This document shows, piece by piece, positions 1-64,000 of a DNA stretch of 64,000 nucleotides. How positions within the stretch are numbered: the first letter of the stretch is position 1; every line of letters begins with the position of its first letter. The notes under the pieces are model-generated. The model worked only from the letters and a program-made list of their open reading frames with translations. It was not told the DNA's origin and made no database searches. Source of the DNA: Aureimonas sp. AU22 (lineage in GTDB: Bacteria > Pseudomonadota > Alphaproteobacteria > Rhizobiales > Rhizobiaceae); the NCBI RefSeq assembly GCF_001463745.1, contig NZ_BBWJ01000051.1, positions 1-64,000 on the forward strand. The letters are read 5' to 3'. The translations under genes were made by a program, and so were the position numbers.

Positions 1-160
1 GAACGGGCCACGCCGTTCCGGGCTGGCATTCCCCGCCAAGACCGCCTATACCCGCACCGCGTGCCCGGACGTTCTGCCCGGGCGCCTCGCATGGCCCTTG
101 CTGGACGACATCCCGGCCAGGGCGTCCCAACCCTCCGACTTTCCAAGAAAGGGATATCCG

Positions 161-430
161 ATGTCGATCACGCTCGAGCGCAAAGCCGAACTCATGAAGG
201 AATACGCGACCAAGGAGGGCGACACCGGTTCGCCCGAGGTGCAGGTCGCCCTTCTGTCGGAGCGCATCGCCAATCTGACCGAACACTTCAAGGGCCACAA
301 GAAGGACAACCACTCGCGCCGTGGCCTTCTCAAGATGGTGTCCCAGCGTCGCCGCCTCCTCGACTACCTGAAGGAGCGCGAGGAAGAGCGCTACACCGCG
401 CTGATCGGCCGTCTCGGCCTGCGTCGCTAA
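161..430 (+). CDS. rpsO: 30S ribosomal protein S15
   Basis: The 89-residue product is ribosomal protein uS15, which binds 16S rRNA and helps build the 30S platform. It starts [11 protein letters not shown] and carries the family core [11 protein letters not shown], then the 16S-binding [12 protein letters not shown] stretch. An in-frame ATG at 98 would add 21 unrelated residues. The ATG at 161 gives the family length and has AAGAAAGGG at 144-152 as ribosome binding site. A hairpin (GCCCGG at 63-68 with CCGGGC at 78-83) lies in the leader; S15 is autoregulated through leader structure in other bacteria, but that is not shown here. It lies upstream of pnp, the usual order. Confidence 0.97.
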
Positions 431-441
431 CCCAGTCATTC

Positions 442-477
442 GGCGCGGCGCTCGGGGGTCCCCTCGAGCGCCGCGCC
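442..477 (+). terminator. Long hairpin in the rpsO-pnp intergenic region
   Basis: GGCGCGGCGCTCG (442-454) is a perfect 13-base inverted repeat of 465-477, and the ten-base loop can pair further (GGGG with CCCT). No T-run follows, so it is not a canonical intrinsic terminator. In E. coli the same interval holds an attenuator and the RNase III site that starts pnp mRNA processing; a similar job is an inference. The rest of the 322-base gap (431-752) shows no supportable gene. Confidence 0.6.
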
Positions 478-752
478 CGCATTCCGATCCAGCTTCTCCC
501 GCTCCGGCGGGGAAGTCTGTCCCGGCCGGCGGTCTCGTGAGACGCCGTGCCCGAGAGCCCAGGCGCTCATGGGGCAGGATTGCCGGATGCTTCCCGGCAT
601 GATCCCGACGGCGGCCGACGCCCGAGGGAACCCATCGTGCCCGAGCGCCGCGTCGTCGCCGCGCCTCGCCGGAAGCCTCCCGCCGTCTTGCCCATGTGCG
701 TTTAAACCGCAACGGCCGCGATCCCTCGCGGCCAAGCCATGAGGCACACCAC

Positions 753-2885
753 ATGTTCAATACCCACAAGGTCGAGATCGAATGGGGCGGCCGTACGCTG
801 ACCCTCGAGACGGGCAAGATCGCCCGCCAGGCCGACGGCGCCGTGCTCGCGACCTATGGCGAGACCGCCGTGCTCGCCACCGTCGTCTCGCAGAAGGCCC
901 CGAAGCCCGGCTTCGACTTCTTCCCGCTGACCGTCAACTACCAGGAAAAGGCCTTCGCGGCCGGCAAGATCCCGGGCGGCTACTTCAAGCGCGAGGGACG
1001 TCCGTCCGAGAAGGAGACGCTGGTCTCGCGTCTCATCGACCGCCCGATCCGGCCGCTCTTCGCGGAAGGCTACAAGAACGACACGCAGGTCGTCGTCACG
1101 GTCCTGCAGCATGACCTCGAGAACGACCCGGACGTCCTCGCGATGGTCGCGGCCTCGGCCGCGCTGACGCTGTCCGGCGTGCCCTTCATGGGGCCGATCG
1201 GCGGCGCGCGCGTCGGCTACATCGGCGGCGAGTACAAGCTGAACCCGCATGTCGACGAGATGGCCGAGTCCAAGCTCGACCTCGTCGTGGCCGGCACGCA
1301 GGACGCCGTCCTGATGGTCGAGTCCGAGGCGCACGAGCTGGACGAGGCGACGATGCTCGGCGCCGTGATGTTCGGCCACCGTGGCTTCCAGCCGGTGATC
1401 GAGGCGATCATCAAGCTCGCCGAGCATGCCGCCAAGGAGCCGCGCGAGCACAACGTGCCGGATCATTCGGCGCTCGAGACCGAGATGCTGGGCCTTGCCG
1501 AGACCGAGCTGCGCGACGCCTACAAGAACACCGACAAGCAGGCCCGCTACGCGGCCGTGGACGCGGTGAAGGCCAAGGTGATGGCGCACTTCCTGCCCGA
1601 GGGCCAGGACCCGAAGGCTTCCAAGGAAGTCGTCGGCGCGGTGTTCAAGGACCTCCAGGCCAAGATCGTGCGCTGGAACATCCTCGACACCAAGAGCCGC
1701 ATCGACGGTCGCGACCTGTCGACCGTGCGCCAGATCGTCGCCGAGGCCGGCATCCTGCCGCGCACCCACGGCTCGGCGCTGTTCACGCGCGGCGAGACGC
1801 AGGCCCTCGTGGTGGCGACGCTCGGCACCGGCGAGGACGAGCAGTACGTCGATTCGCTGACCGGCACCTACAAGGAGACCTTCCTCCTTCACTACAACTT
1901 CCCTCCGTACTCGGTCGGCGAGACGGGCCGCATGGGTTCGCCCGCCCGCCGCGAGATCGGCCACGGCAAGCTTGCCTGGCGCGCGATCCGTCCGATGCTG
2001 CCGGCCAAGGAAGCCTTCCCCTACACGATCCGCGCCGTGTCCGAGGTGACGGAGTCCAACGGTTCGTCCTCGATGGCGACCGTCTGCGGCACCTCGCTGG
2101 CGCTGATGGATGCGGGCGTTCCGCTGCAGCGTCCGGTGGCGGGCATCGCCATGGGCCTCATCCTCGAGGGTGAGCGCTTCGCGGTTCTCTCCGACATCCT
2201 CGGCGACGAGGACCACCTCGGCGACATGGACTTCAAGGTCGCCGGCACCGACCGGGGCATCACCTCGCTCCAGATGGACATCAAGATCCAGGGCATCACC
2301 GAGGAGATCATGAAGATCGCCCTCGAGCAGGCCAAGGGCGGCCGCGAGCACATCCTCGTCGAGATGAACAAGGCGCTGGGTTCGGCCCGCGCCGAGCTCG
2401 GCGAGTTCGCGCCGCGCATCGAGGTCATGCAGATCCCGACCGACAAGATCCGCGACGTGATCGGCTCGGGCGGCAAGGTGATCCGCGAGATCGTCGAGAA
2501 GACCGGCGCCAAGATCAACATCGAGGACGACGGCACCGTGAAGATCGCCTCGTCGTCGGGCAAGGAGATCGAGGCGGCCAAGAAGTGGATCCACTCGATC
2601 GTGGCCGAGCCGGAAGTCGGCGAGATCTACGAGGGCACGGTGGTGAAGTGCGTCGAGTTCGGTGCCTTCGTGAACTTCTTCGGCTCGCGCGACGGCCTCG
2701 TCCACATCAGCCAACTCGCCTCCGATCGCGTCCAGAAGACGCAGGACGTGGTCAAGGAAGGCCAGAAGGTCTGGGTCAAGCTCATGGGCTTCGACGAGCG
2801 CGGCAAGGTCCGCCTCTCCATGAAGGTCGTCGACCAGGCGACCGGCGAGGAGATCAAGAAGGCCAAGGAAGACGACGCGGAGTAA
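753..2885 (+). CDS. pnp: Polyribonucleotide nucleotidyltransferase (PNPase)
   Basis: PNPase degrades RNA 3'-to-5' by phosphorolysis and is part of the RNA degradosome. The 710-residue product has two RNase PH domains (about 10-230 and 310-540), a KH domain ([11 protein letters not shown], near 565-580) and a C-terminal S1 domain starting [17 protein letters not shown] and ending about residue 695. GETQALV and the SSSMA stretch of the active half are intact. The ATG at 753 begins [11 protein letters not shown], the usual alphaproteobacterial N-terminus; an in-frame ATG at 696 would add 19 unlikely residues. GAGG at 741-744 is the probable ribosome binding site. The extended frame antisense to this gene is a high-GC shadow. 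Confidence 0.97.
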
Positions 2886-2914
2886 GATCCGCATCCCTTA
2901 ATGCAGAATGAACA

Positions 2915-2943
2915 GGGCGGCCCCTCGGGCCGCCCTTCTTCGT
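2915..2943 (+). terminator. Intrinsic terminator after pnp
   Basis: GGGCGGCCC (2915-2923) and GGGCCGCCC (2927-2935) form a perfect 9-bp stem with a three-base loop, followed by TTCTTCGTT. It closes the rpsO-pnp unit and separates it from the oppositely oriented ohr gene. Confidence 0.85.
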
Positions 2944-3018
2944 TGCGCGGTTGGCGGCATGAAAAAAGCCCCGTCGGACGAACCGCCGGGGCCTCCACGA
3001 TACGCCGCGTCCCGGCGA

Positions 3019-3447
3019 TCAGACGATGGTCAGGCCGACGTCGAGATTGTTGCGGGTCGCGTTGGAATAGGGGCAGACCTGATGAGCGGTCTCGACGAGA
3101 CGCTGCGCGTCCGCGCGGTCGACGCCCGGCAGCGTGATGGTCAGGTCCGCCGTGATGCCGTAGCCGCCTTCCGAGCGCGGGCCGAAGCCGACCTCGGCGC
3201 TGACCGTCGCATCGTTGGGAACCTTGACGCCGACCTTCGACGACACGGCCCGCATCGCGCCGAGGAAGCAGGCGGAGTAGCCGGCCGCGAACAGCTTCTC
3301 CGGATTGGCGCCGACGCCGCCTGGGCCGCCCATCTCCTTGGGAACCACGAGGTCCACGTCCACGGCGCCGTCTTCCGATCGGGCATGGCCATCGCGGCCA
3401 CCGCCGGTTGCAAGGGCGCTGGTCTTGTAGATCACGTCGACGGGCAT
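3019..3447 (-). CDS. ohr: Organic hydroperoxide resistance protein (Ohr/OsmC family)
   Basis: Ohr is a thiol peroxidase that reduces organic and lipid hydroperoxides using lipoylated partners. The 142-residue product has both catalytic cysteines in family context: Cys60 in AAGYSACFLGA and Cys125 in AHQVCPYSNATRNN. The start at 3447 gives MPVDVIYKTS and the usual length; an upstream GTG at 3549 would run through the control region. It is transcribed divergently from a MarR-family gene at 3570, the classic ohr/ohrR arrangement, with two palindromic sites between them. Confidence 0.95.
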   Translation of the reverse strand: MPVDVIYKTSALATGGGRDGHARSEDGAVDVDLVVPKEMGGPGGVGANPEKLFAAGYSACFLGAMRAVSSKVGVKVPNDATVSAEVGFGPRSEGGYGITADLTITLPGVDRADAQRLVETAHQVCPYSNATRNNLDVGLTIV

Positions 3448-3472
3448 CGATTTCTCCTTTGTCTCGCAATTC

Positions 3473-3540
3473 ATTATCGCGATAATCAATACGTAGCGCT
3501 GGTCCGGCGCGCTGTCCAGTAGAAAGTTATCGTGATAGAC
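3473..3540. promoter_or_regulatory. Probable OhrR operators between ohr and ohrR
   Basis: The interval contains a perfect 14-base palindrome, ATTATCGCGATAAT (3473-3486), and a second imperfect copy, TTATCGTGATAG (3527-3538). The centres are about 53 bases apart, roughly five helical turns. Two related dyads between divergent ohr and ohrR genes are what is expected of OhrR binding sites. The AT-rich dyads stand out against the GC-rich background. Confidence 0.7.
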
Positions 3541-3569
3541 ATTCTTCACTTGAATCGGGAGTTCTTCCC

Positions 3570-4037
3570 ATGACGGATGCGCAGCCGCGGCTTCCCCTCG
3601 ACGACCACCTCTGCTTCGCGCTCTACGGCGCGTCGATGGCGGTCGGTCGCCTCTACAAGCCGATTCTGGATGGCTGGGGCATCACCTACCCGCAATATCT
3701 CGTGCTGGCGGCCTTGTGGGAAAGCGACGCGCAGTTGATCGGGCAACTGGCCGAGCGGCTGGCGCTCGAGCCAAGCACCGTGACGCCCCTGGTCACCCGG
3801 CTGGCGGGAGCCGGTTTCGTCACGCGCGAGCGCGACCTGGTGGACGCGCGGCAGGTCTTCGTGCGGCTCACCGAGGCGGGGAGGGCGCTTTCCGATCGCA
3901 GCGCCTGCCTCGGCGAGGCGCTGATCGAGGCGACGGGTCTCTCGCTCGACCGGCTGCGGCAGATGACGGCGGACGCGCGGGCCCTGCGCGACGCGGTGGC
4001 GGGGCGGGACGACGGCGACCGGCCGCCCCGCGCCTGA
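3570..4037 (+). CDS. ohrR: MarR-family peroxide-sensing repressor OhrR
   Basis: The 155-residue winged-helix regulator belongs to the OhrR branch of MarR. Cys15 in DHLCFALYG is the reactive cysteine position of OhrR, and Cys113 (RSACLGEA) is placed where two-Cys OhrR proteins have the resolving cysteine, so a disulfide-type sensor is likely. The helix-turn-helix covers roughly residues 55-85 (LAERLALEPSTVTPLVTRL) with the wing just after. It probably represses ohr and itself through the dyads at 3473-3540, and is released when organic peroxides oxidise Cys15. Confidence 0.92.
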   Translation: MTDAQPRLPLDDHLCFALYGASMAVGRLYKPILDGWGITYPQYLVLAALWESDAQLIGQLAERLALEPSTVTPLVTRLAGAGFVTRERDLVDARQVFVRLTEAGRALSDRSACLGEALIEATGLSLDRLRQMTADARALRDAVAGRDDGDRPPRA

Positions 4038-4040
4038 GGT

Positions 4041-5093
4041 TCAGGGCGCCGGATTGCCGAAGCGCTGGTAGAGGGCGTCCACGGCCTCCTGCATGGCGGG
4101 CGTCCATGCGACCTCCTCGGCCGCGAGGCACTCGTCCAGCTGTTCCATCGTGGTCGCGCCGATGATCGAGGCGGTGACGAAGGGCTGGGCCAGCACGAAG
4201 GCATTGGCGAAGGTTGCGGGCGCGATGCTGAGCTCGCGCGCCAGCGCCACATAGGCGTCGATGGCGTCGGTCGTGCCGGGCTTCTCGTAGCGCTGAAGTC
4301 GGTCGAAGAGGGCCTTGCGCGAGCCGGCGGGCAGGGCGCCGCCGGCATATTTGCCGGTGAGGTAGCCCTGCGCCAGCGGCGAGTAGGCGAGAAGGCCGAC
4401 ATCCTCGCGCGCCGCGATCTCCGCTTGGCCCGTCTCGAACGTACGGTTCAGGAGGTTGTAGGCGTTCTGGACGCTCGCCACCCGCGGCGCGGCGCCGGTT
4501 TCCGCCAGCGCCAGCCAGCGCATCGTGCCCCAGGCGCTTTCGTTGGAAAGGCCCATGTGACGGATCTTGCCCGCGGCGGTGAGCTCGCCGAACACCTCGG
4601 CCGTTTCCGCGATTGCGACCTCGTCGGCCACCGACTCGGGGGCCTTCCAGCGCGTCGGCACGGAGCCGAAGCCGGTGGTCGGACGGTCCGGCCAGTGGAT
4701 TTGGTAAAGGTCGATGCAGTCGATCCCGAGCCGCTGGAGCGAGCCTTCCACGGCTTCCACCACATTGCGCCGGTCGAGACGCGGCTCCGAGCCGTCCTGC
4801 CGAAACCAGGTCATTACCGATCGTCCGACGACCTTGGTCGCGACGACGATGCGGTCGCGGTTGCCGCGCGCCTTCAGCCAGGAGGCGATGTAGGCTTCCG
4901 TGCGCCCCTGCGTCTCGGCCTTCGGCGGGATCGGATAGAGCTCGGCCGCATCCAGGAAGTTGACGCCGCGCTCGGTCGCGCGGTCGAGCTGCCGGTGCGC
5001 CTCGGCCTCGCTGTTCTGCTCGCCGAAGGTCATGGTGCCGAGACAGATCCGGCTGACGCGCAGGTCGGTGCGCCCGAGCGGTCGTTGCTGCAT
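4041..5093 (-). CDS. Aldo/keto reductase (Tas-like)
   Basis: The 350-residue TIM-barrel NADPH-dependent oxidoreductase starts MQQRPLGRTDLRVS. Catalytic tetrad residues are visible: Asp and Tyr in FLDAAELYP, Lys in VVATKVVG and His in YQIHWPDRP. The length and the GTMTFGEQNSE stretch place it with the Tas/YghZ group, whose physiological substrates are poorly defined. Its stop lies only three bases from the ohrR stop on the other strand, so the two genes converge. Possibly detoxification of reactive carbonyls alongside Ohr, but the substrate is unknown. Confidence 0.88.
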   Translation of the reverse strand: MQQRPLGRTDLRVSRICLGTMTFGEQNSEAEAHRQLDRATERGVNFLDAAELYPIPPKAETQGRTEAYIASWLKARGNRDRIVVATKVVGRSVMTWFRQDGSEPRLDRRNVVEAVEGSLQRLGIDCIDLYQIHWPDRPTTGFGSVPTRWKAPESVADEVAIAETAEVFGELTAAGKIRHMGLSNESAWGTMRWLALAETGAAPRVASVQNAYNLLNRTFETGQAEIAAREDVGLLAYSPLAQGYLTGKYAGGALPAGSRKALFDRLQRYEKPGTTDAIDAYVALARELSIAPATFANAFVLAQPFVTASIIGATTMEQLDECLAAEEVAWTPAMQEAVDALYQRFGNPAP

Positions 5094-5239
5094 GGGAGAT
5101 TTCCTGGAGGATGGGCAAGGGAAGGGCGTTCCACGCCCTCCATATCGACGTGCAGGCGGAGCCGCAACGCGCCAGCGCCGTCATCGCATCCTCACGTGCC
5201 TGCCCTAGATGAGCCGAGGTCCTGCTCATCGGAGCCCTC

Positions 5240-5920
5240 ATGCGCCTTATTCTCGTGCCCGCCTTCGCCTGCGACGGCGATCTCTACGAACCGCTGATCC
5301 CGCTGCTGCGCCCCGACTTCGACTGCCGTGTCGTGGTGCCCGCCGCGCCCGACATGGCGGCCTGCGCGCGCGAGGTGCTCGACGCGGCGGAGGGCAAGCC
5401 GTTCGTCGTGGGCGGTACGTCGTTCGGCGGCCACGTGGCGCGGGAGGTTGCGCTGACGGCGCCCGATCTCACCCAGGGCCTCGTCGTGATGGGCGCGGCG
5501 CCGCAGGGGCCGACGAGCCGCGAGCCGTTCGACCGCCGCCGGGCCGCGATCGAGGCCGACGGCGGCGCCGAGATGCTGGAGGAGATGGCCCGTGCGATCG
5601 TGTTCGAGCCCGAGGGGCGGGGACAGGAGGCCGCCGACGCGTTCCGCGTCATGGCCGCCCGCGCCGGCCTCGACCGACTGCTGGCGCAGAACGAGGCGCT
5701 GATGACGCGCCCCGATCGCGTGGCCGATCTTCCCGGCCTCGCCTGCCGCGCGCTTCTCGTATGGGGCGAGGCGGACAGCTTCTCCTCGCCCGATGCCGGG
5801 CGCGCCATGGCGCGAGCCATGCCGGACGCCGAGTTCGTCGCGCTGGAGGACTGCGGCCACCTGCCGAGCCTCGAGACGCCGATGCGGGTCGCCGCCGCGA
5901 TCCGCGCGCGATTCGTCTGA
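5240..5920 (+). CDS. Alpha/beta-fold hydrolase
   Basis: This is a 226-residue serine hydrolase. The nucleophile elbow GGTSFGGH is near residues 58-65, the acid is Asp in WGEADSFSS (about 177) and the base His in CGHLPSLE (about 207). There is no signal peptide, so it is cytoplasmic. It is close to the short carboxylesterase/BioH-like hydrolases, but nothing in the context gives a substrate. The HAD gene starts eight bases downstream, so the two are probably co-transcribed. Confidence 0.85.
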
Positions 5921-5927
5921 CGCGGGC

Positions 5928-6584
5928 GTGCCGGATCTCGTCGTCTTCGACTGCGACGGCGTCCTCGTCGATAGCGAGATGCTGGCGGGCGAGGCCCTGC
6001 GCGCGGTCCATCGGGCGCACGGGATCGAGATCTCGGCCGAGCTCTTCGCCAGCATCATCGGCATGAAGTCGGCGGACGGGCTCGCCGCGCTGGCACGGGC
6101 GACGGGCAGGGCGCTGCCGCCGGGCGCCGAGGCCGAACTCTGGCCGGCGACGGCCGCCGTGTTCCGCGAGCGGCTCCGGCCGAGCGACGGCGTCGTTGAT
6201 CTTTTGGCGGGATCACGCCTGCAGCGCTGCGTCGCCTCGTCGTCGCATCCCGAGCGGATCCGTCTCAGCCTCGCCGTCGCAGGGCTTCAACGCTTCTTCG
6301 AACCGGACGCCGTGTTCTCCGCATCGCAGGTCGAGCGCGGCAAGCCGGCGCCCGATCTCTTCCTGTACGCGGCCGCGCGGATGGGCGTCGAGCCCGGGCG
6401 CTGCGCGGTGATCGAGGATTCCCGCTTCGGCATCATGGCGGCCAAGGCGGCCGGCATGATGGCCATCGGCTATGTCGGCGGCAGTCACGCCGCCCCGAGT
6501 GCGGGCGCGATCCTGACCGAGGCGGGGGCCGACTGGGTGTCGGCCTCGATGGCGGAGATCGCGACGCGCCTCGGCTCGGATTGA
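5928..6584 (+). CDS. HAD-superfamily hydrolase, subfamily IA
   Basis: This 218-residue phosphatase/phosphomutase-type HAD protein has motif [12 protein letters not shown] at its very N-terminus, motif II Ser in ASSSHPERI, the Lys of motif III in GKPAPDLF and the acidic motif IV in VIEDSRFGI. The GTG at 5928, just after the preceding stop, puts motif I where the family has it; an in-frame ATG at 5793 would overlap the hydrolase gene by 128 bases. The domain layout resembles beta-phosphoglucomutase and phosphoglycolate phosphatase, but the substrate cannot be told. Confidence 0.87.
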
Positions 6585-6591
6585 GGATCCG

Positions 6592-7434
6592 TCAGGCGGA
6601 CGCCGGTTCCACCTCGCCGGCGATCTCGGCGCGGCGCTCCTGCGCCTTCAGCTCGTCGAGCGCCGGCATCGACATGATGTTGTAGCCGGCATCGACGTAG
6701 TGGATCTCGCCGGTCACGCCCTTCGACAGGTCGGACAGGAGGTAGAGCGTCGAGTTGCCGACCTCCTCGTGCGTGACGTTGCGGCGCATCGGGGCGTTGC
6801 GTCGCTGGTAGTTCAGCATCAACCGCGCGTCGGAGACGCCCGCGCCCGCCAGCGTGCGCAAGGGGCCGGCCGACACGGCGTTGACGCGGATGTCGCGCGG
6901 GCCGAAGTCGGCGGCGAGATAGCGCACGGATGCTTCCAGCGCCGCCTTGGCGACGCCCATCACGTTGTAGTTCGGCATGACGCGCATCGACCCGCCATAG
7001 GTCAGTGTCACCATGGAGCCGCCCTCGTTCATGATCGCGGCCGCGCGCTTAGCGACCTCGGTGAACGAGAAGCAGGAGATGACCATGGTGCGCGTGAAGT
7101 TCTCGCGCGTCGTATCGGCGTAGAGGCCCTTCAGCTCGTTCTTGTCGGAGAAGCCGATGGCATGGACCACGAAGTCGATCTTGCCCCACTCGGCCTTCAG
7201 CGTTTCGAACAGACGGTCCACCGAGGCGATGTCCTCGACGTCGCAGTCGAGGAGAAGCGTCGAGCCGATCTCGGCCGCGAGCGGACGGAGCCGCTTGCCG
7301 AAGGCCTCGCCCTGGTAGCTGAAGGCGATCTCGGCGCCTTGCGCGGCAAGCGCGCGCGCCGCGCCCCAGGCGATGGAGTTGTGGTTGGCGACGCCCATCA
7401 CGAGGCCCCGCTTGCCCGTCATCAATCCCGTCAT
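6592..7434 (-). CDS. fabI: Enoyl-[acyl-carrier-protein] reductase (NADH)
   Basis: FabI does the last reduction of each fatty acid elongation cycle. The 280-residue short-chain dehydrogenase-type enzyme has the nucleotide-binding GVANHNSIAWG and active residues Tyr146, Tyr156 and Lys163 in TYGGS and NYNVMGVAK. Start is the ATG at 7434; an ATG at 7422 is also possible. It is the last gene of a fabA-fabB-fabI operon, 14 bases after fabB. FabI is the triclosan and isoniazid-class target. Confidence 0.96.
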   Translation of the reverse strand: MTGLMTGKRGLVMGVANHNSIAWGAARALAAQGAEIAFSYQGEAFGKRLRPLAAEIGSTLLLDCDVEDIASVDRLFETLKAEWGKIDFVVHAIGFSDKNELKGLYADTTRENFTRTMVISCFSFTEVAKRAAAIMNEGGSMVTLTYGGSMRVMPNYNVMGVAKAALEASVRYLAADFGPRDIRVNAVSAGPLRTLAGAGVSDARLMLNYQRRNAPMRRNVTHEEVGNSTLYLLSDLSKGVTGEIHYVDAGYNIMSMPALDELKAQERRAEIAGEVEPASA

Positions 7435-7448
7435 GGACAAGGCCTTTC

Positions 7449-8672
7449 TCAGGCGCGGACGCGCTGGAACACGAGCGTGGCGTTGGTGCCGCCAAAGCCG
7501 AAGGAGTTCGACAGGGCGATATCGATGTCGGCGTCGTCGATGCGATGGCGCACGATCGGCACGCCCTCGAACTCCGGGTCGAGCTCTTCGATATGGGCGC
7601 TTTCGCCGACGAACCCGCCCTGCATCATCAGGAGCGAATAGATCGCCTCCTGCACGCCCGCCGCGCCGAGCGAATGGCCGGTGAGCGACTTGGTGGACTG
7701 GACGTGGGGCATGTCGCCGCCGAACACTTCGCGGATGGCGCCGATCTCCTTGGAATCGCCGACCGGCGTCGAGGTGCCGTGCGTGTTCACGTAATCCACG
7801 CGGCCCTTCACGGTGGAAAGGGCCTGGCGCATGCAGCGCACCGCGCCCTCGCCGGACGGGGCGACCATGTCGTAGCCGTCGGAGGTGGCGCCGTAGCCGA
7901 CGAGCTCTGCGTAGATCCTGGCGCCGCGCGCCACGGCCCGCTCGTATTCCTCCAGCACCACGACGCCCGCGCCGCCCGCGATCACGAACCCGTCGCGGTT
8001 CTTGTCGTAGGCGCGCGAGGCGACCGCCGGCCGGTCGTTGAAGTCCGAGGACATGGCGCCCATCGCGTCGAAGAGGTTCGACATGGTCCAGTCGAGGTCT
8101 TCGTGGCCGCCGGCGAACATCACGTCCTGCTTGCCCCACTGGATCATCTCGGCCGCGTTGCCGATGCAATGGGCCGAGGTCGAGCAGGCCGACGAGATCG
8201 AGTAGTTCACGCCGTGGATCTTGAACCAGGTCGCGAGCGTCGCCGAGGCGGTCGACGACATGGCTTTGGGCACTGCGAAGGGACCGATACGCTTGGGGCT
8301 GTTGTTCTTGCGGGTGATGTCGGCGGCCTCGATCAGCGTGCGCGTCGAGGGGCCGCCCGAGCCCATGATGATGCCGGTGCGTTCGTTGTTCGAGATGTCG
8401 CTCTCGGCCAAACCGGAATCGGCGATCGCCTGTTTCATCGCGACGTGGTTCCATGCGCCGCCCTGGCTGAGGAAGCGCATCGCCCGCCGGTCCACCATCT
8501 CGGACACGTCGATCTCCGGCTTGCCCCAGACGCGGCAGCGGAAGCCGTTGTCGGCGAAGTCCTGGCTAAAGCTGATGCCCGATTTCGCTTCCCGCAGCGA
8601 GGCGGTCACCTCGTTCAGATCGTTGCCGATCGAGGACACGATGCCCATTCCGGTCACGACGACGCGCCTCAT
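7449..8672 (-). CDS. fabB: 3-oxoacyl-ACP synthase I (FabB)
   Basis: The 407-residue beta-ketoacyl-ACP synthase has the Cys-His-His triad at Cys163 (SSACSTSAH), His298 (NTHGTSTP) and His333 ([10 protein letters not shown]), the same numbers as E. coli FabB. Together with its place between fabA and fabI this supports FabB, which elongates unsaturated intermediates, rather than FabF. The start at 8672 ([10 protein letters not shown]) is the family start. The protein is cytoplasmic. Confidence 0.95.
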
Positions 8673-8729
8673 GGCCAAACTCCCTTCCAAGGTCCCTGGA
8701 CCCTTCGTCTTCAAGATGGACGGGGCGGA

Positions 8730-9263
8730 TCAGCCGCCGACCGCTTCGCCCGGCTGCTCGTCCTGGAACAGGCCGACGCGCAGGTTGCTCGCCTGATAGA
8801 TGACGACGCCGTCGGCCTTCATCCAGCCTTCCGCGATGCCGAGCTTCAGTTTCGAGCGCATCACGCGACGGAAATCGACGCCGTATTCGACGAGCTTGAC
8901 GTCCGGGGTCACCTGACCGGTGAACTTCACCTCGCCGACGCCGAGCGCGCGGCCGCGACCGGGCTCGCCCAGCCAGCCGAGATAGAAGCCGGTGAGCTGC
9001 CACAAGGCGTCGAGACCGAGGCAGCCGGGCATGACCGGATCGCCCTGGAAGTGGCAGGCGAAGAACCAGAGATCCGGCGAGACGTCGAACTCGGCGCGGA
9101 TCGAGCCCTTGCCGAACTCGCCGCCATCGGTCGTGACGGAGGTGATGCGGTCGAACATCAGCATGGGCGGCAGCGGCAGCTGGGCATTTCCCGCGCCGAA
9201 GAGCTCGCCCCGGCCGCAGGCCAGAATTTCGTCCTTGCCGAAATAGGTCTTCACCGTGTCCAT
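8730..9263 (-). CDS. fabA: 3-hydroxydecanoyl-ACP dehydratase/isomerase
   Basis: FabA dehydrates 3-hydroxydecanoyl-ACP and isomerises the trans-2 bond to cis-3, the branch point to unsaturated fatty acids. The 177-residue hot-dog protein has catalytic His71 in [14 protein letters not shown] and Asp85 in [11 protein letters not shown] 9263 ([12 protein letters not shown]) gives the usual length. It is the first gene of the fabA-fabB-fabI operon and lies near irr on the opposite strand, a grouping common in Hyphomicrobiales. Confidence 0.95.
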
Positions 9264-9421
9264 GGATCCGTCCGGTTGGGGAACGACACGCCGCCGCCGT
9301 TCCAATTCGTATCAAATCGATCGCGGGACGGCCCTTACCACGCGAGCGCCCGAGGGCAAATCCGTTAACTTCCAGAGAGGCGTCACGGTTTCGCGCCGAC
9401 CGCCGCCGCCAAGGAGCCTTC

Positions 9422-9877
9422 ATGCGTCTGGTTCTCGTCGCCCTCGTTCTCTCCGGCGTCGCCGGTTCGGCTGTTGCGCAGGAATGGCGCAGCACCGGCA
9501 AGGGCGAAGGGGGCGCGGCATTCTTTTCCCGGGACGGGCGGCCGGCGGGCGCACGGATCACCTGTCTGCCCGGGGGGCGGATCGCGATCACGGCGGCGGG
9601 CAACGGCGCCCGCTTTCCGGCGGACCGCCCGGTGACGCTGGTGATCTCGGTGGACGGGATGGGCTTTTCCGGCGAGGCGCGGGTCGAGCCCGAGGGACCC
9701 GGCGGCGGCTCGCGCTTCGTGCGCGTGGTGGAAAGCGGCGAGACCGCAGCGATCCTTGCCGCCCTGAAACGGGGCAAGAGCGTCGAGGTGTCGAGCCCGG
9801 CCGGTTTCATGCGCCTGCCGCTTCGCGGTTCGGGAAAGGCGATCAGTGCCCTTGCCCCCGTTTGCGCGTCGCCCTGA
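9422..9877 (+). CDS. Small secreted protein of unknown function
   Basis: The 151-residue product begins with a clear signal peptide (MRLVLVALVLSGVAGSAVAQ, cleavage after AVA), so it is probably periplasmic. The mature part contains two cysteines (CLPGG and the C-terminal VCASP) that could form a disulfide. The family was not recognised. It lies between the fabA promoter region and irr and is transcribed with irr, though irr seems to have its own promoter. Confidence 0.75.
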   Translation: MRLVLVALVLSGVAGSAVAQEWRSTGKGEGGAAFFSRDGRPAGARITCLPGGRIAITAAGNGARFPADRPVTLVISVDGMGFSGEARVEPEGPGGGSRFVRVVESGETAAILAALKRGKSVEVSSPAGFMRLPLRGSGKAISALAPVCASP

Positions 9878-9885
9878 GGCCTCGA

Positions 9886-9914
9886 TTGTTCGCGACCGGG
9901 ATTGCGACTATATT
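9886..9914 (+). promoter_or_regulatory. Probable irr promoter
   Basis: TTGTTC (9886-9891) and TATATT (9909-9914) are separated by exactly 17 bases, a good vegetative-type promoter about 80 bases before irr. No clear iron control element (the Irr site of rhizobia) was seen next to it. Confidence 0.45.
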
Positions 9915-9995
9915 GCATTCCGACAAGACCTTGCGGCGGTGCATGACGCTCGGCTAAAGGTGATGCAGTTAGTCAAGTTTTCGGTGATCTGAACG

Positions 9996-10472
9996 ATGGA
10001 CAACCGGGCGAAGCCCTCGATGGCGGATATGCGCACGGCCAGCCGGCCCCAGACCTTCTGCGTCTTCGAGCGCCTGCGCGCTTCGGGCTTGCGGCCGACC
10101 CGCCAGCGCGTCGCCTTGTGCAACCTGATCTTCGGAGCGGGCGACCGACACCTCTCGGCCGAGGAACTGCACGAGGAAGCCCACAAGGCGGGCGAGCCGG
10201 TGTCGCTGGCCACCGTCTACAACACGCTGCACCAGTTCACCGACGCCGGCCTCGTGCGTCCGTTGTCGGGCGAGGGGCAGCGCACCTATTTCGACACCAA
10301 CACCTCGGACCACCACCATTTCTTCGTGGAAGCTGACAACACGATGATCGACATCCCGGACGGGACGCTGACCATCGGCAACCTGCCCGAGCCGCCCGAA
10401 GGCATGGAGATCGTCAATGTCGACGTGGTGGTGCGTCTGCGCCGCAAGACGGGCGCCAAGACGCTGAGCTGA
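9996..10472 (+). CDS. irr: Iron response regulator Irr (Fur family)
   Basis: Irr controls iron and haem genes in Hyphomicrobiales in response to haem availability. The 158-residue protein has the Fur winged helix (about 25-90, ending SLATVYNTLHQFTDAGLV) and the His-rich HHH at 106-108 (SDHHHFF), typical of Irr. It lacks the C-terminal CxxC zinc motifs of Fur. The N-terminal haem-regulatory Cys-Pro motif of Bradyrhizobium Irr is not visible. ATG 9996 is used; MADM at residue 9 is an alternative. Confidence 0.93.
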   Translation: MDNRAKPSMADMRTASRPQTFCVFERLRASGLRPTRQRVALCNLIFGAGDRHLSAEELHEEAHKAGEPVSLATVYNTLHQFTDAGLVRPLSGEGQRTYFDTNTSDHHHFFVEADNTMIDIPDGTLTIGNLPEPPEGMEIVNVDVVVRLRRKTGAKTLS

Positions 10473-10507
10473 CGGCTTCCCGGTTTCGGGATCGCGCCAT
10501 TATAGAG

Positions 10508-10543
10508 AAAGGCCGGCGGTCGCAAGATCGCCGGCCTTTCTGC
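10508..10543. terminator. Bidirectional terminator between irr and the SH3 gene
   Basis: AAAGGCCGGCG (10508-10518) pairs with 10529-10539, and the stem continues through GTC/GAT to a GCAA (GNRA) tetraloop at 10522-10525. The A-run on the left and T-run on the right make it usable by both converging genes. Confidence 0.85.
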
Positions 10544-10568
10544 ATTCGAGGCGGGGGGACGAGGCGCC

Positions 10569-11150
10569 TCAGAACCGTTCGTCGGGGTAAACGCCCCAGA
10601 TCTCCTTCTGGGTGACGAAGCCGCGGCGGCCGGCGGCTTCCACCTGGCACCAGCCGAAGGAGCACTCGCGCACCTTGGTCAGGACGCCGGGCTCCATCTC
10701 GGCCACGATCGGGCCGTCCGTGGCGGCCGAGCGGTGCATGGTGATGGTCGCCAGCGTCTTGCCCTTCAGCCAGGGAGCCGCCAGCGCGGTGCGCTCGCCC
10801 GACAGGAGCGAGTGGTAGACCCAGCCCTCGGTGCCCTCCGAGTCGCGAATGCGGCGCCAGAGATCGTATTCCTGGATCACCTCCACCGGCAGGCCGGGCT
10901 TCAGATAGAGCCAAGACACGGCATAATCCTTGCCCGGGCCGACGCGCAGGTTCACGCGCGCCGACTTCAGAGACACGAAGCGGGGCAGCGGGAGCTTGCG
11001 CTGCATCTCGGCGTCCACGCCTTCCTCGGCGGCCGTCGCAGCGGGGGGCGTCGCGGCCGCGGCCGGAGACTGCGCGCGCGCGGCGCCGAGAGGCGGCAGG
11101 GCGACGAGAAGGGCGAGGGCGATCGGCCCGAGAAACGGGAAGCGGGACAC
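10569..11150 (-). CDS. Secreted SH3-domain protein
   Basis: The 193-residue exported protein has bacterial SH3-like repeats. After a signal peptide (hydrophobic run LGPIALALLVALPPLGAARA) and an Ala/Pro linker come two SH3 units: SARVNLRVGPGKDYAVSWLY to about the middle, and the part ending VRECSFGWCQVEAAGRRGFV near the C-terminus. Proteins of this kind often bind cell wall material. GTG 11150 is chosen because it puts the signal peptide at the N-terminus and has GGAG six bases upstream; an ATG at 11255 would add 35 low-complexity residues. Confidence 0.82.
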   Translation of the reverse strand: MSRFPFLGPIALALLVALPPLGAARAQSPAAAATPPAATAAEEGVDAEMQRKLPLPRFVSLKSARVNLRVGPGKDYAVSWLYLKPGLPVEVIQEYDLWRRIRDSEGTEGWVYHSLLSGERTALAAPWLKGKTLATITMHRSAATDGPIVAEMEPGVLTKVRECSFGWCQVEAAGRRGFVTQKEIWGVYPDERF

Positions 11151-11341
11151 GGGGGACTCCGGACAGGCGAGGACGCTGTGACCCGGTGAGGCCGGGCTCG
11201 CCGGGCTCGCCTGAAGTCTTCCCAAAGGATGACGCACGAGCCCGACACGTCGCATGATCGCGGATCGAGGTTAACAACCCCTTGCGCGGGGCTGTCGAGG
11301 ACGGCCGGTCGGCCGGCGTTCCCCTCCTGGCTGCGGCCGCG

Positions 11342-12751
11342 TCAGACGGCTTGCGACAGCCGTGCGCTGGCGAAGCCGAGGCCCGCAAGCGGGTCTTCCG
11401 CCACAAGTCCCGGTCGCCCTTCCCAAGCGCCCGGAGCGGCGACGTAGCGCTCAACGTCCTCCATCCGCCGGATCGTGCGCCAGAACACGTCCTCCATCAG
11501 GATATGGGCGAACTCGCCGTTGCGCCCGACGCTGTAGAGGCCCTGGACGCCGGTGGATCGGGCGAAGAGGCGACGCTCGGCCTCGTAGGCGTTGAGGTAG
11601 ACGGGATAGGAGATCGGGGTCCGGATCGTGCCGCCGGCGCCGAGGTAGCGCGTCCGCAGGCCCTCGCCGTAGAGCGCGCAGATCTGATCGAGGCAGCGTT
11701 TGGCGAGATCCTCGTCGCTCATCGTCCAGCGCTCGTCGCCGACCTCGCAGCCGATGTCGAAGGTGATCAGCGTCTTTCCCTCCGGCGCCAGCCAGGGCAT
11801 CGAGATCGGCGCTTCGGTGAGGCGGAAGCTCAACTGGCTGCGGTCGGGCACCCACACCATCGTGTCGGGAAGGATGGCGCGGCCGGAAAAGCGCAGGTTC
11901 ACGAACATCATCGGGCGGTAGCGGAAGGCGGACAGCGGCGCCAGCGCGTCGGTGCCCTCCATGAGGCGCGGCAGGATGTTGACCGGTGCGGTCGATATGA
12001 CGGCGGAGACCGGCACCTCCGCCCCCACACTGCGCACCGCGACCACGCGACCCTTCTCGACGAGGATGCGTTCGACCGGCGAGTCCAGTCGCACCGAGCC
12101 GTCGAGCTTGCGCAGCGTCGGCTCCAGAAGCTTGGCGAGGCCGCCTTCGGGATAGACGTGATAGACGCCGGCACCCTCCGGCATGGTGCGCGTGTAGCCG
12201 TTGCAGACGGCGCGGCGCGTCACCTTGGCGGCGGCATTGAGATAGATCGACTTCAGAATGCTGTTGCCGAACTTCTCGCCGACGGAGGGCGAGAGTTCGC
12301 GCGCCGGCGCGCCGGACCAGGCCTCGACGAGGGGCATCGCCACGTCCTCGGCCATGGCGTCGCCGTAGGAGCGGCGCATCCAGTCTTCGGCGTTGGCGGC
12401 CGGCGCCTTGTTGCGCGGGGCGATGCGGCTTTTCAGGGCGCTGGCGAGGAAGCGCGGCTCGGCCATGAGGCCGAACGGATGGCTGCGGCTGCGCCCGTCC
12501 ACCACCACGGCCTCGCCGTAATGGCGCACGGTGCGGCAGATGTCCTCGGCGCCGAGAGCCTTCGCCAGGCGGTTGGAGATGAAATGCGCGCCGTAATCGT
12601 AGGAGAAGCCCTCGGCGTCCCGAAACGAGGCGGCCATGCCGCCGACCGCCTTGCCGGCCTCGAAGACCACCGCCGGCAGGCCACGACGCTTGAGTTCGGC
12701 CGCCGCCGTCAGACCGGCCAGGCCTGCTCCCAGAATTGCGATCGGCTTCAT
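11342..12751 (-). CDS. FAD-dependent oxidoreductase (amine oxidase/protoporphyrinogen oxidase-like)
   Basis: The 469-residue flavoprotein starts MKPIAILGAGLAGLTAA, a Rossmann dinucleotide-binding motif. A second FAD motif is at the C-terminus (GLYSVGRNGEFAHILMEDVF). The layout matches the NAD(P)-binding amine oxidase/HemY-like superfamily that includes UDP-galactopyranose mutase-like and polysaccharide-linked enzymes. Substrate unknown. The start at 12751 puts the Rossmann motif at residues 4-15. It appears to be a single-gene unit. Confidence 0.82.
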   Translation of the reverse strand: MKPIAILGAGLAGLTAAAELKRRGLPAVVFEAGKAVGGMAASFRDAEGFSYDYGAHFISNRLAKALGAEDICRTVRHYGEAVVVDGRSRSHPFGLMAEPRFLASALKSRIAPRNKAPAANAEDWMRRSYGDAMAEDVAMPLVEAWSGAPARELSPSVGEKFGNSILKSIYLNAAAKVTRRAVCNGYTRTMPEGAGVYHVYPEGGLAKLLEPTLRKLDGSVRLDSPVERILVEKGRVVAVRSVGAEVPVSAVISTAPVNILPRLMEGTDALAPLSAFRYRPMMFVNLRFSGRAILPDTMVWVPDRSQLSFRLTEAPISMPWLAPEGKTLITFDIGCEVGDERWTMSDEDLAKRCLDQICALYGEGLRTRYLGAGGTIRTPISYPVYLNAYEAERRLFARSTGVQGLYSVGRNGEFAHILMEDVFWRTIRRMEDVERYVAAPGAWEGRPGLVAEDPLAGLGFASARLSQAV

Positions 12752-12926
12752 CGTCGTCTCCCCGAAGTGTCGAGCGAACCTTATGGGATCGCTGGTGAAC
12801 AACGGGGCAAGGATACAATCGCAATTCTCCGAAATCACGGACGTGTTACCGTTCCGGGATCCGTTCTCGTCTCAAGGATAACGTCGCGGATACGGCTCGA
12901 ACTTTATCGAAGTCCTAGAAGCGAGC

Positions 12927-13712
12927 CTAAGCGCTCTCGGCGGAAGGAGCCGCCGGGCGACGATAGCGGATTTCCTCGAAGCGCATGCGCAAGACATCGA
13001 CGAGAAGCAGCCGTCCCGTCATCGGATCGCCCGCGCCCGTCACCAGCTTGATCGCTTCCGCCGCACCCATCGTGCCCATGATGCCGGTCACGACGCCGAG
13101 GATGCCGGCTTCGGCGCAGGTCGGCACCGTGCCTTCCGGCGGCGGTTCGGGAAAGAGGTCGCGAAAGCGCGGGAAGAGCCGCCCGTCCGGTCCCTCGCGA
13201 TGGGGCACGAGCGTCGTCAGCGAACCCGAGAAGCGCTGCACGGCCACGGTGACGAGCGGCACGGCGGCGGCTTCGCAGAGGTCCGCCACCAGAAAGCGCG
13301 TGGCGAAATTGTCCGAGCCGTCGATCACCACGTCGTATCGCGCGAGGATCGCGGCCGCGTTCGCCTCGCCGAGCCGAAGGGCATGGATCTCCACGGCGAC
13401 ATGCGGATTGAGCCGTCCGAGTGCCTCGGCGGCGACCTCCACCTTGGGCCGGCCGAGGTCACTTGTGCCGAACAGGATCTGGCGCTGCAGATTGGAGAGC
13501 GACACATGGTCGTCGTCGGCGAGCCCGATCGTCCCGACGCCGGCTGCCGCAAGATAGAGCGCGGCCGGCGAGCCGATGCCGCCTGCACCGACAAGCAGTA
13601 CGCGGGCGCTCTTGAGCCTCTGCTGGCCGGGTCCGCCGATCTCCGGCAGCACGATGTGGCGGGCATAGCGACCAAGCTCGTCCGGCGAGAGCGGGGGAGG
13701 GGAGTGCGTCAT
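12927..13712 (-). CDS. moeB: MoeB/ThiF-family adenylyltransferase
   Basis: The 261-residue E1-like enzyme activates the C-terminus of a small sulfur carrier (MoaD or ThiS) by adenylation. It has the ATP-binding VGAGGIGSPAALYLAAAG (about residues 33-50), the substrate-binding DDDHVSLSNLQRQ, the DGSDNFATR stretch and the Cys in PTCAEAGILG. Whether it serves molybdopterin or thiamine synthesis cannot be decided. Its ATG overlaps the recF stop (ATGA), so it is translationally coupled to recF. Confidence 0.88.
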   Translation of the reverse strand: MTHSPPPLSPDELGRYARHIVLPEIGGPGQQRLKSARVLLVGAGGIGSPAALYLAAAGVGTIGLADDDHVSLSNLQRQILFGTSDLGRPKVEVAAEALGRLNPHVAVEIHALRLGEANAAAILARYDVVIDGSDNFATRFLVADLCEAAAVPLVTVAVQRFSGSLTTLVPHREGPDGRLFPRFRDLFPEPPPEGTVPTCAEAGILGVVTGIMGTMGAAEAIKLVTGAGDPMTGRLLLVDVLRMRFEEIRYRRPAAPSAESA

Positions 13713-14860
13713 GTCACGGCTCCGTTGGCGACGCAGAGCATCTGGGCCCTTCCATCCAGCGCTTCGAAGAGCGCGGCGTCGGTGCCGGTAAGGAAGGACT
13801 GGACGCCGAGCCCGTCGAGGATGTCGAACAGAGCGGCTCGGCGGCCGGGATCGAGATGGGCGGCGATCTCGTCGAGAAGAAGGACGGGCGCCATGCCGGA
13901 CGAGGCTTCCACGAGACGTGCATGCGCCAGCACGAGACCGATCAGCAGCGCCTTCTGCTCGCCGGTGGACGACAGGGCGGCGGGCATCGCCTTGGCGCGA
14001 TGGGTGACGACGAGGTCGCCGCGATGCGGCCCCGCCAGCGTGCGGCCGGCGGCGCGGTCGACCATGCGGCGGCGCGCCAGACGTTCGGCGACCTGGTCCT
14101 CGAGGTCGACGGCCGCCCCCTCGAGGACCAGGTCCTCGTAGCCCGACTGGAGGTCGAGCCCGGCGACGGGGAACGGCGACGCCGATGCGGCATCCAGAAG
14201 TCCGGCGAGGCGCGCCGTGAGGTCGGCGCGCGCGAGCGCGATGGCAAGGCCGAGTTCCGCCATCTGCCGCTCGATGCCGGCGAGCCACCGGTCGTCGAGG
14301 CGATCGTCGGCGAGGAGCCGGTTGCGGCCGCGCATCGCCTTCTCGTAGTCCACCGTCCGGCGCCCGTGCCCGGGATCGACGGTGAGCACCATGCGGTCGA
14401 GGAAGCGGCGACGCTCGGTGCCGGGACCGGTGAAGAGCCCGTCCATCGACGGCGTCAGCCAGATGACGCGCAGGAGGTCCAGAAGCTCGTCCGTCGAGCG
14501 CGCCGTGGTTCCGTCGATGCGAAGCACGCGCTGGGGCGTGCCCTCGTCCGGCCGCACCAGCGTGAGGATGTCCGTCGGCTCGTCCTCCGGGGCGTCGGCC
14601 GCAAGGCGCGCGCGCACCGAAAAACCGCCCGTCGCCGTGGACGCGGCCGTTCGCGCGATCTCGCCATAGGCGGCGCGGCGCAGCCCCTTGCCGGGCGACA
14701 GGAGCGACAGGGCCTCGAGAAGATTGGTCTTGCCCGATCCGTTGTCGCCGTGCAGCACGACGAAGGGCGAGCGGATCGCGAGGTTCAGCGTCTCGTAGTT
14801 GCGAAAGTCCACGAGGCCGAGCCCGGTCACGCGGAGCCGGGCATCGCGAATGGTGTCCAT
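13709..14860 (-). CDS. recF: DNA replication and repair protein RecF
   Basis: RecF is an SMC-like ATPase that loads RecA at gaps with RecO and RecR. The 383-residue protein has Walker A GDNGSGKTN (about 38-46), the ABC signature LSSTGEQKALLIGL, and Walker B PVLLLDEIAAHLD. It lies 20 bases after dnaN and overlaps moeB, so dnaN-recF-moeB is one operon. The start at 14860 gives MDTIRDARLRVTGLGL. Confidence 0.95.
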   Translation of the reverse strand: MDTIRDARLRVTGLGLVDFRNYETLNLAIRSPFVVLHGDNGSGKTNLLEALSLLSPGKGLRRAAYGEIARTAASTATGGFSVRARLAADAPEDEPTDILTLVRPDEGTPQRVLRIDGTTARSTDELLDLLRVIWLTPSMDGLFTGPGTERRRFLDRMVLTVDPGHGRRTVDYEKAMRGRNRLLADDRLDDRWLAGIERQMAELGLAIALARADLTARLAGLLDAASASPFPVAGLDLQSGYEDLVLEGAAVDLEDQVAERLARRRMVDRAAGRTLAGPHRGDLVVTHRAKAMPAALSSTGEQKALLIGLVLAHARLVEASSGMAPVLLLDEIAAHLDPGRRAALFDILDGLGVQSFLTGTDAALFEALDGRAQMLCVANGAVT

Positions 14861-14880
14861 GGACGTGGCGGTGCGTCCCC

Positions 14881-15999
14881 TTAGACGCGCATCGGCATCA
14901 GGACGTAGAGCGTTCCCTCGTCGCCCCCGTCGCGGATGAGGGTCGGTGAGCCGGGATCGGCCATCATGAAGACGGCGCTGTCGCCCGAAAGCTGACCGGT
15001 GATGTCGAGGAGGTAGCGGGCGTTGAAGCCGATCTCGATCTCCTCCGCCTCGTAGCCGACCGGGAGTTCCTCGGTCGCGGTGCCGGCATCCGGCGAATTG
15101 ACGGTGAGGACGAGCTGGCCATCCGAGAGGGCGAGCTTCACCGCCCGCCCGCGCTCGGACGAGATGGTGGAGACGCGGTCGACGGCGGCCGAGAAGCTCT
15201 GCCGGTCGAGCGTCAGCGCCTTGTCGTTGCCGGTCGGGATGACACGCCCGTAGTCCGGGAAGGTGCCGTCGATGAGCTTCGAGGTCATCACCACGGCACC
15301 GAGGCTGAAGCGGATCTTGGAGTCCGAAAGCTCGACCGCCACGGTCTCGGCGCCTTCGCCGAGAAGCTTCTGGATCTCGGCCACGGTCTTGCGCGGCACG
15401 ATGATGCCGGGCATCCCTTCCGATCCCGCGGGCGCGGCCATCTCGGCGCGTGCGAGGCGGTGCCCGTCGGTCGCGACCGCACGCAGCGCGAGCGCGCCGC
15501 CCGACTCGACCGTGTGGAGGAAGATGCCGTTGAGATAGTAGCGCGTTTCCTCCGTGGAGATGGCGAACTGCGTCCGCTCGACGAGGCGCGCGAGGTCGGA
15601 CGACTTGAGCGTGAAGGCGTGCGTGAAGGCACCGGCCGTGATGTCGGGGAAGTCGGTTTCCGGCAGGCACTGGAGACGGAAGGTCGAGCGGCCCGCCGAA
15701 ACCGTCATCTGCGCGCCGTCGCCGGTGGTCTCGAGCTTGACCTCCGAGCCGTCGGGAAGCTTCCGCACGATGTCGTAGAGGAGGTGGGCGGGCACCGTGG
15801 TGGCACCCGGCACGTCGCCGCTCGCCGGCACGCTCTCGGTGATCTCGATGTCGAGGTCGGTCGCCTTGAGGCGCATAGCGCCGTCCTCGGTCTTCAGGAG
15901 GACATTGGACAGGATCGGGATCGTGTTGCGCCGTTCCACCACGCGCTGGATGTGGCTCAGCGACTTCAGGAGGTTGGATCGCTCGATGATGATACGCAT
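14881..15999 (-). CDS. dnaN: DNA polymerase III beta subunit (sliding clamp)
   Basis: The 372-residue sliding clamp starts MRIIIERSNLLKSLSH and ends with the conserved YVLMPMRV. Three clamp domains of about 120 residues each are present in full. It is the first gene of dnaN-recF-moeB and is separated from dnaA by a 150-base gap with a terminator, so it probably has its own promoter. Confidence 0.96.
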   Translation of the reverse strand: MRIIIERSNLLKSLSHIQRVVERRNTIPILSNVLLKTEDGAMRLKATDLDIEITESVPASGDVPGATTVPAHLLYDIVRKLPDGSEVKLETTGDGAQMTVSAGRSTFRLQCLPETDFPDITAGAFTHAFTLKSSDLARLVERTQFAISTEETRYYLNGIFLHTVESGGALALRAVATDGHRLARAEMAAPAGSEGMPGIIVPRKTVAEIQKLLGEGAETVAVELSDSKIRFSLGAVVMTSKLIDGTFPDYGRVIPTGNDKALTLDRQSFSAAVDRVSTISSERGRAVKLALSDGQLVLTVNSPDAGTATEELPVGYEAEEIEIGFNARYLLDITGQLSGDSAVFMMADPGSPTLIRDGGDEGTLYVLMPMRV

Positions 16000-16094
16000 G
16001 GACGACAACCGTTCGGAGACTCGAAAGGGCGCCGAACGGGCGCGACCTTTCTCAAAAGGTCCCGACGTTTTAGAGCAAAGGGCGGCAGGCGCAA

Positions 16095-16129
16095 AGGGAA
16101 ACCGCCGGAAACCCCAGGCATCCGGCGGT
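16095..16129 (-). terminator. Intrinsic terminator after dnaA
   Basis: On the minus strand ACCGCCGGA (16129-16121) and TCCGGCGGT (16109-16101) form a perfect 9-bp stem with an 11-base loop, followed by TTCCCTTTG. It lies about 20 bases beyond the dnaA stop and separates dnaA from dnaN transcription. Confidence 0.75.
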
Positions 16130-16149
16130 CGGTTCGCGATCGCGGAAGA

Positions 16150-17610
16150 TTACTCCTCGATCATGCGGCGGATCACGTCGAGTTCCTCCGACAGCTTCTC
16201 GTCGCCGGCCCGCTCCGCCTCGATCTTGCGCACGGCATGGAGCACCGTCGTATGGTCGCGCCCGCCGAAGCGGCGGCCGATCTCGGGCAGCGAGCGGGGC
16301 GTCATGGTCTTGGCGAGATACATCGCGATCTGGCGCGGGCGCACGATGGTGCGGGTGCGCCGGGCCGACAGGATATCGGTGCGCGACACGTTGTAGTGGC
16401 GCGAGACGAACTTCAGGATGTCCTCGATGCGCACACGCTTCTCGCCGCCGGCGCGCGTCAGCTGGTTGAGGAGATCGTCGAGATGCTCCGCCGAGAGAGG
16501 CTGGCCCACCGCGTGCCGGAAGGCGATCTGGTTGAAGGCGCCCTCGAGATCGCGGCCCGAGCCGACCACGCGCCGCGCGATCGTATCCACCACCGTCTCG
16601 GGGATCGCGAAGCTCGGATCGCCCGCGCGCATGGCCGACACGCGCGAGGCGAGGATGCCGCGGCGCATGTCGTAGTCCGGCGAGACCATCTCGATGGCGA
16701 CACCCCCCGAAAGGCGCGAGCGGACCCGGCTGTCGAGCGATTCCAGCTCGAAGGCCGGGCGATCGGCCGCCACGATCACCTGCCGCGCCGAATCGATCAG
16801 CGCGTTGAGGAGGTGGCAGAACTCCTGCTGGATCGACTTGCCCTGCAGGAACTGCATGTCGTCGATGATCAGAATGTCGATGCCGCGCAGGTTCTCCTTG
16901 AAGTCGAGCGCCTGGTTGTCGCGGATCGCGGTGGCGAAGCGCCACATGAAGTATTCGGCCGTCAGGTACACGACCCGCGGCTTGTCGTCTCGCGCAACGG
17001 CCGCGTTGGCGATCGCCTGAAGGAGATGCGTCTTGCCGAGGCCGACGGACGCATGAAGGAAAAGCGGGTTAAAGCGAACCGACTGGGGTCCGTTCTCGGC
17101 GATGGATCGCGCCGCAGCCAGCGCCACGCGATTGGATGCGCCCTCCACGAAGGTGGAGAAGACGTAGCGGCTGTCGAGGGGCGAGCCGAATTCGGCGCGC
17201 GAGCCCTCCGAAGCCGGAGCGCGATCGGCAGCGGAGCCGGAGCCGGATCCGGGACGCATCGCGGCAGCGGGAACGCGCGCGCCGCCGTCGTTGGCGACCG
17301 CCGGCTGGTCTGCGCTGGCGGCCGGCGGCGGGACGGCGATGCCACGCACGGCCGAGCGCACGGCGACATCCACCTTCAGCGTTCCCGGCACTTCCTCCGA
17401 GAAGATCTGGAGAAGGAGGTCGCGATAGTGACCGTTGATCCAGGACTTCAGGAAGGCCGTCGGCACCGAGAGCTGCACCACGCCCTTGCCGACATGCTCG
17501 AGCTTCAGGCGTGCGAACCAGGATGCGAAGACGTCGGGACCGAGCTGCGCCTTGAGACGAGCGTTCACACGATCGAGGATCGCCGTCTCGTCGCGTGCTG
17601 GTGCTGCCAT
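16150..17610 (-). CDS. dnaA: Chromosomal replication initiator protein DnaA
   Basis: The 486-residue protein has all DnaA domains: domain I (1-85, VFASWFARL), an Ala/Pro-rich linker, AAA+ domain (about 145-345; Walker A SVGLGKTH at 188-195, Walker B ILIIDDMQFL at 246-255) and the DNA-binding domain IV with RRFGGRDHTTVLHA at 446-459. ATG 17610 places domain I at the N-terminus. An in-frame ATG at 17730 would add 40 low-complexity residues but has a strong GGAGG and overlaps the rhodanese stop, so it stays possible. Probably expressed with the rhodanese gene from the region at 18162-18835. Confidence 0.96.
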   Translation of the reverse strand: MAAPARDETAILDRVNARLKAQLGPDVFASWFARLKLEHVGKGVVQLSVPTAFLKSWINGHYRDLLLQIFSEEVPGTLKVDVAVRSAVRGIAVPPPAASADQPAVANDGGARVPAAAMRPGSGSGSAADRAPASEGSRAEFGSPLDSRYVFSTFVEGASNRVALAAARSIAENGPQSVRFNPLFLHASVGLGKTHLLQAIANAAVARDDKPRVVYLTAEYFMWRFATAIRDNQALDFKENLRGIDILIIDDMQFLQGKSIQQEFCHLLNALIDSARQVIVAADRPAFELESLDSRVRSRLSGGVAIEMVSPDYDMRRGILASRVSAMRAGDPSFAIPETVVDTIARRVVGSGRDLEGAFNQIAFRHAVGQPLSAEHLDDLLNQLTRAGGEKRVRIEDILKFVSRHYNVSRTDILSARRTRTIVRPRQIAMYLAKTMTPRSLPEIGRRFGGRDHTTVLHAVRKIEAERAGDEKLSEELDVIRRMIEE

Positions 17611-17726
17611 CGAAGTCTCGCCATCATGATGCGCGGCCGAGGCCGCACGGCTGGGGGTGGAGGGGAAGGCGCGCGCACGCGCCCCGGGAACGGCGGGATT
17701 GGGCGCACCGCCCGCATGCAGGGCGG

Positions 17727-18161
17727 TCATTTCTGCCTCCAGGGCAGACCGGCCGCCTTCCATCCCGCCTGATGGCCGCGATGGCCGTCCGGGTCGGGCG
17801 GGCCTTCGAAGCCGTCGAGGATGTTGTAGCAGTCGGAAAAGCCCGCCGCCGTCATCGCCGCCGCGCTCGACATGGAGCGGGCGCCCGAACGGCAGAGGAA
17901 GTAGAGCTTGGACGTCTCGGAGCCGCCGGCCGCCCGAACGGCCGCGCCGACGCGATCCGTGAAGCCGGGATCGACGGCCATCGTCGGATAGCTCTGCCAC
18001 TCGGCGAAGACGGCGTCGCGGCCGTTTTCGGGCACGAGGGGAAAGCCCACGAAATTCCATTCGGCCGACGTGCGAACATCGACCAGGAAGCTTTGGGAAT
18101 CGGACTGCAGGGCGGACCAGCACTCCTCGACTGAAACGTCGCCCTTGTAGGAACGGCTCAT
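17727..18161 (-). CDS. Rhodanese-like sulfurtransferase
   Basis: The 144-residue single rhodanese domain has the active-site Cys in YFLCRSGARS (about residue 90) and the DVRTSAEW entry motif. It could carry persulfide sulfur; no specific acceptor is indicated. It is upstream of dnaA in the same direction, and its last codons contain GGAGG followed by the ATG at 17730, so it may be translationally coupled to a longer form of DnaA. Confidence 0.88.
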   Translation of the reverse strand: MSRSYKGDVSVEECWSALQSDSQSFLVDVRTSAEWNFVGFPLVPENGRDAVFAEWQSYPTMAVDPGFTDRVGAAVRAAGGSETSKLYFLCRSGARSMSSAAAMTAAGFSDCYNILDGFEGPPDPDGHRGHQAGWKAAGLPWRQK

Positions 18162-18404
18162 AGCGAACTCCCAACACGCCGCACCGACACGATCGGACAC
18201 GGCGGAACGCGGAACGAAATTCACCCTGCCGCGCTCGAACGGAGCGCGAGCCACTGGGTGATACTCATCGAAAAACGGAAAGCCCCTGGTCGACCCGGCT
18301 CGTGGCCGGTCCCCTTAAGTTCTGGAAAACACCTCTTGTCCCCAGCCTTCGTCGTCCAGTGCTCTTGTCGTGAGGCAAAAGCTACGGAAGGCCCCAGGTT
18401 CGGG

Positions 18405-18780
18405 CAAGCTTTGAATCGGCTCCCGCGACCTAAGCGTGGTCGAACTGTGGCGAGTCCGACATGCCCGTTCCCGCCGCGATTTTCGCAATCGCCTGATTCA
18501 ACGGGAGATTCGAGGAAGGGGTCGGCCGCGATTTGGTCGCAGGTCTGAACTCGGGATTCTTTTTCGGAGTCAGACTTGACTCACGCGACTCGGCACGGCG
18601 CCGTCCAGCAATCCGGGGGGTTTTCCACAACCATCGCCAAGCCGTTGTTTTTGCTGCGGTAAACCTGATTCACGCTGAGCCCGGGCTTCCTGCTGCGCGG
18701 CGATCACATAACAAGCGTGTGACGGTCACATTTGTGCGTGGCCAGCCACAAAGCACCGAGCGTGCATGGCACGAATCGAA
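18405..18780. other. GANTC-rich intergenic region upstream of rhodanese-dnaA (candidate oriC or cell-cycle promoter)
   Basis: Within the 674-base gap 18162-18835, GANTC occurs ten times at 18413, 18452, 18495, 18507, 18555, 18567, 18578, 18587, 18667 and 18773; eight lie in 179 bases. GANTC is the CcrM methylation site of alphaproteobacteria, and about one copy is expected by chance in this length. A one-mismatch DnaA box is at 18621. No protein gene is supported here. The region could be a replication origin or the methylation-sensitive promoter of the dnaA unit. Confidence 0.5.
18621..18629 (+). promoter_or_regulatory. DnaA box
   Basis: TTTTCCACA differs at one position from the consensus TTATCCACA and lies inside the GANTC cluster, next to a T-rich stretch (GTTGTTTTT at 18643-18651). 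A weaker candidate, TTGTCCCCA, is at 18336-18344. Confidence 0.4.
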
Positions 18781-18808
18781 AAGGACCCGGAGCGGTCGCT
18801 CCGAGCCC
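18777..18808 (-). terminator. Intrinsic terminator after rpsT
   Basis: On the minus strand CGGAGC and GCTCCG (18788-18793 and 18798-18803) form the core stem with a four-base loop, extended by partial pairing of GGGCT with GGTCC and followed by TTTTCG. It lies about 30 bases beyond the rpsT stop. Confidence 0.7.
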
Positions 18809-18835
18809 TTCGTAGGGTTTGGATGTGGGCGGCGC

Positions 18836-19105
18836 TCAGGCGGCGCCGACGGCCTTCACCCGGCTCGACAGGCGCGAGATCTTGCGGGACACCGTGTTGC
18901 GATGCATCACGCCCTTCGAGGCAGCGCGCGCCAGTTCGGGTTCGGCCAGCTTGAAGGCGGCCTGGGCTGCGGCCTTGTCGCCCGTCAGGATCGCTTCCTC
19001 GACCTTGCGAAGGAAGCTGCGAACGCGCGAGCGGCGGTCACGGTTGATCGCGGTGCGACGGGCGATCTTGCGGGCGGCCTTCTTGGCCGACGGCGTATTG
19101 GCCAT
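18836..19105 (-). CDS. rpsT: 30S ribosomal protein S20
   Basis: The 89-residue basic protein bS20 starts [13 protein letters not shown] and contains the family stretch [15 protein letters not shown]. It binds the 16S rRNA 5' domain. It is upstream of the dnaA region in the same orientation but ends in its own terminator. Confidence 0.97.
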
Positions 19106-19308
19106 ATTCAGTCTCTCTCGGCTAGACGCGGAACCGAACGACCAACCGGGCCGCCTGTCTCCGCGCGAATGGTTTCAGCGTGAAGCCGCCGAGCCGAACG
19201 AAACCGAGCGGCAAGGCGTGAAAGGCCGCACCGGAACGATGCCGCCTGAAATCTGGCGCGCTTATAGGCGCAAGCACCTGCCGCGTCAACGGTTGCGCCA
19301 CCGGGACC

Positions 19309-20082
19309 TCAGCGGTGGCGGAAGCCGGGTTTGCGCTTCTCGATGAAGGCGGCCATGCCCTCCGACTGATCCTCCAGCGCGAAGGCGGCGGCAAACAAGC
19401 GTCGCTCGGCGCGAAGGCCCTCCGTCAGCGTCGTGTCGAAGGCCCTCGTGATCGCCTCCTTCGTCATCATCGCGGCCGGCAGGGAGAAGCCCGCGATGGT
19501 CTCGGCCGCCTTCTGCGCCTCCGCCAGAAGCTCGGCGTCGGGCACGACGCGCGCGACGAGCCCGGAGCGCTCGGCCTCTCCGGCGTCCATCATGCGGCCG
19601 GTGAGGCAGAGGTCCATGGTCTTCGCCTTGCCGATGGCGCGGGCCATGCGCTGCGTGCCGCCCATGCCGGGCAGAACGCCGAGCGTGATCTCGGGCTGGC
19701 CGAACTTGGCCGATTCGGCGGCGATGATGAAGTCGCACATCATCGCGACCTCGCAGCCGCCGCCGAGCGCATAGCCGGCGACCGCCGCGATCATCGGCTT
19801 GCGGGCGCTCGCGAACCGGTCCCAGCCGCTGGCGAAGTCGGAGAGATAGGCCTCGGCGAAGCCGAAGGGCTGCATCTCCTTGATGTCGGCGCCGGCGGCG
19901 AAGGCGCGCTCGGACCCCGTCAGCACCATGGCGCCGATCTCGGGGTCGGCAGCGAAGGCGTCGGACGCATGGAGGAGTTCGGTGAGGACCTGGCTGTTCA
20001 GGGCGTTCAACGCCTTCGGACGATCGATGGTCATCCAGCCGACCCGGCCGCGACGGTCCACCTTGATGCTCGTGTAGTCCAT
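19309..20082 (-). CDS. Enoyl-CoA hydratase
   Basis: The 257-residue crotonase-fold enzyme hydrates trans-2-enoyl-CoA. It has the oxyanion-hole segments [10 protein letters not shown] (about 65-74) and [15 protein letters not shown] (about 100-114) and the two catalytic glutamates in GGCEV and [11 protein letters not shown], as in short-chain enoyl-CoA hydratase. The start at 20082 ([12 protein letters not shown]) is supported by family alignment. Stand-alone gene; probably beta-oxidation. Confidence 0.9.
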
Positions 20083-20140
20083 GCCCGTCCTCCCGTTGTG
20101 CCGCAAAGGATAGGGGCGGGCGGGCGGTCCGCCAAGCGGC

Positions 20141-20479
20141 TCAGGCGCCGCCGGCCGTCCGCTCCGCCGTGGAGAGGGCCGCGAACCAGTCGGCATAGGG
20201 CGTGTTCTTTGGCGCGAAGCGCGTCCAGTCGCGCGCCCCGTCGGTCCACCAGACGGGACCGCGCTCGCCGAGCGCCTGCTTGGCGGCGTCGACGCCCCGG
20301 CGCGCCGCGCGCCGCTCGGCGTCCGTGCCCGCATCGCGGACCGCACGCCGCGCGTCCATCAGCGCATGCACGGCCGCCTCGCGCTCGCGCTCGCCGAGCG
20401 CCGGATCGGAGCAGCGCCAGAGCCGCCCCTTGGCGACGAAGTAGCGGCCGTCCGGCGTGCGCGGGTAGTCGGCGCTCAC
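20141..20479 (-). CDS. Conserved hypothetical protein next to mutM
   Basis: The 112-residue soluble protein has a [11 protein letters not shown]...GRLWR opening, followed by a helical Arg/Ala-rich middle and a Trp-rich end ([17 protein letters not shown]). Small proteins with this opening occur in many alphaproteobacteria but have no assigned function. It begins with GTG at 20479, overlapping the mutM stop by four bases (GTGA), so it is translationally coupled to mutM. No known domain is visible. Confidence 0.72.
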
Positions 20480-21375
20480 CTCTGGCAGACCGGGCAGAAG
20501 AACGTGGAGCGGCCGGACTGGACGATCCGCTGGACAATGCCGCGGCAAGCCTCGCGTCGGCAGGGCTCGCCCTCGCGGTCGTAGACCTGGAAACGGTGCT
20601 GGAAGTAGCCGAGCGCGCCGTCTGCCTGCCGGTAGTCGCGCAAGGTCGAGCCGCCGGCCTCGATCGCGTCGGCGATGGTTTCGCGAATATGCAGCGCCAG
20701 TGCCTCGAGGCGCTGGGTCGGCCGCCCGTCGGCGCGCACCAGTGTGCCAGCCATGCGGCGCGGCGACAGGCGGGCGCGCCACAAGGCCTCGCAGACATAG
20801 ATGTTGCCAAGGCCCGCGATGATCGTCTGGTCGAGAAGCGCGGCCTTCAGCGGTGCCGCCTTGCCCTTGACGCGCGGCGCCAACGCCTCGCCGGAAAGCG
20901 CGTTGCCCGTCGGCTCGATTCCCAGAGCCCGGAAATGGGGATGCGTATCGCGCTGGGCCGCCTCGATCAGGCTCATGTAGCCGAAGCGCCGGGGGTCGTT
21001 GAAGACGATGCGCGCGGCGGGCGTGTCGAGGTGAAAGAGGACGTGGTCGTGCAGCCGGTCCTCGGAGCGCGCGAGATGGAAGGCGGCACTCGCCACGGGC
21101 TCGCCGCCTCCCGCCCCCTCGATTCCCTCGATTCGGAACGAGCCGGACATGCCGAGATGCATGGCGAGCACGAGGTCGCCCTCGATCTCGGCGAGAAGAT
21201 ACTTCGCCCGGCGTCCGAGCGACAGGATGCGCCGGCCCTCCAGGCGCGCGGCGAAGCGTTCGGGCAGCGGAAAGCGCAGGGCGTCTCGCCGCGTCTCGAC
21301 GCGGGCGATGCGCGCACCCTCCATCACCGGCGCCAGGCCGCGGCGGACGGTCTCGACCTCTGGCAATTCGGGCAT
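20476..21375 (-). CDS. mutM: Formamidopyrimidine-DNA glycosylase
   Basis: MutM (Fpg) removes 8-oxoguanine and ring-opened purines and nicks the site. The 299-residue protein has the required N-terminal MPELPEVE (Pro nucleophile, catalytic Glu), the helix-two-turn-helix ([19 protein letters not shown]) and a C-terminal four-cysteine zinc finger ending [10 protein letters not shown]. Transcribed away from ubiE, with a downstream overlapping small gene. Confidence 0.95.
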
Positions 21376-21517
21376 CGCTGCTTATCATCTCCTCGTCGAG
21401 CGCGCCGCCATGTTGCGGACGCGGCACAAGACATGGCGCGCCTGGACCCGTTCCGCTATGGGTCGCCCGCCTGGGGGCGCGCCGGTCGCGGCTCCGAACA
21501 TCGAGAGGTCGATCAGC

Positions 21518-22297
21518 ATGTCGCGAACCCGCGTCGGCGCAACGGAGGGCATGGAAACCTCCTACGGATTCGAGACGGTCTCGGGCCGCGAGGAGAAGCA
21601 GGCCCGCGTGAACGAGGTGTTTCACCGCGTCGCCTCCAACTACGACCTGATGAACGACCTGATGTCGGGCGGCATGCACCGCCTCTGGAAGGACGCGATG
21701 GTGCAGTGGCTCGCGCCCTCGCGCCGCCCGGGCTGGCGCTTCCTGGATGTTGCCGGCGGCACGGGCGACGTCGCCTTCCGCATCGTGGAGGCCTCGCGCG
21801 GGGCCGCAAGGGGCACCGTCCTCGACATCAACGCCTCGATGCTGGGCGTCGGGGCCGAGCGTGCGGAAAAGCGCGGCCTTTCGGGAAACCTCACCTTCGT
21901 GGAAGGCAATGCCGAGGACCTGAAGCTCGAGGACGACGGCTTCGACGCCTACACGATCGCGTTCGGCATCCGCAACGTGCCGCGCATCGACCTGGCGCTG
22001 GCGGAAGCCTACCGCGTCCTGAAGCCCGGCGGGCGCTTCCTGTGCCTCGAATTCTCCGAGGTCGACCTGCCGGTCCTCGACAAGGTCTACGATCTCTGGA
22101 GCTTCAAGGCGATCCCGGCCATCGGCGGGGCGGTCGCCCGGGATCGCGAGTCCTACGAGTATCTCGTGGAATCGATCCGTCGCTTCCCCAACCAGTCGAA
22201 TTTCGAGGCGGCGATCCGGCGCGCCGGCTTCGAGCGCGTGACGCACCGCAACCTGACCGGGGGCATCGCCGCCATCCATTCGGGCTGGAAGCTCTGA
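21518..22297 (+). CDS. ubiE: Ubiquinone/menaquinone C-methyltransferase UbiE
   Basis: UbiE methylates C2 of the ubiquinone ring using S-adenosylmethionine. The 259-residue protein has motif [15 protein letters not shown], the signature [17 protein letters not shown] and [13 protein letters not shown]. The start at 21518 ([11 protein letters not shown]) is chosen by length; an ATG at 21551 is an alternative. First gene of ubiE-ubiB, with ubiB starting two bases after its stop. Confidence 0.94.
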
Positions 22298-22299
22298 GG

Positions 22300-23886
22300 T
22301 TGAGCAATCCCGTCACCGGCACGATCGCGCTGATCCGGGCGGTCTACATCCTGGCGCGCGAGGGCGTCGTCTCGGCCCTGCCGGCCGAGGGCCTGCCACC
22401 GATGGCGAGCCTCGCGCACCGTCTCGCGGGCCTCATGGCCCGGCGCTCGGCCACCCGCCGGGCGCGCTCGGAGCGCCTGTCCCATGCGCTCAACCGGCTG
22501 GGGCCGTCCTATGTAAAGCTCGGCCAGTTCCTGGCGACGCGCCCCGACATCGTCGGCACGGAGATCGCGCTGGAGCTGAGCCAGCTTCAGGACAAGGTGC
22601 CGCCGTTCCCGCGCGAGCAAGCCATCCGCGACATCGAGGTGACGCTCGGCCGGCGGATCGACGACCTCTTCGTCGAGTTCGGCGAGGTGGTCGGAGCGGC
22701 CTCCATCGCGCAGGTCCACAAGGCCCGCGTCCTGACCCGCGAGGGCTCCTATCGCGACGTCGCGGTCAAGGTCATCCGGCCGGGCGTGCGCGTGCGCTTC
22801 CGGCGCGAGCTCGAGGCCTTCGCCTTCATCGCCTGGGTCCTGGAGAAGGTCGTGCGCTCGTCCCGGCGCCTGCGGCCCGTCGCCGTGGTGGAGACGCTCG
22901 CCCAGTCGACCCGCATCGAGATGGACCTGCGCCTGGAGGCGGCCGCCTCGTCGGAGATGGCCGACAACGTGGCGGAGGATCCGCATTTTCGCGTGCCCGG
23001 CATCGACTGGGAGCGCACGGGCCGCGACGTCCTCACGATGGAGTGGATCGACGGCATCAAGATGAACGACGTCGCCGCCGTTGCCGCTGCGGGCCACGAC
23101 CTGCCGCGCCTCGGCGTCAATCTCGTCCAGTCCTTCCTGCGCCATTCGATGCGCGACGGCTTCTTCCACGCCGACATGCATCCGGGAAACCTCTTCGTGG
23201 TGCCCGACGGCACGATCGTGGCGGTCGATCTGGGCATCGTCGGGCGCCTGACGGCGGACTCGCGCCGTTTCCTGGCGGAGATCCTCTACGGCTTCATCCG
23301 GCGCGACTACCAGCGCGTCGCCGAGGTGCATTTCGAAGCGGGCTACGTGCCCCGCACGCAGGACGTCCTGTCCTTCGCACAGGCCCTGCGGGCGATCGGC
23401 GAGCCGATCCACGGCCAGCCGGCCGAGACCATCTCGATGGCCCATCTCCTGACCCTCCTCTTCGAGGTGACGGAGCTCTTCGACATGCAGGCTCGACCCG
23501 AGCTGGTTCTTCTGCAGAAGACCATGGTGGTGGTGGAGGGTGTCGCGCGATCCTACGACCCCCGCTTCAACATGTGGGAGGCGGCGGAGCCCGTTGTCAC
23601 GGACTACATCGTCTCCGAGCTCGGCCCCGCCGCCAAGCTCCGCGACGCCAAGCGGGGGCTCGAGGCGATCGGCCGGGTGATCCACCGCTTCCCGGATTTC
23701 GCCGCGGGACTGGAGGTCTTCGCCAACAACATGCCGGACCTCATCGAGAACGGCATCCACATCAACGACGACGACCTGATGGAACTCGCCAAGGAGTCGC
23801 GCACCGGCCTCATCATCAGCCACGTCGCGCAGATCGCCTCGGCGGTCGCGCTGGTGGTCATCGCCTGGCAGCTGACCTTCGGGTAG
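22300..23886 (+). CDS. ubiB: ABC1/UbiB-family atypical kinase for ubiquinone synthesis
   Basis: The 528-residue protein has the KxGQ motif YVKLGQFLATRPD (about 65-77), the Ala-rich loop GAASIAQVHKAR, the catalytic HADMHPGNLFV and VDLGIVGRL, and a C-terminal membrane helix (QIASAVALVVIAWQ). UbiB is an ATPase needed for ubiquinone synthesis at the membrane. The likely start is TTG 22300, which gives (M)SNPVTGT as in homologues and places it two bases after ubiE; no ATG is suitably placed. Confidence 0.92.
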   Translation: MSNPVTGTIALIRAVYILAREGVVSALPAEGLPPMASLAHRLAGLMARRSATRRARSERLSHALNRLGPSYVKLGQFLATRPDIVGTEIALELSQLQDKVPPFPREQAIRDIEVTLGRRIDDLFVEFGEVVGAASIAQVHKARVLTREGSYRDVAVKVIRPGVRVRFRRELEAFAFIAWVLEKVVRSSRRLRPVAVVETLAQSTRIEMDLRLEAAASSEMADNVAEDPHFRVPGIDWERTGRDVLTMEWIDGIKMNDVAAVAAAGHDLPRLGVNLVQSFLRHSMRDGFFHADMHPGNLFVVPDGTIVAVDLGIVGRLTADSRRFLAEILYGFIRRDYQRVAEVHFEAGYVPRTQDVLSFAQALRAIGEPIHGQPAETISMAHLLTLLFEVTELFDMQARPELVLLQKTMVVVEGVARSYDPRFNMWEAAEPVVTDYIVSELGPAAKLRDAKRGLEAIGRVIHRFPDFAAGLEVFANNMPDLIENGIHINDDDLMELAKESRTGLIISHVAQIASAVALVVIAWQLTFG

Positions 23887-23953
23887 AGGGCAGGGTGATT
23901 GCATTGCGATCACAGGTTTGGCGTCGTACCTTCGGTTGAGAAAGAGTTCTGCG

Positions 23954-24235
23954 ATGGCCAATTTGACGGTTCGCAACATCGAGGACGACGTAAAGTCTGC
24001 TCTACGCCTGCGAGCGGCACGCAAGGGCGTTTCGGTGGAAAGCGAGGTGCGCGACATCCTGCGTGCGGCGGCGCGCGAGGAGACAAGTCTCCCACCCGAA
24101 AGCGAAGCCGAGCGAAAGGCGCGCGTCGCTCGTATCCTTGCCCTCGGCAGGCCGCCTTTGAAGTCATTCGATCTCAAAGCCTTTTCGGACGAACTGTCGG
24201 CCCCTTCGGAAGGGTTGCCGGACGGTTCGGAGTGA
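23954..24235 (+). CDS. vapB: Antitoxin, ribbon-helix-helix type (VapB/FitA-like)
   Basis: The 93-residue protein starts MANLTVRNIEDDVKSALRLR, the ribbon-helix-helix DNA-binding fold of FitA/VapB antitoxins, followed by a charged C-terminal tail that would wrap the toxin. ATG 23954 fits the family start. Its stop overlaps the toxin start by four bases. It probably neutralises the PIN toxin and represses the pair by binding its own promoter, which would lie between 23887 and 23953. Confidence 0.85.
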   Translation: MANLTVRNIEDDVKSALRLRAARKGVSVESEVRDILRAAAREETSLPPESEAERKARVARILALGRPPLKSFDLKAFSDELSAPSEGLPDGSE

Positions 24236-24639
24236 TCGTCGTAGATACGTCAGCCGTGGTGGCTATCGTCGCGGGTGAGCCGGAAGCCGAGGCCATTGCG
24301 GAGATCATGGGCTCGCGAAACGACTTCGCCATGTCGACAGGCACGAGGCTGGAACTCGGCATCGTCGCGCGTGCCAAATGGGGAGGCGAGGGCAAGGCCC
24401 GGGTCGAGGCCGTCCTGTCGGAAATGAGGATCTCCTATCCAGCCTTCGACGAACGGCAGATGCAACTCGCGACCGAAGCTCACCGGCGCTTCGGCGGCGG
24501 CACCGGCCATCCCGCCCGGCTGAACTTCGGCGACTGCTTCGCTTATGCGCTCGCCCGCGCGCTCGACGCGCCGCTCCTTTTCAAGGGCGACGACTTCGTC
24601 CACACCGACGTCCGCTCCGCCCTTCCGAGCCCGCCATGA
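24232..24639 (+). CDS. vapC: PIN-domain ribonuclease toxin VapC
   Basis: The 135-residue PIN protein starts (GTG) VIVVDTSAVVAI with the first catalytic Asp at residue 5. It also has Glu in TRLELG and Asp residues in NFGDCFAYALA and FKGDDF, so all metal ligands are present and it should be an active RNase, probably against tRNA or rRNA. GTG 24232 overlaps the antitoxin stop (GTGA), and the vapC stop overlaps the coaBC ATG (ATGA), tying the toxin into the coenzyme A operon. Confidence 0.87.
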   Translation: MIVVDTSAVVAIVAGEPEAEAIAEIMGSRNDFAMSTGTRLELGIVARAKWGGEGKARVEAVLSEMRISYPAFDERQMQLATEAHRRFGGGTGHPARLNFGDCFAYALARALDAPLLFKGDDFVHTDVRSALPSPP

Positions 24640-25847
24640 CCCTTGCCGAAAAGCACATCCTTCTCGTCATCGGCGGCGGCATCGCAGCCTACAAGTGCCT
24701 CGACCTCATTCGCCGCCTGCGCGAACGGGGGGCGAAGGTGACGCCGGTGATGACGAGGGCCGCGGGCGAGTTCGTCACGCCCTTGTCGGTCGGAGCGCTC
24801 GCCGGCACCAAGGTCTACGGCGAACTCTTCGACCGCGACGACGAGCATGACGTCGGCCATATCCGGCTCGCGCGATCCGCCGACCTCGTGATCGTCGCCC
24901 CGGCCAGCGCGACGCGCATGGCCAAGATGGCTGCGGGGATCGGCGACGATCTGGCCGGCGCGGTTCTGCTCGCGACCCGCGCGCCCGTGCTGCTGGCGCC
25001 CGCCATGAACCCGGCCATGTGGACCCATCCCGCCACGCGCCGCAGCCTTGCGACGCTGAAAGGGGATGGCATCCGCTTCGTTGGCCCCAACCGGGGCGAG
25101 ATGGCCGAGAGCGGCGAGGCCGGCGAGGGGCGCATGGCCGAGCCGCTGGAGATCGTGGCCGCTGCGGAGGGCCTCCCGGGCGTGGCGGCGGGCCCGCTTG
25201 CCGGCCGGCACGTCCTCGTCACCTCCGGCCCGACGCACGAGCCGATCGACCCGGTGCGCTACATCGCCAACCGCTCGTCGGGACGCCAGGGCCATGCGAT
25301 CGCAGCGAGCCTTGCCCGTCTCGGCGCGCGGGTGACGCTGGTCTCCGGCCCGGTCGCGCTTCCCGATCCGGCAGGCGTTTCCACCGTTCATGTCGAGACG
25401 GCGCGCGAGATGCTGGCGGCGGTCGACGCGGCGCTTCCCGCGGACGCCGCGGTGTTCGTCGCCGCCGTCGCCGACTGGCGCACGGACGGGGACGCAGCTC
25501 ACAAGATCAAGAAGACGGAGGCCGGACCGCCGGCGCTCGCCCTGGTCGAAAATCCCGACATCCTGCGCACGGTCGGCACCGGGCCGCGCCGTCCCCGGCT
25601 CGTGGTCGGCTTCGCGGCCGAGACGCGCGATCTCCTAGAGAACGCTGCGCTGAAGCTCGCCCGCAAGGGTGCCGACCTCATCGTCGCCAACGACGTCTCG
25701 GGCGACGTGATGGGCGGAGACGCGAACACGGTGCGGCTGGTCTCGCATGCCGGCGTCGAGGAATGGCCCACGATGCCGAAGGCCGCCGTCGCCGATCGGC
25801 TGGCGCTGGACATCGCGCGCCGACTCGGGGCACTCGGGCCCGCATGA
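24636..25847 (+). CDS. coaBC: Bifunctional phosphopantothenoylcysteine decarboxylase/phosphopantothenate-cysteine ligase
   Basis: CoaBC (Dfp) makes 4'-phosphopantetheine in coenzyme A synthesis. The 403-residue protein has the FMN-binding CoaC half (GGGIAAYK, His75 in [10 protein letters not shown], Asn125 in APAMNPAMW) and the CoaB half ([23 protein letters not shown]). The substrate-recognition-loop cysteine (Cys158 in E. coli, ACGDxGxGRM) is not seen: this protein has [11 protein letters not shown] with Ser159 at that place. ATG 24636 overlaps vapC, and the stop overlaps dut. Confidence 0.93.
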
Positions 25848-26296
25848 GCGCGCTTCCCACGATCGGCATCCGCCGGCTCCCGCATGCCGAGGGTCTCGAC
25901 CTTCCGGCCTATCAGTCCGCCGGAGCGGCCGGCGCCGACATCCGCGCCGCCGTCAACGAGCCGCTGGTGCTCGGCTCCATGGCGCGCGCGCTCGTGCCGA
26001 CCGGGCTGGTGATGGACATTCCCGCTGGCTGGGAGGTGCAGGTGCGGCCACGCTCGGGGCTCGCGGCGCGGCACGGCGTCACCGTCCTCAACAGCCCCGG
26101 GACCGTCGACAGCGACTACCGCGGCGAGGTGCAGGTGATCCTCGTCAATCTGGGGCCTGAGCCGTTCACCATCGCGCGCGGCGAGCGGATCGCCCAGATC
26201 GTCGTATCGCCCGTGGCTCAGGCCGCCTTCGAACCGGTGGCGGACGTCTCGTCCTCGGCGCGCGGCGCCGGAGGCTTCGGCTCCACGGGGCGCTAA
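25844..26296 (+). CDS. dut: dUTP diphosphatase
   Basis: The 150-residue trimeric dUTPase hydrolyses dUTP to dUMP. The five motifs are present: [38 protein letters not shown] and the C-terminal P-loop-like [14 protein letters not shown] 25844 overlaps the coaBC stop (ATGA). The coaBC-dut pairing is common in proteobacteria. Confidence 0.96.
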
Positions 26297-26402
26297 AGCA
26301 TTTCCGGCGAAAGCCGGGTCGGCTTTCGCGCGCCGACGATGCGATGAACAAGGTCCCGAAGCACGTCCAGAGCACCGAATGTCACCGCGCGTGCGTCGGG
26401 CC

Positions 26403-27242
26403 TCAGCGCGACGCGATCCGGCGTGGGTCCTTGGCCTCGCGCAGGCGACGGTCCACGGCCGCGCCCTCGATCGTCGGGCCTCGGCCGAGCGCGCCGAGGC
26501 GCGTGAGTTCCACACGGTTCCGTCCGGTGCGCTTGGCCTGGTAGAGATTGGCGTCCGCCATCTTGTAGAGCGCGGGGAAGGCCACAGGCCCGCGGAACGC
26601 GATGCCGCCGGCAGAGATCGACAGCCGCGTCCGGCGGTCCGCCGGGCCGACCTCGATGCGCGCGATCGCCATGCGCAGGCGCTCCGCCACGATCCGCGCC
26701 TCCTCCAGTCCCGCGTCTTTCAGGAGGATCGCGAACTCCTCGCCGCCGAGCCGGCCGACGAGGTCGTCCTGGCGCACCGAGCGCCGGAGCGTCGCGGCGA
26801 TGGCGGTCAGCGCCTCGTCGCCGACATGGTGGCCGAGGCGGTCGTTGATCTTCTTGAAATGGTCGGCGTCGAGGATCAGCAGCGTGTGGTGGACCGCGTC
26901 TCGCGCGCGACGCCGTCCCGTCGCGCCGATCTCCGCCTCGGCGGCGCGCTTGAAGGCGGTGCGGTTGAGCACCTGCGTCAGGCCGTCGCGCGTTGCCGCA
27001 TGGTGAAGCCGCGCGTTCTGTCGCCGCAGACGCGAGATGCGAAGCGCCGCATAGACCTGGAGCGGGAGGGCACAGCCGAACAGCGCGAGGAGACAGAACA
27101 GGAGCGTGGCGCGCGTGGCGGGAAGCGCGAACCCATCGAAAGCATAGAAGGCGGCGATCACCATCACCGCACCCATGGTGAGGGTCAGCCCGAGAAGCTC
27201 CAGGGAGAAGCGCACGAGGTCGTCGATGGAGGTCTGTCGCAT
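26403..27242 (-). CDS. Membrane-bound diguanylate cyclase (GGDEF)
   Basis: The 279-residue protein has two transmembrane helices (about 13-33 and 42-65) and one GGDEF domain. The active motif is RLGGEEFAIL, which keeps the catalytic pattern with GGEEF. An RxxD inhibitory site (RQDD) lies five residues before it, so feedback inhibition by c-di-GMP is expected. LDADHFKKINDRLGHHVGD is the metal and GTP-binding stretch. There is no periplasmic sensor domain. Divergent from cysK. Confidence 0.9.
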   Translation of the reverse strand: MRQTSIDDLVRFSLELLGLTLTMGAVMVIAAFYAFDGFALPATRATLLFCLLALFGCALPLQVYAALRISRLRRQNARLHHAATRDGLTQVLNRTAFKRAAEAEIGATGRRRARDAVHHTLLILDADHFKKINDRLGHHVGDEALTAIAATLRRSVRQDDLVGRLGGEEFAILLKDAGLEEARIVAERLRMAIARIEVGPADRRTRLSISAGGIAFRGPVAFPALYKMADANLYQAKRTGRNRVELTRLGALGRGPTIEGAAVDRRLREAKDPRRIASR

Positions 27243-27430
27243 GGCATCCGCGGCTGAAGCACTGGCGGCCCAAACTGACGCCTCCGCCTTGCCGTTGGAT
27301 GAAGCCGTTCGATCGCATTTGTACGACCCTGTTGCGCCCCGCTCGCGGCCCGGCCGAAGATCATTCCTCGACGCAGGCCTGCAGGGGCACAATATTGCCC
27401 GAACGGGCCGTCCGCGCCGGGCAGGAGTGC

Positions 27431-27460
27431 TTGGGTTGCGGGCATCGTTCGCTCTAGACT
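27431..27460 (+). promoter_or_regulatory. Probable cysK promoter
   Basis: TTGGGT (27431-27436) and TAGACT (27455-27460) are separated by 18 bases, 55 bases upstream of the cysK start; AAGGAGG at about 27500 is the ribosome binding site. Confidence 0.35.
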
Positions 27461-27515
27461 GACTCCACGGACGCGGCAGCGCGGCAGGAACCCGAGAGAA
27501 GGAGGCGCGAGATCC

Positions 27516-28544
27516 ATGGACAATCCCGCCAACGAGACGACCGCCCGCACCCATGGCCGGGGACGGATCTACGATTCCATTCTCGACACGATCGGCGATA
27601 CGCCGCTGGTGCGCCTCGACAAGCTGGCACGGGAGAAGGGCGTGAAGGCCCATCTCGTCGCCAAGCTGGAATTCTTCAACCCGATCGCATCGGTGAAGGA
27701 CCGGATCGGCGTCGCCATGCTGGAGGCGCTGGAAGCGGCCGGCACGATCCAGCCGGGGCGCAACACGCTGATCGAGCCGACGTCCGGCAATACGGGCATC
27801 GCGCTGGCCTTCGCGGCCGCCGCCAAGGGCTACCAGCTCATCCTCACCATGCCTGACACGATGTCGATCGAGCGGCGCAAGATGCTGCGGCTCCTCGGTG
27901 CCGAACTGGTGCTGACGGAAGGCGCGAGGGGCATGAAGGGCGCGATCGCCAAGGCGGAGGAACTGCGGGCCGAGATCCCGAACGCGGTCATTCCGCAGCA
28001 GTTCGAGAATCCGGCCAACCCGCAGATCCACCGCGTGACGACCGCCGAGGAGATCTGGAACGACACGGCCGGCGGCGTCGACATCCTCGTGTCCGGCATC
28101 GGCACGGGCGGCACGATCACGGGCACGGGCCAGGTGTTGAAGAGCCGCAAGCCCGGCGTGCAGGTCGTCGCCGTCGAGCCCGAGGCCTCGCCGGTCCTGT
28201 CGGGCGGCTCGCCCGGTCCCCACAAGATCCAGGGCATCGGCGCGGGCTTCGCGCCGCCGATCCTCGACCGCGAGATCTACGACGAGGTGGTCACGGTCTC
28301 CAACGACGAGAGCTTCGAGACCGCGCGTCTCGTGGCGCGTCTCGAGGGCGTGCCGGTCGGCATCTCGTCCGGCGCGGCGCTCGCTGCCGCGATCAAGGTC
28401 GGCCAGCGCGAGGAGAACGCCGGCAAGACGATCGTCGTCATCATCCCGTCCTTTGCCGAGCGCTATCTGTCGACCGCCCTCTTCGAGGGGCTGGTGGACG
28501 AGAGCGAGCCCAAGGAGCCGCCGCGCGGCGCACCCTCGATCTGA
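27516..28544 (+). CDS. cysK: Cysteine synthase A
   Basis: O-acetylserine sulfhydrylase makes cysteine from O-acetylserine and sulfide with PLP. The 342-residue protein has the PLP lysine in [11 protein letters not shown], the substrate loop [13 protein letters not shown] and the phosphate-binding [12 protein letters not shown]. It is about 20 residues longer than many CysK proteins owing to an N-terminal extension and a Pro/Glu-rich tail. It ends at a strong terminator. Confidence 0.93.
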
Positions 28545-28568
28545 CGGGTCGCCACGAAATGAACAAGA

Positions 28569-28597
28569 GGGCCGCCCCCGAGCGGCCCTTTTCTTTT
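28569..28597 (+). terminator. Intrinsic terminator after cysK
   Basis: GGGCCGC (28569-28575) and GCGGCCC (28582-28588) form a 7-bp stem with a six-base loop, followed by TTTTCTTTT. Confidence 0.85.
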
Positions 28598-28681
28598 GGG
28601 CCGTGTGTCCCTTGTTAGGAGGGCGCTGCGGGGAGGCAGTGCTTCGCCCGACCCAAGCTTCGCACAGCCCGGACGCATCGC

Positions 28682-29629
28682 ATGCCTTTGACCGAAACCT
28701 TGGAAAGCTCGCAGACCTTCCTGCGCACTCTGGCCGCCCAGGCCGCCGCCTTCCTTCCCAATCTCGTCGTCGCGCTTCTGATCCTGGCGATCGGCTTCTT
28801 CCTGGCCGGACGCCTCGCCCTGCTCGTCACGCGCGCCTTCGGGGCGTCGGCCAAGATCGACCAGACGGTGCGCGGGCCGCTCGTCGCGATCGTGCGCTAT
28901 GTCGTGATCGTGATGACGCTGATCATCGCGCTCGGCCAGGTCGGCGTGCAGATGACCTCGCTGCTTGCCGTGCTCGGCGCCGCGGGTCTGGCGGTCGGTC
29001 TGGCCCTGCAGGGCACGCTGACCAACATCGCCGCCGGCATCATGCTGCTCTGGCTGCGCCCGTTCCGCGTCGGCGACTATATCGAGACCCAGAACTTCTC
29101 CGGCACCGTCCACGAGATCGGTCTGTTCACCTGCCATCTCGAGACGTTCGACGGCCTCTTCGTCTTCGCGCCCAACTCGACGCTCTGGAACGTGTGGATG
29201 CGCAATCACTCGCGCGCCGCCTCGCGGCTTCTGGCCTGGTCCGTGACCGTGCCGCGCGAGGTGCCCTTCGAGGAGGCACGCGAGGTGCTGGTCGACGCCT
29301 GGCGTCGCGAGGGCGCCGACGGACGTCTCAGCGAGCCGGTGGCCTTTCTCGACCAGCTGACCCCCGACGCCCAGGTGCTCGTGCTGCGTGGACGCGTGCG
29401 GGAAGGGGAGACGGCGACGGCGCAGCGGCGGATCGCCGAGGCGATCCGGCTCCGCTTCACCGAACGGTTCGGCGGGGCGGAACCGAAGGCGATCCAGCGG
29501 ATCGTGCCGGCCGACACCGATCCCTCGCGCTATCTCGGCGCGGACGAGGCGCCGAGCGCGAGCCCCGTTCTCGTCAACGACCGCGCGGACGCAGCTTCGG
29601 ACGGCGTGGTCGCCAGTCCGAAGGGGTGA
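28682..29629 (+). CDS. mscS: Small-conductance mechanosensitive channel (MscS family)
   Basis: The 315-residue inner-membrane channel has three transmembrane helices (about 25-47, 70-92, 95-120). The Gly/Ala-rich pore helix GLAVGLALQGTLTNIAAGIML is followed by the cytosolic beta domain RPFRVGDYIETQNFSGTVHEI. It opens on osmotic downshock. The C-terminal tail is Ala/Asp-rich and probably disordered. It sits between two terminators, so it is a single-gene unit. Confidence 0.9.
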   Translation: MPLTETLESSQTFLRTLAAQAAAFLPNLVVALLILAIGFFLAGRLALLVTRAFGASAKIDQTVRGPLVAIVRYVVIVMTLIIALGQVGVQMTSLLAVLGAAGLAVGLALQGTLTNIAAGIMLLWLRPFRVGDYIETQNFSGTVHEIGLFTCHLETFDGLFVFAPNSTLWNVWMRNHSRAASRLLAWSVTVPREVPFEEAREVLVDAWRREGADGRLSEPVAFLDQLTPDAQVLVLRGRVREGETATAQRRIAEAIRLRFTERFGGAEPKAIQRIVPADTDPSRYLGADEAPSASPVLVNDRADAASDGVVASPKG

Positions 29630-29642
29630 CGGGGCTCATACG

Positions 29643-29680
29643 AAAAAGGGCGACGGACCCGGAGGTCCGCCGCCCTTTTT
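29643..29680. terminator. Bidirectional terminator between mscS and rpsU
   Basis: AAAAAGGGCG (29643-29652) pairs with CGCCCTTTTT (29671-29680), with an inner CGGAC/GTCCG stem. The A-run and T-run on the two sides serve both converging genes. Confidence 0.88.
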
Positions 29681-29699
29681 CCATCGAAACGGAAGAGGC

Positions 29700-29954
29700 T
29701 CAGGCGCCGCGCGACGGAGCGCCCGGACGAACGGCCTTCTTCGGCGCGGGCAGCAGGCCCTCGCGCTGGGCCTGCTTGCGGGCGGCCTTGCGGGTGCGGC
29801 GGATGGCATCCTGCTTCTCGCGGACGCGGCGCTCGGACGGCTTCTCGTAAGCCCGGCGTTCCTTCATCTCGCGGAAGACGCCCTCGCGCTGGAGCTTCTT
29901 CTTCAGGGCGCGCAGCGCCTGTTCCACATTGTTGTCGCGAACGTCGACCTTCAT
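29700..29954 (-). CDS. rpsU: 30S ribosomal protein S21
   Basis: The 84-residue basic protein bS21 starts [20 protein letters not shown] and keeps the [11 protein letters not shown] core. The ATG at 29954 gives the family start, though an ATG two codons upstream (29960) is possible. The Lys/Arg/Pro tail is longer than in enterics, as is usual in alphaproteobacteria. Confidence 0.94.
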
Positions 29955-30185
29955 GGGCATCCTTTCGATACGAGTGGCGAGGTCGAGCCCCGCGCGGGTT
30001 GATGTCCGGGGGTTGCCCGGCGATTCTTCATTCGTCCGTCGGCGGCGGAGCCGAAAGGCTCGGGGCCATTCCCCGAAGGGATGGGCCACGTCCGTCGCGG
30101 TCGGCAGGCAAACGATCGCGTGTCAATGGCCTCTTTCGCGGCCGAAATCAAGGTGCAACCGCCACCGGACCCCGTTTGCGACGCG

Positions 30186-34214
<4,029 letters not shown>

Positions 34215-34216
34215 TC

Positions 34217-34310
34217 GGAAAACGATTGCGAAGGCTGCGTTGTGGCGGGAAGGGATTGAACTCGGTCTGTAACGGATTGGGCTTCTGCTGACAGGATTAG
34301 GCTGACTGAA
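34217..34310 (-). repeat. Left set of degenerate ~22-base repeats after gyrB
   Basis: Read on the minus strand, a core like AGCCCAATCCCTTTC recurs four times: AGCCTAATCCTGTC, AGCCCAATCCGTTAC, AGTTCAATCCCTTCC and TTCGCAATCGTTTTC. The AATC cores are spaced 20, 21 and 30 bases apart. A second set in the same orientation is at 35421-35514. Multiple short end repeats of this spacing are typical of transposase-binding ends in Tn7-like and IS21-like elements, but no transposase is present. Confidence 0.5.
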
Positions 34311-34313
34311 CGC

Positions 34314-34372
34314 ATGCTCCGGTGACGGGTTTTCCGGAACCGGAGCATCGCTGAACCGGGTTGACCCCGGTT
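34314..34372. terminator. Two tandem hairpins between gyrB and the accessory region
   Basis: ATGCTCCGGT (34314-34323) is a perfect inverted repeat of 34339-34348. AACCGGG (34354-34360) pairs with CCCGGTT (34366-34372) and is followed by TCCGACTT. Either could terminate gyrB transcription or that of the oppositely oriented gene; neither has a strong T-run. Confidence 0.4.
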
Positions 34373-34400
34373 TCCGACTTCGAACGGCAAAGCTTGAGGT

Positions 34401-35234
34401 TCATGGATCGCATGCCGGGCATCTCCGCGACTTGGTCCTCCGTCTGACCCCATGGAAGGGGTCCTCGATGGTCGCCGGATGCGTATGACCCAGTACGGCG
34501 CCGGACGGGAGAGCCTCCGCGAGGGTGAACGTGAAGTCGATGTCCTGCACCCAGACATCTCGCGTTGCCGTTAGACGGGCCCATTCGAGCAACAAGTGTC
34601 TCGCCAGGTCACGTCTTTCACCGTCCGACGACCTGTCGAGGTTCAGGACGGCACGAACGAGCGTGGGGTAGCCCCGCTTGCGCAGCACCGGATGCGCGAC
34701 CCAGCCGAGGATCACCTGCACCCATTCGCTGCCGTAGATCAGGTAGTGTCCCGCCCCGCCCCCGGTCAGCGAGCGGCTGTCGAGGACGACGTGGAGCAAA
34801 CCGGCATCCCGCTCACGCTTCGGGAACGAGGCGAGGAGCGCGTCGGCGTCCGGGTAAACGGCGGCCAACTCCGGCTCGCTCCGGATGAGTTCCCTCACAT
34901 GGTCGTCGAGAGCCGCGGGGTCGTTGACCTTCAAGCCCTCCCTCGAGAAGCGTCCGGGGTCGTCCACCCGGCTGCCGTGGAAGACAACGGCGCGCGCCGC
35001 TGCAAGGTCGTCGGACAGTTCGTCGAGGAGGTCCTCCAAGCCGGGCACGGACGCCCTCCCGACGCGGTCGACCCATTCCGCGTCGTCGACGTAGAGTTGC
35101 TTTCGGGGCTTTCGGGTCAGGCGCTCCAAGCCTCCCGACTTCAAGCGGTCGCCGACCCAGTTCCCAATCGCAGGAACCCAGGTCGATGGCGACTCCCACT
35201 CGATCGTGAGGTCCGAGAAGTTGTCGTCGTGCAT
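34401..35234 (-). CDS. Hypothetical protein with ADP-ribosyltransferase-like signatures
   Basis: The 277-residue soluble protein matches no family I can name with certainty. Residues 85-89 FHGSR and 99-101 EGL, followed by HYLIYGSE ending at Glu170, recall the pattern of an ADP-ribosyltransferase fold (a His in the first strand, a Gly-Leu turn and a late catalytic Glu). This is a weak, motif-level inference. The gene lies between the two repeat sets. The C-terminus ends RRCPACDP. It may be a cargo toxin or effector of a lost mobile element. Confidence 0.6.
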   Translation of the reverse strand: MHDDNFSDLTIEWESPSTWVPAIGNWVGDRLKSGGLERLTRKPRKQLYVDDAEWVDRVGRASVPGLEDLLDELSDDLAAARAVVFHGSRVDDPGRFSREGLKVNDPAALDDHVRELIRSEPELAAVYPDADALLASFPKRERDAGLLHVVLDSRSLTGGGAGHYLIYGSEWVQVILGWVAHPVLRKRGYPTLVRAVLNLDRSSDGERRDLARHLLLEWARLTATRDVWVQDIDFTFTLAEALPSGAVLGHTHPATIEDPFHGVRRRTKSRRCPACDP

Positions 35235-35420
35235 CGGCTGCTCCCCGGGCGCGTGTCTGAGATGCTGTGGATGCCGATCGCGCCGGCTGGGCTGGCTTCG
35301 TCCGTCCGACAGGTTGTACGCATGTTGGCATCAGTCGCTCAAGGCGGCCATGTCCTCGCGGATGCCCGGTCACGTAGGCGTTCAAGCCCCGTCCAAGCCG
35401 TTGCGCGGAGCGGTCCGCAA
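35235..35420. other. Non-coding stretch inside the 514-base gap before vsr
   Basis: Together with the repeats at 35421-35514 and the sequence up to 35748, this forms a gap with no supportable gene. Frames are open in several directions because of high GC, but none has a family match or a ribosome binding site. It contains the upstream region of the minus-strand gene that starts at 35234. Confidence 0.4.
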
Positions 35421-35514
35421 ACAGCCCGAAAGGGTTTGGGCTGTCCGATGAAGGGGATTGGACCCACCACGTGAAAGGGATTGCGCTACTCCCCGAAAGC
35501 GATTGGGCCGCCGG
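35421..35514 (-). repeat. Right set of degenerate ~22-base repeats
   Basis: On the minus strand the core recurs as GGCCCAATCGCTTTC, AGCGCAATCCCTTTC, GGTCCAATCCCCTTC and AGCCCAAACCCTTTC, at 22, 23 and 22-base spacing. The set has the same orientation as that at 34217-34310 and is better conserved. The last copy also forms a hairpin: ACAGCCC (35421-35427) with GGGCTGT (35438-35444). Confidence 0.6.
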
Positions 35515-35748
35515 AAACTCCTGACCTCCGCGTCCGCCGTGCCCAACAATGCGACTCACCGGGCACGACGCCATGACCCGTAGCGCCCTTAGCGTGGTCG
35601 GCTCGGCGGAGCATCTGGCGGGACCGTCTACGCGACGCGCCGAACAGCCTTCGTTCGCGACGAAAACATGCGGAACTCGCTTCGGGCGCCTTTCCGCCGA
35701 GCACGGCCCGTGACGAACTTCCGCCCGCTTCGCGAGGGATGCAGGGCC

Positions 35749-36192
35749 ATGGACACGGTCAGCCCAGAAGCCAGGAGCGCCAACATGCGGGCGGTCCGGT
35801 CGTCGAACACACAGCCCGAGAAGGCGGTCCGTTCGATCGCTCACGCTTTGGGCTTGCGATTCCGCCTGCATCGGCGGGACCTTCCGGGAACGCCCGACCT
35901 AGTGCTGCCGAAGCATCACGTCGCCGTTTTCGTCCACGGTTGCTTCTGGCATCGCCACGAGGGATGCAAGGCGGCCTCTCTTCCGAAGACGCGGACGGAC
36001 TACTGGCAGGCGAAGTTCGACCGCAACGTCGCGCGCGACGCCAAGGCGCGGGACGACCTAGAGGCCCTGGGCTGGAAGGTCGTCGTGGTGTGGGAATGCG
36101 GCGTGAAGGATCGGGAGGCCGTCGGCGCCCTCCTGTTCCGGGCGCTGTCCCGCGACCTTCCGCTCCCGCCGCCGCACGAGAGTAGCGGCTGA
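35749..36192 (+). CDS. vsr: Very short patch repair endonuclease
   Basis: Vsr nicks next to T:G mismatches that arise when 5-methylcytosine deaminates, and normally accompanies a cytosine-5 methyltransferase. The 147-residue protein has the catalytic Asp50 in PGTPDLVLP, the signature VHGCFWHRHEGCK with zinc-ligand cysteines and histidine, and a TDYWQAKFDRNVARD helix. ATG 35749 (MDTVSPEARSANM) is the family start; upstream extension to 35668 is unlikely. The matching methyltransferase is probably the one at 40343-41308. Confidence 0.93.
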   Translation: MDTVSPEARSANMRAVRSSNTQPEKAVRSIAHALGLRFRLHRRDLPGTPDLVLPKHHVAVFVHGCFWHRHEGCKAASLPKTRTDYWQAKFDRNVARDAKARDDLEALGWKVVVVWECGVKDREAVGALLFRALSRDLPLPPPHESSG

Positions 36193-36264
36193 ACCCGGGG
36201 GAGGGGTGCGAGCCGTCCCTGTCTCGATAGCTCGCGACGGCAAACGGTCCCGTTCCCGACGCCG

Positions 36265-36861
36265 TCAGTCATGCAGTCCCCAGTTCTGGTCGGCGTCGTT
36301 GCGCCTGTTCGAGGCCTCCGGCGGCAGCGTCGACGAGACGCGCGGCTGTCCGTCGGTTCCCGTCCACGCGAGCGTGACGCCCCAGCCGGAACCCTTCCCG
36401 CTGTTGGTCGGGTAGCGCGACAGCGACTTCGTCACCGGGATCCCCGCGATCGTCATCGTGCCCGACCCCGTTCCCATGTGGGCGACGAAGAGGGCGTCGA
36501 GGAAGGAGTGGTCGAGGAGGTCGGCTTCCCGTACGAGGGACAGGTCGCGAAGGGCATCCGTCCGCCTCTTCCTCTCGTCGCGCCGGCGGCGGACCTCGAC
36601 GTCCGATACGTACGCTTCGGCCCCCGGGGCGTCCTGCGGCTCGGTCCCGCGTTCCATGGGCAGGCGCCCCTGGCGGTAAGCGGCGAGGATCGCAGCCGCC
36701 GCGTCGGGCCCAACGAGCAGCGTGATGTCCATGGGGGAGTCCCGCGCGACGATGTCAGCCTTCTCCTCGCGCGACAGGACCGATCCGGAGAGGATCGCCT
36801 TGCGGGCGAGCAGCGGCCTCAGGCCGGGCAGTCTCGACAGGAAGCCCGTCAGCGTGATCAT
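36265..36861 (-). CDS. Hypothetical protein divergent from the GHKL-nuclease operon
   Basis: The 198-residue soluble protein was not recognised. An N-terminal amphipathic stretch (SRLPGLRPLLARKAIL) is followed by a charged central helix rich in Arg/Asp/Glu (VEVRRRRDERKRR) and a Gly/Ser/Thr-rich C-terminal half. The gene is 171 bases from the divergent GHKL-nuclease gene, so they probably share a control region. It could be a regulator or an accessory factor of that operon. Confidence 0.6.
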   Translation of the reverse strand: MITLTGFLSRLPGLRPLLARKAILSGSVLSREEKADIVARDSPMDITLLVGPDAAAAILAAYRQGRLPMERGTEPQDAPGAEAYVSDVEVRRRRDERKRRTDALRDLSLVREADLLDHSFLDALFVAHMGTGSGTMTIAGIPVTKSLSRYPTNSGKGSGWGVTLAWTGTDGQPRVSSTLPPEASNRRNDADQNWGLHD

Positions 36862-37032
36862 GCGTTCTCTCCGTTCCGTGTCAGCCGTCCCGCGGCGCGG
36901 ATGTCCGCCGGCCCGGCCGCCTACGGCACGCGTCCGTCGCGGACGGGTCCCTGTTCACCGGACCGGCCGTCCTGTTAAGGAATCGGAAGGCCGCGAATCC
37001 TTGACGGGTGGCGCGGGCGCCGGGAGGGACCC

Positions 37033-39336
37033 ATGTACGACCCAAACGAGACATCCGTCGACCCGATCCCGCCGGGCGCCATCGACCGCGATTCCCGCCC
37101 CTACGAGTTCAAGATGAAGATCGAGGGCGGCGTCCTCGATAACCTCGGCATCAAGATGTACACGCGGGTGGGCAAGGTGCTGGTCGAGTTCGCGGCGAAC
37201 GCGTTCGACTCCGACTCCCCCTTCGTCGACATCCGCTTCGACGCGACCACGATCGCCTGGGCCCGCGACGAGGTCAGGCGCGAGGCGACTAAGAAGCTTG
37301 AGGCTGAGCGCCTCGACGAGGCTCCGCCCGCCGACTCGAGACGTCCGAAGCGCCGGGCCCACGTCATCGTCGACCCCTTGCCCGAGGACGTGACGATCAC
37401 GATCCGCGACACGGGGCACGGCATGAGCGCGAGCCAGATTGCCGAGGCGTTCCTCCCCCTCAACCGCAACCGGCGCCGGCGGAAGGGCGCACAGGAGGAG
37501 AGCGACTTCTACTCGGAGGCCGGCAAGCGCCTCGTCATGGGCCGCAAGGGGATCGGCAAGCTCTCCGCCTTCGGCGTCGCGGAGCGGATGAAGGTGAGGT
37601 CCAAGAGGGCGGGGCAGACGTTCTGGACCGAGGTGGACCTGCGGGCGGACACCCTGCGCATGACCACGGACATCGGTTCGGTCGTGATCCCGCACGAGTA
37701 CCACGAGGCCTTGCCGCACGAGGTCGACCACCACGGCACGACGATCACCCTGATGGGCCTTCGGTGCGACTCCATGAATTTCACCGGGGACGAGATCGAG
37801 TCGGTGCTGGCCGAGACGTTCAATCCGATCCGTCCCGAGGAGTTCGAGATCCGGTTGCAGGGCGACCCCATCCGGCAGCCGAAGCCCGAGCTGGAGTTCG
37901 TGTACCCGGAGGGGATGGCCGACGGGGGGATGGCGGAGGAGACGCTCGACGACCCCCATTGGGGCGCCCTAGACCTGCGCTATCGGGTCCAGTTCAGGAA
38001 GAAGAGCCTGCCCGCCGAGAAGCGGGGCGCCTACATCTACTCGAAGAACCGCCTCGCGATGGATCCCTCGCTCCTCGGCCTGAACACCGGGATGCACAAC
38101 TTCATGGCCCAGCAATATATGGAGTGCATCGTCGAGTCGGACGACCTCGACAACCTAAACGTCGACGTCATCGGTACGAACCGCGCGGGCATCATCCAGA
38201 GCAGCGACGTCGTGAAGAGCTTCCTGCGCCGCGTGACCGACATCATGCGGGAGGCGGTCAACGCACACGCGCGCTTCAAGGAGAGGGAAGCCGACCGGAT
38301 GATCGACACGGCGCCGGAGGCGCGTGAACTGCGTCGTGTCCTCACGATGATCGCCCCCAACCAACAGAGGCACGCCAGGGATCTCGCGAAGGTGTTCGTC
38401 GGTCGCTACGGGGTTCACTCCGACGAGTTCGAGCACCTGACCCCGCTGATCATCGGCACAGCCAACGCGGGCGAGATCCTGATCGACCTGATCCGAGTGT
38501 CGGGGAATGCCGAGAGCATCGCCGAGATCGCGCCGAAGCTCGTGGAGCTGCGCGAGGTCGAGCGCGACGACGCCATCAAGCTCTACCAGGCCCGGCGGAA
38601 CGGCATCATCGGTTTGGAGCGGGTCGTCGATGGCTCGATGAAGACGATCGGCAAGGGGCCGCACGACGAGCGCGCGCTCCACCAGCTCCTCAAGGCGTCC
38701 CCGTGGCTGATACGCCCCGACCTCTCCGGCTACATCGCGAGCGACGAGGGGATGGCCAACGTCCTCGACAGGCTGGCCGCCGAGTTGAAGGTGGACGGGT
38801 ACGCGCCGCCGCCGGCCGAGAACGCCAGCATCGCGCCCGAAGGCGAGACCGAAGATCAGGAACAGCGGCGCACCGTCCGCCCTGACCTCGTCGCATTGGT
38901 CGGGGACGGACCGCATCCCGCCAACGTGTTCGTCGTCGAGCTCAAGGCGCCGACGGTGCCGCTCAGGGTCGAGCACCTTACGCAGCTCAAGACCTACATG
39001 ACCCGCGTGCGGCGCTTCTTCGAGGCCGAGGGCACCGCCAACGGGCGGAAGGTCAAGGTCGAGGGCGCACTCATCGGCGCCCTGCCGCATCCGTCGACGA
39101 AATCCGACGGACAGATGCAGCTCTTGGCGGAGCTAGGGGACCGCGGTCCGAACGCCGACTGGGAGGTCTTGAGCCTTCACGAGATGCTCGCGCGGACCCG
39201 GCGGGTTCATGAAGAGATGCTAGGCGTCCTCAAACGGCGTGCCGACGAGGAAGCGGCCTCGTCGCGAGACTCGGTAGAAGGTGGCCAGGCGACGACCGCT
39301 TCGGCTACAGCCGGCGGGTCGGGGGAAACGGCATGA
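37033..39336 (+). CDS. GHKL (Hsp90/MutL-type) ATPase fused to a PD-(D/E)XK nuclease domain
   Basis: The 767-residue protein has an N-terminal GHKL ATPase: N-box VEFAANAFDSD (51-61), DTGHGM (126-131), GRKGIGKLSAFG (170-181) and GTTITL (235-240). The middle is helical. The C-terminus (about 545-690) looks like the DUF4263/Shedu-type nuclease: Glu547 in DERALHQLL, Asp618 in RPDLVAL, Glu636 and Lys638 in FVVELKAP, then QLKTY at 651-655. An ATP-driven clamp with its own nuclease is plausible. Its stop overlaps the next start (ATGA). It has vsr upstream and a DNA methyltransferase downstream, a defence-type context. The exact family is not recognised. Confidence 0.82.
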   Translation: MYDPNETSVDPIPPGAIDRDSRPYEFKMKIEGGVLDNLGIKMYTRVGKVLVEFAANAFDSDSPFVDIRFDATTIAWARDEVRREATKKLEAERLDEAPPADSRRPKRRAHVIVDPLPEDVTITIRDTGHGMSASQIAEAFLPLNRNRRRRKGAQEESDFYSEAGKRLVMGRKGIGKLSAFGVAERMKVRSKRAGQTFWTEVDLRADTLRMTTDIGSVVIPHEYHEALPHEVDHHGTTITLMGLRCDSMNFTGDEIESVLAETFNPIRPEEFEIRLQGDPIRQPKPELEFVYPEGMADGGMAEETLDDPHWGALDLRYRVQFRKKSLPAEKRGAYIYSKNRLAMDPSLLGLNTGMHNFMAQQYMECIVESDDLDNLNVDVIGTNRAGIIQSSDVVKSFLRRVTDIMREAVNAHARFKEREADRMIDTAPEARELRRVLTMIAPNQQRHARDLAKVFVGRYGVHSDEFEHLTPLIIGTANAGEILIDLIRVSGNAESIAEIAPKLVELREVERDDAIKLYQARRNGIIGLERVVDGSMKTIGKGPHDERALHQLLKASPWLIRPDLSGYIASDEGMANVLDRLAAELKVDGYAPPPAENASIAPEGETEDQEQRRTVRPDLVALVGDGPHPANVFVVELKAPTVPLRVEHLTQLKTYMTRVRRFFEAEGTANGRKVKVEGALIGALPHPSTKSDGQMQLLAELGDRGPNADWEVLSLHEMLARTRRVHEEMLGVLKRRADEEAASSRDSVEGGQATTASATAGGSGETA

Positions 39337-40283
39337 CGTATGACCTCGTCGAACTGAGAAAGGCGAAGTTCGCGAAGTACGATATTCTCTTCAAGCGCAT
39401 CATCGACCCGGAGCGTTCGATGCTCCGTGAGATGTTGGGGCTCGTTCGAGCTAGGTCGCTTCCGACGGAGTTTGCTGGATTCCCCCCGCGGAGCGTCGAT
39501 GCTCTGTTCTGGAAGCGGGGTTGGTATCACCATGTCGAGTTCCAGACACGTGACCACGCGACGATGCGATGGAGGATGCTCGAATACTACTGGCTCATCG
39601 CCAAGCATAGGTACAAGTTGCGGACAGGCGTAGATCCCAGGATCAAGCAGAAGGTTCTTTATGTCGGGAACGGAACGTCCGGCATGGCGTCGACGATCAG
39701 CGCAGGCGTTCTCGATTACGAGTTTCAACTGCTGGACCTTGAGTCCTTCAACGATGATTGGGCGGACCGCCTTCTACGGTCGACCGAGCCTTCCGACATC
39801 GTACTCGGCCTTCTATGCCGACCTTTCCTAGAGCCAGACGACTGGACCGAAGCCTACCGAAAGGAGTGGAAGAGGGCTGCCAGAATCGTGTCCCGTGAGG
39901 CCGAGATCGATCCGTTCCACGCTGGGGACGGTCCAGCACTCTTGTTGGTCGCAGCTCTGCTCAAGAAGGTGCCCGAGGACGTCAAAAGGAGTCTCGAGAT
40001 GGCAATCCGTGTCGATGTGCAACAATCCAAACTGTTCACTCAGGTTTTTGACGAAGGTGAAGACTCCGGCCGCGTCAAAATGGCACTGCGGATGATCCAG
40101 AAGCACGCCCAACAAAATGGGATCCTCCTTGACAAGGAGACTCAGGAGAGGCTGACCGAACTCGACGCCGATGTCTTGGAAGACCTGGCATATGACTTCA
40201 GAGGGGGGGCGGACATCGTCGAGCTGGTGGCCCGTGCGGGACACAGCGTCGACGGGGACGCAATAGAGTTCGATGGGTGGTAA
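39333..40283 (+). CDS. Rpn-like PD-(D/E)XK nuclease/transposase-family protein
   Basis: The 316-residue protein resembles the Rpn (recombination-promoting nuclease) and related PD-(D/E)XK families: FKRIIDPERSML at the start, catalytic Asp56 in PRSVDALFW, Glu69 and Gln71 in HHVEFQT, then RMLEYYWLIA. The C-terminal part is helical and could mediate oligomerisation. It overlaps the GHKL gene by four bases, so they are translated together. Its codon use has more A/T in third positions than its neighbours, suggesting separate acquisition. Rpn proteins are DNases in E. coli; its role here is unknown. Confidence 0.78.
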   Translation: MTYDLVELRKAKFAKYDILFKRIIDPERSMLREMLGLVRARSLPTEFAGFPPRSVDALFWKRGWYHHVEFQTRDHATMRWRMLEYYWLIAKHRYKLRTGVDPRIKQKVLYVGNGTSGMASTISAGVLDYEFQLLDLESFNDDWADRLLRSTEPSDIVLGLLCRPFLEPDDWTEAYRKEWKRAARIVSREAEIDPFHAGDGPALLLVAALLKKVPEDVKRSLEMAIRVDVQQSKLFTQVFDEGEDSGRVKMALRMIQKHAQQNGILLDKETQERLTELDADVLEDLAYDFRGGADIVELVARAGHSVDGDAIEFDGW

Positions 40284-40342
40284 AAGGTCGACCGATGGCT
40301 GGGACCGTCCTCACGACTGCGGCCGTCACGCCCTGAAGCGTT

Positions 40343-41308
40343 TCAAAGAGCTGCGACCACCGCCTTTCCAACCGCTGCCGCCAACGGGATCGGAACCCCG
40401 TTCCCAATCTGTCGTGCGACCGGGTACGGACGACCGGCGAACGTCCACGAGTCGGGCACGCCTTGTAGGCGTGCGCCCTCCCGCAACGACAACACCCGGT
40501 CCTCGACGGGGTGAAGGTAGCGGCCCTTGGAGGGGTTCTGGAACGTGCAGCGCAGGGTGTTCGACGGAGCGTCCGCGTCCATGCGGCCCCACGCGTCCGT
40601 CGCCTGGCAGCCCATCCTCAGCCACGAGGGCGGGCAGAGCTCCGGCGCCAGCTTGATGATGTCCCTCTTGTCGCCACCCTTCGGCACGCGCGCGATCCGC
40701 TCGGACGCTACCCCGCGCGGGGTCGGCCACACGTTCATCGGGTCGTCGGCCGCGACGGGCCGGGTCGGGTCCATGATGGCCTCGGCGACGGTGGTCGGGG
40801 TTCCGGTCGGCTCCGGACGGGCGATCGCCCCGACCTTGGACGCGACGGTGAAGGCCCGGCGGCGGCGTTGCGGCGTCCCGAAATCCTTGGCGTCCAGCTC
40901 CCAGACGTCGATCCCGTAACCCATGCCCCGGAGGCCTTCCGCCAAGCGGTGCCACTGCTGGGACCTGACGAACGGGGGCACGTTCTCGATCACCACGACC
41001 CGCGGCGACGACTTGCGGACCCACGGGAGGACGCTGAGGCCGAGTTCGTTGCGCTCGTCGAGGGGGTCGCGGCGGCCGAGGGTGCTGAAGCCCTGGCAAG
41101 GCGGGCCCGCCACGAGCACGTCGCAGCGAAGGTCGGAGAACGCCTCGGACGCGTCGGCGCGGACGACGCAGCCCGCGACGTTGCGTTCGTAGCTCTCCAC
41201 CGCGTCGTGCGAGAGCTCGACCGCGAGCACGGGGGCGAGACCGGCCTCGATCATTCCGGCGCTGAAGAGTCCGGCCCCGCTGAAGAGGTCTATGAAGGTT
41301 GCCGTCAT
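40343..41308 (-). CDS. dcm: DNA (cytosine-5-)-methyltransferase
   Basis: The 321-residue C5 methyltransferase has motif I FIDLFSGAGLFSAGMIEAG, motif IV AGPPCQGFS with the catalytic Cys71, motif VI ENVP, motif VIII QRRRRAF and motif X RQIGNGVPIPLA. The target-recognition region spans about residues 190-270. The start at 41308 follows motif I; ATG 41404 would add 32 residues. The target is unknown. No cognate type II restriction enzyme is adjacent; vsr and the GHKL-nuclease operon are the associated genes. It converges with the Rpn gene. Confidence 0.93.
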   Translation of the reverse strand: MTATFIDLFSGAGLFSAGMIEAGLAPVLAVELSHDAVESYERNVAGCVVRADASEAFSDLRCDVLVAGPPCQGFSTLGRRDPLDERNELGLSVLPWVRKSSPRVVVIENVPPFVRSQQWHRLAEGLRGMGYGIDVWELDAKDFGTPQRRRRAFTVASKVGAIARPEPTGTPTTVAEAIMDPTRPVAADDPMNVWPTPRGVASERIARVPKGGDKRDIIKLAPELCPPSWLRMGCQATDAWGRMDADAPSNTLRCTFQNPSKGRYLHPVEDRVLSLREGARLQGVPDSWTFAGRPYPVARQIGNGVPIPLAAAVGKAVVAAL

Positions 41309-41477
41309 TCCGCCTGCCGCTGCCCCCGTCATCCGCGGACCGGGGCGCCGAGTGTGGGTCGCCACGGGTGCCGCCCACGCTTCGGGAAAGTTCGGTGCCA
41401 GCATCGCGCCCTCATGCTGAAGGACGCGTTAACGTCGAGGCGGGCAGGCATCGCATGGAGCCTGTCCGCCTGAGCCG

Positions 41478-43544
41478 TTAGCCGGGAACGGCGCGGGGCG
41501 CTCCCCGCCGCCTGTCCGACCGCGCTGAGGCTGGTTTGACTTCCGCCTCCGTCCCGGTCCGGGCCACGGAGTGGACGTGCCGTCCAGATGCGGCATGCCA
41601 GGTCCCGTGCATCTCCAGGCGCCCGGCGATGGCATCGAGGTCGGTTCGCCGTTCCCTTAGGAACCCGCGCGCACATTCCAGACACTCGGCCAGCGTCCGT
41701 TCGACGCGACGCCCGAACGCCCTGTCCAGTCGGAGGCACCGGGCGACCTCGTCGTCGGACGTCATCCCCGTCGTGGCCAGCGTGCCGCCGAGGCCGAGGT
41801 CCAGCTCGATGCGGGCGACGAGCCTCGTCGCCCTCGCGAGGTCCGAATCCGGCGAACCGCCGCTGAGCTCGCTCGACTGGCCGAACACCTCGAGCTCGGC
41901 AGCCGTCCCCCCGAGCATCGTCGTCACCAAGTGAAGGTATGAGGCCAGCGTTCCTTCTCCCCCGCGCTCGAGCGTGAACTCCGTCCGGTTGCCGTTCGGC
42001 CCCCGGAGCTCGCGCCGGACCGCGGCCCGCACGGGGACGGAACCCGACGCAGCGGCGAGCGCCTGCCCCACGACGATGTGTCCCGCCTCGTGCACGCACA
42101 CCCGCTTGAAGGCCGCGTCGGTCAGGCGGAGGGCCGGCGGCAGGGCGCTGACCAGGTCGCCGTGCTCCATGGGGCGCCGCGCCGTGCGCGCCGCCCGGCG
42201 GGCGCCGCGCACGAGAGCTTCAATGTCGGCGCCGCTCTTGCCGTCCATGGCCTCGGCGACCTCCGTCAGGTCCGCGCCCGGGAGGTCCCACCGAAGGTGG
42301 AAGCGCAGGATCTGCGCCCGCGCGCACGCATCCGGCAGGGGGATCGCGATCTCCCTGTCGAGGCGACCGGCCCTGCGGATGGCGGGATCGATGAGCTGCG
42401 GATGGTTGGTGGCGCCGACGACGACGACGCCCGGCCGTCCCTCGGCACCGTCAAGGCATTCCAGGAAGGCGTTGATCACCTCCCTCGTGTATCTCGCGTT
42501 GTGGTCGTCGACGTTCGCCCGGTCGCCGAACGAGTCGAGTTCGTCGACGAACAGGATGCACGGAGCGGCTGCGATCGCCTCGGAGAAGGCATTGCGCATG
42601 GCCTTCAGCAGGGCGTTGAGGTAGCCCGCCGCCTGCCAGCGCGCGAGGCTGTGGATGTGGACGGGGACACCGCACGTCCTCCCGAGCGCACGGGCGAACG
42701 TCGTCTTGCCCGTTCCCGGCGGTCCGTGCAGGAGCGCGCCTCGGTCCACCTCGCCCCAACCGATGCGGCCGGCCCTGTAGTCCGCGAGGTCGACCGCGAG
42801 GGTCCGTCCCCATTCGGCAGCCTCGCCGAGGCCCGGCAGATCGTCCAGGGTCGGGCCATCGGAAACGCCGACGACCTCACCTGCCGCATCGGAATTCTTT
42901 TCTGATGCGGCCTCCTTCTCCCGACCCGTCGGTTCAGCCGAGCGCGCGGCCTCGATGCGCATGGCCAGCCCGGCCGCAGCGCGGAACGAGCGGCCGCCCT
43001 CCACGAAGGAGGTCAGCAGGTGCCAGGGCACCGACATGACGTACTCGAGCTCGCGGGCACCCATCGGCTCGATGGCCCGCACGCGCGAGGCCATCGCCAG
43101 GAGCAGGCGGCGGTCGGGCATGGGGATGGCGGCGACCCCGTCCGCGATGGTCGCGAGGAACGCCGGGACGTCGTCAGGCGTGTCGTAGAGCCAGCAGGTG
43201 CTGCGATGGCTTTGGAGGCTGGGCACTGCGACGTCGACCGACTTGGTGCGGTCGGCCTTCATGCCCGTACGGTCGTGGACCTTGCTCCTGACGCAGTTCG
43301 GGTCGCGTCCCGACCTGCGGAACTGGTTCTCGATCGCGTCCATGAAGAGGCTGAGGGCACCGCCGGGGATGCCAACGACGACGAAGGTGCACGGGGCGCC
43401 TGCGAGGACGTGATGAAGCCCGGCCGCGCGCAGCGCGCGCTTCAGGAGCGACGTCGCCACGAAGTCGGTCAGGTCGAACGGCGTGCCGCCGCGCGAAGAA
43501 CGCGGGAGGTCATCGACCGGGCGGTAGTTGTCGAGCCGGGTCAT
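41478..43544 (-). CDS. Soluble FtsH-like AAA+ ATPase-metalloprotease
   Basis: The 688-residue protein has an AAA+ ATPase (Walker A GPPGTGKTT at 274-282, Walker B ILFVDELDSF at 330-339, sensor VVVGATNHP, Arg-rich RRAGRLDREI) followed by an M41 protease with HEAGH at 485-489. The third zinc ligand is likely Asp568 in DSDLARAT. Unlike FtsH it lacks N-terminal membrane helices; residues 1-230 are a different, unrecognised soluble domain. So it is a cytosolic ATP-driven protease with unknown substrates. Its start overlaps the upstream gene stop (ATGA). Confidence 0.85.
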   Translation of the reverse strand: MTRLDNYRPVDDLPRSSRGGTPFDLTDFVATSLLKRALRAAGLHHVLAGAPCTFVVVGIPGGALSLFMDAIENQFRRSGRDPNCVRSKVHDRTGMKADRTKSVDVAVPSLQSHRSTCWLYDTPDDVPAFLATIADGVAAIPMPDRRLLLAMASRVRAIEPMGARELEYVMSVPWHLLTSFVEGGRSFRAAAGLAMRIEAARSAEPTGREKEAASEKNSDAAGEVVGVSDGPTLDDLPGLGEAAEWGRTLAVDLADYRAGRIGWGEVDRGALLHGPPGTGKTTFARALGRTCGVPVHIHSLARWQAAGYLNALLKAMRNAFSEAIAAAPCILFVDELDSFGDRANVDDHNARYTREVINAFLECLDGAEGRPGVVVVGATNHPQLIDPAIRRAGRLDREIAIPLPDACARAQILRFHLRWDLPGADLTEVAEAMDGKSGADIEALVRGARRAARTARRPMEHGDLVSALPPALRLTDAAFKRVCVHEAGHIVVGQALAAASGSVPVRAAVRRELRGPNGNRTEFTLERGGEGTLASYLHLVTTMLGGTAAELEVFGQSSELSGGSPDSDLARATRLVARIELDLGLGGTLATTGMTSDDEVARCLRLDRAFGRRVERTLAECLECARGFLRERRTDLDAIAGRLEMHGTWHAASGRHVHSVARTGTEAEVKPASARSDRRRGAPRAVPG

Positions 43545-43882
43545 TCGCCGTCCCTCCCGTCGCTCTCGTAGGGACGGCCCAGACGGTAGACGCGGGACAG
43601 CGTGCGCGCGAAGCCGTGCGAGGGCGCAAGGATCCAGAGGTCCGACGTCCTTGCGAGCCTGCCGGAGGCGAGAACGGGATGCCCCGTGACGCGGCCCGCA
43701 AGGCAGTGCGTCGTGCGCGAGCCGAGCGCCCACCCGTCGATGAGCGGGGCGTCGGCGAGCACGGCACGCCCGGGGTACTCGCCCCTTGCCAGCGCTTCCA
43801 TGTCCGTGACGACGCCCCGCAGGCGCTCCAGTTCATCGCGAAGGTTGAGGGGGGCGCCGTTCGGCGCGACGAAGATCGCCAT
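43541..43882 (-). CDS. DUF6634-like small protein
   Basis: The 113-residue soluble protein has LADAPLIDGWALG and TSDLWILAPSHGFARTLSR followed by YRLGRP, which I associate with the DUF6634 family of alphaproteobacteria (no known function). Its stop overlaps the start of the FtsH-like gene, so the two are translationally coupled, and it may be an adaptor or substrate selector for that protease. Confidence 0.7.
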   Translation of the reverse strand: MAIFVAPNGAPLNLRDELERLRGVVTDMEALARGEYPGRAVLADAPLIDGWALGSRTTHCLAGRVTGHPVLASGRLARTSDLWILAPSHGFARTLSRVYRLGRPYESDGRDGE

Positions 43883-43949
43883 GACGTGACACTCCGTTCG
43901 CCGGCCGCGGTGCGGACGGACGCGAAGGAAGGAAAGGGTTGCGGAGGGG

Positions 43950-44555
43950 TCAGGCTTGGCGGCGTATGACGCGCGTCCGCGATCCGAGCGGTTCGTCGAG
44001 GTCGAGGTCCACCACCCTGGCAAGCGCCAGCGCGGCGACGGCGGCGACCGGGCGCGAGGTATGCCTGAGGATGCCCAGGCAGTCCGCGAGGGTGACGGAG
44101 CCTTCCTCGTCAAGCGCGGCGAGCAGCCTGACGCGGTCATCGAGGGTCACCCGCCACCTCGCGTAGGGGACGATCGCCCGCGCGTTCTCCAGCCTGATCG
44201 GATCGACGTCGTCGGGGCCGACGACCTTCGCGCTCGACGGAAGCGCCAGAGCACGAGGGTCGCATGACGGGGGACTGTCAGCCGCCACGAACAGGAACTC
44301 CTGGCCACCGCTGCCCCACGTCTCGAAGTCAGCGACGAGCCCGTCGCGGCCGACCGCCACGCGGCACCTCCAGCGGTGGACCGACGGGTCGACGTCGAGA
44401 AGCAGCGCGACGTCCGCCGCCAGCGCGGACGCGAACGACGCATCGCCGATGCAGCGCAGTGGACGGTGGCGGGCCTCGAACCCGGTACGGGATGCGCACG
44501 ACGGATGGTCGCCGACGTCGGATGGAGCGCAGGTGTTTGAACGCTCGGCACGCAT
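43950..44555 (-). CDS. Hypothetical protein, possibly TnsA-like
   Basis: The 201-residue protein has a SRTGFEARHRPLRCIGDASF opening, DPSVHRWRCRVAVGRDG and then LENARAIVPYARWRVTLDDR, with a C-terminal helical domain rich in Ala/Leu. The arrangement is reminiscent of small TnsA-like endonuclease annotations in alphaproteobacteria, but the catalytic residues are not clearly present, so this is only a lead. The gene is first in the putative operon with the DUF6634-like and FtsH-like genes, 67 bases upstream. ATG 44582 is an alternative start. Confidence 0.55.
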   Translation of the reverse strand: MRAERSNTCAPSDVGDHPSCASRTGFEARHRPLRCIGDASFASALAADVALLLDVDPSVHRWRCRVAVGRDGLVADFETWGSGGQEFLFVAADSPPSCDPRALALPSSAKVVGPDDVDPIRLENARAIVPYARWRVTLDDRVRLLAALDEEGSVTLADCLGILRHTSRPVAAVAALALARVVDLDLDEPLGSRTRVIRRQA

Positions 44556-45037
44556 GGCTAAGCTCCGCTTCGGACGGGGCATGGCCTCGCGTCCTTCAAC
44601 CTCGGGAAGGTGGCGGGGTCAGCGTATGGGCGGTCGGAGGGATGCGACGCGCGTCGGCGCTGCGCCGACGGGGCGCTGGCTTTTCCGCATGTAGGCAGGT
44701 GCCTGTCGCATGAGCACCAGGCTAGGTCCGTCGGGCACCAAGAGTCAACGATGCGATCGATTCGAAATACCGCCACCCCGTAACCCTGTGGACAACCTCC
44801 ATGTCGTTCGGCCATCGTCGAGGGACAGGCTTCGGCTCGCGTGCGTCATCCGCCCTCTGAGCCTTGCGGACCATTGCGGGGCGATGCCCGTTCCGGCGCT
44901 TCCAAGGCAATCCGCTGGCGGCGGCCAGGACGACGGCGACCGGTCTGGCCGTTTCGAAACCTTGACCCCGCGCCGATCTGCGCCGACAAGGTTCGCGCCG
45001 GAAGTGGGGCGTCCTCTCGAAGTCCCCGGACACTTGC
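44556..45037. other. 482-base gap without a supported gene
   Basis: Between two divergent genes. It holds a hairpin, CGTCGGCG (44652-44659) with CGCCGACG (44663-44670), followed on the plus strand by a short T-run, and a single DnaA-box-like TGTGGACAA at 44787-44795. Promoters of both neighbours must lie here, but none is clear. Open frames have no family match. Confidence 0.4.
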
Positions 45038-45424
45038 ATGAGCAGCATGCGGAGACTTGGACGAGCCATCGCGGGACGTTTGGCGGTCGCGCTAGCGGTC
45101 GTCGTCACCCTGTTGTGCGTATCGGTCGGTCCGTCCGTCTTCAACGATCGCCATGAAGCGAGCCTCGCCACGGTCGCGTTCGACGACGCCGGACATCGCC
45201 GCGACCGGGACGAGGGTCCCGCCGACACGACGATCAAGAGCGCCGGCGGCCATCACAAGAACCACTCCGCAGACCATGGCCACGAGAAGCTGGGAGTCCC
45301 GCCCGCGCTCCCACCCTTCATGGCGCGTACCGGCGACACGGTCGTAGCCCCGGCAACCGCCGACTACGTGTCGGGTCTTCCCGCAAGGCTCGACCGACCC
45401 CCGAGATCCCCCGACGTCGCCTGA
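45038..45424 (+). CDS. His-rich secreted or membrane-anchored small protein
   Basis: The 128-residue protein has a signal or membrane segment (LAVALAVVVTLLCVSVGPSV) followed by a His-rich stretch GGHHKNHSADHGHEKLG and a Pro-rich tail ending ARLDRPPRSPDVA. Such proteins occur near divalent-metal efflux genes (CzcI-like), and metal binding is plausible but not shown. The start at 45038 or 45047 is uncertain; neither has a good ribosome binding site. Confidence 0.5.
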   Translation: MSSMRRLGRAIAGRLAVALAVVVTLLCVSVGPSVFNDRHEASLATVAFDDAGHRRDRDEGPADTTIKSAGGHHKNHSADHGHEKLGVPPALPPFMARTGDTVVAPATADYVSGLPARLDRPPRSPDVA

Positions 45425-45490
45425 CCGCCGCCGCGGCCGTGGCTTGCGCCCGACGCGGCACGACAGCATTCGGACACTCGGAACCCATCC

Positions 45491-45745
45491 ATGACACGAC
45501 CTTCCTTGGAAGGCCGCACCCGCTCGCGTGACGCGATCCGGGCGGCGCCTCCCATGTCCGCGCCCGTACCGTTCGCGATGCCGGCCTGGACCACGACACA
45601 CCGCACCGACGACATCGGCGCGGGCAATCAGCCCCGCAACGGAACGTTCGGCCGGCCGAGCCTCGCCCCGTACGCATTCCCCGGCTCGGCTTCCGCCGCC
45701 GTTTGCTGCCGGGCCCCATCGTGTTCCCGGGGGCGGATGCCATGA
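45491..45745 (+). CDS. Doubtful small open frame upstream of the methyltransferase-like gene
   Basis: An 84-residue frame whose TGA overlaps the ATG of the next gene by four bases (ATGA), which suggests translational coupling. The sequence has no recognisable domain and the composition is Arg/Pro/Ser-rich, as expected of random GC-rich frames. It occupies most of the 317-base gap 45425-45741, which otherwise shows nothing. Confidence 0.22.
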   Translation: MTRPSLEGRTRSRDAIRAAPPMSAPVPFAMPAWTTTHRTDDIGAGNQPRNGTFGRPSLAPYAFPGSASAAVCCRAPSCSRGRMP

Positions 45746-46659
45746 AGGATCCGTTCGACGTCGGGGCATGGTTGCGGTCGAAGCCCGACCTTCAGTCCAT
45801 GCGCGAGCGCTTCCCCGAGGAGTGGGCGCGCGTCGAGCGCGACATGGCGACCGCCATCTCCGAGCGATCCGCCGCACGCATGAACACGGTACTGCTGCGT
45901 TCCGGCCCCGCATGGACCGTTCGAGCGAAAGGGAGGAAGCGTCGCCGGGAGGAGACGCTGCGCCTAGTCCGGCAACGCATGGCGATCCTCGCGCTCCAGC
46001 GGATCGGCACCGACGCCGTGACGAGGGGGGACGAGGATGCACCCGCCCTCGGCAGGATGTCCGCGGCGATCGCCTCGGGCCTCCTCCGCGACGGGGACGG
46101 CAACAAGAAGCCCGTCTCGATGCGCGTGTTCCGGCTGGCTTGGCCGTTCGTCCGCGACAAGGGTGCCTTTCTGACACGCGAACAGTCCCGCGGCAGCTAC
46201 TGCTTCCTGTCGCGCGAGTTCGTGGATGCCGTCGCCGGAATCGTGGGCGGCAGGCGATGCCTCGAGATCGCGGCAGGCGACGGCACATTGACCCGCTTCC
46301 TCGCGGGAGCGGGCATCCAGATCGCTGCGGTCGACGACATGAGCTGGGGGCACGAGATCCGCTACCCCGACTTCGTCCGGAAGATGGATGCGAGGGAAGC
46401 GCTCGCGGCGCTTGCCCCCGAGGTGGTCATATGTTCATGGCCCCCGCCGGGGAACCCGTTCGAAGCGGCCGTCTTCGACACGCGGAGCGTCCAGACATAC
46501 GTGGTCGTGGGCAGTCGGTACGGTTTTGCGACCGGGAACAGGGACGCGTACCGCTCGTCGCCCGGCTTCACCTGCGAGTCGGACGCGTCCCTGTCCGGGT
46601 TGGTCCTTCCGCCGGAAGCCGGACACGAGGTCCTGGTCTTCCGAAGGCGCGTCGAATGA
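45742..46659 (+). CDS. SAM-dependent methyltransferase-like protein
   Basis: The 305-residue protein has a C-terminal Rossmann methyltransferase-like half: motif I CLEIAAGDGTLTRFL, an acidic motif II IAAVDD, and ICSWPPPGNPF in the place of motif IV. The N-terminal 150 residues are helical and basic and not recognised. The substrate cannot be told: small molecule, RNA or protein. ATG 45742 is used because the frame before it (45703) adds residues of no family resemblance. Confidence 0.6.
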   Translation: MKDPFDVGAWLRSKPDLQSMRERFPEEWARVERDMATAISERSAARMNTVLLRSGPAWTVRAKGRKRRREETLRLVRQRMAILALQRIGTDAVTRGDEDAPALGRMSAAIASGLLRDGDGNKKPVSMRVFRLAWPFVRDKGAFLTREQSRGSYCFLSREFVDAVAGIVGGRRCLEIAAGDGTLTRFLAGAGIQIAAVDDMSWGHEIRYPDFVRKMDAREALAALAPEVVICSWPPPGNPFEAAVFDTRSVQTYVVVGSRYGFATGNRDAYRSSPGFTCESDASLSGLVLPPEAGHEVLVFRRRVE

Positions 46660-46781
46660 CGGCTGGGTCAGCGGCGGACATCCCGCCCTTGCGGGGAAGT
46701 CCGGTTCCGGCAGGAGCCTGACGACGAACGGGGCGCGGCTCGGGGCTCCCATGCCGCGTCGGCTCGACCCGGACGGTGCGT

Positions 46782-46907
46782 TCATCCGTTCAGCCAGAAC
46801 CGAATGCCCAAAGCCACGATGCCGAGCACTGCCAGGCTGGCGGCCCAGATGGCCACCAGCCACAGGAGCCGCTTCCACCAAGGACCCGCGTGAAGGCCGT
46901 CCTCCAT
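46782..46907 (-). CDS. Small bd oxidase-associated membrane protein (DUF2474)
   Basis: The 41-residue protein has one transmembrane helix (WLVAIWAASLAVLGIVALGI) flanked by basic GPWWKRL and the ending RFWLNG. Its ATG shares one base with the cydB stop (TGATG). Tiny membrane proteins at the end of cioAB/cydAB operons (DUF2474, CydX-like) stabilise the oxidase. It is too short for many gene callers. Confidence 0.8.
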   Translation of the reverse strand: MEDGLHAGPWWKRLLWLVAIWAASLAVLGIVALGIRFWLNG

Positions 46908-47917
46908 CAGTGATACCCGTCCTCGGCGACCTTTCCCCGGAACACCCAGTACGAGAACGCCGTGTAGCAGAGGATGACGGGGATCAAGACCGCCGAGCCG
47001 ACCAGAAGGAACTCCTGGCTCGATGCGGGCGCGGCAGCTTGCCAGATGGTCAGGGTGTCGGGGACGATGAACGGATACATGCTGATGCCAAGTCCCACGA
47101 AGCACATCAGGAACAAGGCCAGCGCTAGGAAGAAGGGACGCGCCTCCCGGCGCTTGCGGATCGAGCGACGGAACGCGAAGGCGAGTATCGCCGTCAGCAG
47201 GGGCACCTGCGCCGTCAGGATCACGGCTGGGAAGCTCAGCCACTTGTCGCGGTAGCCGTAGTCGAGACCAAGGGTCGCGAGGCTGACGAGCGCGATCGCG
47301 ACGAGCGTGGCGACACCGTATCGTCCGGCGAGGCGGAAGGCGTGGTCCTGCGTCCCGCCGTCCGTCTTCCAGATCAGCCAAGTGGCGCCGAGCAGGGCGT
47401 AGCCGCAGACCACGCCGATTCCGGTGAGGACGCTGAAAGGGGTCAGCCAGTCGAGCCATCCTCCCGCATAGCCACGCCCCTCGATCTCGATGCCTTGCAG
47501 GAGTGCCCCGAGGATCATCCCTTGCGAGAATGCCGCGACGATCGAGCCGCAGGTGAAGGCGAGGTCCCAACCGCGGCGATGGGCGGGATCGCGCCAGCGC
47601 GCCTCGAAGGCGACGCCCCGAAAGACGAGACCAAGGAGCATGGCGATGATCGGTGGGTAGAGCGCCGTCATGACCACGCCGTAAGCGAGCGGGAAGGCCG
47701 CAAACAGGCCTCCCCCTCCCAGCACCAGCCATGTCTCGTTGCCGTCCCAGACGGGGGCGATCGAGTTCATGGCCTTGTCGCGCTCGGAACCGACCTCGAA
47801 GACTGGGAAGAGGATGCCGATCCCGAGGTCGAACCCGTCCATGACGACGTAGGCAAAAACCGCGAACGCGAGCACGAAGGCCCAGACGGTGGCAAGGTCA
47901 AGGTCGACGCCGATCAC
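46907..47917 (-). CDS. cydB: Cytochrome bd-type quinol oxidase subunit II
   Basis: The 336-residue membrane protein has eight or nine predicted helices and typical CydB stretches: YVVMDGFDLGIGILFP, WDGNETWLVLGGGGLFAAFPLAY and the C-terminal YTAFSYWVFRGKV. It pairs with CydA in the terminal oxidase. GTG 47917 overlaps the cydA stop (GTGA). The gene order matches CioAB operons. Confidence 0.93.
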   Translation of the reverse strand: MIGVDLDLATVWAFVLAFAVFAYVVMDGFDLGIGILFPVFEVGSERDKAMNSIAPVWDGNETWLVLGGGGLFAAFPLAYGVVMTALYPPIIAMLLGLVFRGVAFEARWRDPAHRRGWDLAFTCGSIVAAFSQGMILGALLQGIEIEGRGYAGGWLDWLTPFSVLTGIGVVCGYALLGATWLIWKTDGGTQDHAFRLAGRYGVATLVAIALVSLATLGLDYGYRDKWLSFPAVILTAQVPLLTAILAFAFRRSIRKRREARPFFLALALFLMCFVGLGISMYPFIVPDTLTIWQAAAPASSQEFLLVGSAVLIPVILCYTAFSYWVFRGKVAEDGYH

Positions 47918-49323
47918 GGGTGTCCCTCCGTCTGCTGGGCGAGGCCGGGCGTGATGCCGGCGGTCCGGATCGGCGCGTCCCGAGTTATCTGGCGTTCTCC
48001 CGAGTGGGCGCCCTTGCGCATGAGGCGGAGGATGTACCAGGTACCGAAGCCGAAGACCGTGAAGTAGACGACCACGAACGCCACCAGCGAGGCGCCGACG
48101 GCGGGGGCCGCCAACGGGGACGCGCTCTCCGCCGTTCGAAGGAGACCGTAGACCGTGAACGGCTGGCGCCCGACCTCCGTGGTCACCCATCCGGCGAGCA
48201 CGGCGACGAAGCCGGACGGACCCATCGCGAGCGCCGCGCGGTGAAGCCACGGGGTCTCGTAAAGACTCCCGCGCCATCGTGCCCACAAGCTCCAGAGGCC
48301 GATACCCAGCATCGCCATCCCGATGGACACCATCATCCGGAAGGACCAGAAGACGATGCCGACGGGCGGTTGGTCGGCTTCGGGAACCGTGTCCAGCCCC
48401 GCGAGGGGCGCGTTCAAGTCGTGCTTCAGGATCAACGAGGACAGCTTCGGGATCTGGACCGCATAGTCGATCCGTCTCTCCTCCGAGTTCGGGATGCCGA
48501 ACAGGATCAGCGGCGCCCCGTCCGGGTGACTGTCGTAGTGGCCCTCCATCGCCATGACCTTGGCGGGCTGGTGCTCCAGTGTGTTCAGTCCATGCTGGTC
48601 GCCGGCGAAGATCTGGACCGGGGCCATGACCGCAGCCATCCACATGGCCATGGAGAACATCTTTCGGGCATGGGGATCCGAGCGGTCCTTAAGGAGGTGC
48701 CAGGCACCGACCGCCCCGACCGCGAAGGCGGTGGTGAGGTAGGCGGCGATGACGGTGTGGGTCAGGCGGTAGGGAAAGCTCGGGTTGAAGACGATCGCCC
48801 ACCAACTGGCTCCCGGTACGAACTGGCCTGCCTCGTTGATCTCGAACCCAACGGGCGTCTGCATCCAACTGTTCACCGACAGGATCCAGGTCGCCGAGAT
48901 CAGCGTGCCGACGGCGACGGCAAGGGTGGAGGCGAAATGCAGACCCCTCCCGACCTTGTTCATGCCGAACAGCATTACACCCAGGAACCCCGCCTCAAGG
49001 AAGAAGGCGGTCAGCACCTCGTAGGCCATCAACGGGCCGATGACCGGCCCCGCCTTGTCGGAGAACACCGCCCAGTTCGTCCCGAACTGGTAGGACATGA
49101 CGATCCCCGAGACGACGCCCATCGCGAAGGCGACGGCGAAGATCTTGGTCCAGTACTTGAAGAGCTCGAGGTAAAGCTGGCGCCCCGTCCACAACCACAG
49201 CCCCTCCAGCACGGCGAGGAAGCTCGCCAGGCCGATCGAGAATGCCGGGAAGATGAAGTGGAAGCTGACCGTGAAGGCGAACTGGATGCGTGCCAGCAGG
49301 ATGGGGTCGAAGCCGTCGAACAT
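47914..49323 (-). CDS. cydA: Cytochrome bd-type (cyanide-insensitive) quinol oxidase subunit I
   Basis: The 469-residue subunit carries the haem ligands, including the His in FHFIFPAFSIG near the N-terminus, and the GWVTTEVGRQPF motif. The short quinol-binding loop is the mark of the CioA type. It oxidises quinols with O2 without pumping protons, and helps under low O2, sulfide or metal stress. ATG 49323 has a strong AAAGGAGG upstream. Operon: cydA-cydB-DUF2474. Confidence 0.93.
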   Translation of the reverse strand: MFDGFDPILLARIQFAFTVSFHFIFPAFSIGLASFLAVLEGLWLWTGRQLYLELFKYWTKIFAVAFAMGVVSGIVMSYQFGTNWAVFSDKAGPVIGPLMAYEVLTAFFLEAGFLGVMLFGMNKVGRGLHFASTLAVAVGTLISATWILSVNSWMQTPVGFEINEAGQFVPGASWWAIVFNPSFPYRLTHTVIAAYLTTAFAVGAVGAWHLLKDRSDPHARKMFSMAMWMAAVMAPVQIFAGDQHGLNTLEHQPAKVMAMEGHYDSHPDGAPLILFGIPNSEERRIDYAVQIPKLSSLILKHDLNAPLAGLDTVPEADQPPVGIVFWSFRMMVSIGMAMLGIGLWSLWARWRGSLYETPWLHRAALAMGPSGFVAVLAGWVTTEVGRQPFTVYGLLRTAESASPLAAPAVGASLVAFVVVYFTVFGFGTWYILRLMRKGAHSGERQITRDAPIRTAGITPGLAQQTEGHP

Positions 49324-49786
49324 GAACGTCCTCCTTTGCTCGGCAAAAGGGACCTGTCGGCGACGTAAACCAACTGGACAAAACGCCCATCGGCCTGTGC
49401 CGCGGCACGTTCGGATCACCACGTTTGCGTGAACGCGTTTCCCCGGCCGCATGCGGGAAAGTTACCGGACGTTCCGAGACGCGGACGCAAGGGCCCCGCA
49501 AATCCGGGGAAGCTTCACCGAAAACGAACCTGCCGGGGCGGGCTGCGCCCGTCGCGAACCGCATCGCGGCACGTCGGACCGGATAGGGAAAGTTAACCCG
49601 ACGCGGACACCTTGCGACCACGGGCCCGTAGCCCGACGATTCCGCATGCGAGTGGGGCGACGTGCGCTTGGCAGCCAAACTTCGGGGAGCCTCCATCGGC
49701 GTTCCCGCGCGTGACGCAGGCGGCTCGCCGAGCGGCGAAGACCGCACCGCCAGGCGGCCGCCGACGTGGTCGAGGGGCCACGCCGA
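49324..49786. other. 463-base control region upstream of cydA with a duplicated motif
   Basis: GGGAAAGTTA occurs at 49455-49464 (followed by CCGGACG) and again at 49586-49595 (followed by ACCCGACG), about 131 bases apart. These could be regulator sites. No FNR box or convincing gene was seen; high-GC frames here are not supported. Confidence 0.35.
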
Positions 49787-50167
49787 ATGATGCGTCGGCT
49801 CCTCCTGTGCTGGATGCTGATGACGGTCGTCGCGCTGGGCATGCACGGCGTCGTCGCGTCCGCTTCGACAGTGGAGCGCCAGCCCGCTTGGTCAGACAGG
49901 GTCGCTTCAACCGCGACGCGATCGACTGAAGACATGGGCAGGATGGACGAACGGGGACCGCAACTCCCGGCGCCTGCCTACGAGCATTGCCACCAGAACG
50001 GCTGGTCCGTCGAGGTCTTCGTGCTCGGGGGGCCGGGCGATCGATCGGTTGCCCTCCGCCCCCGAACGTCCCCGTGGCCCGCTTCGCTATCGATGCCCGT
50101 CGCGGTTCCCCCTCCGCGCCCGTCCGGCGTGTCCGCGACGTCCGGGCAGACGGTTCCTTCGGCGTAA
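49787..50167 (+). CDS. Small exported hypothetical protein
   Basis: The 126-residue product starts MMRRLLLCWMLMTVVALGMH, a likely signal peptide (cut after VASA), and has EHCHQNG in the mature part and a Pro-rich tail. GAGGGG about ten bases upstream of the ATG is a fair ribosome binding site. No family recognised. It resembles other small secreted proteins of metal-resistance loci, but this is weak. Confidence 0.45.
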   Translation: MMRRLLLCWMLMTVVALGMHGVVASASTVERQPAWSDRVASTATRSTEDMGRMDERGPQLPAPAYEHCHQNGWSVEVFVLGGPGDRSVALRPRTSPWPASLSMPVAVPPPRPSGVSATSGQTVPSA

Positions 50168-50240
50168 CCGAGGGGATCTTCTCCTGCGCGCGTCACCGAG
50201 AGGCGCCCGTCAGGTCGGTGGGTGCCGAGCGTTCACCTTC

Positions 50241-50975
50241 ATGAAAGCGAATGCGCGAATGGCGATCGAGCCGAACTTCCCACATCCCACCCGCCGGCAG
50301 TTCCTGACACTGGCGTCCCTCTCGCTGGGCGCCATCGTCCTGCCCGGCTGCACGACCGTCGGGACGCCTCCGCCGACGTCCCCGCCTGCGGAACCCCCGG
50401 TCGACCCGAACTATCTCTCCATGTACCGGGCCATGCCGGAGGAACGGTTCCCGATCCCGGCCGTGAACCTTCGCAAGATCGACCCCCGCTTCTACCGACA
50501 GGTCGTGACGGACCCGACGGGCGAGCGTCCCGGGACGGTCGTGGTCGATACGGACAACTACTTCCTCTACCTGGTACGAGAGGACGGGCAGGCGTTGCGC
50601 TACGGCGTCGGTTTGGGACGGCAGGGCTTCACGTGGTCCGGCAAGGGGGTCGTCCAGTGGAAGCGTCCGTGGCCGACCTGGACCCCACCGGCCGAAATGA
50701 TCGAACGACAGCCGGAACTGGAACGGTACAGCGCCGAGAACGGGGGACAACCTCCCGGCCTCGACAATCCCCTGGGCGCCCGCGCCCTCTACATCTTCCA
50801 GGACGGGGTCGACACGCTCTACCGCCTGCACGGCACCCCGGAGGCCTGGACCATCGGCAAGGCCGTATCCAGCGGTTGCGTGCGATTGCTGAACCAGGAC
50901 ATCGTCGACCTGTACTCCCGCGTCTCGACACCCTCGCCGATCCTCGTCCGAGGCGGGTTCCCAACGTCCGCTTGA
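50241..50975 (+). CDS. L,D-transpeptidase (ErfK/YbiS/YkuD family)
   Basis: The 244-residue envelope enzyme makes 3-3 peptidoglycan cross-links or attaches proteins to the wall. It has the YkuD catalytic motif HGTPEAW...SSGCVRLLNQD with the Cys nucleophile. The N-terminus has a twin-Arg followed by a hydrophobic run and lipobox (TRRQFLTLAS, then VLPGC), so it is probably a Tat-exported lipoprotein. ATG 50259 is an alternative start. Confidence 0.9.
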   Translation: MKANARMAIEPNFPHPTRRQFLTLASLSLGAIVLPGCTTVGTPPPTSPPAEPPVDPNYLSMYRAMPEERFPIPAVNLRKIDPRFYRQVVTDPTGERPGTVVVDTDNYFLYLVREDGQALRYGVGLGRQGFTWSGKGVVQWKRPWPTWTPPAEMIERQPELERYSAENGGQPPGLDNPLGARALYIFQDGVDTLYRLHGTPEAWTIGKAVSSGCVRLLNQDIVDLYSRVSTPSPILVRGGFPTSA

Positions 50976-51141
50976 GGCAGCGTCCGGTGGAACCCGCTCC
51001 CGTCGCCGCGCCGGGTGCGGGTTCCCGGTCCAGTTGCCAGTGCGCGCCGCCGGGGCTTCGTCGGCCGCTCGAGGTCGGGAACGCGTTCCCGCCGCATTGC
51101 CGTGACACCGGAGCGAACCGTTTTCGAACCGGAGCCACACG

Positions 51142-51681
51142 ATGGCGGTCTTGCGTCCCTGGATGGCCCTGCTGATCCCGCTGTCGCCGACGGACGTGTC
51201 GGTCGCGGCCAGCCAGGCAGGTGCTTCGCCGGCCGGCCCCGTCGCGGAGTTGGCCGTGCTCACCGTTCCACGGGAAGGGGACGGCGACCTGGAGGGGTAC
51301 CTCGTGGTTTGGAACGGCGTGGCCGCGGAGGCATACCTCGAGAATGTCGAAGGTGACGCCTTCAGCCGCGTGCGGTTCGTCCAGCCATCGGACAGGTCCC
51401 GTGCCGGAGCGAAGGAGAAGCAGCCCGGCGTAACGATTCCCGGTCACGCCGAGTTGGTGATGTTGCAGCGGGGGATCCACATGCACCTCACCCCGAAGGA
51501 CCCGATCGCCATAGGGGACACGGTGACGCTCGACCTCGCTTTCCGCGACGGGACCGTGCAGACCCTGTCCGCGACGGTCGAGGGCTATCGCGACGCCGAC
51601 GACCTACACCATCACGATCAATCGAGCCCGGATTGGCTGGACAAGCTCGATGGGGCCGCCGGCCGGAGAGGCGACGACTGA
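51142..51681 (+). CDS. PCu(A)C-like periplasmic copper chaperone homologue (degenerate)
   Basis: The 179-residue protein has the general layout of the PCu(A)C family: GYLVVWNGVAAEAYL, then VTIPGHAELVMLQRGIHMHL and DTVTLDLAFRDG. However, the first copper-ligand pair of the family (HxM after the first strand) is replaced by VRFVQPSDR, so copper binding may be weak or altered. A later His-rich segment (DDLHHHDQ) could compensate. Signal peptide near residues 1-24. Confidence 0.6.
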   Translation: MAVLRPWMALLIPLSPTDVSVAASQAGASPAGPVAELAVLTVPREGDGDLEGYLVVWNGVAAEAYLENVEGDAFSRVRFVQPSDRSRAGAKEKQPGVTIPGHAELVMLQRGIHMHLTPKDPIAIGDTVTLDLAFRDGTVQTLSATVEGYRDADDLHHHDQSSPDWLDKLDGAAGRRGDD

Positions 51682-51859
51682 CATCGTCCCCGTGGCCTCG
51701 GGATTCCCGGGGGCCCCGTTCGGCGCCTCTTGGGCATGCCGTCCCGTACGGCCCGCCCGGTTGCCGGAGGGGCAACCCCTCCGTTGCCCGGCGCTGCGTT
51801 CCGGGCGCCGGGAGGAACGGCAGTCGGCCGACGTGGCGCCGACCGTTTCGGGTCGGGCG

Positions 51860-52477
51860 TCAGGGCACGAGCAGCACCGTTCCGATCCAGCCGAACTCGC
51901 GGGCTTCCTCGAGGAGCTCGAAGGCGGGCCACGCGAGCAGGAACAGGAGGCCGTCCGCCAGCGTGCGTGCCACGCGGTCGGGGCGCACCGCGACCACGGG
52001 CATGTCGCGCCAAGCCGAAAGCCGAGGGCCGTAGCGCGGCACCCGCTGGCGGTAAGCTTCGTAGGCAGGGCCGAACTCCGCGGCGAGGAATGCCTCCTCG
52101 CGGCCGATGACGACGCGGAAGATGGCGGCCACCGACAGGGCGAGGACCAAGCCGATGGTCAGGCTCCCGGACTGGGCGCCGACGCCGAACATCGCCAAGT
52201 AGGTGAAGACGTACAACGGGTTGCGGCTGATCGAGTAGGGGCCGACGTCGACGATCTCCCTCGTCTTGCGTCCGCCGATGTACAGGGAGCACCACGCCCG
52301 CCCGATGACCCCCGCGGCGATCGCGGCGAGGCCTGTCGACTCGACGGCCTCTTCCAGGATGGAGTGCTCGGCCCAAAGCGGCCCGATCGCCAGGCAGAAG
52401 GCGAGCAGCACCAAGGCGGACAGTCTCAGGACCTGCTTCCGCCGTTGCTGGACGAGGTCGATGTCGACGGGATTCAT
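51860..52477 (-). CDS. Isoprenylcysteine carboxyl methyltransferase/PEMT-family membrane protein
   Basis: The 205-residue integral membrane protein has four to five helices and the ICMT/phospholipid methyltransferase signature VGPYSISRNPLYVFTYL, with a second SAM-binding segment around EEAFLAAEFGPAYEAYRQRV. In bacteria these enzymes methylate lipids or unknown targets. A second member is at 57949-58551. The start at 52477 is the family start. Confidence 0.8.
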   Translation of the reverse strand: MNPVDIDLVQQRRKQVLRLSALVLLAFCLAIGPLWAEHSILEEAVESTGLAAIAAGVIGRAWCSLYIGGRKTREIVDVGPYSISRNPLYVFTYLAMFGVGAQSGSLTIGLVLALSVAAIFRVVIGREEAFLAAEFGPAYEAYRQRVPRYGPRLSAWRDMPVVAVRPDRVARTLADGLLFLLAWPAFELLEEAREFGWIGTVLLVP

Positions 52478-52694
52478 GGACGGACCTCCGGAATGTGGCT
52501 CTGCCGAAGGTGTCGGCCTCAAACGGGGCAGTTCCGAGACGCTGGAGTGGGTCGGTGCAACGGCGGGCACGGCGAGGTGGTGGACCGTGCCGATCTGCGT
52601 CGCCAACCGCCATCTCACGATGCCGTGACTTCGTTTGACCCTATAGCGGGTACAGACCCGAAGTAGGGCGCATCATGACGAAGGGAGACCATCC

Positions 52695-53000
52695 ATGAAG
52701 CTCACCATCGCCGCCTTGTCGACCGTACTGTTCGTCGCTCCCGCCGTGGCTCAGGACGCAGTGCATCACGGCGACGCCTCTACGATGCACGACTCGGACG
52801 CCCGGCACGACCGCTCACGCCACTATCAAGGCGAACCGGACCTGCGCGGTCGGACGGATCGGCACCGTCACGACCGTGACGATCGCGGCCGAACAAATCA
52901 CCATGCCCGCAGCGAGGATCGCAACGGGCACGAAGAAGCGTGCCGCGACGCCGACGGACCGGGTCACAATGCGTCCGGCCGCACGCCGGACCGCGCCTAG
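52695..53000 (+). CDS. Putative secreted His/Asp-rich protein
   Basis: The 101-residue product starts MKLTIAALSTVLFVAPAVAQ, a clean signal peptide after a good GGGAGA ribosome binding site. The mature part is rich in His, Asp and Arg. From about residue 40 its codon use is poor, while the opposite strand carries a hydrophobic frame with good codon use (52815-52967). The gene may therefore be a composite or a decayed one. If real, metal binding in the periplasm is plausible. Confidence 0.4.
   Translation: MKLTIAALSTVLFVAPAVAQDAVHHGDASTMHDSDARHDRSRHYQGEPDLRGRTDRHRHDRDDRGRTNHHARSEDRNGHEEACRDADGPGHNASGRTPDRA
52815..52967 (-). pseudogene. Hydrophobic frame antisense to the His-rich gene, possible efflux-adaptor N-terminus remnant
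   Basis: The GTG-started frame of 50 residues reads VTRSVGVAARFFVPVAILAA, continues through a hydrophobic segment (GMVICSAAIVTVVTV) and ends PIRPTAQVRFALIVA, with strongly GC-ending codons. The opening looks like the N-terminal membrane anchor of an RND efflux periplasmic adaptor. It is on the strand opposite a predicted secreted His-rich gene. It could be a truncated remnant or chance. Confidence 0.25.
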
Positions 53001-53041
53001 ACGCGACGCCGTCTACCCAATCCAAGGAGAGAAGCAGACCA

Positions 53042-53674
53042 ATGCCGCAGCTAGGCGATACCGTACCCGACTTCGAGGCACAGACGACACAAGGGCCGAT
53101 CCGCTTCCACGAGTGGCTGGCCGGCTCCTGGGCCGTGCTGTTCTCGCACCCGAAGAACTTCACGCCGGTCTGCACGACCGAACTCGGCGACGTGGCGCGC
53201 CTCAAGCCCGAGTTCGACCGACGCGGCGTGAAGGTGATCGGCCTCAGCGTCGACGAGTTGGCGCGCCACGGCGCCTGGGAAGACGACATCGAAGAGACGC
53301 AGGGGCAGCGCGTCGACTTCCCGCTCATCGCCGACCACGACCGCCACGTCTCTCAGCTCTACGGCATGATCCATCCCAACGCGAGCGACACGCTGACGGT
53401 GCGTTCGGTGTTCGTCATCGGCCCCGACCGGAAGCTGAAGCTCAGCCTGAACTATCCGGCGAGCACGGGCCGCAACTTCGACGAGATACTCCGCGTCGTC
53501 GACTCGCTTCAGCTCACCGCGAACCATTCGGTCGCGACCCCGGTGAACTGGCGCCAGGGCGAGGACGTCATCATCGCGCCATCGGTCTCCGACGAGGCCG
53601 CCCGCGAGAAGTTTCCCGACGGTTGGAAGACGCTGAAGCCCTACCTGCGCGTCGTCGCGCAACCCAAGGGCTGA
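53042..53674 (+). CDS. 1-Cys peroxiredoxin (Prx6 type)
   Basis: The 210-residue thiol peroxidase has the peroxidatic Cys44 in NFTPVCTTELG and the C-terminal Prx6 domain (TPVNWRQGEDVIIAP). It reduces H2O2 and lipid peroxides in the cytoplasm. Three bases separate its stop from the first possible start of the next gene, so it forms a unit with the ETHE1-like hydrolase. Confidence 0.92.
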   Translation: MPQLGDTVPDFEAQTTQGPIRFHEWLAGSWAVLFSHPKNFTPVCTTELGDVARLKPEFDRRGVKVIGLSVDELARHGAWEDDIEETQGQRVDFPLIADHDRHVSQLYGMIHPNASDTLTVRSVFVIGPDRKLKLSLNYPASTGRNFDEILRVVDSLQLTANHSVATPVNWRQGEDVIIAPSVSDEAAREKFPDGWKTLKPYLRVVAQPKG

Positions 53675-53707
53675 TCGATGGACGATCGGGGAAGCGAGGA
53701 GACGGCG

Positions 53708-54589
53708 ATGGGGATCGACGTGCACACGTTCCACGACGTGCGCAGCGGCACGGCCACCCATGTCGTCTCCTGCCGCACATCCGGGTCCTGCGTGGTGATC
53801 GACCCCGTGTTCGATCTGGACCCGAAGTCGGGGCGTACCAGCCGCGCCCCGGTCGACGCCGTGGTCGAATTCATCCAGGCCGAGAACTTGCGCCTCGAAT
53901 GGATCCTGGACACCCATGTCCATCACGACCACGTCTCCGGCGCCATCGCCCTTCGGGAGGCGGTTGGCGGGCGGATCGGGATCGGCCGGCTGGTGATCGA
54001 GGTCGGTGCAGCGGTGAGGGACGTCTACGCCCTTCCGGACGCGGCAACGGACGAAGCCGTCGTCGACCCGTTCGACCGTCTCTTGGACGAGGGCGACCGA
54101 CTGCCGTTCGGCGAGCAGACGATCGAGGTGTGGGCAACGCCGGGGCATACAGTCGATCATCTGAGTTACCGCATCGGTAACGCCATTTTCGTCGGCGACA
54201 CGCTGTTCATGCCGGACTCCGGGACCGCACGCTGCGACTTCCATCGCGGCGATGCGCGCCGCCTCTACGCCTCGATCCACCGAATTTTGGCGGAGCCGGA
54301 AGAGACCCGTCTCTTCGTCTGCCACGACTATGGGGCGGATGGCAGCCGGCCTCCCGCCTGGGAGACGACGGTCGGCGCGCAGCGGACGGACAACATCCAT
54401 GTCGGCGACGGATGCGGCGAGGAGGCTTTCGTAGCGCTGCGTCGCGAGCGCGACGAGGGTCTCGATATGCCCGCCCTTCTGCTCGCCTCGCTTCCGCTCA
54501 ACATCGTGGCTGGTCGCTTTCCCTCTCCAGCCGCCAACGGACGCGTCATCCTGGCCATGCCACTCGACGTCCCGGGGCATGCGATCTGA
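53708..54589 (+). CDS. ETHE1-like persulfide dioxygenase/MBL-fold hydrolase
   Basis: The 293-residue metallo-beta-lactamase-fold protein has the metal site THVHHDHVSGA and the ETHE1-specific GTARCDFHRGDARRLY. ETHE1 proteins oxidise glutathione persulfide to sulfite and relieve sulfide toxicity. ATG 53708 is chosen because GAGGAG lies six bases upstream; ATG 53678 would start three bases after the peroxiredoxin stop. No BigR-type regulator is adjacent. Confidence 0.88.
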   Translation: MGIDVHTFHDVRSGTATHVVSCRTSGSCVVIDPVFDLDPKSGRTSRAPVDAVVEFIQAENLRLEWILDTHVHHDHVSGAIALREAVGGRIGIGRLVIEVGAAVRDVYALPDAATDEAVVDPFDRLLDEGDRLPFGEQTIEVWATPGHTVDHLSYRIGNAIFVGDTLFMPDSGTARCDFHRGDARRLYASIHRILAEPEETRLFVCHDYGADGSRPPAWETTVGAQRTDNIHVGDGCGEEAFVALRRERDEGLDMPALLLASLPLNIVAGRFPSPAANGRVILAMPLDVPGHAI

Positions 54590-54694
54590 CCGGACGTCCG
54601 AGCGTGGAAGAGGTCCGCGAGATGGATCCGCGGACCTTCGTCCGGTTCGCCGTGCCCGGCTTCCACCGCCGTCCTCGTAGCCTTCGCCGATGCC

Positions 54695-55129
54695 TCAGGT
54701 GGACCGTTCGGACTTCGGGGAGAGGGTCCCGATGATCCGGCAGTCCGCTACGGTCCCGCAGCGGCACTGGTCGAGCAGGCAGTCGAGTTCGCGTTGCATG
54801 GCCCGGAGGTCGTCGATCTTGGCCTGGACCTCGGCGAGGTGCTGGCGGGCCAGGACATCGACTGCCTCGCAGGACTGTTCCCGGTCGTCGGACAAGGCCA
54901 GGAGCCGGCGTATCCGATCGAGCGAGAAGCCGAGGTCCCTTGCCCTCCGAATGAAGATCAGTCGATCCAAGTGGGAGCGTTCGTAGGATCGGTAGTTCCC
55001 GTTCGTGCGGGCGGGCGCGGGCAGGAGACCGTTGCGTTCGTAGAACCGGATCGTCTCTACCTTCGTCCCCGTTGCCCGCGCCAACATGCCGATCGTCAGG
55101 ACGCTGATCTTGGAGATGGTAAGCTCCAT
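54695..55129 (-). CDS. MerR-family metal-responsive regulator
   Basis: The 144-residue regulator has the N-terminal winged helix (VLTIGMLARATGTKVETIRFYE), a dimerisation helix and metal-ligand candidates Cys87 (REQSCEAV), Cys117, Cys122, Cys124 and Cys130 (DQCRCGTVADC). This pattern fits the Zn/Cd/Pb/Hg (+2) group, not the CueR (+1) type. It is 65 bases after dsbA in the same direction, so it may be the last gene of the cadA operon. The exact metal is unknown. Confidence 0.85.
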   Translation of the reverse strand: MELTISKISVLTIGMLARATGTKVETIRFYERNGLLPAPARTNGNYRSYERSHLDRLIFIRRARDLGFSLDRIRRLLALSDDREQSCEAVDVLARQHLAEVQAKIDDLRAMQRELDCLLDQCRCGTVADCRIIGTLSPKSERST

Positions 55130-55194
55130 GTGTCGATGGACTCAGCAAGCCATCAGGCCAGGATGCGGCCACGAAGCCCTTCCCGGATCGCTCA

Positions 55195-55848
55195 CTAGGA
55201 CAACCCCTTCGTCCGTTCGATCTCCGCCGCGATCGCCTCATAGAGCGGCTGCGGGCCGAACTGTGCCGGCTCCTTGCCGTTGACGAAGAAGGTCGGGGTC
55301 TTCTGGATGCCAACCGCCTCGAGGTCCGCAACGTCACGTTCGAGCACGGCCGTCACCTCGGGAAGCACGGCGTCGCGCCGCGCTTGCGCGAGGTCGATGC
55401 CGGCCGTGCCGGCGATCTCCCACGCCTTCGCGATGTCGGGCGCCCCGTGGACGGCCCACTCCGGCTGCCGCTCGAACACGCGGTCGAGGACCGCCTCGAA
55501 CTTGTCCTGCCGCCGGGCCGCCTCCAGGATGCGAACGACCTCGTCCGAACCCTCGTGCAGGGGCGTGTAACGCAGCACCAGCCGGAGGTCGTCGGGATAC
55601 CTGGAGAGGATCTGCCCGAGGATCGGATGGAAGGCGCGGCAGGCCTCGCAGGACGGGTCGAAGAACTCGACCAGCGTCACCCGGGCCTCGTCCGGCCCGA
55701 TCACGGGGGAGTGCGGGCGGACGAGCTGGTCTCCTTCCGCCGAGAGGGGAGCGGCCCCGGGACGGCTGGCGCGATACCAGGCCGCTCCCCCGCCGAAGGC
55801 GAGAAGGGCGGCAGCGGCGGTGGAGGCGACGAAAGTTCGGCGGTTCAT
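55195..55848 (-). CDS. dsbA: DsbA-family thiol:disulfide oxidoreductase
   Basis: The 217-residue periplasmic thioredoxin-fold protein has an export signal with twin-Arg character (MNRRTFVASTAAAALLAFGG), the active site Cys67-x-x-Cys70 (DPSCEACRAFHP) and the cis-Pro loop QKTPTFFVNGKEP. It introduces disulfides in exported proteins. ATG overlap with dsbB (ATGA). Its place in a metal operon suggests it matures or protects Cys-containing metal carriers. Confidence 0.9.
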   Translation of the reverse strand: MNRRTFVASTAAAALLAFGGGAAWYRASRPGAAPLSAEGDQLVRPHSPVIGPDEARVTLVEFFDPSCEACRAFHPILGQILSRYPDDLRLVLRYTPLHEGSDEVVRILEAARRQDKFEAVLDRVFERQPEWAVHGAPDIAKAWEIAGTAGIDLAQARRDAVLPEVTAVLERDVADLEAVGIQKTPTFFVNGKEPAQFGPQPLYEAIAAEIERTKGLS

Positions 55849-56315
55849 GCATGTCTCCTTCCAATGGGAAGAACGAGGAAAAGGGTGATCGCGGCGAACG
55901 CTCCGAGAGACAGGAGCGGCAGGGGCAGGCCGCCGAGGATGGTCATGTCGGCGCTCGCGCAGGACGGGCCCGCCCCGCAGGGCTCGATCGCTTCCGGAAT
56001 GATCCCGGCATAGAGAAGGGCGTGGAACGCGGCGACGGCGAGCCCCGCGAGCGCGAGCGGCAGCGCGTAGACCCGCACGCCCCGGTCGCCCCGGAAGGCG
56101 GCGACGCCGAGCACGGCCGCCAGCGGGAACATCGCGATCCTTTGGTACCAGCACAGGACGCAAGGGGCCTGCCCCATGACCTCGCCGACGAATATCGCAC
56201 CGAGCGTCGAGACAAGTGCGACGACCCAGGCGGCGTGAAGGGAGGCCAAGCCGCGGGTTGGGACTTCGACAGCCCCGGCATCCCGCTCCGTCCCGTCAAC
56301 CGTTAGCGTCGGCAT
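55845..56315 (-). CDS. dsbB: Disulfide bond formation protein B
   Basis: The 156-residue membrane protein has four helices, the first Cys pair in APCVLCWYQRIAMF and a second pair in EPCGAGPSCASAD, as DsbB/BdbC. It re-oxidises DsbA and passes electrons to quinone. The start at 56315 lies inside the end of the SCO1-like gene (20-base overlap) and the stop overlaps dsbA. Confidence 0.9.
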   Translation of the reverse strand: MPTLTVDGTERDAGAVEVPTRGLASLHAAWVVALVSTLGAIFVGEVMGQAPCVLCWYQRIAMFPLAAVLGVAAFRGDRGVRVYALPLALAGLAVAAFHALLYAGIIPEAIEPCGAGPSCASADMTILGGLPLPLLSLGAFAAITLFLVLPIGRRHA

Positions 56316-57003
56316 CGGTGCCCTCCGTCGTTTTCCTGTCGCCCGCACCAGCCGGCCCCGCGGTCCCGTCCCCGCTCACGGCTGCTCTCGAGCCGCTCGG
56401 ACCTTCGATGAGGCGCATCACCTTGGCCCACCGCACCGCCGTGTCCTCGTGCATGTCCAGAGTGCCTGCGAAGCCACCGTCGCGGTCGTAGAGATAGACT
56501 CCCGCCGAGTGATCGACGGTGTAGTCGCCGCCCTCGGTCGGCACCTTCTTGCGGTAGGCCTTGAAGGCAGCGAAGGCGCGATCGACTTCCGCTTCCGTTC
56601 CCGTGAGTCCGACGATCCGCGGGTCGAAGGACTGGAGGTAGGCGTTCAGCACTTCCGGCGTGTCCCGTTCCGGGTCGCCGCTGACGAGCACGACCTGGAG
56701 GTCGTTGGAGCGGTCGCCGAGGTCGGCCAGGAGAACCGAGAGTTCGCCAAGTGTCGTCGGGCAGATGTCGGGACAGTGCGTGAAGCCAAAGAACACGGCG
56801 ACCGGCTTGCCGCGGAAACCACCCCAAGTCCTCGGCTTGCCGTCCTCGTCGATCAAGGCGAACTCGCCGCCGATGTCGGGAGACGACGACGTGAGGGCCG
56901 TCCCGCGTTCGGCGGTCGGTAAGCTCCAAGCCAATCCGACGAGCACCCCCGCGGTCACGACGACGGCACCCCAGAGGAGGAGACGCGCGGTGCGCAACGT
57001 CAC
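56296..57003 (-). CDS. SCO1/SenC-family copper chaperone
   Basis: The 235-residue protein is anchored by an N-terminal membrane helix (LLLWGAVVVTAGVLVGLAW) and has a thioredoxin fold with the copper ligands Cys77, Cys81 (THCPDICPTTLGE) and His165 (TVDHSAGVYL). SCO proteins deliver copper to cytochrome oxidases or act as thiol reductases. The C-terminal 30 residues are a Gly/Ala/Thr-rich tail. It starts two bases after the PCu(A)C gene. Confidence 0.9.
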   Translation of the reverse strand: MTLRTARLLLWGAVVVTAGVLVGLAWSLPTAERGTALTSSSPDIGGEFALIDEDGKPRTWGGFRGKPVAVFFGFTHCPDICPTTLGELSVLLADLGDRSNDLQVVLVSGDPERDTPEVLNAYLQSFDPRIVGLTGTEAEVDRAFAAFKAYRKKVPTEGGDYTVDHSAGVYLYDRDGGFAGTLDMHEDTAVRWAKVMRLIEGPSGSRAAVSGDGTAGPAGAGDRKTTEGTDADANG

Positions 57004-57005
57004 GG

Positions 57006-57488
57006 TCAGTGTCCCTCGTGCGAGAAGGAAGTGGTGGCCACGCCCAGGCCTTCGACAGAGAAGCGGACGGGCACGGTTCCGGCACGCTCGAACACGAGGG
57101 TGCCGTCGAACGACTGACCCTTCACGATCGGCTCCTTGAGGTCGAGCAGCATGATGTGGGAACCGCCGCTGGCGAGCTTGATCGTCGCGCCGGGCTCCAG
57201 GACGATCCCGCCCTCGACGCGCCGCATCCGCGCGACGCCGTCCTCGACGGTGGAGGCGTGTATCTCGAAGCGTCCGGCCACGTCCGCCGATCCCCCGACC
57301 AGTCGGTCGGGTTCCGCCCCGTCGTTGCGGATCGAGACGTATCCGGCACCGACCCTCGCCGCCGGCGGCGTCGGACGTGAGGAGGGATGGTCGATCGTCA
57401 GGTCTCCGGCCTTGAACTCGTGCGCGGCGGCAGGACCCGACAGGGCGAAACAGGCCGCGACGGTTGCCGCGATGGCCGGGGTCTTCAT
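57006..57488 (-). CDS. Periplasmic copper chaperone PCu(A)C
   Basis: The 160-residue exported protein has a signal peptide (MKTPAIAATVAACFALSGPAAA) and the His/Met copper ligands RFEIHAST...ARMRRVEGGI and SGGSHIMLLDLKEP. It carries copper to the CuA centre of oxidases with SCO1. Partner of the SCO1-like gene downstream. ATG overlaps the DUF411 stop (ATGA). The tail HEGH adds a possible metal site. Confidence 0.9.
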   Translation of the reverse strand: MKTPAIAATVAACFALSGPAAAHEFKAGDLTIDHPSSRPTPPAARVGAGYVSIRNDGAEPDRLVGGSADVAGRFEIHASTVEDGVARMRRVEGGIVLEPGATIKLASGGSHIMLLDLKEPIVKGQSFDGTLVFERAGTVPVRFSVEGLGVATTSFSHEGH

Positions 57489-57928
57489 TTCGGGTACCTC
57501 GCGTAGACCTTGGACGTGCCGTCGCGCGCGACGAGGAGCACCTCGTAGGGTTCGTCGCTCGTTCCCATGCCCGGGCTGCCCGGCGGCATGTCGGGAACGG
57601 CGAGACCGACGGCGTCGGGACGCTCGGCGAGGAGGCGCTTCACTTCCGCCGCCGGGACGTGCCCCTCCACGACGTAGCCGCCGACGAAGCCCGTGTGGCA
57701 TGAGGTCTGACCGGGCTTCAGTCCGGCGCCCGTCTTCTTGGCGTAGAGGTCGGCCATGGCGAGGTTGTCGTTCGTGACCTCGAACCCTGCCTTCTCCAGG
57801 TGCTTGATCCAGCCCACGCAGCAGCCGCACCCCGACGTCGAGAACACGTCGACGGTCTCGGCCGCAAGCGCGGGGACGGAGAGGAGCGCGAGCGTCCCGG
57901 CGAGTAGTGTCGTGCGTGTGGGTCCCAT
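57485..57928 (-). CDS. DUF411 metal-binding protein
   Basis: The 147-residue exported protein has a signal peptide and the Cys-rich motif STSGCGCCVGW (Cys34, Cys36, Cys37), with CHTGFVGGYVVEGHVPA downstream, which defines DUF411. Members are linked to copper and other metal resistance. The start at 57928 (MGPTRTTLLAG) is the natural start. Its stop overlaps the PCu(A)C gene. Confidence 0.9.
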   Translation of the reverse strand: MGPTRTTLLAGTLALLSVPALAAETVDVFSTSGCGCCVGWIKHLEKAGFEVTNDNLAMADLYAKKTGAGLKPGQTSCHTGFVGGYVVEGHVPAAEVKRLLAERPDAVGLAVPDMPPGSPGMGTSDEPYEVLLVARDGTSKVYARYPK

Positions 57929-57948
57929 GGTTCGTTCCTTGCTGGTCG

Positions 57949-58547
57949 TCAGATCCAGCGCCGGACGGCGCTTCGATAGGCGGTGTATGCCGGGCCGAAC
58001 GAGCGTTCGAGGAAACGCTCCTCGTCGCGCACCTGGACCTCGCACCCGATCCAGAAGGCGAGCGCGCAGGCGATCGCCGCCGGGGACGGCACGGCGACCG
58101 CAAGACCGGACGCCATCGCGAGCATCCCGAGGAACACGGGGTTGCGGCTCAGGCCAAATAAACCCGTCGTGACCAGGACGTCGGGTGCCTCGTCGGGGAT
58201 GCCGACCCGCCAGCGCCGGCCCATCTCGCTCATGGCCACGACCGTCAGGACCTGCCCGGCGACGGCCAGCGCCAGCCCGGCCAAACGGACGGCGGTGGCC
58301 TCGCCCGCGAGCGGTGCGAACGCGGCCGATGCGCTTCCCACGGCATGGAGTCCGAGGGCCACGAGGCCACCGACGACGGCAGCGGCGAACAGGATGCGGG
58401 CCAGCGTCTGCCGGATGCTCCTGCCGAAACCGTAGGCGCGCCCTCCGATCTCGCGGGAGGTTCGGCAGGTGGCGAGAGCGAGCCATGCCACAGTCACGGC
58501 CAGCACGACCGCCGGCCCGAACCGCAGGAGATCGTCGACAGCCGCGT

Positions 58548-58551
<4 letters not shown>
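57949..58551 (-). CDS. Isoprenylcysteine methyltransferase/PEMT-family membrane protein
   Basis: The 200-residue membrane protein has about five helices and the ICMT-type LFGLSRNPVFLGMLAM, with a C-terminal RDEERFLERSFGPAYTAY segment. It resembles the protein at 51860-52477 in the same region. It overlaps the P-type ATPase stop by four bases (ATGA). In metal operons the role of such proteins is unknown. Confidence 0.8.
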
Positions 58552-60767
<2,216 letters not shown>

Positions 60768-60800
60768 GGCGCTCTCCTTGCGTCGTTGTCGACGAAGGTC

Positions 60801-60828
60801 TACTTCCTCGAGTGGCTAGAGGAGCAAG
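60801..60828. promoter_or_regulatory. Operator/promoter between the P-type ATPase and its MerR regulator
   Basis: TCCTC (60805-60809) and GAGGA (60819-60823) flank GAGTGGCTA. The core AGTGGCTA plus AGG closely resembles the CadR/PbrR operator (AGTGGCTACAGG). On the minus strand TTGCTC and TAGACC lie about 19-20 bases apart around the dyad, the long spacer that MerR-family activators need. Control of cadA by the MerR gene at 60835 is inferred. Confidence 0.6.
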
Positions 60829-60834
60829 CGAAAA

Positions 60835-61257
60835 ATGACGAACGGCGTTCCGATCGGCGAGGCCTCGCGGGCGAGCGGCATCAAGGTGCCGACGATCCGG
60901 TACTACGAGCAGATCGGACTCCTGGCCGCACCGCCGCGGACGGAAGGCAACCGTCGCCTTTACGACGCGGGCGACCTGCGCCGCCTGCGCTTCATCCGGC
61001 ACGCCCGGGAGCTCGGTTTCGAGATCGAGCCGATCCGCGAACTCCTGGCGCTTGCCGGGGAGCCGGACCGCCCCTGCGAGAGCGCGGACCGGATCGCCGC
61101 CGCGCACCTCGTGGACATCGATCACAAGATCGCCCGGCTGACGGCGCTGCGGGCCGAGGTCGCCCGCATGGCGGACTGCAAGAACCGCTCAGTCGCCGAG
61201 TGTCGGGTGATCGAGGTGCTGGGCGACCATGGCGAGTGCCTGCACGAGGCGCATTGA
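60835..61257 (+). CDS. cadR: MerR-family Cd/Zn/Pb-responsive regulator (CadR-like)
   Basis: The 140-residue regulator has the DNA-binding half GEASRASGIKVPTIRYYEQI and metal-ligand candidates Cys81 (DRPCESA), Cys115 and Cys123 (DCKNRSVAEC), with Cys135 near a His-rich end (GECLHEAH). This is the arrangement of CadR/PbrR. It lies 67 bases from the divergent cadA, with a dyad between them. Confidence 0.88.
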   Translation: MTNGVPIGEASRASGIKVPTIRYYEQIGLLAAPPRTEGNRRLYDAGDLRRLRFIRHARELGFEIEPIRELLALAGEPDRPCESADRIAAAHLVDIDHKIARLTALRAEVARMADCKNRSVAECRVIEVLGDHGECLHEAH

Positions 61258-61406
61258 GTGGGAGGGGCTGCGGCTGCCTCATTTCCGCCGGATCGTGCCT
61301 TCTCATGGCGGCCGCTGCGGCGACCGCCATGGTCGACGTCACGCCCGCGAAAGCCCCGCCGCCGATGATTGGCGGACATCGGCCATGTTCAGCGCTTCGG
61401 ATCGAG

Positions 61407-62417
61407 ATGCCCCTTTTCGCACGACAGAGTTTCCATAGCCGCCGAGCCGCCCTTGCCTGTGCCTTGGTCGGCCTTCTGTCCGCGAGCGGCTGCGTCTCCA
61501 TGACGGACGAGACCTACAAGGACCTCGTCCCAACGGCTTACGCCGAGCCGAAGGCTCGTCCTCAGGGGTCGATCCTGGTGCGCATCTTCAAGGAGGAGAG
61601 CGAGCTCGAGGTCTGGAAGCTCGGCGCGGACGGTCGTTACGCCCTCCACAAGACGCACCCCCTCTGCCGCTGGTCCGGCAAGCTCGGGCCGAAGAAGACG
61701 AACGGCGACCGCCAGGCGCCCGAGGGGTTCTACCGCGTCACCCGGGCGTTGATGAACCCGAACTCGAAGTACCATCGCTCCTTCAACCTCGGCTATCCGA
61801 ACCCTCTCGAGAAGTCGCTCGGCTACACGGGAGACTCGCTGATGGTGCATGGCGCCTGCTCGTCGTCGGGCTGCTTCGCCATGACGGACGAAGGGGTCGC
61901 GGAGATCTATGCCGACGCCGAGAAGGCTTTCGCGATCGGCCAGGGCGACTTCCAGGTTCAGTCCTTTCCCTTCCGGATGACGGCGGAGCAGATGGCCCGC
62001 CACCGGAGCGACCCGAACATCGCGTTCTGGCGCAACCTGAAGCTCGGGTACGATGCGTTCGAGGTAACGCGCAGGGAACCCGACGTCGCTGCCTGCGGTG
62101 GGCGCTACGTCTTCGACGCGCGGCGCAAGGACGGCCAGCCGATCGATCCGGCCGCCTCCTGCCCGCCGCTGGAGGCGCACGTCGCGCCCGAGGTTGCCGC
62201 CAAGCGCGAGAGGGACGACAGGCTGCTCCAGTCTTTGTTGGCCGAGGGCCGTGCGGGCATGCCGATGGCGTACGTCGACGGGGGCATGCACCCGCAGTTC
62301 CGCGACATGCTCAAGCGATTGGGCACCAAGGAGCTCGCGGTCAAGACCTCGATGACCGCCGTCCAGGTCAGCCGGCCGGACGCCCTGGTCGACGACCCCG
62401 CCGACGCCGAGCGCTGA
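61407..62417 (+). CDS. L,D-transpeptidase/YafK-like lipoprotein
   Basis: The 336-residue exported enzyme has a lipoprotein-like signal (VGLLSASGC, Cys29) and the YkuD-type motif VHGACSSSGCFAM with the catalytic Cys, which is the YafK/DpaA variant. DpaA releases Braun lipoprotein from the wall. The C-terminal part is extended compared with YafK. ATG 61407 is used; the open frame extends far upstream but that is antisense to the P-ATPase operon. Confidence 0.85.
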   Translation: MPLFARQSFHSRRAALACALVGLLSASGCVSMTDETYKDLVPTAYAEPKARPQGSILVRIFKEESELEVWKLGADGRYALHKTHPLCRWSGKLGPKKTNGDRQAPEGFYRVTRALMNPNSKYHRSFNLGYPNPLEKSLGYTGDSLMVHGACSSSGCFAMTDEGVAEIYADAEKAFAIGQGDFQVQSFPFRMTAEQMARHRSDPNIAFWRNLKLGYDAFEVTRREPDVAACGGRYVFDARRKDGQPIDPAASCPPLEAHVAPEVAAKRERDDRLLQSLLAEGRAGMPMAYVDGGMHPQFRDMLKRLGTKELAVKTSMTAVQVSRPDALVDDPADAER

Positions 62418-62431
62418 CCGACGCACCGCCG

Positions 62432-62860
62432 TCAGCGCGACAGGAACCTGCGGAAGGCTTCAAGGGTGTCCTGGCCGACGTGGTGCTCGATTCCCTCGGC
62501 GTCCATCTCGGCCGCGTGCGGCGCGACGCCGACCGCGACAAGGAAGTCGACGACCAGGCGGTGGCGCTCCCTGGCCCGCTCCGCGAGTTCCTTGCCCTCG
62601 GTCGTCAGGAAGATCGCCCTGTAGGGCTTGGACTCCACGAGCCCGTCGCGGGCGAGGCGCTGCACCGCGCGCGCGACGGTGCCCGGGGACACGCCGAAGC
62701 GCTCCGCCAGGTCCGTCGCCCGCGCCTCCCCGAACTCGCCGATCAGGTCGTCGATCATCTCGACGTAGTCCTCCGACAGCTCGGACTGGTTCGCCTTGCG
62801 CACGCGCTCGAACCGCGCGGCGATGGGCACCGTCCCGGGTTCGTCTCGCTCGACCGTCAT
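62432..62860 (-). CDS. mntR: Manganese-dependent transcriptional regulator MntR (DtxR family)
   Basis: The 142-residue regulator has the winged helix DLAERFGVSPGTVARAVQRLARDGLVE and a C-terminal metal/dimer half (HRLVVDFLVAVGV and EGIEHHVGQD). It represses mntH when Mn(II) is plentiful in related bacteria. It is divergent from mntH, with a large dyad in the 121-base gap. Confidence 0.88.
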   Translation of the reverse strand: MTVERDEPGTVPIAARFERVRKANQSELSEDYVEMIDDLIGEFGEARATDLAERFGVSPGTVARAVQRLARDGLVESKPYRAIFLTTEGKELAERARERHRLVVDFLVAVGVAPHAAEMDAEGIEHHVGQDTLEAFRRFLSR

Positions 62861-62908
62861 CGCCTGTTCCCGTCCATGCCGCGAACGCTAGCATTCTGCG
62901 GCCTCGGG

Positions 62909-62938
62909 CACAAAGTTTGTCACTGGACAAACCCTGTG
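62909..62938. promoter_or_regulatory. MntR-box candidate between mntR and mntH
   Basis: A 30-base dyad: CACA (62909-62912) and TGTG (62935-62938) outside, GTTTGTC (62915-62921) and GACAAAC (62926-62932) inside, with a four-base centre. Eleven of 13 arm pairs match. Its position between mntR and mntH fits MntR binding, which may repress mntH. Confidence 0.6.
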
Positions 62939-62981
62939 TCGTGAAACAAATCTATGCGATCTCGGGACGAGGCGCGGAACG

Positions 62982-64000
62982 ATGACCGGTGCGAACGAAG
63001 GCGTGGACGATGCCGGGTGGAAGCGGGACCGTGGGGACGGGTCGCTCCTGGACGTGCACCGCACCGTCCGCGTCGACCGCAACGCGCCGCCGTGGCGCAA
63101 GGCGGCGGCGTTCCTCGGTCCGGGCTACCTCGTTGCCGTCGGCTACATGGATCCCGGCAACTGGGCGACCTCGATCGCCGGAGGGTCCGCCTTCGGCTAC
63201 ACGCTGCTCTTCGTCGCGCTCCTGTCGAACGTCATGGCGATCGTGTTGCAGTCCCTGTGCGCGCGCCTCGCGATCGCGTCCGGCCGTGACCTCGCGCAGG
63301 CCTGCCGCGACGCATACCCGGGCTACGTCGCGCTGCCCCTCTGGTTCCTGGCCGAGATCGCCATCGTCGCCACCGACATCGCGGAGGTCATCGGCACCGC
63401 CATCGGCCTCAACCTCCTGTTCGGGATCCCGCTCGAGATCGGCGTCCTGATCACCGCAGTCGACGTGTTCCTGATCCTATGGCTCCAGCGGCTCGGCTTC
63501 CGCTGGGTCGAGGCGCTGATCGTGACGCTGCTCGGCGTCATCGCGGTCTGCTTCGCCGTCCAGATTGCCATGGTCGACCCGAACTGGGGCGACGTGATCC
63601 GGGGCTTCGCACCGACCAGCGAGATCGTCTCGAACCCCGAGATGCTGTACCTCGCCCTCGGCATCCTCGGCGCGACCGTGATGCCGCACAACCTCTACCT
63701 CCATTCGGGCATCGTGCAGACCCGCGACTACGGCTCGACCCTGCCGGAGAAGCGCCAGGCGCTGCGCTTCGCGACCATCGACTCCACCGTCGCGCTGTGC
63801 TTCGCGCTCCTCGTCAACGCGTCGATCCTGATCCTGGCGGCCGGGGCTTTCCACACGTCCGGTCGCACGGGGATCGCCGAGCTCGGCGAAGCCCACAGCC
63901 TGCTCGCGCCGATCCTCGGGGCCGCCGTCGCGCCGACGCTCTTCGGCATCGCCCTCCTGTGCTGCGGCATCAACTCGACCGTCACCGCGACGCTGGCGGG
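62982..64000 (+). CDS. mntH: Nramp-type Mn(II) transporter (3' end beyond window)
   Basis: The window holds the first 339 residues of a proton-coupled divalent metal importer of the Nramp/MntH family. Helix 1 has the metal site [19 protein letters not shown] (Asp-Pro-Gly-Asn), and [19 protein letters not shown] carries the MPHN of helix 6. It is truncated by the window end, not by mutation. ATG 62982 is the likely start; the N-terminal 35 residues are hydrophilic. Regulated by MntR through the dyad at 62909. Confidence 0.92.

What the first reader, a model, noticed from the sequence alone, without database searches (positions are those of the whole stretch)
37033..40283. Overlapping GHKL-ATPase/PD-(D/E)XK nuclease and Rpn-like nuclease operon: candidate undescribed defence system
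A 767-residue protein couples a complete GHKL ATP site (Glu52/Asn56, DTGHGM at 126-131, GIGK at 173-176) to a C-terminal PD-(D/E)XK domain with Asp618, Glu636 and Lys638 and an upstream Glu547. Its stop codon overlaps the start of a second nuclease of the Rpn type (Asp56, Glu69-x-Gln71). vsr lies upstream and a C5 methyltransferase downstream. GHKL ATPases related to MutL and MORC have been described in predicted restriction-modification operons, but this two-nuclease pairing is not one I recognise. A methylation-sensing ATP clamp that gates two nucleases is an inference.
Basis: partly seen in the sequence, partly recalled or inferred. Interest (0 to 1): 0.85.

Follow-up and report, generated by a model that had tools for sequence, protein, structure and literature searches.

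The report
Restriction system with inserted toxin gene
The first gene looks like the DNA-cutting enzyme of a bacterial restriction-modification system, and the gene overlapping its end looks like a separate toxin-type nuclease that may carry its own antidote inside it, so this is most likely two known kinds of phage defence placed back to back rather than one new machine.

Summary
In detail: both ORFs, the 4-base overlap, the active-site residues, vsr and the C5 methyltransferase are real; one residue number is off (Glu546, not 547). The interpretation mostly does not. The GHKL protein is a paraMORC3-type restriction enzyme, related over its full length to BbrUII/HgiDII restriction enzymes but far below their score cutoff; its C-terminal domain is predicted to fold like the Shedu nuclease. 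Of 89 loci with a relative, 85 hold a C5 methyltransferase ORF, 20 a vsr, none an Rpn; the nearest (64%) lacks it. The Rpn-like gene has other GC content (56.9% against 66-71%), and its relatives sit elsewhere. Met is kept in 24 of 24 aligned genes (window included, E. coli RpnA left out), 22 with a ribosome-binding site, against 1 of 187 other internal ATGs: the signature of an Rpn toxin with an intragenic antitoxin. Best reading: a type II restriction-modification system with a separate Rpn module inserted behind its restriction gene. A coupled guard function is not excluded, only unsupported.

The parts
34215..46788 (.). Variable region holding these genes. DNA alignment with the gyrB places of three same-genus genomes stops at 34214-34217; in the nearest genome alignment resumes at 46789 on another contig
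   Evidence: not shown to be a simple insertion: in one relative gyrB and cydB lie 2.3 Mb apart, and the empty site was not seen joined
35749..36192 (+). vsr, very short patch repair endonuclease (ORF open from 35668)
36265..36861 (-). 198-aa gene of unknown function between vsr and the GHKL gene; relatives sit beside varied genes
37033..39336 (+). Predicted restriction endonuclease: GHKL ATPase + S5-type part + PD-(D/E)XK nuclease, paraMORC3 architecture
37099..38187 (+). GHKL ATPase and S5-type part (about residues 23-385)
   Evidence: pLDDT 63.2, pTM 0.42: modest; Foldseek to TRAP1/Hsp90, MORC, MutL
38644..39252 (+). PD-(D/E)XK nuclease domain (about residues 538-740; E546, D618, E636, K638); best fold match is the Shedu nuclease
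   Evidence: (pLDDT 82.5, pTM 0.77)
39333..40283 (+). Rpn-like nuclease (predicted toxin, RpnL): Y16-D17-x3-K21, D56, E69-x-Q71, R81-M82-x2-Y85
39986..39991 (+). Internal Shine-Dalgarno sequence AAGGAG, 7 nt before the in-frame ATG of Met223
39999..40283 (+). Predicted separately translated C-terminal protein (RpnS-like antitoxin, 94 aa)
   Evidence: translation not shown
40343..41404 (-). C5 cytosine DNA methyltransferase (probable cognate modification enzyme, convergent; possible start at 41308)

Best explanation
Two stacked defence modules. (1) A type II restriction-modification system: the C5 methyltransferase marks the cell's own target sites; the GHKL protein is the restriction enzyme, whose ATPase half, as in MutL and MORC, should dimerise around DNA on binding ATP and so control the Shedu-like PD-(D/E)XK half that cuts unmodified DNA; Vsr repairs the T:G mismatches left when methylated cytosine deaminates. 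(2) An Rpn gene placed directly behind the restriction gene, its start overlapping the restriction gene's stop, so that the full-length nuclease (RpnL) is probably made by translational coupling; a strong internal ribosome-binding site makes the C-terminal piece (RpnS) separately, which keeps RpnL inactive until infection. Shown by sequence or prediction: genes, motifs, homology, neighbourhoods, composition, predicted fold, conservation of the internal start. Inferred: ATP-gated cutting, methylation protection, coupling, antitoxin action. Unknown: the target site.
For: GHKL side: full-length profile match to BbrUII-type proteins (hhalign probability 100, E 1.6e-46, residues 24-734, catalytic motifs aligned); two rows of that second profile pass the curated BbrUII/HgiDII cutoff (L063 813.9, L079 771.6 bits) and have a C5 methyltransferase and vsr beside them. 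85 of 89 loci have an ORF matching the window's methyltransferase (blastp E up to 1e-4) and 20 a vsr; clustered at 80% identity, 58 and 18 of 62, with 55 of 62 within 500 bp of the GHKL ORF. The six loci nearest in sequence (34-64%; two are the identical gene) all have the methyltransferase, four of six a vsr. In the nearest (L033, 64%) only 38 bp separate the stops of the GHKL gene and the methyltransferase. C-terminal model: Foldseek ranks 1-7 and 9 are Shedu chains, best E 4.2e-5, rank 8 a restriction enzyme. Rpn side: GC 56.9% against 66.4 (GHKL), 70.7 (methyltransferase), 67.6% (vsr); D at 56 in 25 of 25 and E or D at 69 in 25 of 25 aligned sequences, window and E. coli RpnA included. Met223 column: Met in 24 of 24 (window included, RpnA left out), ribosome-binding match of 5 or more bases in 22 of 24, against 0 at every other Met column with five or more ATGs and 1 of 187 other internal ATGs of the same genes; on the own contig 18 of 520 internal ATGs reach 5 and 4 of 520 reach 6 (the window's has 6). 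Glu codons at -5 to -3 are 29 GAG, 1 GAA; elsewhere 295 and 308. The window has AAGGAG in another reading frame (K-R-S) than relatives with AAG-GAG (K-E), so the DNA motif rather than the peptide is kept. The Rpn gene's own start has only a 3-base match, the GHKL gene's a 5-base one. E. coli rpn genes and a C. difficile rpn make RpnS from an internal start, and Rpn contributes to phage defence (PMC10327210, section 5 and passages read).
Against: The window protein scores 129.3 bits against the 550-bit BbrUII/HgiDII cutoff. GTCGAC, the site of M.HgiDII (PMC5867850, passages), is not avoided on the contig (109 seen, 120.8 expected). Of six weaker GHKL relatives in the host family taken with 11-16 kb, none had a match to the window's methyltransferase, and in one (L025) the GHKL gene itself was below the limit: some distant relatives stand alone. 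The 89 loci were mostly gathered with patterns from restriction-type members, so their share is biased. The second protein matches no Rpn model itself; the link runs through relatives, and among these FliH models score as well as the Rpn model (up to 5 of 16 members, best 5.1e-7, against 7 of 16, best 2.7e-6), probably from repetitive C-terminal parts. Direct bridge to E. coli Rpn is weak: hhalign probability 2.3% with RpnA, 19.8% with four Rpn; the relatives' profile finds 1 of 3 E. coli Rpn given to it. RpnA has no Met at the conserved column. The homologues are not independent: 18 of 24 come from five families of one search and 3 from one genome. In the two nearest defence-island relatives the ribosome-binding match is weak (L022: 3, L024: 4).
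Confidence: 0.7

Rival explanations
1. One reading: an undescribed two-nuclease system in which a methylation-sensing ATP clamp gates both nucleases.
For: The stop/start overlap implies co-expression; both active sites are intact.
Against: The pair was seen nowhere else: 0 of 89 GHKL loci with an Rpn by blastp and three profiles; the nearest relative lacks it; composition differs; the GHKL protein already carries a nuclease domain.
Confidence: 0.06
2. Guard toxin: the Rpn gene is wired to the restriction enzyme, as the PrrC ribonuclease is to the EcoprrI restriction system (recalled, from no call), and is released when a phage blocks restriction.
For: The Rpn start has a poor ribosome-binding site and overlaps the restriction gene's stop, while the internal start has a strong one, so RpnL dosage would follow the restriction gene.
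Against: Single occurrence; Rpn already has a predicted antitoxin of its own; a 4-base overlap can arise by insertion alone.
Confidence: 0.12
3. The GHKL protein is a standalone Shedu-type defence nuclease like VcSduA, and the methyltransferase and vsr are a separate orphan modification unit.
For: Same domain order as VcSduA (PMC12137116 section 12); Shedu is the top fold match; distant relatives without a detected methyltransferase exist.
Against: Methyltransferase ORF in 85 of 89 loci, usually touching or close to the GHKL gene; no SduA or DUF4263 match for the window protein.
Confidence: 0.1

Closest known systems
paraMORC3 GHKL proteins in restriction-modification operons (Iyer, Abhiman and Aravind 2008, PMC2292703; parts 1-2 of 4 read)
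   Same: GHKL ATPase + S5 domain + C-terminal restriction-fold nuclease with E-D-ExK motif, in neighbourhoods with DNA methylases and Vsr
   Different: The overlapping Rpn-like gene; no helicase gene was recognised beside it here
BbrUII/HgiDII family restriction enzymes (NCBIfam NF050001)
   Same: Homologous over nearly the full length, same kind of gene partners
   Different: Far below the curated score (129.3 of 550 bits); target site unknown and GTCGAC not avoided
VcSduA, a Shedu protein with a GHKL N-terminal domain (PMC12137116, section 12 read)
   Same: Same two-part architecture; nuclease half predicted to fold as Shedu; ATPase and nuclease mutants of VcSduA lose protection
   Different: No DUF4263/SduA sequence match; here the gene is tied to a methyltransferase
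Rpn (YhgA-like) nucleases with intragenic antitoxin RpnS (PMC10327210, section 5 and passages read)
   Same: D and E-x-Q motif, FR/WR-M-x-Y motif, internal start with ribosome-binding site giving a C-terminal piece
   Different: Very distant in sequence; the internal start lies at a different alignment position from that of E. coli RpnA; placed inside a restriction locus

Membership tests
paraMORC3-type restriction-modification enzyme | GHKL ATP-binding motifs intact | tested here: met
   E52, N56, D126, G128, G130, G173, G175, K176, T236 present, invariant in 6 of 6
paraMORC3-type restriction-modification enzyme | S5-type domain after the GHKL domain | tested here: met
   Foldseek of the full model to MutL, MORC, Hsp90 and topoisomerase ATPase modules; model of modest confidence
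paraMORC3-type restriction-modification enzyme | C-terminal restriction-fold nuclease with E-D-ExK | tested here: met
   E546, D618, E636, K638 invariant in 6 of 6; fold match
paraMORC3-type restriction-modification enzyme | Neighbouring DNA methylase and, often, Vsr | tested here: met
   Both in the window; methyltransferase in 6 of 6 and vsr in 4 of 6 nearest loci
BbrUII/HgiDII restriction enzyme (NF050001) | Curated score cutoff of 550 bits | tested here: not met
   129.3 bits; not filed as a member
BbrUII/HgiDII restriction enzyme (NF050001) | Full-length homology | tested here: met
   hhalign probability 100, E 1.6e-46
BbrUII/HgiDII restriction enzyme (NF050001) | Target GTCGAC | tested here: inconclusive
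   109 seen against 120.8 expected on 92 kb; low power
Shedu | Shedu nuclease fold | tested here: met
   Foldseek ranks 1-7 and 9 are Shedu chains, best E 4.2e-5, TM to target 0.28-0.54
Shedu | DUF4263/SduA sequence family match | tested here: not met
   None for the window protein in Pfam or PADLOC; SduA in 1 of 21 C-terminal pieces at 4.3e-4, not the window's; not filed as a member
Rpn nuclease | Active site D...E-x-Q | tested here: met
   D56, E69, Q71; in 25 aligned sequences D 25, E 22 + D 3, Q 19 with N, H or E in 6
Rpn nuclease | Family model match (TIGR01784, PF04754) | tested here: inconclusive
   None for the window protein; at E up to 0.01 TIGR01784 in 7 of 16 and DUF4351 in 13 of 16 members, but FliH models also hit; relatives' profile finds RpnC at 1.3e-4 in a small set but not RpnA or RpnB
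Rpn nuclease | Internal translation start for a C-terminal antitoxin | tested here: met
   Sequence signature only: 22 of 24 against 1 of 187 control ATGs
Rpn nuclease | DNase toxicity neutralised by RpnS | not testable with these tools
   Needs expression
Type II restriction-modification system | Methylation at a site protects it from the enzyme | not testable with these tools
   Needs methylome and cleavage assay

The most novel reading that the evidence does not exclude
The Rpn gene is a guard built into a restriction system: its full-length toxin is produced only in step with the restriction enzyme, its internally started fragment keeps it quiet, and a phage that blocks the restriction enzyme or shuts off the antidote releases a second, toxic nuclease, a DNA-cutting analogue of PrrC in EcoprrI.
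Probability: 0.1. Interest if true: 0.75.

Novelty: new member of a known kind. Interest (0 to 1): 0.35.

Why it matters
It shows how a striking operon can be an assembly of two known parts. Two by-products matter more than the pairing. First, the nuclease half of this restriction-enzyme group is predicted to share its fold with Shedu, which ties a type II restriction family to a defence family studied apart; paraMORC3 and Shedu have been linked in print (PMC12137116), but a search for papers holding two of Shedu, BbrUII, HgiDII and paraMORC3 found none that joins BbrUII or HgiDII to Shedu (2 papers, listing only; openly licensed papers only). Second, the internal start of Rpn genes, tested in what I read for the five E. 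coli genes and one C. difficile gene, has a strongly conserved signature in a distant branch, which makes the gene-within-gene antitoxin testable there.

Tried and rejected
One undescribed two-nuclease system: not supported, as the pair was not seen again. Rpn paired with the 198-aa gene (neighbours in L022, both in the window): rejected, because of the other relatives looked at (L130-L135) none has an Rpn match; one follows a C5 methyltransferase and one stands with the AAA/M41 and 210-aa genes. GTCGAC as target: no support. Nothing found by: genome contigs with the single GHKL protein; viral contigs with two Rpn alignments; plasmids with the Rpn protein; PDB sequences with the Rpn protein or profile, where only unrelated chance-level names appeared; tRNA and Rfam (gathering threshold) scans of the window. 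The close subfamily is rare: 1 of 397 genomes of the order, its own; in the family 34 of 247 genomes gave a match at E up to 0.001, all but the own gene partial and weak. A search for Rpn plus GHKL in print listed one paper with both terms; there 'RPN' is a reagent number (PMC13373217, passages).

Limits and dropped rows. The 89 loci are 4 genome contigs, 79 viral loci (best 80 of 129 stretches kept) and 6 of the 12 plasmid records; L003 and L036 are the identical gene. Four have no methyltransferase match (L006, L059, L080, L110), and two more only a weak one (L091, L093). The first Rpn profile (A3, three rows) was weak, so the 89 were searched again with A8 and A9. Four Rpn homologues with a stop inside were dropped (L139, L142, L146, L156); L157 and L160-L165, and matches that got no locus, were not used; L023's interrupted Rpn was left out and not mended; E. 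coli RpnA is in the 25 and left out of the 24. BREX-like (L034) and CBASS-like (L024) labels were read by eye, not searched.
Full report
Observation. The libraries name the first protein a GHKL ATPase (HATPase_c_3, 41.6 bits), a REase_II relative (PDLC03419, 66.8 bits) and a distant BbrUII/HgiDII restriction enzyme (NF050001, 129.3 bits against a cutoff of 550). The second protein has only a chance-level Pfam hit (0.11) and none in the other two.

The first gene. Homologues were found on plasmids (12 records, 4 covering at least 80% of the query), in genome contigs (4 loci) and in viral contigs (1 locus with a close alignment; 79 loci with a broad one). The nearest, in a Bradyrhizobium metagenome genome (L033, 64%), has vsr, the GHKL gene and a convergent methyltransferase 63% identical to the window's, with 38 bp between the two stops and so no room for an Rpn gene. 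The six nearest loci (34-64%, two of them the identical gene) all have the methyltransferase; four have a detectable vsr (L003, L033, L034, L036), two do not (L035, L044). Over 89 loci, 85 hold an ORF matching the window's methyltransferase, 20 a vsr and 0 an Rpn; clustered at 80% identity, 58 and 18 of 62, and 55 of 62 have the methyltransferase within 500 bp. The absence of Rpn was checked again with a 16-row profile of Rpn relatives and a 4-row E. coli Rpn profile: 0 of 89 each, while the same profiles found their positive controls. These loci were mostly collected with patterns from restriction-type members, so the share is biased upward. Six weaker relatives in the host family, taken with 11-16 kb, gave no methyltransferase match, and in one the GHKL gene itself fell below the limit; PMC2292703 mentions standalone paraMORC3 genes. 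The close subfamily is rare (1 of 397 genomes of the order, its own).

Its fold. A profile of the window subfamily matches BbrUII-type proteins over nearly the full length (hhalign probability 100, E 1.6e-46, residues 24-734); two rows of that second profile pass the curated BbrUII cutoff. The full-length model is of modest confidence (pLDDT 63.2, pTM 0.42), but its ATPase half matches TRAP1/Hsp90, MORC and MutL. The C-terminal piece folded with 21 rows gives a good model (pLDDT 82.5, pTM 0.77); Foldseek ranks 1-7 and 9 are Shedu chains from Bacillus cereus and E. coli (best E 4.2e-5), rank 8 is EcoO109I, and other restriction and nicking enzymes follow with weaker scores. VcSduA, with the same domain order, needs both its ATPase and its nuclease residues for defence (PMC12137116 section 12).

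The second gene. Relatives are few in the host family (4 of 247 genomes, own included) and class (3 of 385, own included) and commoner in a sample of the phylum with a wider profile (33 of 378, own included). Settings differ: in L022 a few kb from TniB and Mu-type transposase genes and next to a relative of the window's 198-aa gene; in L024 in an island with CBASS-like genes, vsr and a very large helicase (labels other than vsr by eye); in L023 beside an Abi_C gene, but with the reading frame interrupted. None of 40 Rpn-relative loci (36 distinct places; all but three with flanks of 1.5 kb or less) has a match to the GHKL gene. GC content sets the gene apart from its neighbours: 56.9% against 66.4, 70.7 and 67.6%. 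Of 16 aligned members, 13 match DUF4351 and 7 the Rpn family model TIGR01784 at E up to 0.01, but up to 5 also match FliH models as well or better, so family models alone do not settle it; direct links to E. coli Rpn are weak (hhalign 2.3% with RpnA, 19.8% with four Rpn; 1 of 3 E. coli Rpn found by the relatives' profile). What carries the assignment is the co-linear motif (Y-D-x3-K, D, E-x-Q, R-M-x2-Y) and the internal start.

The internal start. AAGGAG lies 7 nt before the in-frame ATG of Met223. In 25 aligned intact genes including E. coli RpnA, Met is kept at that column in 24; the exception is RpnA, whose proven internal start is Met244 (PMC10327210 section 5). Among the 24 (window included), 22 have a ribosome-binding match of 5 or more bases at 4-11 nt, against 0 at every other Met column with five or more ATGs and 1 of 187 other internal ATGs of the same genes; the two that fall short are the defence-island relatives L022 and L024. 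On the window's own contig 18 of 520 internal ATGs reach 5 and 4 of 520 reach 6. Glu codons just upstream are 29 GAG to 1 GAA there and 295 to 308 elsewhere. Many relatives encode the motif as Lys-Glu or Glu-Glu codons; the window encodes it in another frame as Lys-Arg-Ser, so the DNA motif rather than the peptide is kept. The genes are not independent: 18 of 24 come from five families of one search and 3 from one genome. The Rpn gene's own start has only a 3-base match, so the small product is probably made in excess, as reported for E. coli RpnS.

Surroundings. The genes lie in a region (34215-46788) that is not matched beside gyrB in three same-genus genomes; those genomes have no Rpn match and no full-length GHKL match. 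It is not shown to be one insertion: gyrB and cydB are far apart in one relative and on different contigs in the others.

Mechanism and verdict. A type II restriction-modification system (methyltransferase, ATP-controlled GHKL/Shedu-fold restriction enzyme, Vsr) with an Rpn toxin/antitoxin gene placed behind the restriction gene. ATP gating, site protection, coupling and antitoxin action are inferred. It is not filed as a BbrUII/HgiDII enzyme (cutoff not met) nor as Shedu (no family match); it is a paraMORC3-type restriction enzyme by each feature tested. The target site is unknown.

Noticed in passing
window 41478-44582 (-): AAA ATPase with an M41 (FtsH-like) protease domain (PF01434 just above its cutoff), a DUF6634 protein and a 201-210 aa protein. 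Relatives of the AAA/M41 gene, the 210-aa gene and the 198-aa gene (36265-36861) stand together in L132: a recurring cassette.
   Followed up: partly
own contig C51, about 85.7-91.9 kb (L032 5729-11946), outside the window: TniQ, TniB, a protein with a weak integrase-core match and a TnsA-like gene in a row: a Tn7-like transposition set.
   Followed up: partly
own contig C51, about 67.8-72.3 kb (L031 3788-8342), outside the window: An AAA_13 ATPase (the domain of PrrC/RloC-type proteins, recalled) next to a 727-aa protein with a C5 methyltransferase domain.
   Followed up: partly
L024 2311-15794: Rpn relative and vsr between CBASS-like genes and a very large helicase (labels other than vsr by eye): Rpn and vsr again in one island, without the GHKL gene.
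   Followed up: no
L034 10267-18180: In Methylobacterium the methyltransferase-vsr-GHKL set stands beside genes that look by eye like BREX (BrxL, PglZ), and an AAA/M41 relative lies on the other side.
   Followed up: no
L044-L122: The restriction-enzyme family with its methyltransferase is frequent in viral (phage or prophage) contigs: 129 stretches in one scan.
   Followed up: partly
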